Assembly (NCBI RefSeq): GCF_014695585.1
Contig: NZ_JACJON010000063.1
Coordinates: 1-64,000, forward strand
Length of the DNA stretch: 64,000 nt
Reading direction: 5' to 3'
Origin: Microcoleus sp. FACHB-831
GTDB taxonomy: Bacteria; Cyanobacteriota; Cyanobacteriia; Cyanobacteriales; FACHB-T130
Position 1 is the first letter of the stretch; each line of letters starts with the position of its first letter. Positions 1 through 64,000 of this stretch are shown here, piece after piece. The translations under genes were made by a program, and so were the position numbers. Under the pieces are notes generated by a model. That model saw nothing but the letters and a program-made list of their open reading frames with translations, was not told the DNA's origin and did no database searches.

Positions 1-305
1 AAGCATTTATTCGCGCTTGGTTTCAAGCTCAAGACTACTGGAAGGCGAATCCAGAGGAAAGCAAGACACTCATTGCGAAAACGCTATCCATCAAACCTGA
101 AGAAGTTTCCACCGATGGAGTCCAGTTGTTCACCTTACAAGACAACTTAAAAGCTTTTACTCCCGGTTCTACAGCCGAGTCGTTGTACCATACCGCCAAA
201 TTGTACGCCGACTTTTATATTCGCACTGGAGGGCTAAACACTGCGCCGGACATTCAAAAACTACTCGATCCGTCCTTTGTGCAGCAGTTGCAGCCAGGAA
301 GTTGA
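1..305 (+). CDS. ABC-type solute-binding protein, C-terminal part (cut by window edge)
   Basis: The reading frame is open from the window edge to a TGA at 303-305 and gives the last 100 residues of a periplasmic solute-binding protein of the NMT1/SsuA-like class. It is a close paralogue of the next gene: by eye about 82 of 100 residues are identical, including the stretches AFIRAWFQAQ and LQDNLKAFTPGST. The pair is therefore a tandem duplication. The N-terminus with any lipobox, and any permease or ATPase genes, would lie upstream of the window. The ligand is unknown; nitrate, sulfonate, taurine or pyrimidine-like compounds are typical for this fold. Confidence 0.85.
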   Translation, partial: AFIRAWFQAQDYWKANPEESKTLIAKTLSIKPEEVSTDGVQLFTLQDNLKAFTPGSTAESLYHTAKLYADFYIRTGGLNTAPDIQKLLDPSFVQQLQPGS

Positions 306-339
306 CCGCCTTGAGTCACACACATCAACAGGTTTTAGC

Positions 340-1341
340 ATGAAATCGAGATTTCTACGCTTTGTATCTCTTTTATTACTCAGCATTGTGCTAGTCACCG
401 CCTGCAATGGCACGACAACCGTAACTTCCCGCCAACAGTCTTTGCCTCTTAGGGTCGGATATAGTCTCTGGGCTGGACACTTTCCAATAGCGATCGCTCA
501 AGAAAAAGGGTTCTTCCAAGCGCAGGGTGTTAAAGTCGAACCCATTTATTCAGAAAACTTTCTCGTACCCGTGTCTAACTTCAGTGCTAATAAAAATGAT
601 GGGGTTGCTGTGCCATTAGGTAGCGTTATGAGTAAGCTTGGGCAAAACCCAGAGACAAAAATTGTTTTAGTAACTGACCAATCAGCTGGTGCTGACGCAA
701 TGGTAGTTCAGCGCGATATAAAAAGCGTGGCTGATTTGAAGGGCAAGCGAATCGGCACTAAGTTAGGTGATTTTGGAGAACTGTTTGTCACCAAGATACT
801 AGAAACTAAAGGTCTTTCTACTCAAGATGTCAGCTTAGTCAATATAGAAGCGGGAGCAATTCCAGCTTTCTTAAAAAGTGGTGAAATTCAAGCAGGGCAA
901 ACCTGGGAACCCTATGTGTCTCAAGCAGTCAAATCTGGGGCTAAAGTGCTATTCACCAGTAAGCAGATGCCTGGGTTGATTGCAGATGTCATCGTGTTTC
1001 AGGGCAATGTGCTACGCGATCGCCCTCAAGATGTGAAAGCATTTATTCGCGCTTGGTTCCAAGCCCAAAACTACTGGAAAGCTAATCCAGAAGAAAGCAA
1101 AGCAATAATTGCCAAAACCCTGAATATTAAACCTGAAACCATTTCAATAGACGGCATCCAGTTGTCTACTTTGCAAGACAACTTAAAGGCATTTACTCCA
1201 GGTTCAACAACAGAGTCGCTGTATCATACAGCTAAATTGTACGCCGACTTTTATACTCGCACAGGAGGGTTAAGCACTGCGCCTGACATTCAAAAACTGA
1301 TTAATCCGTCTTTTATTAAGCAGTTGCAAGGAGAAAGCTAA
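340..1341 (+). CDS. ABC-type solute-binding lipoprotein (NMT1/SsuA-like)
   Basis: Predicted periplasmic binding protein of 333 residues, tethered as a lipoprotein. The first 20 residues form a basic-hydrophobic signal ending in the lipobox VTAC, so Cys is the likely lipidation site. The mature part has the NMT1/SsuA-like layout, with LRVGYSLWAGHFPIAIAQEKG near the start. The frame is open back to a TTG at 277, inside the upstream gene, but the signal peptide fixes the ATG at 340. It follows its paralogue by 34 bp and precedes a histidine kinase by 2 bp. No permease or ATPase gene follows, so it may present ligand to the kinase rather than, or as well as, to a transporter. That role is inference. 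Confidence 0.88.
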   Translation: MKSRFLRFVSLLLLSIVLVTACNGTTTVTSRQQSLPLRVGYSLWAGHFPIAIAQEKGFFQAQGVKVEPIYSENFLVPVSNFSANKNDGVAVPLGSVMSKLGQNPETKIVLVTDQSAGADAMVVQRDIKSVADLKGKRIGTKLGDFGELFVTKILETKGLSTQDVSLVNIEAGAIPAFLKSGEIQAGQTWEPYVSQAVKSGAKVLFTSKQMPGLIADVIVFQGNVLRDRPQDVKAFIRAWFQAQNYWKANPEESKAIIAKTLNIKPETISIDGIQLSTLQDNLKAFTPGSTTESLYHTAKLYADFYTRTGGLSTAPDIQKLINPSFIKQLQGES

Positions 1342-1343
1342 CC

Positions 1344-3941
1344 GTGAAACCGTTCCACCTCTCTACCCTCCGCAGTAAGCTAATCTTTTCTTTCTTGGGC
1401 GTTGCCCTCCTCCCCCTGCTCGTGCTGGCATCCTGGAATCAACGAACTACGCAGCAAGCGCTAACCAAAAATGCCAACCAAACTCTCTTTGCAGCAGCAT
1501 CCCAAACTGCTTTGAGTATTGATGCTTTCATCACTAGCAATATGGATGCTGTCCGCGTGGAGGCTCAGTTACCAGTTTTAGGCAAATATTTAAGTTTAAC
1601 TGTCAAAGAAAGACAACGTATTACCGCAGAAGTTGAGGCGACCTTACTCTCTCTCAGCCGTAAAGATACTTTGAATATCTCCTCATACGCCCTACTCGAC
1701 GATCGGGGGCGAGATGTTATTGATACATTTACACCGGATATAGGGAAAGACAAATCAGACCGGGATTACTTTCGAGAACCACTTAAAACAGGCTTACCTT
1801 ATGTCTCCCCCATCACTTATTCCCCAACCAATAATACGGCTAGTCTTTATTTCAGCAGCCCGGTGCGGAATGCGTCTGGGAAGACGATCGGCGTCCTGCG
1901 TATCCGTTATAACGCTGCCGTAGTTCAACGATTAGTTACTCAAAATAGCGACATAATAGCAGGACGCGATTCGTTTGCGATTTTGCTTGATGAAAACCAC
2001 ATCCGTTTAGCTCACGGCAACGCACCAGAATTAACTTTTAAATCGGTGACGCCATTACCGCCTGCCCAAGTGAAAGCTTTGCAAGCAGCGGGACGGTTGC
2101 CGCATCGGTCGATGGCAGACCTCTCTACGAATCTGCCTGCTTTTGAGCGCGGTCTGGCAAACGCTACAAAAACCCCTTTCTTTACAACCCCCGTAGACGC
2201 TACTAGCAAGCTGGATTCAGCAGCAGCGGTTAAGTTAAAGACGCAAACCTGGTTTGTGGTTTTCGTCCAACCGCAAGCGGTATTTTTAGCGCCAATTGAA
2301 GCTCAAATCCGCGACACTTTGTTGCTTGCTTTGATTATTGCAGGTGCAGTTGTCATCACTGCTGTGACGACCGGACAACTGCTAGCTAAACCTTTGATTT
2401 ACCTAACTGACAGCGTTAGCGAATTTACTGCTGGCAACCTCGCAGCTCGTGCTTACATTAAATCAAAGGACGAAATTGGCCTCTTAGCCTTCAGTTTTAA
2501 TAAGATGGCAGAGCAGGTCGGTAAACTACTCCAGGGTTTAGAAGAGCGCACCCGCGAACTAGAGGCGAGTCAACGTGTAACCGTTGCGGTGAGCGAACTT
2601 TCGCGATCGCTCCTAGACTCGGAACTGCTGTTGCGCGAGGCGATCGCTTTAATGAAAAATCGCTTCGGCCTAGACTATGTTCAAATTTATCTGTTAGATA
2701 AATCTACGCACCAACTGCTCGCACGGGTTGACTCTGGCAACCACGATAGGATCGGGCAAGATCTAATTATCTCCCTCGACTGCGATCGCAGCGTGGTAGC
2801 CCGTGCAGCCCGAAACTATGAAACAATCTGGCTCAATGATAGCGACGCTGCATCAGTTGTGGCGGTGCCGCTGATCGCGCGGGGTACTCTACTTGGGGTA
2901 CTTAACATTGAAGATAAACGTAGCGATCGCTTTAGTCAAACCGATCTCGAAACCTTCAACACTCTAGCTGGACAAATTGCCACCGCGCTGGAAAATGCCC
3001 GCCTATTTGAGGAGATCCAAAAGGCTGAAGCGCAATATCGCGACAAAGCCAAAGAGTTGGAGCAAACGCTACACGAGCTGCAACAAACTCAAAGCCAATT
3101 AATTCAGACTGAAAAAATGTCTTCGCTGGGTCATTTGGTGGCTGGAGTTGCCCATGAAATCAATAATCCAGTTAACTTTATTTATGGCAACGTCACGCCT
3201 GCCAATCAATACCTTGAGGAGTTACTAGATTTGGTGCATCTGTACCAGCGACACTACCCCACTCCCTCATTTGAAATTCAAGAGCATATTGAAAACATTG
3301 AACTCGACTTCCTCGCTGAGGACTTTCAGAAAATTCTGTCTTCTATGAAACTTGGCGCAGAACGGATTCGTCAAATTGTTCTTTCTTTGAGGAACTTCTC
3401 CCGTTTGGATGAAGCCCAGATGAAAGCAGTTGATATCCACGAGGGGATCGATAATACCCTCGTTATTTTGCAAAATCAACTCAAACATAAGCCGGGACAT
3501 CCTGAAATTTTGGTTATTAAAGAATATGGAAATTTGCCTTTAGTCGAGTGCTATGCCGGACAACTAAATCAAGTTTTTATGAATCTTCTTACTAATGCCA
3601 TTGATGCTATAGATGATTACAATAATAAACGCTTGCCAGAAGAAATTAAACACAACCCCGGTAAGATCTGCATTCATACAAGGGTGGGGACAAGAGGACA
3701 AGTTCCCCATCCTCAATTTGTAGAAATCCGAATTATTGATAATGGTTTGGGTATAACGCCAGAAGTTCAGCAAAGATTATTTGACCCATTTTTCACGACG
3801 AAAAAAATTGGCAAAGGAACTGGGCTTGGTTTAGCGATTAGCTACCAAATTGTTGTTGACAAACATGGGGGGAAATTGCAATGTATTTCAGCACCCGGTA
3901 AAGGTGCTGAGTTCATAATTCAGATTCCCACTAAAATTTAG
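1344..3941 (+). CDS. Membrane histidine kinase (CACHE-HAMP-GAF-HisKA-HATPase)
   Basis: Sensor kinase of 865 residues with a GTG start preceded by AAGGAG at about 1328-1333. Order of parts: TM about 12-31, a large extracytoplasmic dCACHE-like sensor about 35-315, TM about 322-345, HAMP about 345-397, GAF about 420-555, coiled coil about 555-590, HisKA with phospho-acceptor His604 in HEINNP, and HATPase with N-box NLLTNAIDA, G1 DNGLGI (Asp799) and G2 GKGTGLGL (about 823). All key catalytic motifs are present, so it should be active. It begins 2 bp after the binding-protein gene, implying co-transcription and possible ligand hand-off to the CACHE domain. No response regulator lies next to it within the window. 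Confidence 0.93.
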   Translation: MKPFHLSTLRSKLIFSFLGVALLPLLVLASWNQRTTQQALTKNANQTLFAAASQTALSIDAFITSNMDAVRVEAQLPVLGKYLSLTVKERQRITAEVEATLLSLSRKDTLNISSYALLDDRGRDVIDTFTPDIGKDKSDRDYFREPLKTGLPYVSPITYSPTNNTASLYFSSPVRNASGKTIGVLRIRYNAAVVQRLVTQNSDIIAGRDSFAILLDENHIRLAHGNAPELTFKSVTPLPPAQVKALQAAGRLPHRSMADLSTNLPAFERGLANATKTPFFTTPVDATSKLDSAAAVKLKTQTWFVVFVQPQAVFLAPIEAQIRDTLLLALIIAGAVVITAVTTGQLLAKPLIYLTDSVSEFTAGNLAARAYIKSKDEIGLLAFSFNKMAEQVGKLLQGLEERTRELEASQRVTVAVSELSRSLLDSELLLREAIALMKNRFGLDYVQIYLLDKSTHQLLARVDSGNHDRIGQDLIISLDCDRSVVARAARNYETIWLNDSDAASVVAVPLIARGTLLGVLNIEDKRSDRFSQTDLETFNTLAGQIATALENARLFEEIQKAEAQYRDKAKELEQTLHELQQTQSQLIQTEKMSSLGHLVAGVAHEINNPVNFIYGNVTPANQYLEELLDLVHLYQRHYPTPSFEIQEHIENIELDFLAEDFQKILSSMKLGAERIRQIVLSLRNFSRLDEAQMKAVDIHEGIDNTLVILQNQLKHKPGHPEILVIKEYGNLPLVECYAGQLNQVFMNLLTNAIDAIDDYNNKRLPEEIKHNPGKICIHTRVGTRGQVPHPQFVEIRIIDNGLGITPEVQQRLFDPFFTTKKIGKGTGLGLAISYQIVVDKHGGKLQCISAPGKGAEFIIQIPTKI

Positions 3942-3942
3942 C

Positions 3943-4431
3943 CTAACCTTTAGCCGCAAGAATCGCGATCGCATCGCCTTCTACGCGACAAATCCGCCAA
4001 TCTGGTAAGACTGAAGCACCCATACGACGATAAAAAGCGATCGCTGGCTCGTTCCAATCCAAAACACTCCATTCCAACCGTCCGCAGTCGCGTTCAACTG
4101 CTAACCGCGCCAGATATCCCAGCAGTTCTTTCCCTATTCCCTGACGGCGGTACTCTGGTAAAACAAACAAATCTTCGAGATAAATTCCCGGCTTGGTTAG
4201 AAAGGTCGAATAGTTATGAAAAAATAGGGCAAAGCCAACCGCTTGCCCAGCATATTCAGCTAGAATCGCCTCTACATAAGAGCGATCGCCAAAAAGGTGT
4301 TTGTTGAGCGCATCAACACTACCAGTGACAGCGTGAGATAGTTTCTCGTACTCCGCCAACGCTTTTATTAAATTAAACAGGGCAGGTACATCACTTGGCT
4401 GGGCTGGGCGCAAAGTTAAATTGGAAGACAT
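3943..4431 (-). CDS. GNAT-family N-acetyltransferase (SAT-like)
   Basis: Acetyl-CoA-dependent N-acetyltransferase of 162 residues, a normal single-domain length. The acetyl-CoA loop motif is visible as RRQGIGKELL, preceded by the strand GIYLEDLFVLPEYR, which is typical of the diamine (spermidine/spermine) acetyltransferase-like branch. The substrate cannot be assigned. The gene is convergent with the histidine kinase with one base between their stop codons. The upstream side carries heptamer repeats that separate it from the sigma-factor gene. Confidence 0.88.
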   Translation of the reverse strand: MSSNLTLRPAQPSDVPALFNLIKALAEYEKLSHAVTGSVDALNKHLFGDRSYVEAILAEYAGQAVGFALFFHNYSTFLTKPGIYLEDLFVLPEYRRQGIGKELLGYLARLAVERDCGRLEWSVLDWNEPAIAFYRRMGASVLPDWRICRVEGDAIAILAAKG

Positions 4432-4438
4432 CTGTCAA

Positions 4439-4598
4439 TTTTAGATTTTAGATTTTAGATTTTAGATTATCCTCCAAAATCCCAAATCCTTGTCTGCCAA
4501 TCTTAAAGCTGAAGTGGATAGTTGGACAGTGCCCACCGTACTGAAGGGGCAATTTTAGATTTTAGATTATCCTCCAAAATCCCCAATCCTAAATCCTA
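4439..4598. repeat. Duplicated heptamer-repeat block (TTTTAGA)n
   Basis: Two copies of a composite repeat lie in this gap. Each has tandem TTTTAGA heptamers (four units at 4439-4468, two or more at 4553-4568) followed by ATTATCCTCCAAAATCCC and an AATCCT tail. Such short tandem heptamers are characteristic of filamentous cyanobacteria. The second copy ends at the stop codon of the sigma-factor gene, so it may form part of that gene's 3' end. Confidence 0.85.
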
Positions 4599-5702
4599 GC
4601 TGAGCCAACCTTTCAAGCGTTTGGCAATTTGGGGGCGGCGCAGTTTTCGCATCGCTTTGCTTTGAATTTGACGCACCCGTTCGCGAGACAGATTGAACAA
4701 ACAGCCCACTTCTTCTAGCGTGTAGGGTTCGCTGCTAGTCAAACCATAACGCAAAGCAATAACATCTTTCTCCCTCTCAGTCAGTACGTCGCCCAAAACC
4801 TCCCAAATTTCTTGGCGCATCATGGATTCGCTCATCTGATCTTCGGGAGACTGGTTATCGCTATCTTCGAGCAAGTCTACCAGTTCCGTCTCAGCGCCCT
4901 TACCAACTCTATGGTTTAGAGAGAGCGATCGCCTCCTCAACTGCAACAACTGGCGCAGATGTTCTGGCGAAATTTCCAGCGCCACTGCCATCTCCTCCTC
5001 GCTGGGATTGCGATGCAGCTTTTGCTTCAATTCCCGCTGGGCTTTTTTAAGTTTATTTAGCTTCTCGACAATGTGAATCGGCAATCTAATTGTCCGCGCA
5101 TCATTTGCTATAGTCCGCGTGATTGCCTGACGAATCCACCAATAGGCATAAGTAGAAAACTTGTAACCTTTATCTGGATCGAACTTTTCCGTAGCTCGAT
5201 TTAATCCCAGTGCGCCTTCCTGAATCAAATCTAGGAATTGAACGCCCCTATTCAAATACCTTTTAGCAATTGAAACTACCAGGCGCAAATTCGAGCGAAT
5301 CATCTTGCGTTTAGCCACGCGACCGCGATATAGGCGATGTTCCAGCTGTTTTTCTGTCATTCCAGCTGCGGCAGCGACTTCTGCTTTGGAAGCCCCGTGT
5401 CCCAACTCTTTACGCAAGCGTTTTTCCAGCGCTTCAAATTCCACTAAAAATTGCACGCGATGGGCTAACTCTACCTCTTCTTCTGGTTTGAGTAGCGGAT
5501 AGCGTGCCATTTCCTTAAAAAATGCTCCTACCGTATCATCGGAGACACTTTTGCGATATCCAGATGGGCGTGCTTCTGCCAATTCTTCCGCCAAATCTCC
5601 TAGTTCTGCTTCAACAGCACTAAGGTCGGTTTCTTCGAGATCGGGAGTAATATCGACTGTAGATTCGAGCGGTTCGATTCCGGTTAACGAGGCAATATTC
5701 AT
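4596..5702 (-). CDS. RNA polymerase sigma-70 factor (RpoD/SigA family, group 1/2)
   Basis: Primary-type sigma factor of 368 residues. Region 1.2 is at about 57-90 (DTVGAFFKEMARYPLLKPEE). Region 2 is at about 134-200, with the core-binding and -10 recognition segment FSTYAYWWIRQAITR. Region 3 follows, and region 4 is at about 308-360 with the helix-turn-helix LSRERVRQIQ. The length and the lack of a long N-terminal region 1.1 fit a cyanobacterial group 2 factor (a SigC-like assignment is possible but not secure). Group 2 factors usually serve stress or nutrient programmes. A strong inverted repeat lies about 75 bp upstream of the ATG. Confidence 0.95.
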   Translation of the reverse strand: MNIASLTGIEPLESTVDITPDLEETDLSAVEAELGDLAEELAEARPSGYRKSVSDDTVGAFFKEMARYPLLKPEEEVELAHRVQFLVEFEALEKRLRKELGHGASKAEVAAAAGMTEKQLEHRLYRGRVAKRKMIRSNLRLVVSIAKRYLNRGVQFLDLIQEGALGLNRATEKFDPDKGYKFSTYAYWWIRQAITRTIANDARTIRLPIHIVEKLNKLKKAQRELKQKLHRNPSEEEMAVALEISPEHLRQLLQLRRRSLSLNHRVGKGAETELVDLLEDSDNQSPEDQMSESMMRQEIWEVLGDVLTEREKDVIALRYGLTSSEPYTLEEVGCLFNLSRERVRQIQSKAMRKLRRPQIAKRLKGWLS

Positions 5703-6388
5703 AACAAGCTCTTAGTATGGTTGGATAAACCGAGGGTTTTAGAACGGCTGCTCTGTATCTATGTAATGTTTACCGATAGCGTTTGCACAAACGCTACCAA
5801 GAGTCTGCTTGTACATATCCGTAGCGGACTGTACCTATACCGGGTATTTGCGACCCAGCGTCAAATTTTTTCTGTCGGAATTTTGCTAATCTTGATGTTT
5901 AAAACCATATCCCGACGGGCTATTAATGTCTGGGCGCGAAAATTGAAGATTGATTCCCCAAATAGAGGAAATTTGAAAATAATGTTTTCAAGGCTATCAA
6001 AAATTGCGCTGCTGATTGTCCTCCTGACTACAAAAATGTAAAAAGTTTTTTGTTTGTGCGATTTTTTGAAAATTAGCGCCCATCAGTAAAGGTTATCCTT
6101 CACTCAAGGCTAAAATGAGGAATTTTCTAGAAAAAGTAAGCAATACTACTCTAACTGAGTACATTTGCTACCTTTAATCTTTCCTCAGCGATGGAAGCTT
6201 TAAGCTTTTTAAAATTAAGTTGGTTACGAAAACAGGATCTCATATAATTCATAGCTTCACTCTCTATCAATGGTCAGAAAAGCACAAAGTCGTCAGGCAT
6301 CGGAGATAAATATTATTAGTCGTTGGTTCAGCTAAAATAAATTGATCTAAAAAATCCGCCATTCGAGAGATCTTGAGACTAAACCCCC
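5703..6388. other. Intergenic region between sigma gene and priA
   Basis: Divergent promoter region of 686 bp between the sigma-factor gene (minus) and priA (plus). Apart from the inverted repeat at 5777-5796, I see only AT-rich sequence. A plus-strand frame at 5721-6041 begins with TTG, has no ribosome binding site and no recognisable features, so it is not called. Confidence 0.6.
5777..5796. promoter_or_regulatory. Inverted repeat upstream of the sigma-factor gene
   Basis: The sequence TAGCGTTTGCACAAACGCTA has perfect 9-bp arms around a 2-base centre. It lies 75-94 bp upstream of the sigma-factor start codon (minus strand), a position suited to an operator. Its size and symmetry fit a dimeric repressor or activator site. 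The binding protein is unknown, and a chance or repeat origin is possible. Confidence 0.5.
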
Positions 6389-8917
6389 ATGTCAAATCAG
6401 TATTTTGGTCTATATCCTCTGGTTGTGGCCGAGCCTGGGGGTTCATACGATACAAATTTGGCCGCCGTTGGTTTTGTAGAAGTTTTGGTAGATTGTCCGG
6501 GGGCGCAGGGACTATATACTTATAGGCTACCCGCTGAGTTGGAAGTAAGCCCCGGAGATATTCTGAGCGTGCCGTTTGGCCCGCAGCAGGTGGGAGCGAT
6601 CGCTATCCGTCTTTTATCCGATCCGCCAGCAGATTTCCCAATCGAAAAAATTAAAAATGTAGAGGATGTAGCCGCTAAAGGGTTTTTCCCCCCTTGCTAC
6701 TGGGAATTGCTAAATCGACTGGCTAACTACTACTATACGCCGCTAATTCAAGTGATTAAAGTAGCCCTTCCGCCTGGGTTGCTGGGGCGATCGCAACGGA
6801 GAATCCGCCTCAAAGATGAGCGATCGCCAGGGGGAACGGGAGCAGATGCTTTTCTAAGTCCAGCAGCGCGTCAAATTCTGCAACTCCTGCAATCTCAACC
6901 AGATGGAGACTATAGCTGGCAATACCTCCAGCGCGGGGTAAAAGGAGCGTATCGCGGCTTGCGCGAGTTGTTGCGCTCTGGTTGGGTGGAAAGCTACATG
7001 GAAGCTCCCAGAACCCAAAAACCGAAACTTCAGAAAGCGGTAACGCTAATAGTCGATGAATTCCCGGCTGAGGTGACGGTTCGCCAAAGGGAAATTTTGG
7101 AAGTGCTGCGGCGTCGCGGGGGCGATTTGTGGCAGACTGAGTTATTGCAGATTTGTAATGCCAGTTCCTCGACGCTCAAGACCCTAGAACAAAAAGGCTG
7201 CGTTGTCATTCAAGAGCGGGAATTGTTGCGGACATCGGCGGAACCAGTTTTGGCAGGCGATCGCCCGAAGGACTTGACAAAATCTCAGTCAGATGCACTA
7301 AAAGTCATAACGGGGTTATCGGGATTTGCCCAAGTGTTGTTGCACGGGGTAACGGGGAGCGGGAAGACAGAAGTATACTTGCAGGCGATCGCTCCCATAC
7401 TCGCACGGGGGCAATCTGCCCTAGTCCTAGTTCCTGAAATTGGCCTGACGCCGCAACTTACAGACAGATTCCGCGCCAGATTTGGTAACAAAGTTTGCGT
7501 CTATCACAGCGCCCTTTCCGATGGCGAACGCTACGACACTTGGCGGCAAATGCTTACCGGAACCGCCCAGGTAGTAATTGGCACTCGCTCCGCCGTGTTC
7601 GCTCCGCTACCAAATTTGGGTTTAATACTCTTAGATGAAGAACACGACGACAGCTTCAAGCAAGACCAACCAGCCCCCACCTACCACGCCCGCACGGTTG
7701 CGCTGTGGCGTGCTGAGTTAGAGAATTGTCCGCTTGTTCTGGGTTCAGCTACCCCATCCCTAGAGACTTGGATAGAGGTAAGGGGAGCGGAGGACGAGGA
7801 AGCAGCCGAAAATCCAAAATCTTATTATCTTTCTTTGCCAGAGCGCATCCAATCGCGACCTTTGCCGCCAGTGGAAATAGTGGATATGAGGCAGGAGTTG
7901 CAGCAGGGGAACCGCTCAATATTTAGTAGGTCGCTGCATGATGCGTTGCAACAACTGCAAGATGAGGGCAAGCAGGGGATTTTATTTATCCATCGACGGG
8001 GACACAGTACCTTCGTTTCTTGTCGGAGTTGCGGCAATCCTATAGAGTGCCCTAACTGCGACGTATCGCTGGCATATCATCACACCCACGAGGGAGCGCC
8101 GGAACTGTTGCGGTGTCATTACTGTAACTTCGTGCGATCGCAGCCTCAAAGTTGCCCAGAATGCAGTTCCCCCTATCTAAAATTCTTCGGTAGCGGCACG
8201 CAGCGAGTCGCGCAGGAATTAGCCCAACAGTTCCCCGATTTACGCTTAATCCGATTTGACAGCGACACGACTCGCACTAAAGGAGCGCACCGCACCCTGC
8301 TAACGCGATTTGCCAACAAAGAAGCTGATTTATTAGTTGGCACGCAAATGCTCACCAAAGGGTTAGATTTACCGCAAGTGACGCTTGTGGGAGTTGTCGC
8401 CGCCGATGGATTGCTGCATCTACCAGACTATCGGGCGTCAGAAAGGGCGTTTCAAACTCTAACTCAGGTTGCAGGTCGGTCGGGTCGAGGCGATGACCCA
8501 GGTCGAGTAATTATTCAAACATACTCGCCAGAACACGCAGTAATTGAGGCAGTGCGGCGGCACGAGCATGCATCGTTTGTTGAGACAGAATTAATACAAC
8601 GAGCGATGCTGAACTACCCGCCTTACGGTCGGTTGATTCTGTTGAAGTTAAGCAGCTTAGATGCAACAGAAGTAGCCAACGCTGCCCAGATAGTTGCAGC
8701 ATCTTTGCGTACAGAAGAGGAGGGGCAAACTAGATATGAGATTTTGGGGCCAGCACCAGCGGGTATTATGCGAGTGGCTAATAAGTATCGCTGGCAGATT
8801 TTGGTAAAATTTGATGCCTCCGCGCTGCCCTCTTTGCCAGATTGGAATGAAGTGCGATCGCTCTGTCCTCCTGAAGTCAGCTTGACAATTGATGTTGACC
8901 CGCTGAATCTGATGTGA
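6389..8917 (+). CDS. priA: Primosomal protein N' (replication restart helicase PriA)
   Basis: DNA helicase of 842 residues that reloads the replisome at stalled forks. The N-terminal 3' DNA-binding domain is followed by a winged-helix segment. The superfamily 2 helicase core has Walker A GVTGSGKTE at about 320 and the Walker B box DEEH at about 417. The PriA zinc region (about 545-593) shows paired cysteines in CRSCGNPIECPNC, CHYC and CPEC. The helicase C-terminal lobe with VAGRSGRGDDPG follows. All expected motifs are intact. The start is the ATG at 6389, leading into the conserved segment VEVLVDCPGAQGLYTYRLP. It is transcribed alone. Confidence 0.97.
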   Translation: MSNQYFGLYPLVVAEPGGSYDTNLAAVGFVEVLVDCPGAQGLYTYRLPAELEVSPGDILSVPFGPQQVGAIAIRLLSDPPADFPIEKIKNVEDVAAKGFFPPCYWELLNRLANYYYTPLIQVIKVALPPGLLGRSQRRIRLKDERSPGGTGADAFLSPAARQILQLLQSQPDGDYSWQYLQRGVKGAYRGLRELLRSGWVESYMEAPRTQKPKLQKAVTLIVDEFPAEVTVRQREILEVLRRRGGDLWQTELLQICNASSSTLKTLEQKGCVVIQERELLRTSAEPVLAGDRPKDLTKSQSDALKVITGLSGFAQVLLHGVTGSGKTEVYLQAIAPILARGQSALVLVPEIGLTPQLTDRFRARFGNKVCVYHSALSDGERYDTWRQMLTGTAQVVIGTRSAVFAPLPNLGLILLDEEHDDSFKQDQPAPTYHARTVALWRAELENCPLVLGSATPSLETWIEVRGAEDEEAAENPKSYYLSLPERIQSRPLPPVEIVDMRQELQQGNRSIFSRSLHDALQQLQDEGKQGILFIHRRGHSTFVSCRSCGNPIECPNCDVSLAYHHTHEGAPELLRCHYCNFVRSQPQSCPECSSPYLKFFGSGTQRVAQELAQQFPDLRLIRFDSDTTRTKGAHRTLLTRFANKEADLLVGTQMLTKGLDLPQVTLVGVVAADGLLHLPDYRASERAFQTLTQVAGRSGRGDDPGRVIIQTYSPEHAVIEAVRRHEHASFVETELIQRAMLNYPPYGRLILLKLSSLDATEVANAAQIVAASLRTEEEGQTRYEILGPAPAGIMRVANKYRWQILVKFDASALPSLPDWNEVRSLCPPEVSLTIDVDPLNLM

Positions 8918-9029
8918 TGGTAGCAGGTTAGTTTCTTTAGTGGTGGGCATCGCCGGACTAATGTTCGCTGCTGACCATCAAAGTTAAATCTGCTGTATGC
9001 AACGTCTCTAGTGTTATTTGGGGCGATCG

Positions 9030-9839
9030 CTAATTATGTACTGTGCCATCAGGCATAATTGCTCGCTGGAGTTTAGCCCCACTGAGATTAGCCTTGCTGA
9101 GGTTAGCCCCACTGAGATTAGTCCAACTGAGGTCAGCTCCGCTGAAATTAGCACTATCCACGTTAGCGTCGATAACGTTAGCGCCGATGAACTCAGCCCC
9201 ACTGAGATTAGCCTTGCTGAGGTTAGCCCCACTGAGATTAGTCCAACTGAGGTCAGCTCCGCTGAGATTAGCACTATCCAGGTTAGCCCCGATGAACTTA
9301 GCCTGGGTGAGGTTAGCCCCGATGAACTTAGCCTGGGTGAGGTTAGCCTGGGTGAGGTTAGCCCCGATGAACTTAGCCTGGGTGAGGTTAGCCTGGGTGA
9401 GGTTAGCCCCGATGAACTTAGCCTGGGTGAGATTAGCTCTACTGAGGTTAGCCTGGGTGAGGTTAGCGCCGCTGAGTTTAACTCCGCTCAGGTCTACATC
9501 TAAACCCTCTAGGTTCCGACAATGCGCCCTCCACTTATTCCAAATAGCTACACCCTTCTCAAGTAGCGCAAGTTGTTCCACCCTGGTACGAAATACTAAG
9601 CAGGCAATATCCCGCACCTGCTTTGCGCGATCGTCAAGTGCCTGAATTATTAACTCCAAGCCTGCATCTCCATATTTGACTGCCTCGTTCAGCGCCGCAA
9701 TCCGCTGCTCTACTGCGTTACTTGCGAACCGCTGCTTGACTCCAGGTAATCCTCCCAAAACTGCGCTACCTAATAGGGGGGAAATCTGACCGCCAAGTAC
9801 AGCGTCGGAATCTTTGGGCCGATCGGAATTTTCTGGCAT
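9030..9839 (-). CDS. Pentapeptide-repeat protein with HEAT-like N-terminus
   Basis: Protein of 269 residues. Residues 1-105 look alpha-helical and HEAT-like (RIAALNEAVKYGDAGLELII). From about 110 to the end there is an uninterrupted run of A(N/D)LXX pentapeptides, which should form a right-handed quadrilateral beta-helix. Many units are identical copies of LTQAKFIGAN, and a 40-residue block is present twice. No enzymatic domain is seen. The function is unknown; related cyanobacterial proteins are usually cytoplasmic or lumenal scaffolds. It is convergent with priA and shares the short N-terminal helical motif (WNKWR) before the repeats with the proteins at 60-62 kb. Confidence 0.85.
   Translation of the reverse strand: MPENSDRPKDSDAVLGGQISPLLGSAVLGGLPGVKQRFASNAVEQRIAALNEAVKYGDAGLELIIQALDDRAKQVRDIACLVFRTRVEQLALLEKGVAIWNKWRAHCRNLEGLDVDLSGVKLSGANLTQANLSRANLTQAKFIGANLTQANLTQAKFIGANLTQANLTQAKFIGANLTQAKFIGANLDSANLSGADLSWTNLSGANLSKANLSGAEFIGANVIDANVDSANFSGADLSWTNLSGANLSKANLSGAKLQRAIMPDGTVHN
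9069..9480. repeat. Nested coding tandem repeats (15, 30 and 120 bp)
   Basis: Minus-strand pentapeptide codons create 15-bp and 30-bp tandem repeats. In addition, the segment from about 9075 recurs with an exact 120-bp offset from about 9195, with only a few substitutions. 120 bp is 40 residues, or two full coils of a pentapeptide helix, so growth has been by whole-coil duplication. Confidence 0.85.
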
Positions 9840-9868
9840 GGGATTAATGCGATCGCATTAATTCTATT

Positions 9869-10438
9869 CTATTTTGCTAACAAGTCGGCTGCTACCAGTT
9901 GTTTTTGGATGGCTAAAACGGCGGCTTGAGTGCGATCGCGTATTTCCACTTTCTGCAATATTGCATGGACGTGTACTCTCACGGTCCCAGCAGTAATATG
10001 CAAAAGAACGCCAATTTCCTGATTAGTTTTACCAGCAGCAATTAATGCTAAAATTTCCTGTTGTCGCCTAGTGAGCGGATTTGCTAAAAGTGGCTTTGGC
10101 TTTGAAGCAGTTGATTGATTAGCGCCAAAAGCAGCGCGAATTTCTGCTGTTCCAGTTGCATCCCACCACAATGCTCCCGCAGCGACAGAACGCAGCGCCA
10201 ATACTAAAACAGATACTTCTATTCCTTTGAGACAGTACCCGTGTGCGCCTGCTTCAATTAGTCGCGATATCACTTTTTTTTCAGAATGAGACGTTAAAAC
10301 TAATATCGGTAAATTTGGCTATTCTTGCTTAAGCAGGCGACAAGCTTCCACACCGCCAACTCCAGGCAATCCCACATCTAAAAGCAGATTCTTTCCCGTT
10401 CTAGCTTTAGGGCCAATTGCCCAAACATTTAATATTGC
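9869..10438 (-). pseudogene. NarL/LuxR-type response regulator, interrupted by TAG and lacking its N-terminus
   Basis: Downstream of an in-frame TAG there is a clean open part of 134 residues (codons from 10273) that holds the end of a receiver domain (AGAHGYCLKG) and a LuxR helix-turn-helix (LTRRQQEILALIAAGKTNQE). Reading upstream in the same frame continues into receiver sequence, with the phospho-Asp region LLLDVGLPGVGGVEACRLLK, then the TAG, then PNLPILVLTSHS. Beyond about 10410 similarity fades and about 50 residues of the receiver are missing, so this is both truncated and stop-interrupted. Translation of the helix-turn-helix part alone from an internal ATG is possible but unsupported. 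Confidence 0.8.
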
Positions 10439-10453
10439 CAAGTGAGGTTAATT

Positions 10454-10660
10454 ATGAATGCAATGATTAGTTTTATCAAAAGTTTCGACGGATCGCTAGC
10501 TGGACAACTGATATTAACTGCATCGCAGAATAATAAATTTGGAGGTAGCTTGAATGTAAGCAATTTAATAGGTGATGGCCCAGCGATGTTACTGTGGGGT
10601 TTGCTGGGATTAATTCCTCTTTTGATGGTAGCTTTTTTGCTTTGGCGTCGGAACTTATAG
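10454..10660 (+). CDS. Small single-pass membrane protein, unknown function
   Basis: ORF of 68 residues with an ATG 7 bases after a GAGG ribosome binding site, which is the main support for it. Residues about 45-63 form a hydrophobic helix (MLLWGLLGLIPLLMVAFLLW) followed by RRNL, suggesting one membrane span with a cytoplasmic C-terminus. I do not recognise the family. Its stop codon (TAG) is in the same frame as the Usp-like ORF 9 bp downstream, so the two are separated by a single stop. It begins right at the broken end of the response-regulator pseudogene, which raises the possibility that this is a deletion-junction ORF. Confidence 0.5.
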   Translation: MNAMISFIKSFDGSLAGQLILTASQNNKFGGSLNVSNLIGDGPAMLLWGLLGLIPLLMVAFLLWRRNL

Positions 10661-10669
10661 GCTAATTTA

Positions 10670-11101
10670 GTGCAATTCATTGATAAAAATTTCCTGTTGT
10701 GCATTTCCACTTATCCCAACTCGCTACAACTATTGCGACGCGGGGCACGTCTTGCTGGCTACATGAATGCCCCCCTTTATGCGGTTTTTGTCGCCCACCC
10801 AGCGCGATTCCTTACCAAGGAAGAAAGCTTGCATATTGAAACTGCCCAAAAGCTGTGCGTGGAATTTGGGGGTGAATTTTTGCGTATCAAAAATTATAAT
10901 ATTGCTCAGGCGATCGCTGATGTAGCTAAAAAATACCACATCACCCAAATTGTTTTCGCTGAAAGCCAGCGAGCGCGCTGGAAACTCTTAGTGCGAGGCT
11001 CTTTAACTCAACAGTTAGTAAGCTTGCTCAAAAACATTGATTTGCACATTATTGGTAGTGAAAAGCTCACTTCTTCCAACCGCTTGCCACCCGAAGAGTA
11101 A
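10670..11101 (+). CDS. Universal stress protein domain of the KdpD type
   Basis: Protein of 143 residues starting at a GTG, made of one Usp-fold domain. The order LLCISTYPNSLQLLRRGARL, APLYAVFVAHP and LLVRGSLTQQL matches the Usp segment found in KdpD sensor proteins. In cyanobacteria KdpD is a short protein with an ATP-binding KdpD domain followed by such a Usp domain; here the KdpD domain is absent and no kdpABC genes are nearby. It may therefore be a stand-alone Usp or the remaining tail of a decayed gene. The start is uncertain, since an in-frame TAG sits just upstream and no clear ribosome binding site is seen. Confidence 0.65.
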   Translation: MQFIDKNFLLCISTYPNSLQLLRRGARLAGYMNAPLYAVFVAHPARFLTKEESLHIETAQKLCVEFGGEFLRIKNYNIAQAIADVAKKYHITQIVFAESQRARWKLLVRGSLTQQLVSLLKNIDLHIIGSEKLTSSNRLPPEE

Positions 11102-11131
11102 AACTTTCATTGCTATTTTTCTTCTTCACCC

Positions 11132-11159
11132 CGCGCACGGGACAAACGTCCCATGCGCG
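11132..11159. terminator. Strong hairpin after the Usp-like gene
   Basis: Twelve-bp arms (11132-11143 and 11148-11159; CGCGCACGGGAC pairs with GTCCCATGCGCG with one mismatch) close a 4-base loop. It lies 30 bp after the stop codon. No U-run follows directly, so it may act as a terminator or mRNA-stabilising hairpin. Confidence 0.55.
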
Positions 11160-11381
11160 TCAACCACTTACTTTTGGCAAGCATTTGGTTAGACAAATAC
11201 AATTACTATATTATGATGTTCTTTTGCACAACACAAGTAGTTTTACAAAGATTTACATAATATTTTTTGGGTAAAATTAGGATAGATTTACATACAACGT
11301 GTAAAGATAAAAAGGTTATTAGTTAATTAATAGAATAACCGTTCGCTGTTGATGTTTGACAGTCAACTAACACGCTAAAGA

Positions 11382-12611
11382 ATGACAAAAGTAATTGGTT
11401 TAATCAGCGGCACATCAGTAGATGGAATTGATGCCGCCTTAGTAGAAATATCTGGTACGGATGCGGATATAAAAGTAGATCTGCTGGCTGGAGAGACCTA
11501 CCCATATAACCCTGCCCTTCGAGAGAAAATCCTAGAAGTTTGCGAAGGTAAATGTGTTTCGATGGAGGAGTTTGCCTTCCTTGATGACGCGATCGCAGTT
11601 GCCTTTGCTAATGCCGCGATCGCCATTAACAGGGGCTATCCCCAAGCTGATTTAATAGGCTCTCACGGCCAAACTGTCTACCACCGACCTCCAAAAAAGG
11701 CATTGGGTACTGAGAGACGCAATAAATCGGCGTTGAGACAAGGACTGGAAATTACGAATTCCCAATCTCCAATTTTGGGCTACAGCCTTCAGATCGGGAG
11801 AGGTGCTTTGATTGCCCATCTCACAGGAATTGCTACTGTGAGTAACTTCCGAGTTGCTGATATTGTCGCTGGCGGTGAAGGCGCTCCCCTCGTATCTAAA
11901 GTAGACGCCTATTTGCTCAGTCATCCAACTGAGTCTCGTTGCATTCAAAACATTGGTGGTATCGGCAACGTGACTTATCTACCCGCACGGACGGGTAAAA
12001 ATTGGGATGAAGGCATCTGCGGTTGGGACACTGGCCCCGGTAATGCTCTGCTAGATTTGGCTGTAAAACAGATATCTGGCGGGACAAAAACCTACGACGA
12101 AGGCGGAGCGATCGCAGCCGGGGGAACTCCCTGCCTAGAGTTGGTAGAACAATGGCTGCGTCAAGAATACTTCCAGCAGTCGCCACCCAAATCCACAGGT
12201 AAAGAGCTATTTGGGCCGGGGTATTTACAGCAGTGCTTGACAGATGCACAAGGTTATCAACTTAGTCCGTCCGATCTCCTAGCGACATTAACGGAACTGA
12301 CGGTTGCTTCAATTGCCAGAGAGTACCGAACTTTTTTGCCAAAAATGCCAGACCGGGTTTTACTTTGTGGCGGTGGTAGCCGGAATGTATACTTAAAACA
12401 GCGGCTGGCTGCAACGCTTGCACCAGTGCCAGTTTTGACTACAGATGAAGAAGGGTTGAGCGCAGATTACAAAGAAGCGATCGCCTTTGCCATCTTGGGC
12501 TACTGGCGTCAATTGGGTATACCCGGAAATCTTCCCCAAGTCACCGGGGCACTCTCGGCAGTCCTGCTGGGAGAAATTCACCACTACATTCCCCCAGATG
12601 GCGTGTCTTGA
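11382..12611 (+). CDS. anmK: Anhydro-N-acetylmuramic acid kinase
   Basis: Cytoplasmic kinase of 409 residues that phosphorylates and opens 1,6-anhydro-MurNAc during recycling of cell-wall fragments. The N-terminal phosphate motif [12 protein letters not shown] (6-17), [11 protein letters not shown] (94-104), the segment [12 protein letters not shown], and the C-terminal LLCGGGSRN are all present. Residues about 105-131, between HRPP and the conserved [13 protein letters not shown], look like an insertion of about 27 residues relative to what I recall of the family. The gene stands alone behind an AT-rich 280-bp upstream region. Confidence 0.95.
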
Positions 12612-12913
12612 TTACCCCAGCAAGGCTATGGCAGTTGGGTTAGGGAATTAAGGGGAAAAAATATTGTATTAATATTAGTAATAAGTCAATTTGACAGTGA
12701 AAGGAATTTAAGGTTAAAGTACATATTAATTATGGTGGATAATCTTGAACCCCTTTCATTGACTTAATATACTTATACTTAATTTGCCGCCTTTCATGCT
12801 CATCTTGCAAGCTTAGTCATTAGCCTACCTGCTAATTGCTAATTGTTAATTGCGGTCATGGCGGTGTTCCAAATCCGGGGGCAAGGTGGACAATTGTGGC
12901 TCACACATTTTTA

Positions 12914-13354
12914 ATGGAGGCAGGACGCTGGACGCTCCAGGGGAATTGGCTGGAGCGGAATGAGATGCCCATTACTGTAAAGGGCAAAACTTTAGTGGCC
13001 TGGGGGAAAGAGAACTGGTACACGATGGTAATGAAGTTGAGCTTTCCCGGCAGCGATCGCTCTGAGATTTCATTTCAGTATCGAGGTCGTTTAGATGCTG
13101 GGGAACGCCAGTATACATTTGTACTACAGCACAGCGTATTAGGGCGTGTTGAAGGTGAGGGCTGGGTTGCGCCGCAAACGATAGTGCAAAGGTATTGGGT
13201 ACTGGGCGATCGCCAGCGACGCAGCGGCTTTGAAACCCTGCACAGGCTAGACAACAACACCTACTACCTCTCTTCCGGCATCATGGCAGGTCATTATTTA
13301 ACCAGCTCGATGGAGGCAACTCTGGAGCGTCAGCCAGAATCACATTATTCTTAA
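12914..13354 (+). CDS. Conserved cyanobacterial-type hypothetical protein
   Basis: Predicted soluble protein of 146 residues from ATG 12914 (frame open from 12836). It is rich in aromatic residues and alternating strands (GRWTLQGNWLERNEMPITV, ISFQYRGRLDAGERQYTFVL), suggesting a lipocalin-like or beta-barrel fold. No catalytic motif is seen and I cannot name a family. The ATG at 12914 is preferred because the residues before it look like translated intergenic DNA. The 224 bp between anmK and 12836 hold nothing else recognisable. Confidence 0.7.
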   Translation: MEAGRWTLQGNWLERNEMPITVKGKTLVAWGKENWYTMVMKLSFPGSDRSEISFQYRGRLDAGERQYTFVLQHSVLGRVEGEGWVAPQTIVQRYWVLGDRQRRSGFETLHRLDNNTYYLSSGIMAGHYLTSSMEATLERQPESHYS

Positions 13355-13717
13355 TCGTAGGTCGTCTTTATTTCGTGGCCAGAAACAGTGGTCGTGCTAT
13401 ACGTCAGGCTGAATTTGGGAGTTGTGCGGCAGAATGAAGAAATTCTTTATTCATCGTTTATCCTGCTTGCTGGATAAAGATCCCTACTCTCTACTCACAG
13501 ACGGAAAATTGGCCAGCATTGGTTTGGTGTGAGGTGGGCAAGGTTTAAATTTTAAACTTTAGTAGGGGGCTGCGGGGCATCCCTGCACGGGTTCGTGCGG
13601 CTAGGGGATGATTCTGGCAACTTCTTTCAATCCAAAAATCCAACTCTCATGCGGAGCAATGGGAACCCCATCAATAAATAGCTTCTACAACTGCTCCAAA
13701 GTATCGGAGTCTTCATC
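13355..13717. other. Intergenic region before the Ser/Thr kinase
   Basis: This gap of 363 bp has no convincing ORF, hairpin or repeat. It presumably carries the kinase promoter, but no confident -10/-35 pair is visible. Confidence 0.5.
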
Positions 13718-15253
13718 ATGACGACAGACCCCAACAATGGTCGCTTACTTGCCAATCGCTATCAACTCGTGGAGTTGGTAGGCAAAGGTGCAATGGGTCG
13801 GGTTTATCAAGCTAGGGATATGTTACTGGGAGGCGTTACCGTAGCAGTCAAGTTTCTCTCCCAGACACTTTTGAATAACAAAATGCGCGAGCGTTTTGAG
13901 CGAGAAGCTACCATCTGCGCCATACTCGGTGAAAAAAGCATTCACATCGTCCGAGTCAGGGACTATGGCGTGGACGAAAACGAAGTCCCCTTCTACGTCA
14001 TGGAATTCCTCAAAGGGGAAAGTCTCAGCGATGTCATCAAGCCGCGCTCCCTGTCCATATCGCGATTTTTGAGTATCGTTCGCCAAATTTGTTTGGGGCT
14101 GGAGTGCGCTCACCAAGGGATTCTTATTGAGGGCGTACTTTGCCCAATTATTCATAGGGATATTAAGCCGAGCAATATTCTGGTTCTGCAAGACCACTCG
14201 TTCGGCGAGTTGGTCAAAATTCTCGACTTTGGAATTGCCAAACTTCTACAGTCCGACAGTTCTGGAACCAATTCGTTTATGGGCACTCTCGCCTATTGTT
14301 CGCCCGAACAAATGGAGGGGAGGGAACTAGACAACCGTTCTGACTTATACAGTCTGGGCGTGATGATGTTTGAAATGCTGACTGGTGAGATGCCTATCCT
14401 GGCAGAAACTCACTCGTTCGGTGCGTGGTACAAAGCCCATCACTTTACACCCCCTAAAACCTTTGAGTCGGTTAACCCGAACCTGAAATTGCCGCATGTG
14501 TTAGAAAATTTGGTGATGCGCTGTCTGGCAAAAGCAGCAAGCGATCGCCCCCAAAGCGCTAGTGAGGTACTGCAAGCCTTAGCGCCCTTAGAGCAGCGCT
14601 TTGGTCACGCCCGACAACTTGGTCAACGCATAGAGGAAAGGCTCTCCAAGCTGCCTGCGATCGCGATCGCGCAACCACAAGCTGCCCCCTCTGCCGATCA
14701 AGTGTGTCGGCTTACTTCCTGGCCGAAAGACAAACCCCACGCCGAAATCGTATTTCCCCATCTAATTCGTACCAGCAGGGAAGTTTTAGCAACCTTGTGG
14801 GTTATGCTGCACAAGCACGAGATTGAGAATCGCTCAATTACTACCCGCTACAACCAGTTTCTGTTTTTGATGTCTCCTCATCCAATGGTGCTGTGGATTA
14901 CCGCGCTGCACAATCGTGAAATAGGCCCTCGCTGGCTGCCTTGCTACCTAGACCTCAAGACGCCTCTGGGTCAGGAAATGGCTCGACTGATGGGAGAATC
15001 TGGATGCTATCGTCTGTTGTTCTTTGCATTGGAAGAACCCCATTACTGTGCCAACGTGATGACTTCAACCATTGCACCTGCCCAACGTAAAATGCTGCAA
15101 GATTGGGCTAATACGAGCCAGACGCTGGTATCAGCTGCCCAACCGCAAATGAGTAAAACTCTGCTTAAGCAGGAGTTCGATAAACTCAAACCCAAGATTC
15201 TTATGAAGTTAGAAGCCATTCACACGGATTCTACCTCCGATATCTCAGGCTAG
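13718..15253 (+). CDS. Serine/threonine protein kinase with unique C-terminal domain
   Basis: Hanks-type kinase of 511 residues. The kinase domain is at about 14-290: glycine loop VGKGAMGRVY (21-30), catalytic Lys45 (AVKFL), HRDIKPSN (146-153, catalytic Asp148), DFGIAK (Asp170), activation segment GTLAYCSPEQM. All key residues are present, so it should be active. Unlike many bacterial kinases it has no membrane span. Residues about 330-500 form a second domain (LMSPHPMVLWITALHNREIG, LMGESGCYRLLFFALEEPHY) that I do not recognise, perhaps for target or ligand binding. It is transcribed alone. Confidence 0.93.
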   Translation: MTTDPNNGRLLANRYQLVELVGKGAMGRVYQARDMLLGGVTVAVKFLSQTLLNNKMRERFEREATICAILGEKSIHIVRVRDYGVDENEVPFYVMEFLKGESLSDVIKPRSLSISRFLSIVRQICLGLECAHQGILIEGVLCPIIHRDIKPSNILVLQDHSFGELVKILDFGIAKLLQSDSSGTNSFMGTLAYCSPEQMEGRELDNRSDLYSLGVMMFEMLTGEMPILAETHSFGAWYKAHHFTPPKTFESVNPNLKLPHVLENLVMRCLAKAASDRPQSASEVLQALAPLEQRFGHARQLGQRIEERLSKLPAIAIAQPQAAPSADQVCRLTSWPKDKPHAEIVFPHLIRTSREVLATLWVMLHKHEIENRSITTRYNQFLFLMSPHPMVLWITALHNREIGPRWLPCYLDLKTPLGQEMARLMGESGCYRLLFFALEEPHYCANVMTSTIAPAQRKMLQDWANTSQTLVSAAQPQMSKTLLKQEFDKLKPKILMKLEAIHTDSTSDISG

Positions 15254-15761
15254 AGCAATTTTGTAGTGAATTGCGGACTAAAATCTAAAATCTGTGGGGT
15301 GGGAAAAATTGTAGCTGCGGCTCTTCTTAGCGTAGCAAATAGCGATCGCGCCAATATCCAAGGAGAATTCACTCTCCATATAATTAAAGCCTGTAGTTCC
15401 GGCTGCTGCTCTATTACCTTACTTGCCACAGAAGGGATCGGCAAGTTGCTTGCAAACAGCTTGGAGCAAATTTTGAGCGACGTTAATCTGTCCTTGGCTC
15501 TTTCGCGACTTGTCTCATAGAATATCTGTCGCTTATCAAGAAACTTGAACTATTTAATTAATTGAAAAATATCATCCTTCAGTTTTGCCCCTGAAATAGG
15601 CGGCGCAACTAACGCGCAAAACATAACAAAAAAAAGGCAGTTCAAAAAGGCAGTTCATTGGAATCGCCGTATTTTTAAGTTGACGCCCCAGCATCCCCAG
15701 CTCCTTTCCTCGGTGGAACAAAGCAAGAGACGGAGGTCGCCGACCCGCGATACCCATGCTA
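15254..15761. other. Gap between Ser/Thr kinase and nblA
   Basis: These 508 bp contain weak frames on both strands (15266-15520 plus, 15250-15444 minus) without ribosome binding sites or family features, and one HIP1 site. I see no gene here. Confidence 0.5.
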
Positions 15762-15956
15762 TTAGTATCCAGCTCCAGGCTCTAAGCCCCATTGGTGCTT
15801 GAGAAGATGCTTATAGGTAGCTTCGCGCATAACCATTTGCTCATACAGCTTCACCAAGAAGTCTTGGGCTTGTTCGCGGCTCATGTTTTGAACCTGCGTT
15901 TCAAAAGAGCGGATGCTGAATTGTTGTTCCAGAGATAGTTCAATAGGTTGACTCAT
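15762..15956 (-). CDS. nblA: Phycobilisome degradation protein NblA
   Basis: Small helical protein of 64 residues, the normal NblA length. The sequence MSQPIELSLEQQFSIRSFET, the QVQNMS segment and LVKLYEQMVMREATYKHLLK are typical of NblA. NblA binds phycobiliproteins and the ClpC chaperone to start phycobilisome breakdown when nitrogen or sulfur is short. It is monocistronic with a long upstream region, fitting nutrient-controlled transcription. I found no perfect GTA-N8-TAC NtcA site within about 300 bp upstream, so direct NtcA control is not shown. Confidence 0.96.
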   Translation of the reverse strand: MSQPIELSLEQQFSIRSFETQVQNMSREQAQDFLVKLYEQMVMREATYKHLLKHQWGLEPGAGY

Positions 15957-16138
15957 GGCTAACTCCGAGGTTTAAAAAATTAGAGTTTGTTTTTGGAAGG
16001 TATTATCAGCCCAGACAGGCTAGAGCTTTAAGGCCTTCACCGTTCTGTCTTTTCCCTTGTTATTAAGAAAGATAACAAGTATTTGACAAACTGCCCATCC
16101 GTCTAGGTAGGTACTTCCCTTAAATCCAAAGATGGAAA

Positions 16139-16170
16139 ATCATCCTCATATGTTTCCATTAGAGGATGAT
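16139..16170. promoter_or_regulatory. Stem-loop in the nblA upstream region
   Basis: Perfect 9-bp arms ATCATCCTC (16139-16147) and GAGGATGAT (16162-16170) enclose a 14-base loop, about 185 bp upstream of nblA. On the plus strand the downstream sequence is GGTATTTTTAT. It may be a 5' leader structure, a protein site, or a terminator of an unseen plus-strand RNA. The rest of the 15957-16313 gap is AT-rich with no gene seen. Confidence 0.45.
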
Positions 16171-16313
16171 GGTATTTTTATCAAGTTTTCAGCAGCTAAA
16201 TTGCTCAAAATGAACAAATAGCTGAGTATATGTACTTAAGGTAGCTGCCTATAGAGGAAGACACCGATAGGGGGGCAGCAAAGAATTCTCACCTATTACC
16301 TATTCCCCATTAG

Positions 16314-16685
16314 CTATGCCTTTTTAAAAATCACCAAGATGACGCCAGCGACAATCAGGCCCAAACCAATATAGCGAGTAATAGGAATGACTTCTTTAAA
16401 AACGAACAAGCCCACTAAAAGTGCAAAAACGTAGGAGAGGGCGATCGCGGGGCCAGCAACGCTGAGATCCACGCGCGTAAGCACCAATATGTAAAAAACT
16501 GCACCCAAACCATAGCAAGTAAGCCCAGCCAAAAGTTCTGGTGTCTTCACGATATTCAAAACAAGGCTGACTGCATTGCTGGCATTGACTGCTCCCAGCT
16601 TATTTGCCCCGGACTTCAGAAAAAATTGCCCCGCAACACTAGCTAGGAGCGAAATGAGGAATAATCCCAACTCTTTTGGAGTCAC
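16314..16685 (-). CDS. Small EamA/DMT-superfamily membrane transporter
   Basis: Integral membrane protein of 123 residues with four predicted spans (about 6-22, 38-62, 66-90, 96-121). Only half of a ten-helix EamA permease is present, so it should act as a dimer, as in the small multidrug resistance or 4-TM DMT families. Features such as GQFFLKSGANKLG and PAIALSYVFALLVGLFVFKE are typical. The substrate is unknown. It lies between nblA (same strand, about 360 bp away) and a divergent TerB-domain gene. Confidence 0.85.
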   Translation of the reverse strand: MTPKELGLFLISLLASVAGQFFLKSGANKLGAVNASNAVSLVLNIVKTPELLAGLTCYGLGAVFYILVLTRVDLSVAGPAIALSYVFALLVGLFVFKEVIPITRYIGLGLIVAGVILVIFKKA

Positions 16686-16796
16686 AGCAACATCCTGGCA
16701 TGATTAGTTCAGTCTCCTAGTTTACGCCAGATTTAGCCAAGCCAGAGTTAGGATTAACTCAGAAATTTCCTCCCTAGATTACATTCAGATATCCTA

Positions 16797-17495
16797 ATGA
16801 CGAAAGCTATTCAATCAAACTACACCAGCGAGCAAGTTGCGGCTTGGCTGCGTGGCTTACTTGCAATTGCGTGGGCAGATGGCGACTTTGATGCCGAAGA
16901 ACAGAATTTAATTGCTGCGCTGACGACTGATGAACTGGCTCCTGCCATCAATTTTTGTTCCATAGAACCAATTACCCCCAAGGAATTGGCAGATGCTTTG
17001 GGTAATGACGCTAATATCACAGAAAATTTCTTGCGTACCGCGGTAATGGTAGCTGTTGCAGATGGCATATATTCCTTTAGTGAAGATAAATTGTTGCGGC
17101 AGTTTTTTCAGGCTCTGGGACACAAACCGAAGGCGTTAGAGGCGCTGCGGCATACTATGCACCATCCTCCGGAAAGTGAGGGTGGAGGCGAAAAAACAGC
17201 CCAGTTGAATCGTGAGCAATCATCTGCTTTACCACACCCAGATGTGCTGCGACCAGTGCGGGTATGGCTAGACGATCTAAATGTTGACGACCCCCAGGTG
17301 GCGCGATTTTTGTGCAAAATGATTCCCGCGCAGTGCCCGTTTGAGCGAGATATTAAGTTATTCGGCCACAAGGTTGTACACATTCCACCCCTGTGCAAGC
17401 TCAATCCCCTCTACGATCAGTTAGTAGGTCTACGCTTCCGTGCTTTGTCTTATCTGGCAGATGATTGCAAGGAAGATGTATCGAACTATTACTAA
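16797..17495 (+). CDS. TerB-like domain plus Mo-nitro_C domain protein
   Basis: Two-domain protein of 232 residues. Residues about 10-125 are helical and TerB-like, with acidic repeats WADGDFDAEEQNL and VADGIYSFSEDKL suited to metal binding. Residues about 145-232 match the cyanobacterial Mo-dependent nitrogenase C-terminal family (CKMIPAQCPFERDIKLFGHK, IPPLCKLNPLYDQLVGLRFR). Despite the family name it is not a nitrogenase subunit, and the real function is unknown. It is followed by obgE on the same strand after a gap of about 190 bp that includes GGGCATG heptamer repeats near 17500. Confidence 0.85.
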   Translation: MTKAIQSNYTSEQVAAWLRGLLAIAWADGDFDAEEQNLIAALTTDELAPAINFCSIEPITPKELADALGNDANITENFLRTAVMVAVADGIYSFSEDKLLRQFFQALGHKPKALEALRHTMHHPPESEGGGEKTAQLNREQSSALPHPDVLRPVRVWLDDLNVDDPQVARFLCKMIPAQCPFERDIKLFGHKVVHIPPLCKLNPLYDQLVGLRFRALSYLADDCKEDVSNYY

Positions 17496-17684
17496 TGGGG
17501 CATGGGGCATGGAGCAGGGGGATTGAGTTCTTAGCTTCGTTTTTTGAGTTTAATCTCGCACTCTCCCAGTGGGAAGAGGCGAACTTATTGGCGTTGAGAC
17601 AATATTCTTCCAATCTCCCCTTCTCGCCGGAGTCCGGAGCCCGGACTCCCATGCCCAATTAGAAATTAACAATTAACAAAAATT

Positions 17685-18689
17685 ATGCAATTTATCGATC
17701 AGGCAGAAATTCAGGTTGAGGCTGGCAACGGCGGCGATGGGATTGTGGCGTTCCGGCGGGAGAAGTACGTCCCGGCGGGAGGGCCTGCTGGTGGGAATGG
17801 CGGTCGTGGGGGATCGGTAATTTTAGAGGCGGTTGAAAATCTGCAAACCTTGCTGGACTTTAGATACAACCACCGATTCAAGGCTGAGGATGGAGGGCGC
17901 GGAGGGCCGAGTAATCGGACGGGTGCGGCGGGTAGCGATCGCATTATTCAAGTTCCCTGCGGCACAACTGTCTACGATATAGAAACCGAAGAACAGATCG
18001 GCGATTTAGTTTCGCCCGGACAGACTATAGTTATCGCCCAAGGTGGCAAGGGGGGACTGGGAAATCAGCACTTCCTAAGCAATCGCAATCGCGCACCCGA
18101 GTATGCTTTACCGGGTTTGCCCGGTGAACAACGGCAACTGCGTCTGGAATTAAAGCTGTTAGCTGAAGTGGGAATTATTGGTTTACCAAATGCTGGTAAG
18201 TCTACCCTGATTTCTGCCATTTCAGCTGCACGTCCCAAGGTAGCAGATTATCCATTTACAACCCTAGTGCCGAATTTAGGCGTGGTGCGTAAACCCAGCG
18301 GCGACGGTACTGTTTTTGCTGACATTCCAGGGCTAATTGCTGGAGCCGCCAGCGGAGCTGGTTTGGGTCACGATTTTCTGCGCCATATTGAGCGCACGAG
18401 GGTGTTGCTGCATTTGATTGATGCGACCCAAGAAGACCCGATTGCTGCTTATCAAACGATTCAGCAAGAGTTGCAAGCTTACGGACGCGGTTTATCGAGT
18501 CGTCCGCAAATTGTGGCGCTCAACAAAGTGGATGCTGTCTCGCCAGAAAGTTATGAAGCGATCGCTACCCAGCTCAAGAGGCTAAGTAAGTCGCCCGTCT
18601 TCACCATTTCAGCTGTAGCCCGCGTCGGGCTGGAGCCTCTGTTGCAAGAAATTTGGCAAACTCTAGATATGTTAGTTGTTACCAGTTAG
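17685..18689 (+). CDS. obgE: GTPase ObgE/CgtA
   Basis: Ribosome-associated GTPase of 334 residues. Residues 1-158 form the glycine-rich Obg fold ([31 protein letters not shown]). The G domain has G1 GLPNAGKST at about 166, switch residues [10 protein letters not shown]3 DIPG, G4 NKVD and G5 SAVA. The C-terminal OCT domain is absent, as is usual in cyanobacteria. It acts in late 50S assembly and stress control. The ATG is in the standard place (MQFIDQAEI). Confidence 0.97.
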
Positions 18690-18756
18690 GAGCCATGAGT
18701 TGAGAGTTAAGAGCTGGGAATTATTAACTCAAAACCCAAACCTCTCTTCTCAACTG

Positions 18757-20376
18757 TTAACCGTTTCTTGTAGCCGGAGGCTTAGCGACTGGGGTGGTAG
18801 TTGAAGGCGATGGAGGCAAACTGGGGGAAAACGCCCCAGTGTCAAAATATTGATAAGCGGCGCGAGATATTTTGCGAATTAGCTCTTGGGCGCGATTATC
18901 GTTGTGCGGGCGTTTCACCATAACCGCGGCGATGTAACGCTTGCCACTGGGCATATCAATTAGGCCAACGTCGGCGACGAGGGAGCCAATATCGCCAGTT
19001 TTGTGGGAAATGGTGGCACCATTTCCCAGCCCTTTGGGCAGCATGGAATTAGTCACGGTTCGTTGCATGATATCCAGCATGCGATCGCGCGATGGCATCG
19101 AAACTAAATCCCCTTGATTAACCAGTGCCATTACATTGGCCAATTCTTTGGGGCTGGTCGTGTTGGTTCCTTCCAAATCGGGTAGCGGATTCTGAATTGC
19201 TGTTGCTGTCAACCCCCACGAGCGAAACCGCTGATTGAGAGCTGAAGCACCACCCATACGAGCTATCAGCATATTAGTGGCGGTGTTATCGCTAATCGCC
19301 ATCATCTTAGTTGCCACTTCCAACGCCGTGTACTTTGTTCCGAGCTTTTTGTATTGCAAATCGCCCGAACCGCTGCCAACCATTTGCCGCTTTAGCGTTA
19401 ACTTTTCATCCAGACGAATTTTTCCCTCATCCACGTCCTGAAAGAAAGCAACGAGAATCGGCAGCTTAATTGTACTGGCGGCAGAAAATGTGGAGTCGCC
19501 CTCTGAATCGAAGTAAGCGCCCGTATCGATATCTACCAAAAACACGCCTGGTTGCAACTTAGGATTTTGCTTGACAAGAGCCTCTAGATATGAGGTAAAA
19601 GGTGTAATTTCCTGAGCGAGTTTGATAGTCCCTAGCGTGCTGGGAGCCGAGTGAACTAGCGCTTCCTGAGTTTTATCTGCTGACTTAGACGCGCCGAGCG
19701 ATCGCGCCTCTACTCCTGACTTGTTAGAGGCATTTTTCTCATCTAGGTGAGCTGCTGGGTCGGAGGCGGATAAAAGAGTACCAGCGATCGCGCCTACTCC
19801 CACGCCCAAAATTAGCAAGCGGGCGGCGTACAAAAGCGGGGAAACGCGGCGGGTTGAATTCTTAGCTGGTGGTTTCGAGTTGTAGGGACGGGATTCATCG
19901 CGTCTAGGTTTGGCGTTTCTAGGGATAGAATCCTGATTTTTTGGGGCAATTCGTTTGCGATCGCCCTTGGCGTATGCCCTACTCTCCCCCACGTCGCGAA
20001 CCGAACGACGATTGCGGGGGGGCTGGGACGGCTGCGTGAAGGGGGCTTGGATTACTGAGTTATCTGGCTGCCTCGTCAGGGGTACAGAGTTTAGCTGACC
20101 TGGCTTCGCCTGCGCCAACCTCGTTGAAGCAGATTGGCGTTCCTGCCGGGATACCCTACCAGACAGCCGCCCTATTCTGGCGCCCGACGAGCTTTGAGGT
20201 CTTATATCCGTGTGAATTATCAACTTCTGCAAGGGCGCTGTTCCTGCGGGCGTCCTCAATCGTGTCTCTTGCCTTTGTTGTAGCTGCTGTCGCCGTGCGG
20301 CGCGGGTTGTGCGTTCGCGCCCGGTAGAAGGCGGAGAATTTGCCCGATCGCGATCGTTGTCTATAGACGCTGCCAC
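18757..20376 (-). CDS. Class A beta-lactamase-like serine hydrolase with long N-terminal extension
   Basis: Protein of 539 residues. Residues 1-185 are a basic, Arg/Ser/Pro-rich and probably disordered cytoplasmic tail, followed by one membrane span (LLILGVGVGAIAGTLL, about 188-205) that places the catalytic domain in the periplasm. The hydrolase part has the active-site set: S301-T-I-K304, S362-D-N364 and K459-T-G461. It could be a true penicillinase or, more likely given the wide spread of such genes in cyanobacteria, a cell-wall-related DD-peptidase or esterase. No peptidoglycan gene lies beside it. Confidence 0.9.
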   Translation of the reverse strand: MAASIDNDRDRANSPPSTGRERTTRAARRQQLQQRQETRLRTPAGTAPLQKLIIHTDIRPQSSSGARIGRLSGRVSRQERQSASTRLAQAKPGQLNSVPLTRQPDNSVIQAPFTQPSQPPRNRRSVRDVGESRAYAKGDRKRIAPKNQDSIPRNAKPRRDESRPYNSKPPAKNSTRRVSPLLYAARLLILGVGVGAIAGTLLSASDPAAHLDEKNASNKSGVEARSLGASKSADKTQEALVHSAPSTLGTIKLAQEITPFTSYLEALVKQNPKLQPGVFLVDIDTGAYFDSEGDSTFSAASTIKLPILVAFFQDVDEGKIRLDEKLTLKRQMVGSGSGDLQYKKLGTKYTALEVATKMMAISDNTATNMLIARMGGASALNQRFRSWGLTATAIQNPLPDLEGTNTTSPKELANVMALVNQGDLVSMPSRDRMLDIMQRTVTNSMLPKGLGNGATISHKTGDIGSLVADVGLIDMPSGKRYIAAVMVKRPHNDNRAQELIRKISRAAYQYFDTGAFSPSLPPSPSTTTPVAKPPATRNG

Positions 20377-20482
20377 TACTAACTCCTCACTTTACCAATT
20401 ATTAATTTTTCTATTAGTTCGCACGAACAAAATACCTTTTACTTTGCTTAATTTTACGAGCTGTTGCGTCCAGAGGCGATCG

Positions 20483-21250
20483 CTATTGCTTTTCCTGGTG
20501 GGGTAAAGATTTTAGTGCCCACTCCATCTGGCTGAGAATCCCTCGCAGCATACCCACTTCTGTCTCTGTTAGGCTTGCTCTATGAAACAAGCGTCGAAAT
20601 TTTTCCATGCGGCTGGCAGCTGTGTGGGGATAAAGGTATCCAATCTTTAATAACACAGCTTCTAGCTGCTGATAATACTCCTCCAAAACTTCTAAAGGAG
20701 CTTCAGGAGACATTGGGGGAGCGGGAGAAGTTTCCGATGGACTCTGGAATCTTAACTGATGGGCATACTGATATAGCTCGTAACAGCAAATAGCCACAGC
20801 AGTGGCCAGATTTAAAGAAGGATACTCCGGATTTGCCTGAATGAATACAAATCGCTGGGCATAATTAAGTTCAACATTGCTCAGTCCCCGGTATTCTGGG
20901 CCAAAAATTAAGGCTGATGGCTCTGGTTCTTCCAATAACCAGGGCAATGTGCTTCTAGGGCTTTCTAGCTCGGTGGGGATCGTTCGAGGACGTGCAGTAG
21001 TGGCGATCGCTCTTTTGCATCCTTGCAAAGCTTGGGGCAAGGTCGGCACCTCTAGGGCAGATTCCAAAATATCGGCAGCATGAACCGCCATGTCTCGGGC
21101 TTCTTTTGATAGGCGATCGCACTGGGGATTCACCAGCACCAACTGCTCGATACCCATATTTTTCATCACCCTGGCGATCGCGCCGACGTTTCGCGCTCCC
21201 GCTGGTTCTACTAACACTATCCTCACCGCCGCTAATCTTTGCTCCCCCAT
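20483..21250 (-). CDS. trmJ: SpoU-family RNA 2'-O-methyltransferase (TrmJ type)
   Basis: SPOUT methylase of 255 residues, expected to methylate the ribose at position 32 of tRNAs. SPOUT motif 1 appears as PAGARNVGAIARVMKNMG, motif 2 as ALIFGPEYRGLSNVEL and motif 3 as YPSLNLATAVAICCYELYQ. The C-terminal helical extension (about 190-255) matches TrmJ length. The exact substrate (tRNA versus rRNA) is inferred from the family. It is divergent from the small DUF2256 gene that starts 39 bp away. Confidence 0.85.
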   Translation of the reverse strand: MGEQRLAAVRIVLVEPAGARNVGAIARVMKNMGIEQLVLVNPQCDRLSKEARDMAVHAADILESALEVPTLPQALQGCKRAIATTARPRTIPTELESPRSTLPWLLEEPEPSALIFGPEYRGLSNVELNYAQRFVFIQANPEYPSLNLATAVAICCYELYQYAHQLRFQSPSETSPAPPMSPEAPLEVLEEYYQQLEAVLLKIGYLYPHTAASRMEKFRRLFHRASLTETEVGMLRGILSQMEWALKSLPHQEKQ

Positions 21251-21289
21251 ATTTCTAAAATTAAAAGGGAATTGTATCGTTAACTTAAC

Positions 21290-21445
21290 ATGGCTAAGGC
21301 ACGCTCTAAATCAGATTTGCCCACAAAAATTTGTCCGGTATGTCAACGTCCCTTCACTTGGCGCAAAAAATGGGCAGATTGCTGGGATGATGTGAAATAC
21401 TGCTCGGAGCGTTGTCGCCGTCGTAGGTCTGAGGCTCAAAAATAA
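21290..21445 (+). CDS. DUF2256 small zinc-binding protein
   Basis: A protein of 51 residues. Four cysteines in CPVC and YCSERC form a likely zinc knuckle, with the family signature [17 protein letters not shown]. The C-terminus is Arg-rich. It probably binds nucleic acid or protein; no function is known. It is divergent from the TrmJ-type gene and precedes the asparaginase gene on the same strand by 51 bp, so the latter two may be co-transcribed. Confidence 0.9.
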
Positions 21446-21496
21446 GAACGAACCGCAGAGGAAGCAGAGTAAGAGAAAGAAGAGATGGAGTTATAA

Positions 21497-22438
21497 GTGC
21501 AACCTAAGCTGATTATCCACGGTGGTGCTGGTAGTTCTCTCAAGGGTAAGGGAGGAGTTGAAGTGGTCAGGCGATCGCTCTACACGGTAGTAGAAGAAGT
21601 TTATGCTCTCCTTCTAGCTGGTGCAAGTGCGACTGACGCTGTAGTGCGCGGTTGCCAGATGTTAGAGGACGATCCCCGTTTTAATGCGGGGACGGGTTCG
21701 GTTCTACAATCCGATGGTCAGATCCGCATGAGCGCTTCATTGATGGATGGTGCTTACCAGCGCTTGAGCGGGGTGATCAATGTTTCTCGCGTCCAACATC
21801 CGATTGAGTTGGCACAAGCTTTGCAAGACTCCCACGACCGAGTTTTATCTGATATTGGCTCAGCTGAACTGCTGCGAGAACTACAAGTTCCTATCTACAA
21901 TCCCCTGACTGAAATCCGTTTGCAGGAGTGGATTCAAGAGCGCGACGAAAACTTTGTCAAAGAAGCTGCTGGGGTGGTGGCTGAAACAGAATTGGTTAGC
22001 GAAACAACTGCTAGGGTCGGTACCATTGGCGTAGTAGCTCTGGACGAGCGAGGACGCTTGGCAGCAGGTACTTCAACTGGTGGCAAGGGGTTTGAACGGA
22101 TTGGCAGGGTGAGCGATTCGGCTATGCCTGCTGGTAATTATGCTACGGCGGATGCTGCTATTAGTTGTACGGGAATTGGCGAAGATATTATTGATGAGTG
22201 TTTGGCGGCGCGAATTGTGGTGCGGGTAACTGATGGGGTGCCTTTGGCGCAGGCGTTTGAGAAGTCGATGGTTGAAGCACGCAAGCGTCAGCGCGATTTG
22301 GGGGCTATTGGATTAGATGCGACGGGCGCGATCGCTTGGGGTAAAACTAGCGAAGTCCTCCTCGCTGCTTATCACGATGGCAAACAAATTGGCGACACTT
22401 TGGAATGGTCTGATGGTAAGCTAACTGGCTCTTTGTAA
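21497..22438 (+). CDS. iaaA: Isoaspartyl peptidase / plant-type L-asparaginase
   Basis: Ntn hydrolase of 313 residues, made as a precursor that cleaves itself to expose the catalytic threonine. The expected nucleophile is Thr176 in ARVGTIGVVALD, and the substrate loop ALDERGRLAAGTSTGG follows. The N-terminal HGGAG motif and NAGTGSVLQ are also family marks. It should degrade isoaspartyl dipeptides and asparagine, including products of cyanophycin turnover. It starts with GTG 21497 after a GGAG ribosome binding site. A strong hairpin follows the stop codon. Confidence 0.92.
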   Translation: MQPKLIIHGGAGSSLKGKGGVEVVRRSLYTVVEEVYALLLAGASATDAVVRGCQMLEDDPRFNAGTGSVLQSDGQIRMSASLMDGAYQRLSGVINVSRVQHPIELAQALQDSHDRVLSDIGSAELLRELQVPIYNPLTEIRLQEWIQERDENFVKEAAGVVAETELVSETTARVGTIGVVALDERGRLAAGTSTGGKGFERIGRVSDSAMPAGNYATADAAISCTGIGEDIIDECLAARIVVRVTDGVPLAQAFEKSMVEARKRQRDLGAIGLDATGAIAWGKTSEVLLAAYHDGKQIGDTLEWSDGKLTGSL

Positions 22439-22443
22439 ATAGT

Positions 22444-22487
22444 TGAACGAGGCAAATCTTTCACGTTTTGAAAATTTGCCTCGTTCA
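22444..22487. terminator. Hairpin between convergent asparaginase and ynfA genes
   Basis: Perfect 14-bp arms (22444-22457 and 22474-22487; TGAACGAGGCAAAT with its complement) enclose a 16-base loop, 6 bp after the asparaginase stop codon. The stem contains an AAAT/ATTT end but no long U-run. It is a likely bidirectional terminator or mobile hairpin element. Confidence 0.65.
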
Positions 22488-22564
22488 GGAGCGCAGCGGC
22501 TGCTATCTTTGTTCTACTTTCCCAGATAAATAAGCAAGCGATCGCCATAGCAAACTTCTGTAAG

Positions 22565-22894
22565 TTAAACTCTTGGCGCATACATCATCACCAGTACGCC
22601 CAGCAGAGCGATCGCACTTCCTAATATGTCAAATTTGTCTGGACGTATCTTATCAACTTGCCATCCCCAAAGAATTGCCAGAATGATGAAGAAACCTCCA
22701 TATGCTGCATAAATTCGCCCAAAATTAGCTGGTTGCAGGGTTGGTATTATGCCGTAAATAATTAGCGCTATTGCCCCAAATACAGCAAACCAGATACTTT
22801 TACCTTCCCGCAACCAAAGCCATATAAGGTAGCCGCCGCCTATTTCGCACAACCCAGCTAGTAAGAAATAGAGCAGAGACTTGACAATTTGCAT
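22565..22894 (-). CDS. ynfA: YnfA/UPF0060 family membrane protein
   Basis: Inner-membrane protein of 109 residues with four spans. The family signatures [19 protein letters not shown] and [11 protein letters not shown] are clear. YnfA resembles small multidrug resistance proteins, but its substrate is uncertain. Its ATG lies 4 bp from the glmU stop codon on the same strand, so it is probably the second gene of a glmU-ynfA transcript. Confidence 0.94.
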
Positions 22895-22898
22895 CTTT

Positions 22899-24266
22899 TT
22901 ACTGCGCTTTATCTGACTTGGATTTTAAACGCCAACCGGGTTTAACAACTTGATGGGCGCGAGCGATCGCCAAACTATCATCGGGTACATCTTCTGTAAT
23001 TACAGAGCCAGCAGCTACGGTGACATCTTCGCCCAATGTTACAGGTGCGACTAGGACGCTGTTGGAGCCAGTTTTAGAGCGATCGCCTATCTTGGTTGGA
23101 TGTTTGTTAACGCCGTCGTAGTTGGCAGTAATTGTCCCAGCACCGATGTTAACTTTATTGCCTGTTGTCGTATCTCCCAGATAAGACAAATGCGCGACAT
23201 TAGTGCGATCGCCCAATTTGCTATTCTTCAATTCCACAAAGTTACCAATGCGGCAAGATTCGCCTACTTCCACATGACCGCGCAAATGGGCGTAGGGGCC
23301 AATTCGGGAGTTGTTTTGCACGACGCTATCGGTAACTACCGAATAAAGCACGGTGACATTTGCACCAATTTTGCTATTTTCAATAAGGCTACCAGGCCCG
23401 ATGCGACAACCAGAAGCGATCGCTGTATTTCCGCGCAGATGCGTTTGCGGTTCAATAACCACATCCGCTTCTAATTGCACCGTGTCATCAATCGTAAGCG
23501 TCTCTGGATTAATCAGCGTCACCCCAGCCGCCATCCAACCATCCTTCACCCGCGTTTGCAAAATTTCATAAGCCGCCGCTAATTGCTTGCGGTCATTAAT
23601 GCCGAGAATTTCCTGGTAATCCTCAACATCTACAGCCATTACTGGATTCAGGTAATTTACCGTGTCCGTCAGATAATATTCCTGCTGGTCATTGTTAGGC
23701 CTTAATTGGGGTAGCACAGTCGCCAATTCTGGCCAGCTAAAGCAGTAGACACCCGCATTAATGCGGCGATTTTGCTTCTGAGCCGCTGAACAATCGCGGT
23801 CTTCCACAATTTGTTTGACCATATTTTCGCCATTACAAAAAACCCGCCCATAACCTTTAGGATTAGGCATCTGGGCGGTTAATAGGGTGGCGGCGTTGCC
23901 ATGCTGCTTGTGAGTTTGCAGCAGATGTTTGAGGGTTTGGGGTCGCAGTAAGGGCACATCCCCATTTAAAACAAGTAGATCGCCTGTGAATCCCTCTAGG
24001 TGGGGGATTAATTGTTGAATGGCATGACCTGTTCCGAGTTGCTGGTTTTGCTCGACAAATTCCACGCGCTCGAAGGACCCCAAGGCGCCTTTAACTTGTT
24101 CGCCTTGATATCCCACGATGATGAGACGCCGCGATGGATCGAGATCCAGACAACTATTAAGAACTCGTTCGACGAGACTGCGACCGCCCAAAGAATGTAA
24201 CACTTTGGGAAGCTCCGATTTCATTCTCGTCCCACGTCCAGCCGCTAGAATTGCTACCGCTACCAT
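22899..24266 (-). CDS. glmU: Bifunctional UDP-GlcNAc pyrophosphorylase / GlcN-1-P acetyltransferase
   Basis: Protein of 455 residues that makes UDP-GlcNAc, the precursor of peptidoglycan and lipopolysaccharide. The N-terminal uridylyltransferase has [18 protein letters not shown] and the metal site NGDVPLL. The C-terminal left-handed beta-helix acetyltransferase (about 250-450) has hexapeptide repeats and NYDGVNKH. The frame is open 22 codons further upstream, but [12 protein letters not shown] is the family N-terminus and gives the usual length, so I use the ATG at 24266. It is followed at 4 bp by ynfA. Confidence 0.96.
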
Positions 24267-24379
24267 AATAGTTTTGAGTCTTGTAGAGACGCGATTCATC
24301 GCGTCTGAGTTTTGAGTTTTGATTTTATTCAAAAGTCAAAATTCATAACTCCTAATTATTGCACGCTGACTGCTGCTGG

Positions 24380-25411
24380 CTACGTCTGTGGTAGGTGGGT
24401 AGTGCGAATAAAGGTGGTAAATTGCTCTATAAGTTTGGGATTGCGCCAACCTTTTGCTGTCTCTTCGGCAATAATTTCTAGGGCTTCATCTGGGGTAAAA
24501 GCTCTTTTGTAGGGACGTTCGCTTGTTAGGGCGTCGTAGATATCAAGAATTTGAAATACTTGAGCCAAATAGGGAATTTCATCGCCAACTAAACCATCGG
24601 GATAACCCGTGCCATCCCAACGTTCGTGGTGATTGCGAATGATGGGGATAACTCCACGCATGGTGCGAAGCGGCTTGCAAATGTTTTCGCCTATGATGAC
24701 GTGCTGCTTCATAATGTCCCACTCTTCGGGGGTCAATTTGCCTTTCTTTAGCAGAACGGAATCGGGAACGCCTACTTTGCCTATATCGTGGAGATGACCC
24801 CCCCACATCAAGTCGCGCACTTCATTGCGGGGAAGGTTTAGGAAATTACCGAATGCTGCACCTAATGTGACGAGTCTTTCGCAGTGGTCGCCAGTAGCGG
24901 GATCTCGGCTTTCGACCGTTCCGGCAATAGAAAACAAAACCTTTTCAGCATGGTCTAGGTCTTCATTGAGGCGCTTTTGGCGGATGAGGGAGCGGACTCT
25001 GGCGCTTAGTTCAAGGCGGTCGAAGGGTTTGGTAAGAAAGTCATCTCCACCAGCTTCAATGCCCATAATGCGCGATCGCCTGTCATTCAAAGCTGTTATA
25101 AAAACAACGGGTATCAGGCGCGTCTGTTCTTCTTGCTTCAGGCGACGGCACACTTCAAATCCATCCATCCCCGGCATCATCACGTCTAACAAAATCAAAT
25201 CCGGGTTGCACTCTCCCACTCGCACCAATGCCGCTGAGCCGCTATCTGCTTCTAATACTTCGTATCCCTCGACTGACAGGAGTGCGACTGCTGTCATCCG
25301 ACTGGAGGGATGATCGTCAACAACAAGCACCTTTGGCCGATCGGAATCAAGGAAGCTTGCTGACAAAGACTGCTGTGTTGAAGAATCGGATCCATTTAAT
25401 GAATGTAGCAT
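24380..25411 (-). CDS. Response regulator with HD-GYP phosphodiesterase output
   Basis: Two-component output protein of 343 residues. The receiver (about 25-145) has VLVVDDHPSS and the phospho-site ILLDVMMPGMDG. The HD-GYP domain (about 160-330) has HLHDIGKVGVPD and HHERWDGTGYPDGL, the residues needed for cyclic di-GMP hydrolysis. It should lower c-di-GMP when phosphorylated, affecting motility or adhesion. ATG 25411 (MLHSLNG) is preferred to the upstream TTG. The partner kinase is not adjacent. Confidence 0.94.
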   Translation of the reverse strand: MLHSLNGSDSSTQQSLSASFLDSDRPKVLVVDDHPSSRMTAVALLSVEGYEVLEADSGSAALVRVGECNPDLILLDVMMPGMDGFEVCRRLKQEEQTRLIPVVFITALNDRRSRIMGIEAGGDDFLTKPFDRLELSARVRSLIRQKRLNEDLDHAEKVLFSIAGTVESRDPATGDHCERLVTLGAAFGNFLNLPRNEVRDLMWGGHLHDIGKVGVPDSVLLKKGKLTPEEWDIMKQHVIIGENICKPLRTMRGVIPIIRNHHERWDGTGYPDGLVGDEIPYLAQVFQILDIYDALTSERPYKRAFTPDEALEIIAEETAKGWRNPKLIEQFTTFIRTTHLPQT

Positions 25412-25599
25412 AATATAGCGCCGCAATTTGCTTCCAGTATGGTGTATGAGCGTAACCGCGAAATCAGTTTTTTCACGTAAAAATTTTTGCGAATAAGCTA
25501 CTATGGCTATCTGAAGTTTTATTAATATTCTTGATGGTTGGCCTTACTCGGAGGGGCTGACTATAAATTACTTTATTTACTTACATAGATCGATTAATT

Positions 25600-26475
25600 T
25601 TAGTGGGTAGAGTTTAACCAGCGTCTTTTCCAATGGGAGCTAGGTTCTAGAGTACTGGCTTGTTGCTCAATTTGACGACGAAGCAAAATGGCGGCGGCTG
25701 AGTCGCACAAATTGCGATCGCGGTAGGGAATGGCAGCCTTTGTTTGTAAATGTTCTTCTTCTTGTTTAGAAAGTGGCGGTAAATCCTCTGTTGCGAAGCT
25801 TGCGACAGTTCCGGGCGATCGCCTACCTACTCGTGCGGAAGATGCAATTTTTAACCCAACTGCCCTAAGTGCTGTCCGCACGGCAGCGGCACACGAATAT
25901 GTAGCCAGTCTACCATCTGGCTTGAGGCATTTTGCTACCTTATCCAGAAACTCGACTGTCCACAATTGCGGACATTTCCTGGGTGAAAAGGGGTCGAGAA
26001 AAATGGCATCTGCAAGGACGCCTGACTCAACTATTTGCCCAATTGTTGTTCTTGCATCACCGATGAGCAAAGTTGCTTGCAGTCTGTCTGTTTTAACTTG
26101 GTGAGATGTCGCCAAGGCTGTGACAATTTGGATGATATTTGGGTTCCAGATATTAAGTAGGCCGCCTTCGATCGCTGCTTTTGGCACATCGGAATCTAGT
26201 TCTAATCCTACCAACTCCACGCGGCAATTGGGATTAACTTGCCAAATATTTTCTAGTGCAGCAGCCGTGTTGTAGCCAAGTCCATAACAAACATCCAACA
26301 CCCGCAAGGTGGGTTGCTGAGCTTTGTGTTGAATTTGCGCGGTGTCAACAAACTTAATCAGGCTTTCTGCACGCGCACCCCAATGGGTGTGAAATGACTC
26401 TCCAAACTCATTTGAGAATAAAGTGAATGAACCATCTGCTGTTAGTTGTGGTGTGAATTTATCCCATTTATTCAT
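25600..26475 (-). CDS. MnmD-like tRNA-modifying methyltransferase
   Basis: SAM-dependent methylase of 291 residues resembling the MnmD half of MnmC, which completes mnm5(s2)U34 in tRNA anticodons. Motif I is VLDVCYGLGYNTAAAL. DAIFLDPFSPRKCPQLWT is the MnmC-type catalytic segment. FATYSCAAAVRTALRAVGL-like sequence and the loop RVGRRSPGT are also typical. The oxidase half (MnmC2) is absent, as in other bacteria with split or MnmD-only versions. It is divergent from the sulfurtransferase gene. Confidence 0.88.
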   Translation of the reverse strand: MNKWDKFTPQLTADGSFTLFSNEFGESFHTHWGARAESLIKFVDTAQIQHKAQQPTLRVLDVCYGLGYNTAAALENIWQVNPNCRVELVGLELDSDVPKAAIEGGLLNIWNPNIIQIVTALATSHQVKTDRLQATLLIGDARTTIGQIVESGVLADAIFLDPFSPRKCPQLWTVEFLDKVAKCLKPDGRLATYSCAAAVRTALRAVGLKIASSARVGRRSPGTVASFATEDLPPLSKQEEEHLQTKAAIPYRDRNLCDSAAAILLRRQIEQQASTLEPSSHWKRRWLNSTH

Positions 26476-26677
26476 AATTAATTGCTAGTGGCGTAGCTTA
26501 TTCCAAGAAGCGATCGCAATCTGTAACGATCAATTTTGATGTTCGCCACAATTATGTTTAGATAAAGAGTATTCAGCTCTGTTATATCGAGGCGAGTGGG
26601 GAAGCAGATGGGATTGACAATCAGCCTGTATGCATCCCTCAGACTTTACACTGTTTATGATTGCATATATCAAGCCA

Positions 26678-27520
26678 ATGACCGATACACCGTTTGTAGT
26701 TTCCGCTGCTTGGCTTCACGAACACCTCAACGATTCGCAAGTGGTAATTGTTGATTGTCGCTTTTCCTTAGCAGATCCAGAATTGGGACGTAAGCAGTAT
26801 CTCACCAACCACATTCAAGGCGCTCATTATTTAGATCTAAATAAAGACCTTTCGGCGACGGTGGGACGACATGGAGGACGGCATCCATTGCCTAACGCAA
26901 GTGAGTTAGCCAACAAGTTAGCAAATATAGGGATAAATTTCCAAGAAACCTTTGTTGTCGCTTACGATGATTCGCGATGTGCCTTTGCTGCGCGTTTGTG
27001 GTGGTTGCTACGCTACTTGGGACACGATCGCATCGCGATTTTAGATGGAGGCTTGACTGGCTGGCTGACCGCTGGGTATCCTGTGACTGAAGAAATACCT
27101 TCACCATCGCCAGGGTCATTTGTGCCCCAAGTGCGATCGCATCTTGTAGTTGATATTCAAACTGTAAAAGCCAGAAAAGACTTACCGGAAGTTTTACTGG
27201 TTGATTCGCGAGAGAGCGATCGCTACCGAGGCGAACGAGAACCCATCGATCCTATTGCTGGTCACATTCCAGGCGCGGTAAACTACCCCTGGCAAGAAGC
27301 TACTAACGAACGCGGCAACCTCCATAATGAATCCTTGCAACGTCAGCGGTGGGCAGACTTAAAGCCAGCAGACGAAATTATGGTTTATTGCGGTTCTGGT
27401 GTCACCGCTTGCGTCAACCTATTATCCTTGGAAATAGCAGGGATTGACACTGGCAAGCTTTATGCTGGAAGCTGGAGCGACTGGTGTTCCTATTTGGTAA
27501 GTGAGGAGAGCGATCGCTGA
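26678..27520 (+). CDS. Sulfurtransferase (rhodanese / 3-mercaptopyruvate type)
   Basis: Tandem rhodanese protein of 280 residues. The inactive N-terminal domain (about 5-130) has VVIVDCRFSL, and the catalytic C-terminal domain has the loop YCGSGVTACVN, whose Cys carries the persulfide. The CGSGVTA form is that of mercaptopyruvate sulfurtransferases (SseA-like) rather than thiosulfate rhodanese. It moves sulfane sulfur in cysteine breakdown or cyanide detoxification. In-frame ATGs also occur at 26630 and 26657; MTDTPFVVS gives the usual length. Confidence 0.9.
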   Translation: MTDTPFVVSAAWLHEHLNDSQVVIVDCRFSLADPELGRKQYLTNHIQGAHYLDLNKDLSATVGRHGGRHPLPNASELANKLANIGINFQETFVVAYDDSRCAFAARLWWLLRYLGHDRIAILDGGLTGWLTAGYPVTEEIPSPSPGSFVPQVRSHLVVDIQTVKARKDLPEVLLVDSRESDRYRGEREPIDPIAGHIPGAVNYPWQEATNERGNLHNESLQRQRWADLKPADEIMVYCGSGVTACVNLLSLEIAGIDTGKLYAGSWSDWCSYLVSEESDR

Positions 27521-27889
27521 GCTATAAAATCATACCTTCACAAAACTTTCAGTTGCCAAAGCATAAACTCTCTCATATGATTGGTTTTACAGTAAAATGT
27601 CTATTCTAAATCCAAAATCTATAGGAGTCGTGGGTAACAAGTACAACAGTTAGTTAGTCCTCAACTGAGGTAAAGTTTATACGCACAGTTTTTTGCAGGC
27701 TTTGCCCAAAGTTTTTAAAATTGCGGCTTTTATTCCCCATTTTGCGCTATTGCCTCCCGGCTGCTAGCAGAACTATTGGGAGTAAAAATAAATTGGATAT
27801 CAGCAATAAGTAGCATTAACCCTTATCCTGGTAATTGCTAAAATAAATTATTCCGAATAAATTTCTACAAATTTTAGGTCTTAGTTTCT
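27521..27889. other. Intergenic region before the NYN-domain gene
   Basis: This gap of 369 bp between two plus-strand genes is AT-rich at its end (27780-27880). I see no ORF, tRNA or strong hairpin; it probably holds the promoter of the next gene. Confidence 0.45.
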
Positions 27890-28408
27890 ATGGCTCCAAT
27901 GAACCGTCTGTCTATTTTTGTAGACGGCAACAATATGTTCTACGCTCAACAAAAAAATGGCTGGTTTTTCGATCCCAGAAGAGTGTTGGAATACTTCAAA
28001 AAAGAACAAGACGATACGATGCTGATCAATGCCTTCTGGTACACCGGATTAAAAGATCCGCAAGATCAACGGGGCTTCCGAGACGCACTAATTAGCTTAG
28101 GTTACACCGTCCGCACTAAAATTCTTAAAGAATACTACGACGATAGTTCTGGTCGATACTCGCAAAAAGCAAATTTAGACATAGAAATAGTCGTAGATAT
28201 GTTTAATACAGTAGATCAGTACGACAGGGTAATTTTATTTAGCGGCGATGGCGATTTTGAACGAGCTATTGAATTATTACGGTCTAAAAGCACTCATATT
28301 ACAGTTGTATCTACCGAAGGAATGATTGCCAGAGAATTGCGAAATGCTACAGACCGCTATATAGACCTGAATGATATTCGGGAATATATTGAGAAAGTTG
28401 AATATTAA
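27890..28408 (+). CDS. NYN-domain (LabA/DUF88) putative RNase
   Basis: PIN-like nuclease-fold protein of 172 residues. Conserved acidic positions are visible in LSIFVDGNNMFY near the N-terminus, in NLDIEIVVDMF and in FSGDGDFERAIELL, consistent with a metal-dependent RNase active site. LabA, a relative in Synechococcus, acts in the clock output pathway; a similar role here is only possible. No neighbour suggests a partner. Confidence 0.9.
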   Translation: MAPMNRLSIFVDGNNMFYAQQKNGWFFDPRRVLEYFKKEQDDTMLINAFWYTGLKDPQDQRGFRDALISLGYTVRTKILKEYYDDSSGRYSQKANLDIEIVVDMFNTVDQYDRVILFSGDGDFERAIELLRSKSTHITVVSTEGMIARELRNATDRYIDLNDIREYIEKVEY

Positions 28409-28427
28409 GTAATTGGCAAAATTTAGT

Positions 28428-28460
28428 AGTTAAGAGTTAAGAATTAAGAGTTAGGAGTTT
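28428..28460. repeat. TTAAGAG-type heptamer repeat
   Basis: About four imperfect heptamers (AGTTAAG/AGTTAAG/AATTAAG/AGTTAGG) lie between the NYN gene and leuA. Related GAGTTAAGAG words also occur near 18700 and 62160, so this is a dispersed cyanobacterial short repeat. Confidence 0.7.
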
Positions 28461-28572
28461 AAAAAAAATACCATAAATAATCAATATCAGTAAGAACTCA
28501 TCATTCAAAACTCATAACTATTAAAAAAACATTGCAGATTAACCAAATTTGGAGGAAATGTTCTTTAGCACT

Positions 28573-30186
28573 ATGGAAGTTCAACCTAACGGGGATCGGA
28601 TTCTTATTTTTGATACCACGCTACGGGATGGCGAACAATGCCCCGGAGCTACGCTGAATGTAGACGAAAAGCTAATAATTGCCAGACAGCTAGCTCGTCT
28701 GGGAGTGGATATAATTGAGGCGGGTTTTGCTTATGCTAGCCCAGGAGATTTTGAGGCAGTTGAGAAGATTGCTAAGACAGTAGGGACAGAAGATGGCCCG
28801 GTTATCTGTAGTTTAGCAAGAGCAATTAAAGCAGATATTGAAGCAGCCGCAAAAGCCTTGAAACCTGCGGCAAAGGGTAGAATACACACCTTTATTTCTA
28901 CTTCAGATATTCATCTGGAGTATCAGTTGAGGAAGTCAAGGGCAGAGGTATTAGCGATCGCAGAAGAAATGGTTGCATACGCCAAATCCTTCATGGACGA
29001 TGTAGAATTCTCGCCCATGGATGCAGCCCGCTCCGATCCAGAATATTTATATCAAGTACTAGAGCGCACTATTGCTGCTGGCGCCAAAACCATCAACATT
29101 CCCGATACCGTCGGTTACATGACTCCCAGCGAGTTTGGTGACTTAATTCGGGGAATTAAAGAAAATGTCCCTAACATCAACCAAGCGGTTATTTCCGTTC
29201 ACGGACACAACGACTTAGGCTTGGCTGTCGCTAACTTTCTAGAAGCCGTAAAGAACGGCGCACGCCAACTAGAATGCACCATCAACGGCATTGGCGAACG
29301 CGCTGGAAACGCATCTTTAGAAGAATTGGTGATGGCGCTTCACGTGCGGCGATCGTATTACAACCCATTTTTGGGACGCCCCGCCGAGTCAGAAGAACCG
29401 CTAACTAATATCGACACGCGACAAATTTACAAGACTTCTCGCCTAGTTTCCAACTTAACAGGAATGCTAGTGCAGCCGAATAAAGCAATTGTAGGCGCTA
29501 ATGCCTTTGCTCACGAATCTGGCATTCACCAAGATGGCGTGCTAAAGAACAAGCTAACCTACGAAATCATGGATGCCCAATCCATCGGATTGACAGACAA
29601 TCAGATTGTACTGGGCAAACATTCAGGACGCCATGCTTTCGGCGCTCGCTTGAAAGAATTGGGATTTGAACTATCAGAGGATGATATCAATAAAGCATTC
29701 GTCAAGTTCAAAGACATGGCGGATAAGAAGAAGGAAATCACCGATTGGGATTTGGAAGCCATCGTCAATGATGAAATTCAACAGGCTCCCGAACTATTTC
29801 GTGTTGAATTAGTGCAGGTTTCTTGTGGTAGCAACTCTCGTCCTACAGCAACGGTGACGCTGCGGACGCCAACTGGTGAAGAACTGACAGATGCAGCTAT
29901 TGGCACTGGCCCTGTGGATGCAGTATACAAGGCCATCAACCGCGTTGTTAACGTACCAAACCAACTGATTGAGTTTTCCGTTCAGTCAGTGACTGCGGGG
30001 ATTGATGCAATCGGGGAAGTGACGATTCGCCTGAAGCACGACGAACGGATATTTTCCGGTCATGCTGCCAACACGGATATTATCGTCGCTTCTGCTCAAG
30101 CTTACGTCAACGCCCTGAATAGGCTGTATGCGGCTACACAGAACTCAGGGGAAAATCCTGCGACTGCTGTGGGTAGTACCGTGTAA
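28573..30186 (+). CDS. leuA: 2-isopropylmalate synthase
   Basis: Enzyme of 537 residues that condenses acetyl-CoA and 2-ketoisovalerate as the first committed step of leucine synthesis. The catalytic TIM barrel has [27 protein letters not shown] and [10 protein letters not shown]. The metal-binding His pair is in HESGIHQDG. The C-terminal regulatory domain (about 390-510) binds leucine for feedback inhibition. ATGs at 28558 and 28573 and a TTG at 28549 are all possible. A GGAGG at 28551 is too close to 28558 and rather far from 28573, so the exact start is uncertain. It is convergent with the PIWI-RE operon. Confidence 0.96.
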
Positions 30187-30251
30187 CCCCACACCGGGCA
30201 TCGAAGACCTAAATCCCTGCATACCCTAATGACTTGAAGTATCTAATACTA

Positions 30252-33032
30252 TTAAGTAATTAGGGATTCGTTGGATTCGCTGGCTTCCACAGTATCCTTG
30301 GCACTAACAGCATATTCTTTGGCTTTGGTTGCAAAGGGAAAAGGAAATGGCAGGGAAACATCATCGGCAAAATAAGGCCAACGACTCCTGAGACTGTGGA
30401 CGAAGCAAGCTAGACGAGCGGGTGCGATTTCTGGATTTGGAGCGATCGCTATCTCTAATAATCTCGCCTTCCCAGCTTGTCGGTTGCCATTATCAAGCCG
30501 AGACTGCGATTTGCGTAATAAGTCCTGTTCAGTAGTTAAAGGCTTTCTAACGCTGAGGTAGAGCGTATTTTCTCCATCATCACACACATCTTGCCAGCAG
30601 AATAGACCGCTGGTTTTGCTGCCTGGAGAATCCTTAACAATAGCTACGGGTACTTCACCGCTGTCTGCAATTCGTAGCCGCACAATCCACAAGCGATTTA
30701 TTTCTCCCGGTTTTGTAATTTGCAGCTGCTTCAAAGCATCGGATAGATTTGGGTTTTGTAGCCAAGGTAACTTCAATCGGGCATTTTGTGCTTCAGCCAT
30801 GAATAGTATTTTGGGAGATTTATTATCTGCAATTGGAGTATTCAGGCAATCGCGCAAACAGTCAGCAACGAATTTATTAATAAGCCGTTGTTCGCGTTCT
30901 TTATCCCAAGGCTGTTGTTCATCGCCGATGTCTTCAGTGGTTTCATTGAAATAGGAATCTGGGTTCCATTTTTCACTCAGAAGGTGTTTCAGTCCAACTG
31001 GATAAGATACCCATTTTGTTAATAAAGAAGGGGTTGTCATTTCTACTTTTCCCGTTACTGGGTTAACTCGTACCATCAGCACGGCAGTATTGGGATTGTT
31101 GCTGGCAGTTGTTTTTTTAGTGCGCCGCAGGACATAGAAACACGTCAGCCACACATGAGGCTCGATACCATCAATTTCCAACTTGATTAACGGAGGAGCA
31201 GGTAGAATTCCGCACTGTCGTAGCAAGTCTGATACTGCTCGTTTAACCCGTTCTCGGCCAGAGTTAGTAATTTTTTCCTTGCCTTCCTTAGTAGTAAAAG
31301 TTATGCGGTGGATGTGCTGATTGACATAGCCTTTTTGCATCGGTGCAATTCGCCATGCCAGCTTCGCATCGTTTTCTGGTATGAAGGGTTTAGGCTTAAT
31401 TTCGATTATTGTACCGCTGAGTCCTTCAGGTGCAGGTAGGAATGAAACAATCTTTTTAATGCGTTCTTCTAGCAAATGATCGCGTCGTTTTTGGCGGTTA
31501 TTTCCGGGTACTGAGGTATCATCAACATTAAAGTTTTGCGTGAGGTCTTGAACGTGCTGAGTCTTGATACACAGCGAACCATGAGAGCCTTTATAGATAT
31601 TTTCTTCTCCTGTTGGTGATAAAGAAAGTAGCTGACAAATTTCAGCAATGAGAGCATCTCGACATTCTTTGGTTTCCCAGAGAATAAGTATGGTGCATAG
31701 GGTATTTTCAGTTTCACGAAATACGGCGGGTGCTGCGATTTTCGGTCGCAGCATTGTGGTAGATAACTCGTCGGAAACCTTCACTTTCTTAGGCTTTTTT
31801 TCCTTGGTGGCTTGGTTTTGGTCGTCAACAATATTGGCAATTTTGGGCTTTTTGGGTTTATCAAGCGGCCAGAAAGGCTTAACAGAACCTGACACTTTTA
31901 CCGCCTCACCCACTCGCTGAACGGGTAGACGTTCTTGAATAGCTTTATCGAGGCTGTATAAATCCAGCAGACTGACACCAGGTTTGCTGGGTATTTCACC
32001 GGTATGTCGAGTGTCATAGGAGATCGCAGCTTCTATCCCACTGGAGATAGTACCGTTCCCCATCCAGTTGTAAGTTGGGTTTTTAACTAACTCAATGGGG
32101 TCAGGAATTTTGCAGTCGTTTATAAGAAGTAATTCGTTGATGGCTTGAGGCCATTTCAGTTCCTTTTCTTCCTTTCCTTGACGCTTCATAATGAGTGGAG
32201 TAAAGCAGAAAGGTTGACGCTGACCATCCAACCAACGACGGCGATCGCCAATATAAGCGGTGGCTCCTTTGTACGGTACGTTATTCTTTTTCTCCCTAAT
32301 CAGAGGTTCCGCGAACCATCGCCGAATTGAAAGTTCGTGGTAGATGATGGGTTGAGAGCGCCAGGGGACTGTTTGTAATTTAAAACTGATGACAAACGAG
32401 ATGTAGGCGCGGTCTTCTCGTACTTCTCCCTGGGAGTTTAGTAGCACAACTGGATCGGGAGGCCATGACATTAATTCGGCTCCTTTGAGACGAACAACCC
32501 GATAGAATGTCAGTTTGTATTTATCATCTGCACCAAAGGCAACTGTCGGTTTTTCGAGAAACTCTTGTGCAAGGTAATCTGGAATTGCCTGGTAGAGGAT
32601 ATTTTTTTCTGCTTGGTTTCGGGGATGAAGTAAGGAATACGTTTGTGGATCTTCCCAGTGCCAATCGTCATCGTTAAGATTGTCGAGAACAGAATTAACT
32701 TCATCTTCTCCCAGACACCAGCTAAATTCAGATCTTAGCCAATCTTTGATTAAATCTCCCAGGTTAGAAAGGTCTGCGGTTTCTGTTGCGAACAACCAAG
32801 GTACACCGGGTTTTTGCCAGCCATTACGCACAGTTTGGATGATTTTGGGAAAGCTTGCAGCTATTAAAAGATCGAGGGAGTAGACTGGCACGCCTCGATA
32901 ACCTTTTTTGGCACGCTTCTGAGCAAGGGAGTTGGCAATTTGCCGCCAGGAATTAGGAACATAGAGTCCAAAAATATCGCGTTGCACATCTTTTGTGAGT
33001 TCCCAGGCGCCGGGGAGAATGATTTTAGTCAT
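30252..33032 (-). CDS. PIWI-RE family protein (prokaryotic Argonaute-like)
   Basis: Protein of 926 residues that I identify as a PIWI-RE protein from its C-terminal signature and operon. The last part reads HSLRSRWPYFADD (879-891), LPFPFP, then KEYA (Glu906), the conserved Arg/Glu-bearing end typical of this family. Upstream lie a probable MID-like region, an RNase H-fold PIWI region (about 560-900) and an N-terminal module (about 1-390) linked by a Lys/Pro-rich hinge (about 395-430). I could not find a convincing DEDX catalytic tetrad by eye, so slicer activity is not claimed. The gene overlaps the helicase gene by 8 bp (ATGACTAA). Role by family: guided binding of foreign nucleic acid together with the helicase and nuclease. 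Confidence 0.85.
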   Translation of the reverse strand: MTKIILPGAWELTKDVQRDIFGLYVPNSWRQIANSLAQKRAKKGYRGVPVYSLDLLIAASFPKIIQTVRNGWQKPGVPWLFATETADLSNLGDLIKDWLRSEFSWCLGEDEVNSVLDNLNDDDWHWEDPQTYSLLHPRNQAEKNILYQAIPDYLAQEFLEKPTVAFGADDKYKLTFYRVVRLKGAELMSWPPDPVVLLNSQGEVREDRAYISFVISFKLQTVPWRSQPIIYHELSIRRWFAEPLIREKKNNVPYKGATAYIGDRRRWLDGQRQPFCFTPLIMKRQGKEEKELKWPQAINELLLINDCKIPDPIELVKNPTYNWMGNGTISSGIEAAISYDTRHTGEIPSKPGVSLLDLYSLDKAIQERLPVQRVGEAVKVSGSVKPFWPLDKPKKPKIANIVDDQNQATKEKKPKKVKVSDELSTTMLRPKIAAPAVFRETENTLCTILILWETKECRDALIAEICQLLSLSPTGEENIYKGSHGSLCIKTQHVQDLTQNFNVDDTSVPGNNRQKRRDHLLEERIKKIVSFLPAPEGLSGTIIEIKPKPFIPENDAKLAWRIAPMQKGYVNQHIHRITFTTKEGKEKITNSGRERVKRAVSDLLRQCGILPAPPLIKLEIDGIEPHVWLTCFYVLRRTKKTTASNNPNTAVLMVRVNPVTGKVEMTTPSLLTKWVSYPVGLKHLLSEKWNPDSYFNETTEDIGDEQQPWDKEREQRLINKFVADCLRDCLNTPIADNKSPKILFMAEAQNARLKLPWLQNPNLSDALKQLQITKPGEINRLWIVRLRIADSGEVPVAIVKDSPGSKTSGLFCWQDVCDDGENTLYLSVRKPLTTEQDLLRKSQSRLDNGNRQAGKARLLEIAIAPNPEIAPARLACFVHSLRSRWPYFADDVSLPFPFPFATKAKEYAVSAKDTVEASESNESLIT

Positions 33033-36000
33033 AGTTTAAATCCCTTCCTTTCATTTGTTGGAGTGCGTTGAAGAAATCTTCGTAGAGCGATCGCGCTAGC
33101 GTTATTTCAAAAGGTCGCTTATCATCACGCTCAATATAAGGTTCAAGCACCTTGATGATTCCGACCAAAAGTGAGGTGGTTTTACTGTCGATATCGCCCT
33201 TAGCTGAGTTTGTTTTACTGTCGATATCGCCCTTAGCTTTAGCTGAGTTGGGTGCAAATTTCACATCCATGAAATAAACTAGAGCAGGCACATTACCGCG
33301 CACCAACCGCCCGATAATTTGCCAAATACTCACTGATTGGGTTGAGCAGAGTACGCGGCGTTCTTTTTCTGTTAACTGCTGGAATGACATCGCCGTACAG
33401 TTCAATTCGAGCATTTCGTTAACTGCATCTCGATAGAAGATGTCTGCAACTTTGGTAAGTGTTAAGGTTTCTCCGCTGCATATAGCTTCCTCGTATAGAG
33501 TGGTATTTGCTTCATTGTCCAGCGCCCAGTTGTTAAGTTGTCGGACAATTGATTGCCAGTCATCGGGTACCGGCATAGGTCGATTCAAAAATATCGCCCC
33601 ACCAAAAGCAGCTTTGTCTTGATTGTTCAGGATGTTGTGACCTCGCTCTAGTGCCATCAAAGGGGCGACTACAATCTGGGTGGGGGTGTTTTTTACATCG
33701 CGAATTTTGCCCCTACGAATACCACGTAGATGAGCGGGAGCATTATCGCGGCGGAGAGTGGCAATTCCCTCATCGTCAAAAATTTCAAGGCGGTAGAGGT
33801 AGAGGGATTTTAAGATAGACGTAACCCAGTCAGCTTCATCGTAGCTGCCAGTTATTATTAGGATGCGATCGCGAGCGCCCCACCATTCATCATTCTCCTC
33901 TCCTCGCTGTTTTAAATCCTGGAATATCTCATCAAGAAAGCTGGGTACATTTCCAGAAGATTGACACATAGCCTTCACCAAATTTTCAGCAGCCAGCTTC
34001 CTTCTTGCAGGCGGAAGTCCTGATAGAGCAATATAATTTCCGTTGCTCTGCATCGGTCTAAAGAAAAACTCACTCTCGCCGATACCTCCATTGCCACACG
34101 AGCCATTATTAGTTGCGGTTTTTAGCAATATAGTGGGTTGAATCCTGATGTTATAAGCAGGAGAACCAGGAGCATAGCTAGTGCCTGATACCAGCACAGT
34201 ATGCGGCCCATTCCAATCATCAACTGCAAAGAGTGTAGGGAAGTTTAGAAGTAAGGCGCGACCTACACCGACATAGCGAAAATATTCCAGCTTACCTCCT
34301 TTTTGATGGTTGGAGCTGCGGCGATCGCGAATATACCGGAATCCTAAAATATTACCGACTGGCGACTCTGGCACAACTGGCAGATAATCAAACGGTGGGC
34401 GATGCAGCAAGTCTTGGCTCAAGTCGTGCAAGTTGACTACCTGACTAATAGGGCGAAGATTATCAACTAAAAAACCCAAGCGATTATCTAGCACTGTAGT
34501 TAAAATCGCCAAGTGTAAGTTTCGGAGCAGTTCTTCATATTTAGCTTCATCTGCTAGGCAAATATGGTTTGCTTCAAGCCATCTTTTACACCATGAGTCA
34601 ACTTCAGCTAATGCAAGGCGATCGCTATCTGTCGTCAATAATGTTAATGCCAGGTCTGATAGTTCTTCCCCACGACTGCGAGTTAGAGGATGTTGCAAAA
34701 ATCCGTCTAGCGCCTGCATCAAATCCTTTCGATGGCGACGTAACTGTGAATTATTAGTAATTTCTTGGGGCAGTTGTTCGGTAAGTTCGCGGATAATTCG
34801 AGCAAATAGGGAACGAGCCGTGAAGGGGTTTCGTCCCAACCATTCAACGAGTTTCGGGTGGTTGAGGAGCAAGTGGTAGATGCGGTTAGTGGCATTTTGC
34901 GTGTGGTACTGTGCGCCAGTCCAAGCAACAAAGCGATCGCCTGCCATGTTGCTGCGATCTGAGTTGTAAATATTGGCAGCGTTGTTGAGCCCGAGTTTAT
35001 TTAAAAACGAGTTTTGTGAAATATCAACTAAGATTTCATTGGGTGCAAAGTCTTCATCAAGCTGCACCTGTACCCTATCGGCTTCGTCAACAAATAGAAA
35101 CTCACACTCTCGATAAACTGCTTCAGCAAAAGTAAGGTCTTCTTCAAAAATCTGACGAGGTACGCGGGTATGAATAAAACTTGCTGTTGTCAGAACCCAG
35201 ACTTTTGCCTTGCCAATATCTTTTTCTAGCTGATGACGCGGACATTTATAATACAAAGGACAGGTATATTTGTCTTTTTGCTCTTCCAAATCATCATCTC
35301 TATCGGGGTCGCCATTTGCTGATACTGCAACTTTTTGGTAAAGATTGTGGCAGGGTTCTTGTCCAAATTCCCACTTATCTTCTGATTGCACCAAAGCTAA
35401 TAATGGGCAGACTGGGCTAAACCAACGCAGTGCTGGATGCATTCCTCCTTGAGTTATTTCCTCGCCCTCATTGGCAAGAATCGATTCATAGACTTTTTCA
35501 AGTTGTTCGGCGCGATCGCTCCCCAATACTGGTGCCGCTGGAATTCCCAGTTTGTGCCAAACCAACGAGGCGATCCGCACAGCCGCCACCACATCATTTA
35601 CTATCAACGCACACCGATATCCTTGCTTGGCGAAGTGGTAAATCAGAATTTCCAGCAAAGTAGACTTGCCCACATTTAAAAGACCGACAATGTGGATAAT
35701 TCCCTCTAGTGTTAGGCTGCTACCACGACAAAAATCATCAGAATAAGCATCGTATAGTTGTACTTCAATGCCTAACAGACGGCTATGATAATTTTCTGGC
35801 TTCTGCCCAGAGCCAGCTAGTTGGCGATCCATTTCCTGGGCTGCTAGCAGCAATTTATCAAAAGTGACAGTATGCTGTGGATTATCGGCTGCGCGGGTAC
35901 GATGAAAAGATACCAAGGAATTGGGTGCAATGTTAGCAACTGCTTGGGGAATGTGGATGGGAATCTCAACTGGTGAGTGACCCTTTTGGGAAATCTTGGC

Positions 36001-36519
36001 ATACCAACGTCCCTCAGTTGCTAGTTTGACTTCTCGTTTTTTGTGCTGTGGGGTTGTTAATAGAGTTTGGCGATATAGCTGCAAGCGAGTCGGGTAGGTA
36101 CTTGATGGAATTAACTGGGGAACTTGGTCAACTTCTGTCAGGCTGTAGATTCTTAAAATCTCAGGTAAGTTGATATATTCAGAAAGCGATCGCAACCATT
36201 GTCTTCCCTTGCGACGAATTAGATAGAAACGGCATTTTTGTACAAGTTGCCAGTTATCCTCACATTGAATTTGTTCAACAGGAAATCGATATCCTTTAAG
36301 CAGCGCTTCGACAGAAGTAGCAGGTTCTTCTGGTGCAACTTGCTGAAGTAAGGTAAGCCCCAATTCCACATCTGCAATCAGTTGGGCAAGACGCATAATT
36401 TCGCGAAATTGTGCCTTAGCATCTGCGTTAGGCAAACCACATACCACATACTCTTTTAGGTCATCTGAGTTACGCAGTGCTTTGCACAGTTGTTTGCACC
36501 AGCTAGTAGTATCACGCAT
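33025..36519 (-). CDS. DinG/XPD-like helicase of the PIWI-RE operon
   Basis: Superfamily 2 helicase of 1164 residues. Walker A is GLLNVGKSTLLE (about 277-288), the DEAD box is FVDEADRVQ (about 477) and motif VI is WQIIGRLVRG (about 1070). Between motifs I and II there are cysteines in CPLLALVQSE, CHNLY and CPLYYKCPRH, matching the iron-sulfur site of DinG/XPD helicases. The long regions before motif I (about 1-260) and after the DEAD box are peculiar to the PIWI-RE-associated type. It overlaps both neighbours by 8 bp, so the three proteins are made together. It should unwind DNA or DNA-RNA hybrids for the PIWI-RE protein. An 11-residue tandem duplication lies near residue 1100. Confidence 0.87.
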   Translation of the reverse strand: MRDTTSWCKQLCKALRNSDDLKEYVVCGLPNADAKAQFREIMRLAQLIADVELGLTLLQQVAPEEPATSVEALLKGYRFPVEQIQCEDNWQLVQKCRFYLIRRKGRQWLRSLSEYINLPEILRIYSLTEVDQVPQLIPSSTYPTRLQLYRQTLLTTPQHKKREVKLATEGRWYAKISQKGHSPVEIPIHIPQAVANIAPNSLVSFHRTRAADNPQHTVTFDKLLLAAQEMDRQLAGSGQKPENYHSRLLGIEVQLYDAYSDDFCRGSSLTLEGIIHIVGLLNVGKSTLLEILIYHFAKQGYRCALIVNDVVAAVRIASLVWHKLGIPAAPVLGSDRAEQLEKVYESILANEGEEITQGGMHPALRWFSPVCPLLALVQSEDKWEFGQEPCHNLYQKVAVSANGDPDRDDDLEEQKDKYTCPLYYKCPRHQLEKDIGKAKVWVLTTASFIHTRVPRQIFEEDLTFAEAVYRECEFLFVDEADRVQVQLDEDFAPNEILVDISQNSFLNKLGLNNAANIYNSDRSNMAGDRFVAWTGAQYHTQNATNRIYHLLLNHPKLVEWLGRNPFTARSLFARIIRELTEQLPQEITNNSQLRRHRKDLMQALDGFLQHPLTRSRGEELSDLALTLLTTDSDRLALAEVDSWCKRWLEANHICLADEAKYEELLRNLHLAILTTVLDNRLGFLVDNLRPISQVVNLHDLSQDLLHRPPFDYLPVVPESPVGNILGFRYIRDRRSSNHQKGGKLEYFRYVGVGRALLLNFPTLFAVDDWNGPHTVLVSGTSYAPGSPAYNIRIQPTILLKTATNNGSCGNGGIGESEFFFRPMQSNGNYIALSGLPPARRKLAAENLVKAMCQSSGNVPSFLDEIFQDLKQRGEENDEWWGARDRILIITGSYDEADWVTSILKSLYLYRLEIFDDEGIATLRRDNAPAHLRGIRRGKIRDVKNTPTQIVVAPLMALERGHNILNNQDKAAFGGAIFLNRPMPVPDDWQSIVRQLNNWALDNEANTTLYEEAICSGETLTLTKVADIFYRDAVNEMLELNCTAMSFQQLTEKERRVLCSTQSVSIWQIIGRLVRGNVPALVYFMDVKFAPNSAKAKGDIDSKTNSAKGDIDSKTTSLLVGIIKVLEPYIERDDKRPFEITLARSLYEDFFNALQQMKGRDLNYD
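33179..33238. repeat. In-frame 33-bp tandem duplication in the helicase gene
   Basis: A 27-bp stretch at 33179-33205 recurs exactly at 33212-33238 (33-bp period). It encodes two copies of KGDIDSKT followed by NSA or TSL. The copies are nearly identical, so the duplication is recent; it keeps frame and sits in a charged, probably exposed loop after motif VI. Confidence 0.9.
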
Positions 36520-37831
36520 GATTTTTATTCTCCCTAATTTCTTTAGCCTTGGCTATGATTTCGCTAAATAGCATCAAACGCACTCCGCCCAATTCAGGTT
36601 CAAACTGTTCGCGCACCACCTTGATTCGCAAAGACTCTTCTCGCTCATGTGGGAAAACCACAAAGGTTTCTGTTGCATCAGGACGATGTTTCACCTTCTG
36701 CAAACGTTCCTCATCCAGGCATGACCAATCTTTAACATCAATCGCCCAGCGGACTTTGCGGCTTAACTCTACGAGTAAGTCAAATTCATCAACATTCGGC
36801 CATAGAGTGACACGAACACCCAGTTTTGTGAGTTCTTCTGCCAACTTTATTTCCCAAATTCCCGGCAGTGTTCCGTACAAATGCACGCCTGGAGTAACAG
36901 CTTTCCAATCCTCAGCTTCCTCTTTGGTAATAGATCGCAGCGGCGCGAGTTTGAGTTTTGCACACAGCCGTTCGCACCATGCGTTTCGGCAGCTATAAGT
37001 ATCATCGGCGCGTCGTCGCTGGACATACTTGCAGCGGGGGCATAAATGATATGTATTTTCAGAAGCCAACTTAACCATATCGACATAGATATCCAGCCCC
37101 GACAACAATTCGCGCAGTGGCCTGAGTTGGGGTGAAGATAGCAGTTTCCGATATTCTTTGTATTCAAGAGTGGGCTTAGTAATAATCAGCTTGCGAAATT
37201 CTCGATAGGCATCTTCCAGCTGATGTCCCCTGCAATATTCCAGTACATCTTTAAGTGCGGCTTCCTGTACCTGCGCCGCCACATCTTTGCCTGAAACTTG
37301 CCAAAGTGTCGCAAAATCGGAAACTAGCCCGTCTTCTATGAGGGTGACATCCGGTGAAATGTTTTTGATTTCCTGGGTTGATTTCCAGTTAGTAATTGGT
37401 TGTTTTGCCCAGTCGAAAAATTCGGGAAGGTTCGCTGGGGTATTTTCTTCTTCTCCCCTCAGCAGGGAAGTTAAATACATCCTGGACATCCCGATGCGGA
37501 GTGCTTCTGGTGGGTGTGCGCGTTTTACTGGTTCTTGTTTTTCCCACTCCACTACGCCAGTCGCCAGATACCGAAGAGTTTCTTGTACAGGTATCTGCAT
37601 TGGGGGTTCCTCCGGTTCCGATCTCAGGAGGCGGAGACTTCGTGCAGCGTGATCTTCCCACTCCACATCAATGCCTCGCATCGTCTGCAACCACCGCTGA
37701 AGGGTTGCTTTCTGGCTTGGTTGCATTCCCAGTTCTTGACACAACTCTTCCAGGGTTGGCCCCTCTTTATGGATGCGAAACCACTCTTGCAGAGCATCCA
37801 GGATTTTCTGTCGGTGCTTGGTAATCTTCAC
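36512..37831 (-). CDS. REase-fold nuclease with winged helix and zinc ribbon (PIWI-RE operon)
   Basis: First gene of the operon, 439 residues, with GTG start after a strong AAGGAGGG ribosome binding site (37838-37845). Residues 1-65 form a LexA-like winged helix (HRQKILDALQEWF, GPTLEELCQELG). A zinc ribbon follows at about 262-292 (CPRC ... CRNAWCERLC). The C-terminal domain (about 315-435) has the restriction-endonuclease core: EFDLLVEL (about 348-355) then AIDVKDW (about 363-369), i.e. the D-(x)n-(D/E)-x-K metal site. This matches the REase component known from PIWI-RE operons. The winged helix could repress the operon or recognise target DNA. It overlaps the helicase gene by 8 bp (ATGCGTGA). 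Confidence 0.85.
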   Translation of the reverse strand: MKITKHRQKILDALQEWFRIHKEGPTLEELCQELGMQPSQKATLQRWLQTMRGIDVEWEDHAARSLRLLRSEPEEPPMQIPVQETLRYLATGVVEWEKQEPVKRAHPPEALRIGMSRMYLTSLLRGEEENTPANLPEFFDWAKQPITNWKSTQEIKNISPDVTLIEDGLVSDFATLWQVSGKDVAAQVQEAALKDVLEYCRGHQLEDAYREFRKLIITKPTLEYKEYRKLLSSPQLRPLRELLSGLDIYVDMVKLASENTYHLCPRCKYVQRRRADDTYSCRNAWCERLCAKLKLAPLRSITKEEAEDWKAVTPGVHLYGTLPGIWEIKLAEELTKLGVRVTLWPNVDEFDLLVELSRKVRWAIDVKDWSCLDEERLQKVKHRPDATETFVVFPHEREESLRIKVVREQFEPELGGVRLMLFSEIIAKAKEIRENKNHA

Positions 37832-38030
37832 TGGCTTCCCTCCTTTTTTCTAGAAGTTTTCCCAAGTGTGACACCCGCACAAGTCAGCGTCAAGAAAAAG
37901 TTTCTATGTTTCTATTAAGTTTCAATAGTTTCCATTTTTTAATCAGGGAAACAAAGCGGACAAAACCACTCTCAAACGTGCTGTATGATTACGAATAATT
38001 CGACACAGGTGGGATTGAGGAGTCGGTAAA

Positions 38031-38831
38031 ATGACAGAAGAAACCCTAGAAAAAGAGCGGCGATTCCATGACGACTGGGCATCAACTATCGATGTAGAAG
38101 GAATCAAAGTTCAGGATTATTTTGAAGCTTGCACTGCACCGGAAAATCGCTTCATCGTGGAACATATGGGCGATATAAGGGGGAAACGTCTCTTAGATTT
38201 AGGGTGCGGTGCTGGCGAAAATAGCGTCTATTTCGCTAAAAAAGGCGCTCTTTGTGTTGCTGCGGATTATTCCCCTGGCATGGTGGAAGTGGCGTTGCAA
38301 CTGGCGGCGGCTAATGGCGTGCAAATTGAGGGTTGCACTGCGAATGCAATGCAGTTAGATTTCCCAGATAACTCCTTTGATGTGGTGTATGCGTCTAATT
38401 TGCTGCACCATTTGCCAGATCCCAAGGCGTGCATCAAGGAAATGCATAGAGTTTTGAAGCCGGGTGGTAAAGCTTGTTTTTGGGACCCTTTAAAGCACAA
38501 TCCAGTTATTAACGTGTATCGGCGGATGGCGACAGAGGTGCGGACTGATGATGAAACGCCCCTTGATATTAATATTGTGAATTTCGTCAAGTCTCAGTTT
38601 TCCCAAACTACTTACGATACGTTTTGGCTAGCGACGCTGTGGATTTTCTTGCGCTTTTATTTGATAGAAAAAGTTAATCCAAATAAAGAGCGTTACTGGA
38701 AGAAAATCATCATTGAACAGCAAAGACTGGAACCGCAATATCGGAGTTTAGAAAAGTTAGATATAATTGTGAAAAAGCTGCCTTTAATGAAGCGGTTTGC
38801 TTGGAATATAGCTGTAGTTGCAACTAAATAA
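38031..38831 (+). CDS. Class I SAM-dependent methyltransferase (UbiE-like)
   Basis: Methylase of 266 residues, soluble apart from a hydrophobic helix near 205-215. SAM-binding motif I is LLDLGCGAGENSVYFAKKG (about 54-72). The post-motif acidic residue lies in AADYSPGMVE, motif II is FDVVYASNLLHHLPDP and motif III is VLKPGGKACFWDP. The small-molecule or lipid substrate is unknown. It is divergent from the PIWI-RE operon with 199 bp between the starts. There is no sign of a DNA-methylase catalytic motif (no DPPY or NPPF), so it is not a modification partner of the nuclease. Confidence 0.9.
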   Translation: MTEETLEKERRFHDDWASTIDVEGIKVQDYFEACTAPENRFIVEHMGDIRGKRLLDLGCGAGENSVYFAKKGALCVAADYSPGMVEVALQLAAANGVQIEGCTANAMQLDFPDNSFDVVYASNLLHHLPDPKACIKEMHRVLKPGGKACFWDPLKHNPVINVYRRMATEVRTDDETPLDINIVNFVKSQFSQTTYDTFWLATLWIFLRFYLIEKVNPNKERYWKKIIIEQQRLEPQYRSLEKLDIIVKKLPLMKRFAWNIAVVATK

Positions 38832-38931
38832 CAGTAGTAGGGTGGGCGTTGCCCACCTTATAAAGGTAGCGATCGCTCTCAACTTTCGTGGCTTTGTCGG
38901 TTACGCGATCGCCCGCTCCACCCTAACAAAA

Positions 38932-40257
38932 CTAAAACCTGAACCTCAGACCGAGTTCAATATTGTTGACACCCAAGCCGTCGGCGGTTGCTGTCCCACC
39001 AGAACCCAACTCAAATGATTGCGATGCTACATTAAAGTACCGATAACCTAACGTAACTGCTGTTGTCGGACTTACATTGTAGGCAAGGCCAGCCATAAGT
39101 TGATAAACAAACACCGTACTGGTGCCACTTACTGTAGTAGTAAGGCTGGTTCCGGGATAAGTAGCCGTTAAATCATTGGCTGAAGCCCTCGACACGCCCA
39201 CTCCTGCACCTATGTATGGCTCTAAATCTGAGCCTGTAGGAATGTCAACGTAAAGGTTGATTAGCCCCGATAGTGTAGAAATACTACCGCTCGCTGACAC
39301 AGTGGTTGCGGGAACTGCTGGCGTAGTGTTTGTGGTAGTTACTGGCGTATTGGTTGTTGTCGTAGTCCCTCCCGCAGTGGGTACTCCCCCTGGGAACACG
39401 TTTATGGGCGTGTTTGCCGGAATGGTGATTCCTGGTGCAACATTTATTACTGATGCAGTCGTTGGGGGAGTTCCTGGATTAAGGACTGCTCCTGCTGTGG
39501 GAATGACCGTCCCTGCTGGAATCAACCCCACTCCCGGAATATTTACTGTCGTAGGAACGGTTACGTTTGACGCAATGGTTAGGGGAGTCGTTGTCGTAGT
39601 AGGCACTATGTCAGTCACCGTAGTAGTGGCGCTGGGAATCCCTGGCAACCTGACATCGCCGATCTCGTTAGTGCCATAGGAAACCTGGCCTTCTAGGCGA
39701 AGGTAGTTGTTAAACTTATAGCCGAGAGCTGCATTTATCCCGTATCCAGTGTTAAAGTCGATTCCCACACCAATTGGTTGAACGGTTGTTGAATTTAGGA
39801 ATCTGACATCTCCACTGATTGCGCCGTAGAAACCCTTCGTAGTTTGAGGCTTTTTAATGGGAGGCTCCTGAGTTTGAGCTGGCTGAGTTTCAGGCTCCTG
39901 AGTTAGAAGATCCTTAGCTTGATGCGGCTGAGTTAGCAGCGCCTTAGCTTGAGGCTGCTGAGGAATAGCCTCCTGAGTTTCAGGTTTGTGAGTGTGAAGC
40001 TCAGAAACTAGAGTCTGCTGAATTTCAGGCTGCCTCATTTGAGATTCCCTCATTTGAAACTCAGAAGCTAGAGTTAGTTCAGTTTCAAGTTGCTGAGGAA
40101 GAAACTCAAGAGTTTCACGCTGCCTCATTTGAAGCTCAGAAGCTATAGTTAGCTCAGTTTCAGGCTGACTCATTTGAGCAAGGCTCTTAGCTGGGGCGAT
40201 TTCTGTGGTAGCTGCCACAGTTAGAAGAGCAAAACACATCCTGTTCATTAGGTTCAC
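38932..40257 (-). CDS. Outer-membrane beta-barrel protein with Gln/Pro/Glu repeats
   Basis: Protein of 441 residues. A signal peptide (about 1-28, ending near SLAQM) is followed by a low-complexity segment (about 30-135) rich in QPE, QMR and TQEPET words. The rest is an eight-strand-type barrel (GAISGDVRFL, GYGINAALGYKF, RLEGQVSYG ... IELGLRFRF) ending in Phe, the outer-membrane insertion signal. A Thr/Val/Pro-rich loop (about 200-300) interrupts the barrel and is probably surface-exposed. It resembles OmpA-like or porin-family barrels without a peptidoglycan-binding domain. The role is unknown. Confidence 0.87.
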   Translation of the reverse strand: MNLMNRMCFALLTVAATTEIAPAKSLAQMSQPETELTIASELQMRQRETLEFLPQQLETELTLASEFQMRESQMRQPEIQQTLVSELHTHKPETQEAIPQQPQAKALLTQPHQAKDLLTQEPETQPAQTQEPPIKKPQTTKGFYGAISGDVRFLNSTTVQPIGVGIDFNTGYGINAALGYKFNNYLRLEGQVSYGTNEIGDVRLPGIPSATTTVTDIVPTTTTTPLTIASNVTVPTTVNIPGVGLIPAGTVIPTAGAVLNPGTPPTTASVINVAPGITIPANTPINVFPGGVPTAGGTTTTTNTPVTTTNTTPAVPATTVSASGSISTLSGLINLYVDIPTGSDLEPYIGAGVGVSRASANDLTATYPGTSLTTTVSGTSTVFVYQLMAGLAYNVSPTTAVTLGYRYFNVASQSFELGSGGTATADGLGVNNIELGLRFRF

Positions 40258-41071
40258 TCCTGATAGTCTATAAATTGGTGCGCTATAAATTGCAAGCTCT
40301 AGCTGAAAGTGGCGCGTCCGCGTAGCCTCAAGCCAAACCTCTAGTCAGGGTAGTTTTACCTGCCTCTTGGTGGGAGACGATCGCAAAATTCTGTCGATGC
40401 ACAACGTTTTGGGCGATCGCACCCTATACATCAGATGGCATCACAAGCATGGCAATATCTTAAGAATGGCTCTATCTCACGACATCAACCTTTGAAGCGA
40501 TTGCCTGAACTCTGCATCCAAGCCAGAGTCTGCACAAGCAAATCGGCGCGACTACGCTAGAACACGAAATGGTGAAGAGAAGATCAATTTTAGGGTGGAC
40601 AATCGTTGCCGACGTTCAAGCAGATTCGATGTGTCTTTGTGACGAGATGGTGACTCACTGCTTAGTACCACAGTTTTGTTGGGTTAATATTACCAGATTT
40701 ACTCGCAATTGCAACAGCGATTTATTGCCGTAATTTGTATTTGTTAATACTTACGCATTAACAAGTTAGTGGTAATAGCCTAATAGTTTACTGGAACTGT
40801 AATGTTGGCTTGTGCGTGAGTCATCTGAAGAACATGCTTCAGATATTGTAAGGAAGTGAATGATAAGTGAGGTGTTTGGTAATTTGGTAATTTGACATTA
40901 CCAAATTTAGTTTTAATTTTATTTTCCACCCCCCCAGCAGAAAAGAAGAATAACTGATTAATGGATGGGGATAATTGCTAGTACATTAGGTGACAACCAG
41001 ACATCATATTAAATCTTCCTGTGCTTTCTATTGTAGGGGGAGATAAAAGAGCAAAGAGTGCTTACGCGCAA
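40258..41071. other. Long intergenic region with one inverted repeat
   Basis: The gap of 814 bp has no supported ORF. It contains an inverted repeat with perfect 11-bp arms (40881-40891 and 40897-40907; AATTTGGTAAT, loop TTGAC). T-rich sequence follows it on the plus strand. The half near 40258-40450 probably holds the barrel gene's promoter. No repeats of note beyond short GCG-rich words. Confidence 0.5.
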
Positions 41072-41440
41072 TTAAATTACTTTTTCCAGGCGATTAAGAT
41101 ATTCCCCTAGCAACAATTCAGGAATTACAGACGTTAAACTGGCTCCTTGTCTGTGCTGCGAGTACTTCTGTATCCCCACACCAACTAATATCTCTGGTTC
41201 GTTATCATAACCGGAATCAGGATCGGGGTTCGGAACTCGTTCTATTGAATATAGATAGTTTCTTGCTTCGCAAGCTTCCAACATTGCCACAATTAAAGTA
41301 CCGTGACTCGATGGATGGCGCGTGTTAACAGGATACCAGTGACCTTGGTACAAAACCTCAAATATATCTCCCCCTTCCCACTGACAGCGCTGCGGTTCAA
41401 GATTACTCCATTTGTGCAGGCTTTCTTCTAAACTATTCAC
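41072..41440 (-). CDS. Hypothetical protein, unknown function
   Basis: Soluble protein of 122 residues with mixed alpha/beta character and several Trp and Tyr residues (CQWEGGDIFEVLYQGHWYPV). I do not recognise a family. It follows the GNAT gene (41455-41889) by 14 bp on the same strand, so it is the likely third gene of a GDPD-GNAT-unknown operon. Its reading frame is well conserved in codon style and preceded by no repeats, which supports it being real. Confidence 0.7.
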   Translation of the reverse strand: MNSLEESLHKWSNLEPQRCQWEGGDIFEVLYQGHWYPVNTRHPSSHGTLIVAMLEACEARNYLYSIERVPNPDPDSGYDNEPEILVGVGIQKYSQHRQGASLTSVIPELLLGEYLNRLEKVI

Positions 41441-41454
41441 TTTAATCTCAACTT

Positions 41455-41889
41455 TTATTGGTTATAGATATTCGATTTAAGTATTGTCATGCATCCAGAA
41501 TTTTCTAGCTCTTGGAATCCGAATTTACGATAAAAATCCTGTGCATCTGCTGTAACTAATAACCATCTCCGCAAACCTTGAAGATCTGGATGTTCTAAAA
41601 TAGACGCTATCAGCCACTTGGCTAAACCCAGGCCACGATATTCTTCTAAAATAAAAACATCTGAAAAATAAGCAAAGGTAGCATAGTCGGTAATAACTCT
41701 AGCAAACCCAACTTGGTTGCAGCCTTCATAAACCCCAAAACATAAAGAATTTTCTATTGATTTTTGCACTGTAGCTAAGGGGATGTTTTCAGCCCAATAG
41801 GTGCGGCTCAAAAAATTATGTATTACCGCTAAATCTAATTTAGATTTATCCGTACTAATTGAAAAATTATTGTTAAATTCCGCTGTCAT
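41455..41889 (-). CDS. GNAT-family N-acetyltransferase
   Basis: Acetyltransferase of 144 residues. The acetyl-CoA motif region is EYRGLGLAKWLIASIL, preceded by FSDVFILEE, and the C-terminal FYRKFGFQEL is typical of the family. It resembles the 'YjaB/ArgA-like' small GNATs, with no substrate to be named. Its ATG overlaps the stop codon of the upstream GDPD gene (ATGA at 41886-41889), so translation is coupled. Confidence 0.88.
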   Translation of the reverse strand: MTAEFNNNFSISTDKSKLDLAVIHNFLSRTYWAENIPLATVQKSIENSLCFGVYEGCNQVGFARVITDYATFAYFSDVFILEEYRGLGLAKWLIASILEHPDLQGLRRWLLVTADAQDFYRKFGFQELENSGCMTILKSNIYNQ

Positions 41890-42635
41890 GTCTTAATAAG
41901 AGAATTCGTAATTACACGAACCACACCTATATTAGCCAATTTATGCAAATCCTTTTCAGAGTCAACCGTCCAAACTACCACATCAACACCTTGACTTCTA
42001 CTGGCTTGAACTAGCGAAGGATTGCCAAGTAAAACAGAGTATTTGCTAATTATAACAGCGTTGCCATCAGCGATCGCAGATGGCAATATCTTTCTGTAAC
42101 CCCATGCAGAACGAACTGAATATCCCAAAACGATGCGGCTGGAGACTTGCCGAACCTGCTTGAGAAAGTTATGGTTAAAACAAGCAACAATACATCTATC
42201 TTCCCATCCAGTTTCAATTAGCGATCGCACAAATTTATCTATATCAGTTTCGCTCCAATAACGGGATGACTTCACCTCTGGATAAATAAAAGCGGGGATA
42301 TCCTTGAGGGCGTTCAAGGCTTCTGCTAAGGTGGGAATTGGCTCCCCTTTAAATTGGGAACCGAACCAAGAACCAGCATCAAGCGCCTTTAGTTGATCCA
42401 GCGTTTTGTTTCTTACCTTGCCCCTAGCGTTGGTTGTTCTGTTTACAGTAGCATCGTGGATGATGACGGGGACGCCACTTTTGGATAACTGGACATCGAA
42501 CTCAATAGAATCAGCCTGATGTTGTATGGCAGCAGAGAAGGCTGCTAATGTATTTTCAGGCGCGATCGCAGAAAAACCGCGATGAGCAATTATCTCAGTT
42601 TTATCTGCGGCGGGGCGGTTTAAATTATCTTCCAT
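41886..42635 (-). CDS. Glycerophosphodiester phosphodiesterase
   Basis: GDPD-family hydrolase of 249 residues that releases glycerol-3-phosphate and an alcohol from deacylated phospholipids. The signature IAHRGFSAIAPENTLAAF is at the N-terminus, with EFDVQLSKSGVPVIIHDATVNRTT carrying catalytic and metal residues. The length is normal for a cytoplasmic single-domain enzyme. The frame stays open further upstream, but ATG 42635 has a good GGAGAGGAA site and fits the family. Its start lies 28 bp from the divergent recQ start. Confidence 0.92.
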   Translation of the reverse strand: MEDNLNRPAADKTEIIAHRGFSAIAPENTLAAFSAAIQHQADSIEFDVQLSKSGVPVIIHDATVNRTTNARGKVRNKTLDQLKALDAGSWFGSQFKGEPIPTLAEALNALKDIPAFIYPEVKSSRYWSETDIDKFVRSLIETGWEDRCIVACFNHNFLKQVRQVSSRIVLGYSVRSAWGYRKILPSAIADGNAVIISKYSVLLGNPSLVQASRSQGVDVVVWTVDSEKDLHKLANIGVVRVITNSLIKT

Positions 42636-42663
42636 TTCCTCTCCAAATTCGCATCTACTGATT

Positions 42664-44133
42664 ATGAATAATTCTGAAACAACATCTTGGAACGATGTCC
42701 GCGCCGCCTTTAAGAAAATATGGGGATACAACGATTTTCGCCCACCGCAAGGAGAAATTATTCGCAGTTTGTTGCAAAACCGGGATGCATTAATTGTGAT
42801 GCCGACTGGTGGGGGAAAGTCGATTTGTTTTCAACTTCCAGCATTGCTGCAAAATGGATTAACCCTTGTGGTTTCGCCTCTGGTGGCGCTGATGGAAAAT
42901 CAAGTACAGGAATTGCGCGATCGCAATCTGCCAGCCGCCCTTTTGCACAGCGAATTGTCAACTTGGGATCGTAAGAAAACTCTACAACAAATAGAGCGAC
43001 AACAGCTAAGATTATTGTACCTGTCCCCAGAAACTCTGCTAAGCCAGCCAGTTTGGGAAAAGTTATCCCAACCACAGTTAAAAATTAATGGTTTGATTCT
43101 CGATGAAGCCCATTGTTTGGTACAGTGGGGAGAAACATTTCGCCCAGCTTATCGCCGTCTGGGTGCTGTGCGTCCGGCATTGCTAAAATCAAAACCAGTT
43201 GGTACAAAAATAGCGATCGCAGCCTTCACCGCCACCGCCGATACAGCCGCCCAACAAACTATTGGGAAAGTTTTAAAATTACAACAGCCAGCATCATTTA
43301 AAATTAGTCCTTATCGCTCTAATCTGCATCTCAAAGTTCAAACTATTTGGACGCCGCGCGGACGCCGCCAAAGCCTCTTAAACTTCATTAAAGCTAGACC
43401 AAAACAAGCGGGATTAGTCTACGTCCGCACTAGGAAAGATAGCGAAGAATTAGCTACTATGCTAGGGCAGTTAAATTATCCAACAGCAGCTTATCACGCT
43501 GGACTTAGTGCATCGGAACGCAGAGAAATTGAAGCAAATTGGCTTAGTGGAAAATTGCCATTTGTGGTGTGTACTTGCGCGTTTGGCATGGGGATTAATA
43601 AATCAGACGTGCGCTGGATAGTTCACTTTCATACGCCTTTTTTGCTTTCAGAATACGTGCAGGAAGTGGGGAGAGCGGGGAGAGATGGCAAACCTGCGGA
43701 TGCGCTAACATTGGTGAGCGAGCGGACAGGTTGGCTGAACCCGGAAGATAAGCAAAGAAGGGAATTTTTTGCCTCAAAAATGCGATCGCACTATCAAGAA
43801 GCCAAAGCGATCGCGTCTAAAATTCCACCCCAAGGTGAAGTAACATCTTTAGCGAAACAGTTTCCAGATAGTGCCATTACTCTTGCCCTCCTTCACAGCA
43901 CCGGACAGCTAGAGTGGCAAGATCCTTTTCATTATATTAGGCGCGATCGCGGTAATTCTGCCTCGTTTTCCGACCTCAATTCCCAGCAGCAACAAGTCCA
44001 ACATCAGATGACTAAATATCTCACAACGAGGCAATGTCGCTGGCAGTTTTTATTACAAAGTTTTGGCTTTACTGCTGAAGCGACTGGGTTTAAATGCGGA
44101 CACTGCGATAATTGCGATCGCAGGCTAAAGTAG
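42664..44133 (+). CDS. recQ: RecQ-family ATP-dependent DNA helicase
   Basis: Superfamily 2 helicase of 489 residues. Walker A is MPTGGGKSICFQLPA (about 38-52), the RecQ-type box is LDEAHCLVQWGETFRP, and the second lobe holds GMGINKSDVRWIVHF with EVGRAGRDGKP. The C-terminus has a reduced zinc region (CGHCDNCDRR at the very end) and no HRDC domain, so it is shorter than E. coli RecQ (about 610 residues). It is one of the compact RecQ types seen in cyanobacteria and should work in recombination and fork repair. Confidence 0.92.
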   Translation: MNNSETTSWNDVRAAFKKIWGYNDFRPPQGEIIRSLLQNRDALIVMPTGGGKSICFQLPALLQNGLTLVVSPLVALMENQVQELRDRNLPAALLHSELSTWDRKKTLQQIERQQLRLLYLSPETLLSQPVWEKLSQPQLKINGLILDEAHCLVQWGETFRPAYRRLGAVRPALLKSKPVGTKIAIAAFTATADTAAQQTIGKVLKLQQPASFKISPYRSNLHLKVQTIWTPRGRRQSLLNFIKARPKQAGLVYVRTRKDSEELATMLGQLNYPTAAYHAGLSASERREIEANWLSGKLPFVVCTCAFGMGINKSDVRWIVHFHTPFLLSEYVQEVGRAGRDGKPADALTLVSERTGWLNPEDKQRREFFASKMRSHYQEAKAIASKIPPQGEVTSLAKQFPDSAITLALLHSTGQLEWQDPFHYIRRDRGNSASFSDLNSQQQQVQHQMTKYLTTRQCRWQFLLQSFGFTAEATGFKCGHCDNCDRRLK

Positions 44134-44164
44134 CAATATAGCAATCATATTTTGATTTGTGAGG

Positions 44165-44232
44165 GATTTTTTTAACAAACCGCGAAGACGCATTAGCGAA
44201 GCGAAGGCGTTAGCCGTTAGAGCGCGAAGGAA
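44165..44232. repeat. GCGAAG/GCGTTAGC-rich short repeat cluster
   Basis: Between recQ and the next gene is a stretch built from CGCGAAG, TTAGCGAAGCGAAGG and GCGTTAGC words with partial inverted symmetry. Such intergenic clusters are common in filamentous cyanobacteria and have no known function. Confidence 0.6.
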
Positions 44233-44273
44233 AGAGCTTTATAGAGATTTTACAACTGATTTAGGATTGCTAT

Positions 44274-44669
44274 ATGTATGAATCTATCGGTCGGTTGCAC
44301 TATTACCCAGTTGTGTCCAACGATATCAAGGATAATCCTTGGTGGTTGGTAGTGCAATGCTGCGACGACTTGATTAAATATTATCGATGGCTAGTTCTTA
44401 AAGCAACTGGCATTAAGTTAGCGAAACCTGCATGGGGAGCGCACATCTCTGTAATTAGAGGAGAAAAACCCCCAACTGATGAACTTTGGGAGAAGTATCA
44501 GGGAAAGTCTATATCGTTCCTCTACTCACCTATTATCTATACAGATAAAAAATATTGGTGGTTAGATGTAGAGGCTCCTTTTTTATTAGATATCCGCCAA
44601 GAGTGCGGACTTAAAAGAGAGCCTGAGTTCGCCTTGCATTTGACAGTAGGATTAATGATTGCAGGGTAG
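44274..44669 (+). CDS. 2H-phosphoesterase-like small protein
   Basis: Protein of 131 residues carrying two H-x-(S/T) motifs: H57-I-S59 in GAHISVIRGE and H122-L-T124 in ALHLTVGL. Their hydrophobic context and spacing match the 2H phosphoesterase fold (LigT, cyclic phosphodiesterases), whose members act on 2',3'-cyclic or 2'-5' RNA ends or cyclic nucleotides. The N-terminal segment has many Trp and Tyr residues (WWLVVQCCDD). I cannot name a close family. It may be the single gene of its transcript, 140 bp after recQ. Confidence 0.65.
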   Translation: MYESIGRLHYYPVVSNDIKDNPWWLVVQCCDDLIKYYRWLVLKATGIKLAKPAWGAHISVIRGEKPPTDELWEKYQGKSISFLYSPIIYTDKKYWWLDVEAPFLLDIRQECGLKREPEFALHLTVGLMIAG

Positions 44670-44700
44670 GCGGAAAGTGCCTACCCTGCACTGCTAGAAA

Positions 44701-44850
44701 CTAGCGACGACGACGAGCTTTCTGCTGCTCTTGATCTCGGCGACGGCGATCGCGCCACTCTTGTAGCGTTAAATAAATTACGCCTCCTGTAACAGTCAGC
44801 AAGAGGCCAAAAGCTGCTAAAACTAGAACATTCTGGATGGAAGTTTCCAC
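44701..44850 (-). CDS. Small Arg-rich single-span membrane protein next to petN
   Basis: ORF of 49 residues with GTG start. Residues 7-29 are a hydrophobic span (VLVLAAFGLLLTVTGGVIYL) and the tail (31-49) is strongly basic, with RDRRRR and ARRRR. It lies 7 bp downstream of petN on the same strand, so it should be co-transcribed. The topology suggests a thylakoid or plasma membrane anchor with a basic cytoplasmic tail. I do not recognise a named family. It is too short for most gene callers. Confidence 0.7.
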   Translation of the reverse strand: METSIQNVLVLAAFGLLLTVTGGVIYLTLQEWRDRRRRDQEQQKARRRR

Positions 44851-44857
44851 GACTTTT

Positions 44858-44947
44858 TTACAAACCGTTACGACCCCAAACTACCATTGCAATCGACCAA
44901 GTAAACACAACCAGAACCGAAACCCAACCTAGTGACAGGATATCCAT
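44858..44947 (-). CDS. petN: Cytochrome b6f complex subunit 8 (PetN)
   Basis: Single-span thylakoid peptide of 29 residues, exactly the PetN length. The span [20 protein letters not shown] followed by WGRNGL is the conserved PetN C-terminus. PetN is needed for assembly and stability of the b6f complex, which links photosystem II to photosystem I. It is encoded on the minus strand between an orphan Arg-rich membrane ORF and the divergent 45101 gene. Confidence 0.96.
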
Positions 44948-45100
44948 ATTTGTATGTAAAGACCAACCGTGTAAATGACTTCAAGCCTTATCATAGTTCA
45001 ATCTGAGGTATATATCGATCCCCCCAGCACCCCCACATTCCGAGGCGGAAGCTGGTAACTAGAGGGCGATTTGGACGGATATTGGGCAAAATAGTCTTTT

Positions 45101-45523
45101 ATGGTTGATTCATTAGAACGAATAGAATCTCTAAAAGCTGGAACCTTGGCGGCTTTGTCGGTTTCCCTAGCTTATGGAATCGCCCTGTTGAGCAATAGTT
45201 TGGTGCTGGCAGAGTTGCAAGTCACGGATGGCGTTAACTTTCTGGTTCGGGTGGCGATCGCTTGGCTGAGTGGCTTCCTATTCGGCGTCACCTACCGCTA
45301 CATTATCCGCGATGACAGCAACCCGCACCTGAAAACAGGCGCAGTTTTCGCCTTTGGGTTGGTGCGGGGATTGGCACAAGTAGACGTAGGGTTAAGTTTC
45401 CCCGACGCCTTTTGGTCGTTTGTGCTTATGGGAGGAGAGAGTATTTTATTGTTTGCGATCGCTCGTCTTACTCTCGATTTTGCCATCCGCAACAGTTGGG
45501 TAAAACCCTTTAAATCAAATTAA
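45101..45523 (+). CDS. Conserved membrane protein, unknown function
   Basis: Integral membrane protein of 140 residues with about four spans (about 13-32, 46-64, 80-95, 105-125). Features are RVAIAWLSGFLFGVTYRYII and FVLMGGESILLFAIARL. No transporter motif can be named. It looks like a conserved cyanobacterial protein rather than a shadow frame, because its hydrophobic periodicity is clear. Its end overlaps the convergent SDR gene by 14 bp. Confidence 0.8.
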   Translation: MVDSLERIESLKAGTLAALSVSLAYGIALLSNSLVLAELQVTDGVNFLVRVAIAWLSGFLFGVTYRYIIRDDSNPHLKTGAVFAFGLVRGLAQVDVGLSFPDAFWSFVLMGGESILLFAIARLTLDFAIRNSWVKPFKSN

Positions 45524-46187
45524 ACTCCTCAAAATCAGGCTGACCGTACATCATATTTCTGTCAATAGCTGACAGAACTTTATTATTAGCGCACGAGGAC
45601 TCAAGACACCGACAAACCAAATCCGCCACATCAGCACGATGAATTGTCCCAGCAACTTGCGGATCTTCCGTGAGAATACCATTACCCGTTGCCGCTTCCG
45701 ACTTCAATCCGCCGGGGCGAATAATAGTATAAGTTAGTCCGCTGGCAATCAAATGTTGCTCTGCTTTTTCTTTTTCCAGCAAAACTGGTCGCAGGGTTTC
45801 CAAAGCTTGCGGCGGAATCGCACCAGCAGTATTTCCACTACCAATAGAAGAAACTAAGATAAACTTTTTTACGTTAGCTTTTACAGCAGCATCAATGAGA
45901 TTTTTGTTGCCTAGATAATCTGCCCTTTCACCATCTTTGGGTAAACCGCCGATCGTACTGATAACAGCGTGGATTGGTTCATCACCTAGCATTGAGCTTT
46001 CCACTTCAGCAACATTCAAAGCATCGCCGAAGACGATGTTAATTCCCATCGTCTCCAGTTCACCCTTAGTTGCTTCTGTCCGCAGCAAGGCTTTTACCTT
46101 TTTGTTTTGAGCTATTAAGCGGTTAGCGATTTCTCGACCCACACCGCGACTAGAGCCTGCGAGAAAAATGTAAGATTCAGATGTCAT
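45510..46187 (-). CDS. NAD(P)-binding SDR-type oxidoreductase (atypical SDR)
   Basis: Protein of 225 residues with a Rossmann N-terminus (IFLAGSSRGVGREIANRLIAQ). VFGDALNVAEV and the region KFILVSSIGSG follow, as in atypical short-chain reductases that lack the full YxxxK pair. IIRPGGLKSEAATG is the usual NAD(P)H-binding-like (NmrA/HSCARG-like) end. Such proteins act as reductases, isomerases or redox sensors; the substrate is unknown. It overlaps the convergent upstream gene by 14 bp. Confidence 0.88.
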   Translation of the reverse strand: MTSESYIFLAGSSRGVGREIANRLIAQNKKVKALLRTEATKGELETMGINIVFGDALNVAEVESSMLGDEPIHAVISTIGGLPKDGERADYLGNKNLIDAAVKANVKKFILVSSIGSGNTAGAIPPQALETLRPVLLEKEKAEQHLIASGLTYTIIRPGGLKSEAATGNGILTEDPQVAGTIHRADVADLVCRCLESSCANNKVLSAIDRNMMYGQPDFEEFNLI

Positions 46188-46296
46188 TTTCAGTTTATGG
46201 TTAGGACTGTTTCATTGTAATGCGGCCATTTTCGGGCTACACCTTATACCATTTTGGATTTTGGATTCTGAAAACCAAACCCAAGTGGTATTACTA

Positions 46297-46908
46297 TTAT
46301 TTACGAGCGACGATGACAAACCAGGATTGCTCTGAGAGGGGCAAACCAGGGGGACGATAATAGTGGTGTAAAATTTCAAATCCAGCTTCTTTTAAACAAG
46401 GAACCAGAGTTTCATATTCCCAACCGACAACATAGCGAAAACCTGTCGGACGTTGGTTATAGCCTTCGCGATCGCCGCGACACATAGACATGAGAATTGC
46501 ACCTTTGGGAACGAGCGATCGCCACAAATCCTTCAGCACCCTCACCATATGTTTGCGCGGAACGTGAATCAGCGACGCATTCGCAAATATCCCATCAAAC
46601 GTCTCCGGCGGCAAGTCAAGGCTGAGAAACGATTGCTGCCAAACCTCACAACCAGAAGCCTGTTGCGCCATCTCCACAAACGCTGGTGCTGCATCCAAAC
46701 CAATCGGCGTATGCCCCAGACGCTTGAAATTCACCAAGTCACGCCCAGGTCCACAACCCACATCAAGGATTTTACCCGGATTTCGGGGCATAGCCGCTAT
46801 CAGAGCATTGATATTTTGCGAGACATCATGATTCCAAGTACCCACCCTGAAAGATTCCGCCGTCAGTTGATACTCTGCAATTGTCAGTTTCTCGTGTTGC
46901 TCCACCAT
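46297..46908 (-). CDS. Class I SAM-dependent methyltransferase
   Basis: Methylase of 203 residues. Motif I is ILDVGCGPGRDLVNF, the acidic post-I residue is in LDAAPAFVEM, and motif II is FDGIFANASLIHVP. The C-terminus (GFEILHHYYRPPG) is typical of small-molecule methylases. ATG 46908 (MVEQHEK) is preferred over an upstream non-ATG codon since an AAGG sits seven bases upstream. It is divergent from another methyltransferase with 57 bp between the starts. Confidence 0.87.
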   Translation of the reverse strand: MVEQHEKLTIAEYQLTAESFRVGTWNHDVSQNINALIAAMPRNPGKILDVGCGPGRDLVNFKRLGHTPIGLDAAPAFVEMAQQASGCEVWQQSFLSLDLPPETFDGIFANASLIHVPRKHMVRVLKDLWRSLVPKGAILMSMCRGDREGYNQRPTGFRYVVGWEYETLVPCLKEAGFEILHHYYRPPGLPLSEQSWFVIVARK

Positions 46909-46965
46909 CCTTAAACCTTGTGACACTCTAGAAAATAATAGTTATCACCATTTACCCCATAAAAT

Positions 46966-47670
46966 ATGTTTCCCGGAGAAGTTTTTGCCAATACAGCTGA
47001 TTTTGACAGCGGAATTCGCCAGTTGTTACCCCGATATGACGAAATGCTCGATGTCTTGGTGCGTTGCATCCCCTCTGGTGCCCAACGTATTCTAGAACTT
47101 GGTTGCGGCACTGGCGAACTTAGTCTAAAAATACTCAAGCGCTATCCATCTGCCCAATTGATTTCCGTCGATTACTCACCCCGGATGATCGAGTTTGCCG
47201 CCGATAAAGTCCGCTCGGCGGGATATGCTAACCAGTGGAAGGGCATAGAAGCCGACTTTGGCGACTGGGCTAACTACGAGATAAATCTCATTGACGGGTT
47301 TGATGCCTGTGTCTCATCCCTAGCCATTCACCATCTCACAGATGAGATGAAATTTAAGCTATTTCAGCGCATCTACGACAGTCTTAAAAAACCAGGTAGC
47401 TGTTTTTGGAATGCTGACCCCATCCTGGCAGAATCCCCGGCACTAGCTGAAGTTTACCAGAGTGCGAGAGACGATTGGGCATCTGGCCAGGGAACGACGC
47501 TGGCAGAGATTCGCTCGAAAATTGGTAAAAGTACGCCTCACGGTTACTCCAATCCCGACCAGTTGGCTACATTGTCGGCCCATTTGGAAATGGTTGAAAA
47601 AGCTGGGTTTAAAACTGTAGCAGTGCCTTGGAAATATTATGGTTTAGCCGTGTTTGGTGGATTTGTTTGA
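46966..47670 (+). CDS. Class I SAM-dependent methyltransferase
   Basis: Methylase of 234 residues, unrelated in detail to its divergent neighbour. Motif I is ILELGCGTGELSLKIL, post-I SVDYSPRMIEFA, motif II FDACVSSLAIHHLTDEM, and motif III KKPGSCFWNADP. Substrate unknown. The N-terminus FPGEVFANTADFDSGIRQLL is a short helical cap. It ends 11 bp before a 53-bp direct repeat. Confidence 0.88.
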   Translation: MFPGEVFANTADFDSGIRQLLPRYDEMLDVLVRCIPSGAQRILELGCGTGELSLKILKRYPSAQLISVDYSPRMIEFAADKVRSAGYANQWKGIEADFGDWANYEINLIDGFDACVSSLAIHHLTDEMKFKLFQRIYDSLKKPGSCFWNADPILAESPALAEVYQSARDDWASGQGTTLAEIRSKIGKSTPHGYSNPDQLATLSAHLEMVEKAGFKTVAVPWKYYGLAVFGGFV

Positions 47671-47681
47671 AGGGAAAAAAG

Positions 47682-47734
47682 AAAAATATTTCCTCGTTCC
47701 CAGTCTCAGACGGGGAACGAGCATTTAGATGTTA
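47682..47734. repeat. 53-bp direct repeat, left copy (with internal inverted repeat)
   Basis: Starts AAAAATATTT and ends ATTTAGATGTTA. It contains an inverted repeat CTCGTTCCC...GGGAACGAG (47693-47721). Only about five of 53 positions differ from the right copy at 49032-49084. The two copies bracket the ankyrin/CdiI-like pair. Partial copies lie near 56814 and 62187. Confidence 0.9.
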
Positions 47735-47812
47735 AATACTTTTCAAAGTAAAGAGGATTAATTATTAAATGGGAGCGTAGAATTAAAAATATAGGTAATG
47801 CTATTTATTAAA

Positions 47813-47833
47813 CTTAGCTGCATAGCAGCTAAG
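47813..47833. promoter_or_regulatory. Inverted repeat in the leader of the ankyrin gene
   Basis: Perfect 9-bp arms CTTAGCTGC and GCAGCTAAG around a 3-base loop, ending 21 bp before the ATG at 47855. It may form a leader hairpin affecting translation or be an operator for the cassette. Confidence 0.45.
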
Positions 47834-47854
47834 TGCTGCAAGTAGGTAATAACA

Positions 47855-48508
47855 ATGGCTGAAAAAACGTTTCTTAAGGATATGTGGGATACAATTCGCC
47901 AGGGAGACCTGGAGCGAGTTGTGGCTTTAATTGATGCGGATAGAGAACGTTTACACATGACAACTGTGTTTGGTACATGGCTACACTTTGCCGCCAGTGA
48001 AGGGCAATTAGAAATTGTCAAATATTTCATTTCGCAAGGATTAGATGTCAACGCACGCAGCGAGTCTGATAGCAGTGGATACACACCAATAAACGCAGCC
48101 GCCTCTAAAGGCTATGTTGAAGTTGTTCGGTATTTGCTTTCTTGCGGAGCAATCCTTGATGTTAGCAGAGGTGGACAGGAGAACCCTTTATTTAGAGCAG
48201 TGCTTAATGGACATACAGAAGTTGTCAAACTGTTGATTGACAGCGGAATTGATACAAAAATTAAGTATAATACAAAAACCATGAGAAATATGGATGCGCT
48301 GGCACTTGCCTATGAATGGGGACAAAGTGAAGTGGTTAAAATTTTGAGACCTTATTCCCTCGGCGAACCAGTATTTTGGGATCGCAAGGGCTATTGTACT
48401 CCTGTTATTGACGATTGCTATATTTTTCAAGGCTGGAAAGATTTCGATCTCCAAGGAAATAGGCTGGGAATATATAATTCAAATGCAAAAAAAAGAGTTA
48501 GAGATTAA
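47855..48508 (+). CDS. Ankyrin-repeat protein
   Basis: Protein of 217 residues with about four ankyrin repeats. Clear units are TWLHFAASEGQLEIVKYFIS, GYTPINAAASKGYVEVVRYL and NPLFRAVLNGHTEVVKLLID, followed by a diverged fourth. There is no signal peptide. Ankyrin proteins bind other proteins; in polymorphic-toxin loci they are frequent immunity genes. It is followed at 2 bp by a CdiI-like gene, so the two are very likely one transcript. Lower GC and fewer HIP1 sites than its neighbours suggest a transferred cassette. Confidence 0.85.
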   Translation: MAEKTFLKDMWDTIRQGDLERVVALIDADRERLHMTTVFGTWLHFAASEGQLEIVKYFISQGLDVNARSESDSSGYTPINAAASKGYVEVVRYLLSCGAILDVSRGGQENPLFRAVLNGHTEVVKLLIDSGIDTKIKYNTKTMRNMDALALAYEWGQSEVVKILRPYSLGEPVFWDRKGYCTPVIDDCYIFQGWKDFDLQGNRLGIYNSNAKKRVRD

Positions 48509-48510
48509 AA

Positions 48511-48954
48511 ATGTTTTTTATTAGTTTTATTGAAAATTCACCCCAATGTCAACTCAATAATATACAAGTTGGTGAAATTATTATTGGCGAATTTCGAGAG
48601 TTTTTTCACTCATCCTTATCTTATTGGAATCAACAACAATATTTAGATCAATGGAGAGCAGGAATTAATAGAATATGTAGGGGTGAAGTAAATTCATCTC
48701 TGATTACAGATATGTATGACCCAAATTCATCTAATATCGTTCAATGGTGGGTTTTACGCTGTAATAACGATATAGTCCGCGTGCGTAATGAACTTTTATT
48801 TTTAGAAGTGTTAAAGCAGCCATTTATCGTTGCAGATATTTACAAATATATTGAAGAGCGACCAGCCGTAAATAAGAAGGGTAAAAAAATATCAGAATGG
48901 GAAGTAAATATATCTGATTTACATGAGTTTTATTTAAAAATTTCCGATAAATGA
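48511..48954 (+). CDS. CdiI-like immunity protein (putative)
   Basis: Protein of 147 residues with the arrangement REFFHSSLSYWNQQQYLDQW and later NELLFLEVLKQPF, which resembles immunity proteins of contact-dependent inhibition systems (CdiI_2-like). That assignment is from memory of the family and not proven. The gene is AT-rich, starts 2 bp after the ankyrin gene, and no toxin gene is near. Orphan immunity genes are common and may protect against toxins from other strains. Confidence 0.65.
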   Translation: MFFISFIENSPQCQLNNIQVGEIIIGEFREFFHSSLSYWNQQQYLDQWRAGINRICRGEVNSSLITDMYDPNSSNIVQWWVLRCNNDIVRVRNELLFLEVLKQPFIVADIYKYIEERPAVNKKGKKISEWEVNISDLHEFYLKISDK

Positions 48955-49031
48955 TGTGGAAATAAGGAGGTATTTAGACAAGCCTCGAAGTCAGCTTGCA
49001 TCGGTAGGAAGCAAAAAAGGCAAAAGAAAGA

Positions 49032-49084
49032 AAAAATATTTTCTCGTTCCCAGCCTCATACTGGGAACGAGAATTTAGATGTTA
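49032..49084. repeat. 53-bp direct repeat, right copy
   Basis: Right partner of the repeat at 47682-47734, with its inverted repeat at 49043-49071. The stop codon of the convergent cobalamin-binding-like gene (49075) lies inside the copy. Confidence 0.9.
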
Positions 49085-50004
49085 TGCTTCGGTTTTAACT
49101 GTTCCCATCCCATCCCTTGATAGCCAAATTGAAAGATTTCAGGATGGAGAATTTCTGCCAAAATTTCTAGGGAATCTACCAATCTTGGCCCTGAACGATT
49201 AAAGTAAGAATTCCCATCTGTGAAGTAAATTTTGCCTGTTTTTACTGCCTGCAAATTTTGCCATTCAGGACGATTGCTTAGCTGCATTGCTTCAGTGCGC
49301 GTGCGTTCTAAATCGAATCCGCAGGGCATGAAGATAATAACATCTGGGTCTGCTGCTGTGAGTTCTTCCCACTTTAACCAGGGGGAATGCTGCCCTACAA
49401 CACCAAACAGCGATCGCCCCCCCGCTAATTTCACTAATTCTGGAATCCAATTCCCCGCCGCCATCAGCGGATCTGTCCACTCAATACACGCAACACTTGG
49501 AACCGCATCTGCGCCTAAAAATTGAGTTTTTTGTTCGCAAACATTGACACGAGATTGTAAATACGATAATGCTACTTTACATTCAACTTGCAAGGTTTCG
49601 GCAACTCGTTGGATGTCCGTCCAGATGTCAGCTAAAACATTTGGCTGTAAGGAAATAATCTGGGGTTGAGAGTGAGTAAGGGCTGCAACAGCTTTCTCGA
49701 CATCGCTAAGGCTGACAGCACAAACTTCGCACTGAGCTTGCGTCAAAATGTGAGTTGGTTGCAATTGCTCTAAAATATCGGTTTTTACTTTATATACACT
49801 CAGAGCAGATTGCAACAAATCGTTAACGCGATCGCCAATTTCCCGGCTAGTACCTTCGGGGTTGAACTTGGGTTCGGTGCAAACAGGTCGGTCTTTGATT
49901 TCTAGGGGATAATCGCATTCATGCGATCGCCCTACTATAGCGTCAGTCAACCCCAATGTCGCTAAAATTTCCGTAGCACTGGGAATAAGAGAGATAATTC
50001 TCAT
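49075..50004 (-). CDS. Cobalamin-binding-like (BtuF-type) protein without signal peptide
   Basis: Helical-backbone binding protein of 309 residues in the vitamin B12 binding fold. MRIISLIPSATEILATLGL is the family start, with VGRSHECDYP, TQAQCEVCAVS and DPDVIIFMPCGFDLERT. There is no signal peptide, so it should be cytoplasmic and not part of a BtuCD transporter; such soluble forms are known as cobalamin-binding proteins in many bacteria. Ligand binding is inferred. It is convergent with the ankyrin/CdiI-like cassette. Confidence 0.88.
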   Translation of the reverse strand: MRIISLIPSATEILATLGLTDAIVGRSHECDYPLEIKDRPVCTEPKFNPEGTSREIGDRVNDLLQSALSVYKVKTDILEQLQPTHILTQAQCEVCAVSLSDVEKAVAALTHSQPQIISLQPNVLADIWTDIQRVAETLQVECKVALSYLQSRVNVCEQKTQFLGADAVPSVACIEWTDPLMAAGNWIPELVKLAGGRSLFGVVGQHSPWLKWEELTAADPDVIIFMPCGFDLERTRTEAMQLSNRPEWQNLQAVKTGKIYFTDGNSYFNRSGPRLVDSLEILAEILHPEIFQFGYQGMGWEQLKPKHNI

Positions 50005-50148
50005 ATAGGCAAATTAAATGTGGAACATCTTATTATCTCTTTGCGGACTATTGCGATGCCTTTATAAGACAAGCACGCCTTAACCAATCGTAAATTTTCT
50101 ACAGACATTTTCATCACAGATTTATTACTCAAGGCTAAATCAGCGATC

Positions 50149-53100
50149 GTGGCTCAATCTAATACTCGTCTTACCACATCCCTCCAATCTATATCTCAGG
50201 CTGCTAGTTTAGCCGTCTGTGCGATTGGCTGTCTTGTCATGCTGGGTTGGATACTCGACATTCCAGCGCTTAAAAGCGTTTTCCCCGGATTGGTGACGAT
50301 GAAAACCAACGCAGCTTTGGGCTTTATTTTGAGCGGTGCTGCATTGTGGCTGTGGCATAAGGAAGGCAAAAGCGAAAAGCGCCCCCAAGCTGAGTTTAGC
50401 TTTGCTTCCCCAGATTTGGGGGCAAGACAGCAACAAGTAAATAGAAATAAATTCTTTATTTTGCCTTTTGCTTTCTGCCTTTTGCCTTTTGTAATTGGTT
50501 TGCTGACATTAATTGAATATCAATTTGGTGTAGATTTCGGCATCGACCAATTACTCTTCAAAGAACCACCAAATGCCATTGGAACTTTGGCTCCAAATCG
50601 GATGGCTCCTAACACTGCCTTGGATTTTATCCTACTTGGCGGTGCAATGCTGCTGATGCAAACGCGGGGTTATCGCTATCATGTTGCCCAGTTATTGAGC
50701 CTTGTAGCATTTTTAGTAGCATGGCTGGGTTTTTTGGGCTATATCTACAACATCAAAGAGTTTTACGGGATTGCCACTTACACCCGCATGGCACTGCACA
50801 CGGCGATCGCGTTTATCCTCCTGAGTATTAGCATTCTATTTGCTTGTCCAGACAAAGGATTAATGGCAATTGTTACCAGCAACAGTGCGGGTGGCATCAT
50901 GGCGCGGCGGTTGTCCTTAGCAGTTGTTGTGATTCCGCCGTTTTTGTCGTGGATAATTATTAAAGGTTATCGCCAACAGCAATACGATAGCGACTTTGGA
51001 TTAGCGATCGCTGGTGTGATGAACCTAGTAATTTTTAGCATTTTAATTTGGTGTAATGCCAAGTCGTTAAATGCTATAGACGAACGCCGTCAAAAAGCCG
51101 AAGAAGAACTGCGATCGCTCAATGCAGAATTGGAACAACGAGTTAGCGATCGCACTTTAGAATTAAGCCGCTCAAACGAACAATTAGCAAGTGAAATTGC
51201 CGAACGCAAACAGACAGAAGAAGCCCTCATAGAAAGTGAAAAGCGCTTTCGTCAAATTGCTACTAATCTCCGCGAAATCTTCTGGATGATTGACGTTGAT
51301 AGCCAGCAAATGCTGTATGTAAGTCCCGCCTACGAGGAGATATGGGGTCGCACGCGCCAGAGTCTTTACGAACAGCGAGAATCATTTCTAGATACTATCT
51401 ACGCAGAAGATCGACCGCGTATAATTGCCGCCTTTGAGAAACTAATCCCAGAAGATTATGACGAAGAATATCGAATTTTGCGGCCTGACGGCGGACAGCG
51501 CTGGATACGCGATCGCGCCTTCCCAGTTCGCAACGAACACGGACAAATCTACCGCATCGTCGGCATTGCAGAAGATATAACTCAGCGCAAGCAAACTGAA
51601 GAGCGGTTGCGGTTGCTTGAATCTGTCGTAGTACATGCCAATGATGCCGTACTTATTTCCGAAGCTGAACCAATTGATAATCCAGGCCCCCGCATTATCT
51701 ATGCAAATGCCGCCTTCACGCGCATGACTGGCTATAACCTTGAAGAAGTTATAGAACAAACGCCGCGCATTTTACAAGGCCCAAAAACTGACCGTCAAAG
51801 CCTAGATAAAATTCGCGTGGCGCTGCAAAATTTGGAGCCTGTGGTTGTTGAGTTAATTAACTATCGCAAAGACGGTTCAGAATTCTGGGTTGAACTTAGT
51901 ATTGTTCCAGTAGCAGATGAGACAGGCAATTACACCCATTGGATATCGCTCCAGCGGGACATTAGCGAGCGCAAGCAAGCTCTTGAAGCTTTACAAAAAG
52001 CTGCCCTCGAATTAGAAATTCGCGTAGGGGAACGAACTGCCGAGCTAGCAAAAGCGAATGCAGACTTGCAATTACAAATTGCTATTGCCGAGCAAGCAGA
52101 GGCGTCGCTAAATGAAATAACCAGGCTTCAACGGGCAATTTTAAATAGCGCCAACTACTCGATTATTTCTACTAATGTAGACGGCACAATTCTCACCTTT
52201 AATCGAGCTGCTGAGCGCTGGTTGGGATATGCCGCCGCAGAAGTAGTTGGGAAAACAACCCCTGCCCTATTCCATGACAAAGACCAAATAGCAAAACGTG
52301 CCCAAGAACTATCGCAAGAGCTGAAAGTAACCATCGAGCCTGGGTTTGAAGTTTTTGTTGCCAAGGCTCGCCAAGGAGAGCCAGACGAGCGCCAATGGAC
52401 TTACATCCGCAAAGATGGCACCCGCTTCCCCATCCTGCTGTCGGTGACAGCTGTACGAGATGGCGAGGGCAATATTACAGGCTTTATGGGAATTGCCAGC
52501 GACATCAGCGATTGCATCGAGGCAGAAAAAGCTCTGCGCGATAGCGAAAGGCGATTCCGCGCCATCTTCAACCAAACATTTCAATTCATTGGATTGCTCA
52601 ACCCTGACGGCACCGTTTTAGAAGTGAATCAGCCAGCACTAGAGGCGGGCGGGCTTAAGCATTCGGATGTTGTAGGTCGTCGAGTTTGGGACGCAGGATG
52701 GAAGTTCACGCCCGAAGATCGCCAGCTTTGGTTATCGGCTATTACTGAAGCAGCGCAAGGAAAATTTGCTCGTTTTGAAGTCCATCTACCATTTGGGGAA
52801 GACATAAATTTAACTATTGATACCTCGGTTAAACCTGTTAAAGACGAGACAGAGCAAGTAGTTTTCCTAATTGCAGAAGGTCGGGACATCAGCGATCGCA
52901 AACGAGCAGAAGAAGCGCTCTACCAAAGTCAACAGCAGCTACAGGCTATCTTAGATAATTCTCCGGCTGTCATTTATGTTATAGATGTTCAAAACAGATA
53001 TTTACTAATCAATCGCAAGTTTCAAAATCTCTTTAACCGCAACCGCGAACCACTCATCGGTAAAAGTATCTACCATACCTGGCCTCAGAATATAGCTGAT

Positions 53101-55659
53101 AAGTTTGTGGCCAATAATCGCCAAGTAATTGAAACTGACGCGCCCCTAGAAACTGAAGAAATTGTCCTTCAAGACAATGAAATTCATACCTACCTTTCAA
53201 TTAAGTTTCCTCTTTATAACTCTAGTGGCGTACCCTATGCAGTTTGTGGTATCTCTACAGACATCACAGAACGCAAACAGGCTGAGGAAGCACTAAAAAA
53301 GGCGCACGACGAGTTAGAAATTCGCGTTCAGGAACGGACTGCGGCATTAGCACAAGTAAATAACGAATTGCGAACAGAAATTGTAGAGCGGTTGCTAACT
53401 GAGCAGGCATTGCGGCAGAGTGAAGAGCGCTATCGTTCTCTAGTTGTAGCCACTGCACAGAATGTTTGGACGACCGATCCCTCTGGCTTAGTTGTGAGTG
53501 ATTTGCCACTGTGGAGAGCGATTACTGGTCAGACTGAAGTGGAAATTCAAGGCTGGGGATGGCTCGAAGCACTGCATCCAGGCGATCGCGAACAAACCGC
53601 ACAACTCTGGATGCAGGCAATTGAAACTAAAAGCCTTTATGAAACTGAATATCGAGTGCGGTTGCACGATGGTAACTATGGCTATTTCTTTTGTCGCGGG
53701 GTTCCAGTTCTGGAAGCCGATGGTTCTATTCGCGAATGGGTTGGCATCCATCACGATATCACAAGTCGCAAACTAGCTGAGGAAGCGCTAAAGGAAAGCG
53801 AGGCGCGGCTACTGGCAATTTTAGATAACTCCCCGACTGTCATCTACCTTAAAGACACTCAGGGGCGATTTATTTTGATTAATCGCCAGTTTGAAATGCT
53901 TTTCCACGTCGATAGAGAGCAGGTCAAAGGTAAGAATGACTACGATTTGTTCCCAGAAGAGATGGCAGAAGTATTTCAACGTAACGATCGCCAGGTACTC
54001 GAAGCCGGAAGCCCGCAGATGTGGGAGGAAGTGGCTCCTCAAGATGATGGAATGCATACTTACACTTCGATTAAGTTTCCCCTGTGCGATGCTTCCGGGG
54101 TTCCCTATGCATTGTGCGGTATCTCAATCGATATTAGCGATCGCAAGCAGGCTGAGGAGCTAGTCAAGCGAAGCGCTGCGGAGATTACTCAAATTTTCGA
54201 TATGTTGCCTAGTTTTGTCTGGAAATTCTGTCCTGCCTCCAGACAGTTTATCTATGCTAGCGGTGTCGTAACCGAAATCAGCGGAATTTCTAGAGATGCA
54301 TTTTTTGAGAATTATCAAGTCTGGGATGATCGCGTCGATTCCGGATACGAGTCGCTTGAAGCACTTAAGATAGCCTGGGAAGCTATTAACAAAGGCGAAC
54401 CTTACAGGGTTGTTTATCTTTTTCACACGTTTCACAAAGGGGCGCGTTGGTTTGAAATCATCGGTCGTCCTGCTTATGAGGACGGCGTACTTTATTACTA
54501 TGGCAGCACAACCGATATCACCGAACGCAAGCAAGCAGAAGAGGCTCTGCGGGAGAGCGAATCGCGGTTTAGGCGCGTGGTTGACTCTAATATGATTGGG
54601 ATTATTTTCTGGAAGGTTAATGGCAACATTACAGAAGCTAATGACGCTTTTCTTGAGATGGTGGGCTACACCCGTGAAGATCTGCTTTCAGAAAAGGTGA
54701 ATTGGATACATATCACTCCTGCGGAATACATTCATCTGGATGAGAAAGGAATCCAGGAGATGGCAGCTAATGGGGTTTGTACTCCCTTTGAGAAGGAATA
54801 CATTCGTAAAGATGGCAGCCGCATCCCCGTTCTCGTCGGCGGTGCCATATTGGAAGGACATGAGGATACTGGCGTGTGTTTTGTCATTGACATTAGCGAT
54901 GCCGTGGCGGCGGCTACGCAACGCAAGCGAATGGAGCATGAATTGGCAGAACAGGCAAAGGAATTGGCTCGTTCTAATGCCGATTTAGCACAATTCGCTT
55001 ATGTTGCTTCTCACGATTTGCAGGAACCGCTGCGAATGGTTGCCAGTTACACGCAACTTTTGTCGCGACGTTACAAAGGCAAACTAGATGAAGACGCCGA
55101 CGAGTTTATTGCATTCGCGGTTGATGGTGCTAACCGGATGCAAAAACTTATTAAAGACTTGTTGGAATATTCGCGCATTGGGACGCGGGGCAAACAGTTC
55201 GCGCCAGTGGAATGCGAAAGTATATTCGAGGATGCGATCGCTAATCTGCAAATAGCTATTGAGGAAAGCGGTGCTATTGTAAAGCGCGATGCTTTACCAA
55301 CTGTCTGGGGAGATAGCACGCAACTGGGACAACTTTTGCAGAACTTAATTGGGAATGCTATAAAGTTTTGTGGAAATCCCCCCCCCCGGATTCACGTTTC
55401 TGCCCAAAAGGGAGAAAATGAATGGATCTTCTCAGTCCGCGATAACGGTATTGGCATCGAGCCAGATCAGCGCGATCGCATTTTTGTCATCTTTCAACGC
55501 TTGCATAGCCGTGCAGAATATCCAGGTACTGGCATTGGTTTAGCCCTCTGCAAAAAAATTGTTGAAAGGCACGGCGGGCAAATTTGGGTACAGTCGCAAC
55601 CAGGACAGGGGAGTGTATTTCACTTTACTATTCCCTTAACAGGAGTTGATGTTAATTGA
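50149..55659 (+). CDS. Large membrane histidine kinase with nine PAS domains
   Basis: Kinase of 1836 residues, GTG start. About eight membrane spans lie in residues 1-305. A coiled coil (about 310-360) is followed by nine PAS/PAC units (about 365, 488, 660, 790, 925, 1085, 1213, 1340 and 1470 at their starts), each ending in GISxDI-like PAC sequence. HisKA has phospho-acceptor His1622 ([11 protein letters not shown]). HATPase motifs are [19 protein letters not shown] and [15 protein letters not shown] five and seven are alike, suggesting an internal duplication. A TTTTGCC-type intergenic repeat is embedded in frame near residues 104-115. The stop overlaps the next gene by 4 bp, so the response regulator is its partner. 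Confidence 0.95.
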
Positions 55660-56096
55660 ATACTGGGGGTAAACCAGTGGAAATCCTGCTAGTAGAAGAT
55701 AACGAAGGAGATATTCGCCTCACCCAAGAAGCGTTTCGAGAGAGTAAAGTTTGGAATCACCTGCACGTTGTCAAAGATGGACTTGAGGCGATCGCTTTCC
55801 TGAAAAAAGAGGGCACGCACGTAAATGCTGTTCGTCCCGACTTGATCCTGCTGGATCTAAATCTACCCAAGCGCAATGGTATCGAAGTTCTCCAAGAAAT
55901 CAAAAACGATGACAAGCTTAAACGAATTCCCGTCTTAGTTCTCACATCCTCTGAAGCCGAGCGAGACATTGTGGGAAGCTATAATCTGCATGCAAACTGT
56001 TTCATTACCAAACCACTTGACCTCAATGATTTCCTACAATTAGTGCAGGCAATAGAAGACTTCTGGCTTACCATTGTCAAACTCCCGCGAGAGTAA
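55656..56096 (+). CDS. Single-domain response regulator (Rcp1-like)
   Basis: Receiver of 146 residues with no output domain. Acidic pocket [14 protein letters not shown], phospho-acceptor Asp67 (LILLDLNLP), and conserved [12 protein letters not shown] and FITKPLDL. It starts at TTG 55656 overlapping the kinase stop codon by 4 bp, which fixes both the start and the pairing. Rcp1-like regulators receive phosphate from phytochrome-class kinases such as its neighbour. Confidence 0.94.
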
Positions 56097-56189
56097 ATCC
56101 TCTTTCCCTACTACTAGACTATAAAGGTTTTGCAGCGTATAATGATAGTTTTGCGTAAAGTTTAAGCAGGATACAAAACAGGAAGCTAT

Positions 56190-56798
56190 ATGTCCCGATA
56201 TCGAGGCCCACGGCTAAGAATTGTACGTCGTTTGGGCGATCTGCCCGGTTTGAGTCGCAAATCGCCGCGCCGTGCCTACCCACCCGGTCAGCACGGTCAA
56301 GCCCGCAAGAAGCGCTCTGAATATGCTATTCGACTTGAGGAAAAGCAGAAACTCCGCTTCAACTACGGCTTGAGCGAAAAACAGTTGCTGCGTTACGTGC
56401 GTAGAGCCAGACGCGCTACAGGTTCAACTGGTCAAGTGCTGCTGCAACTGCTGGAAATGCGCCTTGATAATACCGTCTTCCGCATGGGGATGGCTCCTAC
56501 TATCCCCGGCGCTCGCCAGTTGGTGAATCACGGTCACATTACAGTCAACGGGCGCGTGGTCAATATTGCCAGCTATCAGTGCCGTCCTGGCGAAACGATT
56601 ACCGTCCGCGATCGCGACCAATCCAAACGGATCGTGCAACAAAACCTGGAATTTCCTGGCTTGGCGAATACACCCAGCCATCTAGAGTTTGACAAAACTA
56701 AGCTTAGTGGCAAGGTGAACGGCGTTGTTGAGCGCGAATGGGTAGCGTTACAAGTCAACGAACTGTTGGTGGTTGAATTCTACTCGCGCCAAGCGTAA
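56190..56798 (+). CDS. rpsD: 30S ribosomal protein S4
   Basis: Ribosomal protein of 202 residues that binds 16S rRNA and nucleates 30S assembly. Start [20 protein letters not shown] and the S4 RNA-binding domain ([33 protein letters not shown]) are conserved. It stands alone, as in other cyanobacteria, away from the large ribosomal cluster. A strong composite terminator follows. Confidence 0.98.
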
Positions 56799-56799
56799 G

Positions 56800-56875
56800 A
56801 AAAGGCAAAAGCATTCCCAGGCCGCAGCCCTGGGAACGAGGGCAAAAGGCAGAAAAGGATTTACTTTTGCCTTTT
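56800..56875. terminator. Composite inverted repeat between rpsD and moaA
   Basis: Outer arms AAAAGGCAAAAG (56800-56811) and CTTTTGCCTTTT (56864-56875) are perfect. Inside, TTCCCAGG...CCTGGGAA (56814-56836) makes a second hairpin related to the CTCGTTCCC repeats elsewhere. With T-runs on both sides it is a likely bidirectional terminator for these convergent genes. Confidence 0.75.
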
Positions 56876-56896
56876 TACTTTTGCCTTTTTACTTAT

Positions 56897-57883
56897 TTAC
56901 CCGCCGATTTGCGACATGGTGCGGGTATAAATGCCAGTCGTGCCGGAATTACGTTGCTTGTAGTTAATTTCTGGCTTAATTTGCAGCAAATCCTGCACTT
57001 GCGTTCTTAGTTCCGCTGGATCTACACCGCTACGGAGAGCAGTTTTTAGGTCTATTTGACCAGTTTCGTTGAGCAGACAGGGGCGGAGCCAGCCATCTGC
57101 TGAGAGGCGCATCCTGTTACAGCGATCGCAAAAACATTCCGACATCTGGCTGATAAATCCCAGCGTGCCTTTGGCTCCGGGAATCTTAAATACATCGGCA
57201 GGGCCATTACCACGTATAGCTGATTCTGTCAAGCCCCAGCGATCGCTGATGCGTTGTCTCAACTCGGCAGAAGAAAGCCAACCGCGATCGCCAAACAAAT
57301 CGCCATTGCCAATTGGCATAAATTCAATAAACCGCACGTGCCATTGGCGGTCAATGGTCAAAGCAGCTAAATCTAATATTTCATGGTCGTTGACACCGGG
57401 AATTACAACCACATTCAGCTTTAGCGGGTCAAAACCAACGCGATGAGCGGCGAGAATGCCGTCCCAGACTTGCTGCCATCGCGAACGACCGCGATTGCCA
57501 CTAATATTGTCAAAAATTTCAGAATCGAGCGAGTCGAGACTGATATTAATGCGGCGCAACCCAGCATCGTAGAGATTTTGCGCCATTGGGGCGAGTAAAA
57601 ACCCGTTGGTAGTCATCGAGAGATCTTGGGTTTGAGGGAGAGATGCGATCGCTCTTACCAACTCCACCAAGCGCGGACGCAGCAACGGCTCACCCCCAGT
57701 CAGACGAAAGCGCGTAAATCCCACAGGGATAAACACCTCATTGAGAAGAGTAAGCAGTTCCTCATCGGTTAGCAACTGTTGCCGCAACAGATAGTCAAGT
57801 TCAGCCCCTTCCGGCATACAGTATTGACAGCGAAAATTACAACGGTCAATTAAGCTGATACGAAGGTAATCTACCTGGTTCAT
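56897..57883 (-). CDS. moaA: GTP 3',8-cyclase (molybdenum cofactor synthesis)
   Basis: Radical SAM enzyme of 328 residues that turns GTP into the 3',8-cyclo intermediate at the start of molybdenum cofactor synthesis. The radical SAM cluster is Cys15, Cys19, Cys22 ([13 protein letters not shown]). The second cluster is in [20 protein letters not shown], and the C-terminal GG tail needed for activity is present (MSQIGG). The ATG at 57883 ([10 protein letters not shown]) is preferred to the upstream non-ATG start. No other moa gene is next to it. Confidence 0.96.
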
Positions 57884-57971
57884 GCTGTTTTTTGGGGCGA
57901 GATGCGCGAAAGACAAAAGGGAAATAGAAGGTTAGAAAGTTAAAACTTATTAACCTTTTAGCTCCTAACGC

Positions 57972-59471
57972 CTATTTTGACCGATCTGCTGGTTGAATTA
58001 CGACAACTGGCACAAGTTGTGCTTTAACAGGCAAGAGCGATCGCATCACCATCCTTAGCGGCTGACTGCGATTTTCGCGGACTGCTACAAGGGGCAAAAG
58101 AGCTAAAAGGCGCACCACAGCGCTGAGGGCAAATACTGCTGGCAAGCCGCCGAAGCCGGGGAAACTGGCAAGAAAGCCACCAACTGTAGTTCCCAGCGCA
58201 CCGCTAACACCAGCAACAGCAGCAGCGATCGCAAAATATTTAGACTGGTTTCGCAACGGTGCTACATCCATTTGGAGATTACTGGTACACAAATCAATAG
58301 CCGCCTGCGTACCACCCATCAACAAGTGTAAAAGCGGGAACCACACCCAAAGGGAAACAGCATCAGCACCAATCGCCACCCAAAGTAACGGCGTCAGCGC
58401 TACCAGCACTCCCACAAACACCATAAGCGGACGATTGCCAATCCGGTCGGCTAACTTGCCCCACACAACCATCATCAGCAAATTAGCCCCAGCCCCAATG
58501 CTGCCATAGATCGTTACCCAGCTGACATCTATATCCAGGTTGTCCAGCAAAAAGAGATTAAAAAACGGCGAGCCAACATTAACAGCAAACACCCAGAAGC
58601 TAATGTAAAGCAAAAACCTCAAAAAATTAGGCTCCAAGCGAGGCTTAGCTTCAACAACTGTCCCCGTTTCCTTCTGTAGGTCGTCTTCCCCTCTTCCCTG
58701 CTCTTGGGGATTCACATCAGCCATGAACAACTGACAGCCAATACTGATTAGCCCAACCACGACTCCCACACACAACAGCGCACCGTAACCCTGAATCGTC
58801 CCACCCGGCCATGCAGACACTGCAAGACCCAAGAGGGGTACGCCGATGAGAGCGGTCAAACTAGCGGCACTATTGCGAAATCCAAAATACCTCCCCCGTA
58901 CCCGCACGGGCACTAACGTCGCTATCCAACTCAGCCAAGAAGCACCGCCCAACGATACCAGTACGTTGGAGAGTAAAACTATTGCCAATGTCCAAGAGAC
59001 TAGCTGGTGCGGATCGCTATGAGACCAGTTTATCCACCAAATCCCGATCGCTAAAATCAGCCACATCAGCCGTGCTGGCACAAAAACAGCCAAGTCATAC
59101 CATTGGCGGCTCGTGGTGCGCTCTGCCAGATGCGCTCCCAGCGGTTGCAGTAAGTTGACCAGCATTGGCATAGAAGACAGCATCCCTATCTCGACTGGAG
59201 TTGCACCCAGTTGAAGCAAGAAGTTACTGAGCAAAACGCCGCCAGTAATGCTGCCAAAAATAGCAGCAAAGACTGCATCCCAGGTAGATGCCTTTAGACT
59301 AGACCGAATTGAAGATTTGGATAATTTGTGCGGTTCTGCGGCAGGGATTATGGTTTCGGTTGCTGCGATGGTTTGTATAATTCCCTGTTCGGCCAGAGTG
59401 ACGGTTGGATCTGGAGCAAAGTCTTTTACTGAGTTAGATAGGTTGGGATAGGCAACCACAAAATTCCTCAC
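57972..59471 (-). CDS. MFS transporter
   Basis: Major facilitator protein of 499 residues with about 12 spans. An extended cytoplasmic N-terminus (about 1-60) precedes the first span, and there is a long central loop (about 240-275, rich in charged residues) between the halves. WGKLADRIGNRPLM is the MFS loop motif. The substrate is unknown. It lies 88 bp upstream of moaA on the same strand, perhaps in one transcript. Confidence 0.9.
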   Translation of the reverse strand: MRNFVVAYPNLSNSVKDFAPDPTVTLAEQGIIQTIAATETIIPAAEPHKLSKSSIRSSLKASTWDAVFAAIFGSITGGVLLSNFLLQLGATPVEIGMLSSMPMLVNLLQPLGAHLAERTTSRQWYDLAVFVPARLMWLILAIGIWWINWSHSDPHQLVSWTLAIVLLSNVLVSLGGASWLSWIATLVPVRVRGRYFGFRNSAASLTALIGVPLLGLAVSAWPGGTIQGYGALLCVGVVVGLISIGCQLFMADVNPQEQGRGEDDLQKETGTVVEAKPRLEPNFLRFLLYISFWVFAVNVGSPFFNLFLLDNLDIDVSWVTIYGSIGAGANLLMMVVWGKLADRIGNRPLMVFVGVLVALTPLLWVAIGADAVSLWVWFPLLHLLMGGTQAAIDLCTSNLQMDVAPLRNQSKYFAIAAAVAGVSGALGTTVGGFLASFPGFGGLPAVFALSAVVRLLALLPLVAVRENRSQPLRMVMRSLLPVKAQLVPVVVIQPADRSK

Positions 59472-59779
59472 AACTAAGTTGAATTATTAATGCCTTCGAT
59501 ACCGCAGAGGGAAGCTATAAAACGATAGAGTGAAAGGCTTGTACTGTGCAGCTTTCCGCAGTAAGAAAGATTGTTCAGGCAAATACGACAAAAATACCTC
59601 CCAGAAAATAGTTGCGATCGCTCAAAGATAGTTGAAGTATTGTTGTTCTGTTATCTATGTTTCCCAGAAAATCTCGGTTAATCTCTATAGCATAGGCAGC
59701 ATCTACAGATTTAAACCGCCAAGGCTGCATCCGGGCAGATGCGCCACAAGAATGAAATTAAGAAGGGGTGTCGATCTGT
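59472..59779. other. Divergent intergenic region between MFS and pentapeptide genes
   Basis: The gap of 308 bp contains one HIP1 site and no recognised ORF. It presumably carries both divergent promoters. Confidence 0.45.
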
Positions 59780-60988
59780 ATGGCAAACGAGCAACAGCTA
59801 AATCTGCTCAAGGAAGGGGTAGAAGCTTGGAATCAATGGAGGCAAATTAATCCTGAAATAAGGCCAGACCTTAACGGAGCAGATCTGCACTCGTGCGATA
59901 TCGGTGCAGTCAACTTAGTGGGCGCAGCTATGCGAAGCAGCGATCTTAGCGGAGCCAACTTGATGGGGGCGGATATGCGTAGAGCAGATTTAGCAGGAGC
60001 GAACCTGAGCGGGGCATATCTGAGCAATGCGGACTTTAGCGAAGCAAATCTCACTGAAGTTAACCTCAGCGAAGCTTATCTTTTCGAGGCAGATTTGAGC
60101 CGGGTGAACTTGAACGGGGCAGATCTGCACTGGGTATATCTGGGTAAGGCAGATTTGAGTGGGGCGTACATGATCGGCGCAAATTTGAACGAGGTTGACT
60201 TGCGCGGCGCGAATCTAATCGGCGCGAACTTGAGCGAGGCTAATCTCAAAGCAGCCAACCTCACAGGGGCGGATCTGCAAGGGGCGGATCTGCGCTGGGC
60301 GGATTTGCAAGGGGCAAACTTGATGGGAGCTAGGTTGCTAAAGACTAGCTTTGAGCAGGCGAACTTGGAGGGTTGTTCTATCTATGGGATTTCGTGTTGG
60401 GGGTTAAACCTGGAAGGAGCAAATCAGTCAAATTTGATTATTACTCCTCCAGGCGAACCGACGATCGCTGTAGATAATCTTGAGGTGGCTCAGTTTATTT
60501 ATTTGCTGCTCAATCACAAGCAAATCCGCGAGGTTATTAATACCGTTCCGTCTAAAATTGTGCTGCTAATCGGTCGCTTGACTAAACCAGAACGCAAGGA
60601 AGTTTTAGAAGCAATCCGCGAAAAACTTCGCCAACGCAATTATTTGCCCATATTGTTTGATTTAGAAAAACCAGGCGGGCGCGATCGCGTCGAGACTGTC
60701 TCTTGTTTGGCAAGTATGGCGAGATTTATTATTGCCGACCTGAGCGATGCCAAAAACATTCCACAGGAATTGCAAAGTATTGTCCATGAAGTGGAGCTAG
60801 TACCCCTACAAGTGCTGCTGCAAGCGGGAGCCAAAGATGCAGCTATGTTGGAGCCTTTTAAGAAATACCCTTTGGTGCTAGAGCCGTATCGCTATGAGAA
60901 CGTTGAGGAAGCGATCGCGTTTCTCTATGAAAAAGTAATTGCCCCTGTTGAGGCCAAAGCAAACGAGTTAATAAAAAGCAATAATTAA
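59780..60988 (+). CDS. Pentapeptide-repeat protein with Rossmann-like C-terminal domain
   Basis: Protein of 402 residues. An N-terminal helix (EQQLNLLKEGVEAWNQWR) is followed by pentapeptides (about 35-205) and a C-terminal alpha/beta domain (about 220-390). That domain starts EPTIAVDNLEVAQFIYLLLN, then VLLIGRLTKPERKEVL, LPILFDLEKP and ARFIIADLSDAKNIPQEL. Its strand order and the IADLSDA loop recall TIR- or nucleoside-deoxyribosyltransferase-like folds, but that is inference. It is followed at 57 bp by a paralogue. ATG 59780 (MANEQQ) is chosen over the upstream GTG by family similarity with that paralogue. Confidence 0.88.
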   Translation: MANEQQLNLLKEGVEAWNQWRQINPEIRPDLNGADLHSCDIGAVNLVGAAMRSSDLSGANLMGADMRRADLAGANLSGAYLSNADFSEANLTEVNLSEAYLFEADLSRVNLNGADLHWVYLGKADLSGAYMIGANLNEVDLRGANLIGANLSEANLKAANLTGADLQGADLRWADLQGANLMGARLLKTSFEQANLEGCSIYGISCWGLNLEGANQSNLIITPPGEPTIAVDNLEVAQFIYLLLNHKQIREVINTVPSKIVLLIGRLTKPERKEVLEAIREKLRQRNYLPILFDLEKPGGRDRVETVSCLASMARFIIADLSDAKNIPQELQSIVHEVELVPLQVLLQAGAKDAAMLEPFKKYPLVLEPYRYENVEEAIAFLYEKVIAPVEAKANELIKSNN

Positions 60989-61045
60989 AACTGGCAGGCA
61001 CGGGCAAGTACAAAGCACGCAAAAAATAAGGAGGGCTTGATCGGC

Positions 61046-62167
61046 GTGGCAAACGAAGATCATCTGACTCTAGTAAAACTTGGGGTAGATGCCTGGAACC
61101 ATTGGAAGGACGAAAATCCTGAAATCCAGCCAGACTTTAGCGAAGCAGACCTCAGCAGAACCGACCTGAGCGAAGCCAAGCTTTGGGGGGCAAACATCAG
61201 GGTAGCGAACCTGAGAATGGCCAACCTCAGCGGAGCCGATTTGTGCGGGGCAAACCTCTGCGCGGCAGACCTGAGTGGGGCAACCCCAATCGGGGCAAAC
61301 CTGACTGGGGCAGACTTGATTGGCGCCAACTTGAGCGGTGCCAACTTCAGCGGCGCCAACTTGAGGGGGGCGCATTTGATGAAGGCAGACCTCAGCGGCG
61401 CTTACCTCAGCGGCGCCGACTTGAGGGGGGCGCATCTAGGCAGGGCAAACTTGAGCGGTGCCAACTTGAACGGTGCCAACTTGAGCGGTGCCAACTTGAG
61501 CGGCACGCAATTGATCGAGACAAACTTGGCGAATGCCAACCTTCAAGGTTGTCGAATTTATGGAATTTCCGCTCTGGAATTAAACCTGGACAGAACAAAT
61601 CAAGCGAATCTGATTATTACGAGAGAGGGTGAACCTACCATCGCCACAGATAATCTTGGATTTGCTCAGTTTATTTACTTGCTGCTCAACGACCAAAAAA
61701 TGCACGGTGTCATTAGTAGCATTAGCTGCAATGCCGTCTTGATTATGGGTAGCTTTAAACCAGATCGCCTGGCAATTTTGGATGCGATTCTCAATGAAAT
61801 TCGCGATCGCAGCTATTTGCCGATTGTGTTTGATTTCGAGACATCACTAAGGCAGGATCTCACCGAGACTATCTCTCGCGTGGCTGGTATGGCTCGGTTT
61901 ATTATTGCCGACTTTACCGACCCCAGAAGCATCCCGGACGAGTTGCAGACTGTTCTCCCTGACATAGAGCGAGTCCCCATTCAACCAATTTTGCATAGTT
62001 CAGCCCAGAGGCAATACTCTTTTATGTTTAGAGATTTGCAGCAATATCCTTGGGTGCTGGAGCCTTACTTTTATGAATCGTCCCAAGAAGCGATCGCATC
62101 CCTCAAGGAAAAAATCATTAACCCCGCTGAGGCTAAGGCTAGGTTATTAGGAAAATCTAGGAGTTAG
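61046..62167 (+). CDS. Pentapeptide-repeat protein with Rossmann-like C-terminal domain (paralogue)
   Basis: Protein of 373 residues, GTG start with AGGAGGG at 61029-61035. It has the same layout as the preceding gene: helix (DHLTLVKLGVDAWNHWKDEN), pentapeptides (about 35-175), then EPTIATDNLGFAQFIYLLLN, VLIMGSFKPDRLAIL, LPIVFDFETSL and ARFIIADFTDPRSIPDEL. The C-terminal domains are clearly homologous while the pentapeptide parts differ in number, so the pair arose by tandem duplication with changes in repeat number. The C-terminal domain is conserved and is probably the functional part, perhaps an enzyme or ligand sensor. Confidence 0.87.
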   Translation: MANEDHLTLVKLGVDAWNHWKDENPEIQPDFSEADLSRTDLSEAKLWGANIRVANLRMANLSGADLCGANLCAADLSGATPIGANLTGADLIGANLSGANFSGANLRGAHLMKADLSGAYLSGADLRGAHLGRANLSGANLNGANLSGANLSGTQLIETNLANANLQGCRIYGISALELNLDRTNQANLIITREGEPTIATDNLGFAQFIYLLLNDQKMHGVISSISCNAVLIMGSFKPDRLAILDAILNEIRDRSYLPIVFDFETSLRQDLTETISRVAGMARFIIADFTDPRSIPDELQTVLPDIERVPIQPILHSSAQRQYSFMFRDLQQYPWVLEPYFYESSQEAIASLKEKIINPAEAKARLLGKSRS

Positions 62168-62186
62168 GAGTTATCAGTTATGCTCT

Positions 62187-62211
62187 CGTTCCCTGGCTCG
62201 TTCGGGGAACG
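62187..62211. repeat. Dispersed inverted repeat (CGTTCCC type)
   Basis: CGTTCCC (62187-62193) and GGGAACG (62205-62211) form a hairpin of the same class as those at 47693, 49043 and 56814. It lies after the second pentapeptide gene and may act as terminator. Confidence 0.7.
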
Positions 62212-62335
62212 CCATTCCTTAAAATTCCATCGTAATTATTGAAATATTAAGGCAGACAACATTGCCCCCCTCATAAACTCGAAGATGAGATGGGGCCTAT
62301 ATCCTCCTTGATTTCCTTTCTATAAAAACTCTTCT

Positions 62336-63610
62336 TTAACTAACCAACTGCAACCCCTTATCATGCATTTTTTGGTCGATGCGCTGCATATCTTCAAGAG
62401 TTTCACCAGTTACAATTCCGTAAAGTTCAGTGTAAATTTTGCCATATTTAACCCTTTCTAGCGCCGATAAAATTATCAAGTCTTTACGCTCTATTTCTTC
62501 CTTGAGAGTCACTAAAATCGAGTCCAAAGTGCCGTCCATCCAGTAGTCAGTTGAATAATTCGCTACCTCTTTCCCCAGCTCCAGAAGGGTATTACGCTGC
62601 AAGCACAGAGGAGTTGAACCGTTAACTCGAAAATTAGCATCGATCGCGAAAAGTTGCCCGTCTTTATCTTCCAAAACGTCGAAGCCAATAATGCCGAAAT
62701 AACCCTGCTTATGAGCATACTGACCGATGGCGGCAATCATCTCATAGAACTTGCTCATGTCGCTCTCGCCATAATAAATGAGTCCGCCCAAGTACTTGCC
62801 TTCGGGACTGACGAGTTGGCGAGTAACGCCAATGAGGGTAATATCTCCGACTTTGTTGACATAAAACTGCACGCAGTAGTTTTCTACAGCGTCTTTAATG
62901 AACTCGGAGACGATGATGGTATCCAGCAGTTTGATATTCAGATATTTTTTAATTTCTTCGCAGCAGTAGTTAAGTTCGCTGGCGCTTTTGATAATATAAG
63001 TACCCTCCCCTGAGAGTCCATGAGATGTTTTGATCAAGTAGGGGAATTGTTCTGGTAATTTAATCTCATCGAAATTGGTTTCGTGCAGATTGTAGGTTTC
63101 ATATTTTGGACAACTCACCCCAAGTTCAGCTAGCGTTGCTTTGCTCAATAGGCGATAGTGAGTATCTGGATCGACGGCGTGCTTCTGGGGAAGTAAGCCG
63201 TCGAAGGGGAATAGAGTAATAACTCGCTCCAAGCGATCGCTCTTATTAATTTCATCGAGATAATCTTTACTCTCGATCACTTCCAGGTTGTTGTAGCTGA
63301 AGCCAAAATGCTCTCGCCAGTAGTCAACTAACACTTTTCCTGGTTGGCTGAGGACAACACCGGAAAGGATATCCCCTAAAACCGCTAAGTTTTTCCAAGG
63401 TTCCTTTTCACAAATTTTGTCATAGGAAGTTTTGGTTGCTTCATCGCTCCCGTCTTGTAAAAAGTATTTTTTCGTGTTGGGATAAGCTGCCCAACTTGAA
63501 GTTGCTGGGTAATTCAAGATGAACGTATACCCTGCATCGGCAATATCTTGAGCAAATAGTTGGGAGAAAGAATTACCTTGGAAATAATTAAAGTTGTATT
63601 GAGTATTCAT
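62336..63610 (-). CDS. ATP-grasp domain carboxylate-amine ligase, unknown substrate
   Basis: Protein of 424 residues. The C-terminal two-thirds is an ATP-grasp fold: FPYLIKTSHGLSGEGTYIIK is the nucleotide-binding loop, and FGIIGFDVLEDKDGQLFAIDANFRVNGST carries the metal- and ATP-binding residues. The N-terminal about 160 residues resemble a substrate or pre-ATP-grasp domain (FAQDIADAGYTFILNYP). It should form an amide or peptide bond, but neither a peptide nor a cofactor gene is near. Ligation of a small metabolite or peptide natural product is possible. Confidence 0.85.
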   Translation of the reverse strand: MNTQYNFNYFQGNSFSQLFAQDIADAGYTFILNYPATSSWAAYPNTKKYFLQDGSDEATKTSYDKICEKEPWKNLAVLGDILSGVVLSQPGKVLVDYWREHFGFSYNNLEVIESKDYLDEINKSDRLERVITLFPFDGLLPQKHAVDPDTHYRLLSKATLAELGVSCPKYETYNLHETNFDEIKLPEQFPYLIKTSHGLSGEGTYIIKSASELNYCCEEIKKYLNIKLLDTIIVSEFIKDAVENYCVQFYVNKVGDITLIGVTRQLVSPEGKYLGGLIYYGESDMSKFYEMIAAIGQYAHKQGYFGIIGFDVLEDKDGQLFAIDANFRVNGSTPLCLQRNTLLELGKEVANYSTDYWMDGTLDSILVTLKEEIERKDLIILSALERVKYGKIYTELYGIVTGETLEDMQRIDQKMHDKGLQLVS

Positions 63611-64000
63611 GGTTTGGAAAGACCCTAATGACGATTAGCGCAAAGATGTATAATTTCTAAAAATCTGGATGGCGGCTGATTTTATCGATCTGATTCCATC
63701 AGATTGGCAGAAAGCTACACGAGAATAAATAAAGTTAGGCATACTTGCTTTTAAAAACTAACTTATTGCCTCTTTATCCTGAAGAATTTAACGTAGTAGA
63801 AGTTGTATCTATTGTTGTGACTTTTGCAGATTTTTTAAACTTGCGATCGCTAGCTGCGATTCTCCTCAAGTAATGAGAAAAACTGCGTTCAATCTCAACG
63901 TGTTGCTTTACTCGTGTAAGATTCTTCCTCCTCTGTGCCAGTTGCAACTGCTTATCCTCGCTGATACGTGAGAATGTCTATAGCGCAGTCAGTATCTTGA
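63611..64000. other. Terminal 390 bp without recognised gene
   Basis: No supported gene is present. A minus-strand frame (63774 to about 63967) without a clear start codon could be a decayed C-terminus (NLTRVKQHVEIERSFSHYLR is helix-like) but has no family match I can name. One HIP1 site is present. Confidence 0.4.

What the first reader, a model, noticed from the sequence alone, without database searches (positions are those of the whole stretch)
30252..37831. Three-gene PIWI-RE (Argonaute-like) system with 8-bp gene overlaps
Three minus-strand genes encode an REase-fold protein with a winged helix and zinc ribbon, a DinG/XPD-like iron-sulfur helicase, and a PIWI-RE protein ending in HSLRSRWPYF...KEYA. 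The set matches the PIWI-RE operon type defined by Burroughs, Iyer and Aravind. Both junctions overlap by exactly 8 bp (ATGCGTGA and ATGACTAA), so production of the three proteins is tightly coupled. This is a predicted guide-directed defence system and far less studied than classical Argonautes.
Basis: partly seen in the sequence, partly recalled or inferred. Interest (0 to 1): 0.85.

Follow-up and report, generated by a model that had tools for sequence, protein, structure and literature searches.

The report
PIWI-RE defence operon with promoter repeats
A cyanobacterium carries a predicted Argonaute-like defence operon of a known kind, whose guide-binding protein looks unable to cut DNA while a partner nuclease looks intact, and in front of it lies a repeated DNA motif that is probably the operon's own switch.

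Summary
The three genes, their coordinates and both 8-bp overlaps are confirmed. Profiles identify them as the pPIWI-RE triad of Burroughs et al. 2013: a new member of a known kind. It interrupts a leuA-methyltransferase pair that is 98-283 bp apart in 6 of 11 relatives checked; the same lineage occurs on four cyanobacterial plasmids.

Two refinements and one addition. (1) At the presumed catalytic Asp positions the PIWI domain has Asn657 and Glu747, while helicase and PD-(D/E)xK nuclease motifs are intact: PIWI reads as guide-binding sensor, REase as cutter. (2) Only the first 8-bp overlap is conserved. (3) A tandem GAAAC array about 100 bp before the REase start scores above every shuffle in 15 of 16 copies whose REase has a LexA-like HTH (the 16th has altered spacing) and in none of 9 without it. 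Its pattern occurs once in the 6.4-Mb genome; its consensus finds only the four PIWI-RE operons at E < 0.01 among 72,556 plasmid records. I read it as the operator of a self-regulated nuclease. Binding, guides and defence are untested.

The parts
30252..33032 (-). PIWI-RE gene, 926 aa: X domain (res 9-415), MID (486-614), RNase H/PIWI (630-909)
31053..31091 (-). presumed first strand of the RNase H fold (res 648-660): no acidic residue; Asn657 where three divergent copies have Asp
   Evidence: strand and column assigned by sequence, not structure
30792..30794 (-). Glu747 in FMAEAQNAR at the presumed second catalytic Asp position
33025..36519 (-). DinG/XPD-type helicase gene, 1164 aa, with N-terminal Z domain (res 45-193)
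35242..35409 (-). four-cysteine (iron-sulfur type) region C371, C390, C420, C426
   Evidence: invariant in 25 of 25 aligned helicases
36512..37831 (-). REase gene, 439 aa: LexA-like wHTH (1-67), Y domain (86-222), zinc ribbon CxxC..CxxxxC (264-286), REase fold (324-432) with E327, D348, D351, D365-x-K367
37631..37831 (-). LexA-like winged helix of the REase protein, the most conserved of the segments compared (mean pairwise identity 0.749; HTH core 0.793)
36512..36519 (-). 8-bp overlap ATGCGTGA, REase stop / DinG start; conserved
33025..33032 (-). 8-bp overlap ATGACTAA, DinG stop / PIWI start; length not conserved
37900..37933 (-). tandem array GGAAACTATTGAAACTTAATAGAAACATAGAAAC; GAAAC units at offsets 0, 9, 20, 28 counted from the first GAAAC; candidate operator
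37888..37893 (-). TTGACG, -35-like box 6 nt downstream of the array; TTGAC in 12 of 16 copies of the lineage; the matching -10 (37865-37870, CACACT) is poor
   Evidence: read by eye; not picked by the promoter scan
37838..37844 (-). AGGAGGG, presumed ribosome-binding site of the REase gene
   Evidence: read by eye
30187..38030 (.). insertion between leuA (ends 30186) and a methyltransferase gene (starts 38031); the two genes are close together in six relatives

Best explanation
It is a horizontally acquired pPIWI-RE triad. Step 1 (inferred): the PIWI-RE protein binds a short guide through its MID domain and pairs it with foreign DNA or an R-loop; it does not cut, because both presumed RNase H catalytic Asp are replaced. 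Step 2 (inferred): the DinG-type helicase is recruited and opens or moves along the target. Step 3 (inferred): the REase protein, with intact PD-(D/E)xK residues and zinc ribbon, cuts the DNA. Step 4 (DNA element shown, binding inferred): the REase's own LexA-like winged helix binds the tandem GAAAC array before its promoter, so the nuclease controls its own operon. Overlapping genes couple synthesis of the proteins. The likely targets are plasmids or other transcribed invading DNA.
For: Family. Catalytic columns (30 rows): Asp at both 657 and 747 in three divergent copies (L055, L067, L075); in the 16 rows of the window's lineage 657 is Asn in 16 of 16, and 747 is Glu in 12, Ser in 3, Asp in 1. 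MID positions E544 and R561 invariant in 27 of 27 (L062, L063 and L065, partial or poorly aligned, dropped from 30). Helicase: GK of Walker A, DExD, R1071/R1074 and four Cys in 25 of 25, Q1067 in 24 of 25. REase E327, D348, D351, D365, K367 in 25 of 25. Array: 34-nt consensus matched at 26-33 of 34 in 15 of 16 LexA-HTH copies and 23 in the 16th, 13-18 in 9 of 9 other copies; 3,200 single-base shuffles mean 16.6, maximum 24. Information 1.5-1.6 bits per column in the array, 0.1-0.3 in the nine 10-nt blocks upstream of -10, 0.3-0.75 downstream from +40. The three-unit pattern occurs once in the own genome, at this operon, control 0. Written after seeing 12 copies, of which 9 satisfy it at that place, it then held in 3 of 4 plasmid copies, the fourth with one mismatch. 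Of 120 genomes (own included), the fixed-spacing pattern is in 8 of 13 with a copy of this lineage (7 at the usual place, G097 346 bp before its triad) and in 4 of 107 without. Consensus search of 72,556 plasmid records: the only hits under E 0.01 are the four PIWI-RE operons. wHTH is the best conserved segment of the REase. Mobility: near-adjacent flanking genes in relatives, plasmid copies, patchy spread.
Against: No expression, guide, binding or interference data. The LexA assignment is below curated cut-offs (TIGR00498 1.3e-4; PF01726 in 8 of 16 members at E < 0.1, best 4.8e-4; LexA DNA-binding domain in the PDB E 0.51, behind an acyl carrier protein at 0.017). Array and HTH share one lineage, so their co-occurrence is not independent; L048, the relative that lost the HTH, lost its 5' end altogether. 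Direct repeats are not the palindromes usual for LexA (general knowledge). The array was sought only 60-170 nt before the start and the profile is anchored on it, which favours it; L051 (23 of 34) lies within the shuffle range; 3 of 12 first copies (L045, L050, L051) miss the strict pattern at the usual place. TTGAC is lacking in 4 of 16 (L044-L046, L050) and the promoter scan did not find this promoter. Four exact pattern matches lie in genomes without a copy, and L121 carries a similar triple repeat beside a phage integrase. The catalytic columns are assigned by sequence; the copies with Asp in both lack the family's Arg and Glu (Ser and Phe there). The PIWI-RE tested in the literature is active, and its deletion was reported to affect ciprofloxacin survival and filamentation (PMC10991935).
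Confidence: 0.55

Rival explanations
1. Housekeeping role in DNA replication or repair: the triad helps replication under stress, as suggested by the ciprofloxacin sensitivity of the P. stutzeri PIWI-RE deletion mutant.
For: Huang et al. 2022, section 11 read; DinG-type helicases act in replication and repair (same paper; R-loops and replication in Burroughs 2013).
Against: Patchy distribution (this lineage in 13 of 120 genomes; any match to the protein in 4 of 388 class genomes; own included in both), plasmid carriage, decayed copies in L047, L052, L053 and L033, and closely spaced flanking genes without the triad in relatives do not look like housekeeping.
Confidence: 0.15
2. Element-versus-element weapon: the triad is chiefly cargo of mobile elements that eliminates competing plasmids, and the chromosomal copy here is a captured one.
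For: Same lineage on Aulosira, Nostoc and two Calothrix plasmids, 1 conjugative, 2 mobilizable, 1 non-mobilizable; divergent triads on two other plasmids beside restriction-modification genes. The Argonaute-like ApsAB system eliminates plasmids (passages read).
Against: The 12 copies from genome assemblies (window included) lie among mostly housekeeping genes by eye; no target is known.
Confidence: 0.2
3. The array is bound by a host transcription factor, not by the REase.
For: Phased direct repeats just upstream of a -35 box are typical of activators such as response regulators (general knowledge); the tie to the HTH rests on one lineage.
Against: The pattern occurs nowhere else in the own genome, whereas a host regulator would be expected to have other sites; the array is kept on plasmids of other genera.
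Confidence: 0.3
4. The residues are misassigned and the PIWI domain is still catalytic.
For: No good structure and no biochemically active reference sequence was at hand; models are poor.
Against: No Asp or Glu lies anywhere in residues 648-660 of the window protein, whatever the register; divergent copies do have Asp in both presumed columns; Burroughs 2013 states that only a subset keeps the catalytic residues.
Confidence: 0.1

Closest known systems
pPIWI-RE three-gene system (Burroughs, Iyer, Aravind 2013; PADLOC PprPIWI/PprDinG/PprRE)
   Same: Gene order, domains X-MID-RNaseH, Z-DinG, HTH-Y-ZnR-REase, tight spacing; the LexA-type HTH fusion was listed by the authors, who proposed autoregulation or target specificity
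   Different: No difference in kind. Added here: a conserved DNA array as candidate operator, the insertion site, and plasmid copies of the lineage
PsPIWI-RE of Pseudomonas stutzeri (Huang et al. 2022)
   Same: Same protein family, with DinG and a nuclease gene described next to it
   Different: PsPIWI-RE cuts (D525, D610 needed); the window protein has Asn and Glu at the presumed positions
ApsAB / DdmDE antiplasmid systems
   Same: Works like: Argonaute-like protein plus helicase and nuclease (ApsA: PD-(D/E)XK; passages; DdmDE from those passages and recall)
   Different: Two proteins, helicase and nuclease in one; other Argonaute-like families. Not claimed as members and not tested.

Membership tests
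pPIWI-RE three-gene system | PIWI-RE protein with X, MID and RNase H domains | tested here: met
   PF13111, PF18157, PF13032 above cut-off
pPIWI-RE three-gene system | conserved Arg and Glu of the PIWI-RE sheet extension | tested here: met
   R785 and E860, present in 16 of 16 rows of the lineage; the columns were chosen by eye from the spacing given for PsPIWI-RE (R639, E718; 79 apart, here 75), not by an alignment with it
pPIWI-RE three-gene system | DinG-type helicase with Cys-rich region and Z domain | tested here: met
   PF18155, PprDinG; four Cys and helicase motifs
pPIWI-RE three-gene system | REase with Y domain and zinc ribbon | tested here: met
   PF18154, PF18156; Cys positions and D..D-x-K
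pPIWI-RE three-gene system | order REase, DinG, PIWI with overlapping or close ends | tested here: met
Catalytically active PIWI-RE (PsPIWI-RE type) | two catalytic Asp | tested here: not met
   Asn657 and Glu747; columns assigned by sequence only
LexA-type wHTH | match to the LexA DNA-binding domain | tested here: inconclusive
   TIGR00498 E 1.3e-4 over residues 2-82 but below its cut-off; PF01726 best 4.8e-4 among 16 members, window 0.0072, below cut-off
Guide-directed DNA interference | guide loading and target destruction | not testable with these tools
   needs experiment

The most novel reading that the evidence does not exclude
The effector nuclease of this Argonaute-like system is also its own transcription switch: the HTH-REase sits on a dedicated GAAAC array at its promoter, which both represses the operon and holds the nuclease away from the rest of the chromosome until the guide-loaded, non-cutting PIWI-RE and the helicase call it to foreign DNA.
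Probability: 0.3. Interest if true: 0.7.

Novelty: new member of a known kind. Interest (0 to 1): 0.48.

Why it matters
PIWI-RE triads have been predicted since 2013 to be RNA-dependent restriction systems, and in the listings I saw there was one biochemical study, of an active PIWI protein (one search listed 30 of 202 papers). This intact copy makes two questions testable: whether an inactive PIWI-RE directs a separate nuclease, and whether that nuclease regulates itself through a defined DNA site. The array is short, specific and easy to assay, and it can help to find further operons of this lineage from DNA alone.

Tried and rejected
Structure: AlphaFold2 of the MID-PIWI half and of the REase with four sequences each gave mean pLDDT 39.9 and 39.5; Foldseek of the first against PDB gave no hit at E 0.001 or below (short-Argonaute chains of SPARTA and SPARDA appear at 3.1e-3 to 1.5e-2 with low TM-scores among unrelated GTPases, not usable). 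By sequence, the PDB gave nothing better than E 0.12 for the PIWI-RE protein and 0.035 (an SRP GTPase) for the helicase.

The NYN nuclease gene at 27890-28408 was considered as a fourth member and rejected: it is in 12 of 12 genomes searched, and in the 11 relatives its best match lies 54-1,661 bp from the leuA match, with or without a triad in the genome.

Phage carriage: no match in 50,697 phage records and none in IMG/VR by protein patterns of the PIWI-RE protein and the helicase (these find only close relatives). Guide RNA gene: no Rfam match in the window. Insertion ends: no terminal or target-site repeats recognised around the insert. Defence island: of 116 flanking ORFs in 12 loci ten were picked by eye for a PADLOC scan; 6 of 10 matched something, most clearly in L051 (PDC-S02), L046 (HKD/SNF2 helicase types) and L044 (HNH); the other 106 were not scanned. 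The surroundings look mostly like different housekeeping genes, so no general defence island. An attempt to find an active reference copy on plasmids found only the query itself. The promoter scan did not report the promoter that I propose.

Literature: PIWI-RE, pPIWI-RE, PIWI-RE with Argonaute and prokaryotic, PIWI-RE with DinG, related sets, open-licence papers only. Read: Burroughs 2013 abstract, section 6 and passages; Huang 2022 abstract, section 11 and passages; ApsAB paper, passages; an EVE/DCD-domain paper, passages, not relevant. In these two PIWI-RE papers I saw no upstream repeat or operator; the words operator and direct repeat (Burroughs) or repeat (Huang) do not occur in their main texts. 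One search (operator terms) returned only papers without PIWI-RE in its ten rows and decides nothing. Additional files were not read.
Full report
OBSERVATION. The overlaps ATGCGTGA and ATGACTAA are exact. Pfam and PADLOC profiles name all three proteins as parts of the pPIWI-RE triad with E-values from about 1e-15 to 1e-145. The PIWI-RE protein has one match in the own genome.

CONSERVATION OF THE OVERLAPS. The lineage of this copy (REase with the same N-terminal HTH) was studied in 12 loci from genome assemblies, the window included, and 4 plasmids. Taking the ATG that gives it as the start, the REase/DinG overlap is 8 bp in 14 of 16, with ATGCGTRA in 11 of the 12 assembly copies. L050 and L071 differ. 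The DinG/PIWI junction varies: 8 bp in the window, L043 and L050; 11 or 14 bp in most others; a 4-nt gap in L042 and gaps over 100 nt in L031 and L070. Only the first overlap can be called a conserved feature.

SETTING AND MOBILITY. The operon lies between leuA and a methyltransferase gene. LeuA was found in 11 of 11 relatives searched, the methyltransferase in 10 of 12 genomes, the own included. In six relatives (G001-G005, G007) the two matches are 98-283 bp apart; in G006 918 bp; in G008 and G009 they are on different contigs; G024 and G088 have no methyltransferase match at the cut-off used (1e-60). The intergenic stretches were read. The triad is therefore most simply an insertion of about 7.8 kb; no integrase gene or repeat at its ends was recognised, and its G+C is like that of the window. 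Relatives carry the triad among other genes. Four cyanobacterial plasmids carry the same lineage with 52-59% identity over 99% of the PIWI-RE protein: Aulosira laxa NIES-50 (conjugative), Nostoc sp. HK-01 and Calothrix sp. NIES-4105 (mobilizable), Calothrix sp. PCC 7716 (non-mobilizable). The spread is patchy, own genome included in each count: 18 of 120 genomes match the PIWI-RE protein, 13 of them strongly; 4 of 388 class genomes match it; the family PF13032 is in 7 of 291 class genomes, which shows that the protein search misses divergent members. Decayed copies are seen in L047, L052, L053 and L033.

ACTIVE SITES. In the PIWI domain the presumed first strand reads AVLMVRVNP with no acidic residue in 648-660. 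On an alignment of 30 rows three divergent copies (L055, L067, L075) have Asp in column 657 and in column 747, the presumed catalytic pair. In the 16 rows of the window's lineage column 657 is Asn in 16, and column 747 is Glu in 12, Ser in 3 and Asp in 1. The window has Asn657 and Glu747. The family's Arg and Glu (R785, E860 here) are present in 16 of 16 of the lineage and absent from the copies with both Asp. These columns were chosen by eye with the help of the residue numbers given for PsPIWI-RE. The MID domain keeps E544 and R561 in 27 of 27 sequences (three partial or poorly aligned rows dropped from 30). The helicase keeps GK of Walker A, DExD, R1071, R1074 and four cysteines in 25 of 25. 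The REase keeps E327, D348, D351, D365 and K367 in 25 of 25. So guide-binding and unwinding parts and one nuclease look intact, while the PIWI nuclease does not.

THE ARRAY. Upstream of the REase gene the lineage shares a block close to AAAATGGAAACATTGGAAACATTATGGAAACATTGAAAAATTTTCTTGAC, with GAAAC units at offsets 0, 9, 20 and 28 and, in 12 of 16, a -35-like TTGAC directly after it. Sought 60-170 nt before the start, the best match to a 34-nt consensus begins 98-110 nt before it in all 16. The match is 26-33 of 34 in 15 copies (window 26) and 23 in L051, whose spacing is altered; it is 13-18 in the best of 300 nt in nine copies without this HTH (L048, L054-L058, L073-L075); 3,200 single-base shuffles of the upstream regions give a mean of 16.6 and a maximum of 24. 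Column information is 1.5-1.6 bits in the array, 0.1-0.3 in the 10-nt blocks from -100 to -11, and 0.3-0.75 from +40 on (the profile is anchored on the array, which favours it). The three-unit pattern with small spacing tolerance occurs once in the 6.4-Mb genome. It was written after seeing the first 12 copies, of which 9 satisfy it at the usual place; of four plasmid copies fetched later three satisfy it and the fourth has one mismatch. Among 120 genomes the fixed-spacing pattern occurs in 12: seven at the usual place before a triad, G097 346 bp before its triad plus one elsewhere, and four genomes without a copy of this lineage. A blastn search of a 53-nt consensus in 72,556 plasmid records gives 18 records: the four PIWI-RE operons at E 5e-11 to 3e-7 and fourteen at E 0.3 or more. 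In IMG/VR one contig matches a strict pattern; it has similar repeats beside a tyrosine recombinase gene and no PIWI-RE among the ORFs of the 8 kb held.

WHO READS THE ARRAY. The REase N-terminus resembles the LexA DNA-binding domain weakly (TIGR00498 E 1.3e-4; PF01726 in 8 of 16 members, best 4.8e-4; both below curated cut-offs). It is the best conserved segment of the REase across 16 copies: mean pairwise identity 0.749 for residues 1-67 and 0.793 for 24-60, against 0.664 for Y and 0.678 for the REase fold. Burroughs et al. proposed that such HTH domains autoregulate or give target specificity. The array is a DNA counterpart to this proposal. Co-occurrence within one lineage is not proof of binding.

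MECHANISM. Best reading: guide-loaded, non-cutting PIWI-RE recognises foreign DNA; the DinG-type helicase remodels it; the REase cuts; the REase controls its own operon at the array. The steps on guide, recruitment and cutting are inferred from family knowledge and the Burroughs model, with the difference that cutting is assigned to the REase alone. Systems that work alike but are not claimed as relatives are ApsAB and DdmDE (passages of one paper read).

VERDICT. The finding is real and correctly named. It is a new member of a known, still little studied kind. The conserved array was not seen in the parts of the two PIWI-RE papers that I read or word-searched; wider absence from print was not established.

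Noticed in passing
window 27890-30186: The NYN-domain (LabA-like) gene and leuA are neighbours in the window and lie 54-1,661 bp apart in all 11 relatives searched; a conserved pair unrelated to the triad.
   Followed up: partly
L055, L067, L075 (PIWI-RE proteins): Divergent PIWI-RE copies with Asp at both presumed catalytic columns but without the Arg and Glu that named the family: a possible active subgroup.
   Followed up: no
L040 and L055 (G088); L050 and L056 (G097): Two genomes each carry two different PIWI-RE triads, one with the LexA-like HTH and one divergent.
   Followed up: no
L050, 346 bp before the REase start: A further GAAAC array with exact spacing lies upstream while the one at the usual place is degenerate.
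   Followed up: no
L121 5051-5078 and about 5240-5265: An IMG/VR contig has GGGAAACAT repeats next to a tyrosine recombinase gene, perhaps its arm sites; similar in letters to the array, probably unrelated.
   Followed up: partly
L073, L075: Divergent PIWI-RE triads on Nostoc and Calothrix plasmids sit next to restriction-modification genes (annotated HaeIII family, Eco29kI family).
   Followed up: no
L074 9606-11359: On a Streptomyces plasmid the triad is followed closely by two more genes, one annotated restriction endonuclease.
   Followed up: no
L052, L053 (G020): One genome holds two separate decayed remnants of the triad.
   Followed up: no
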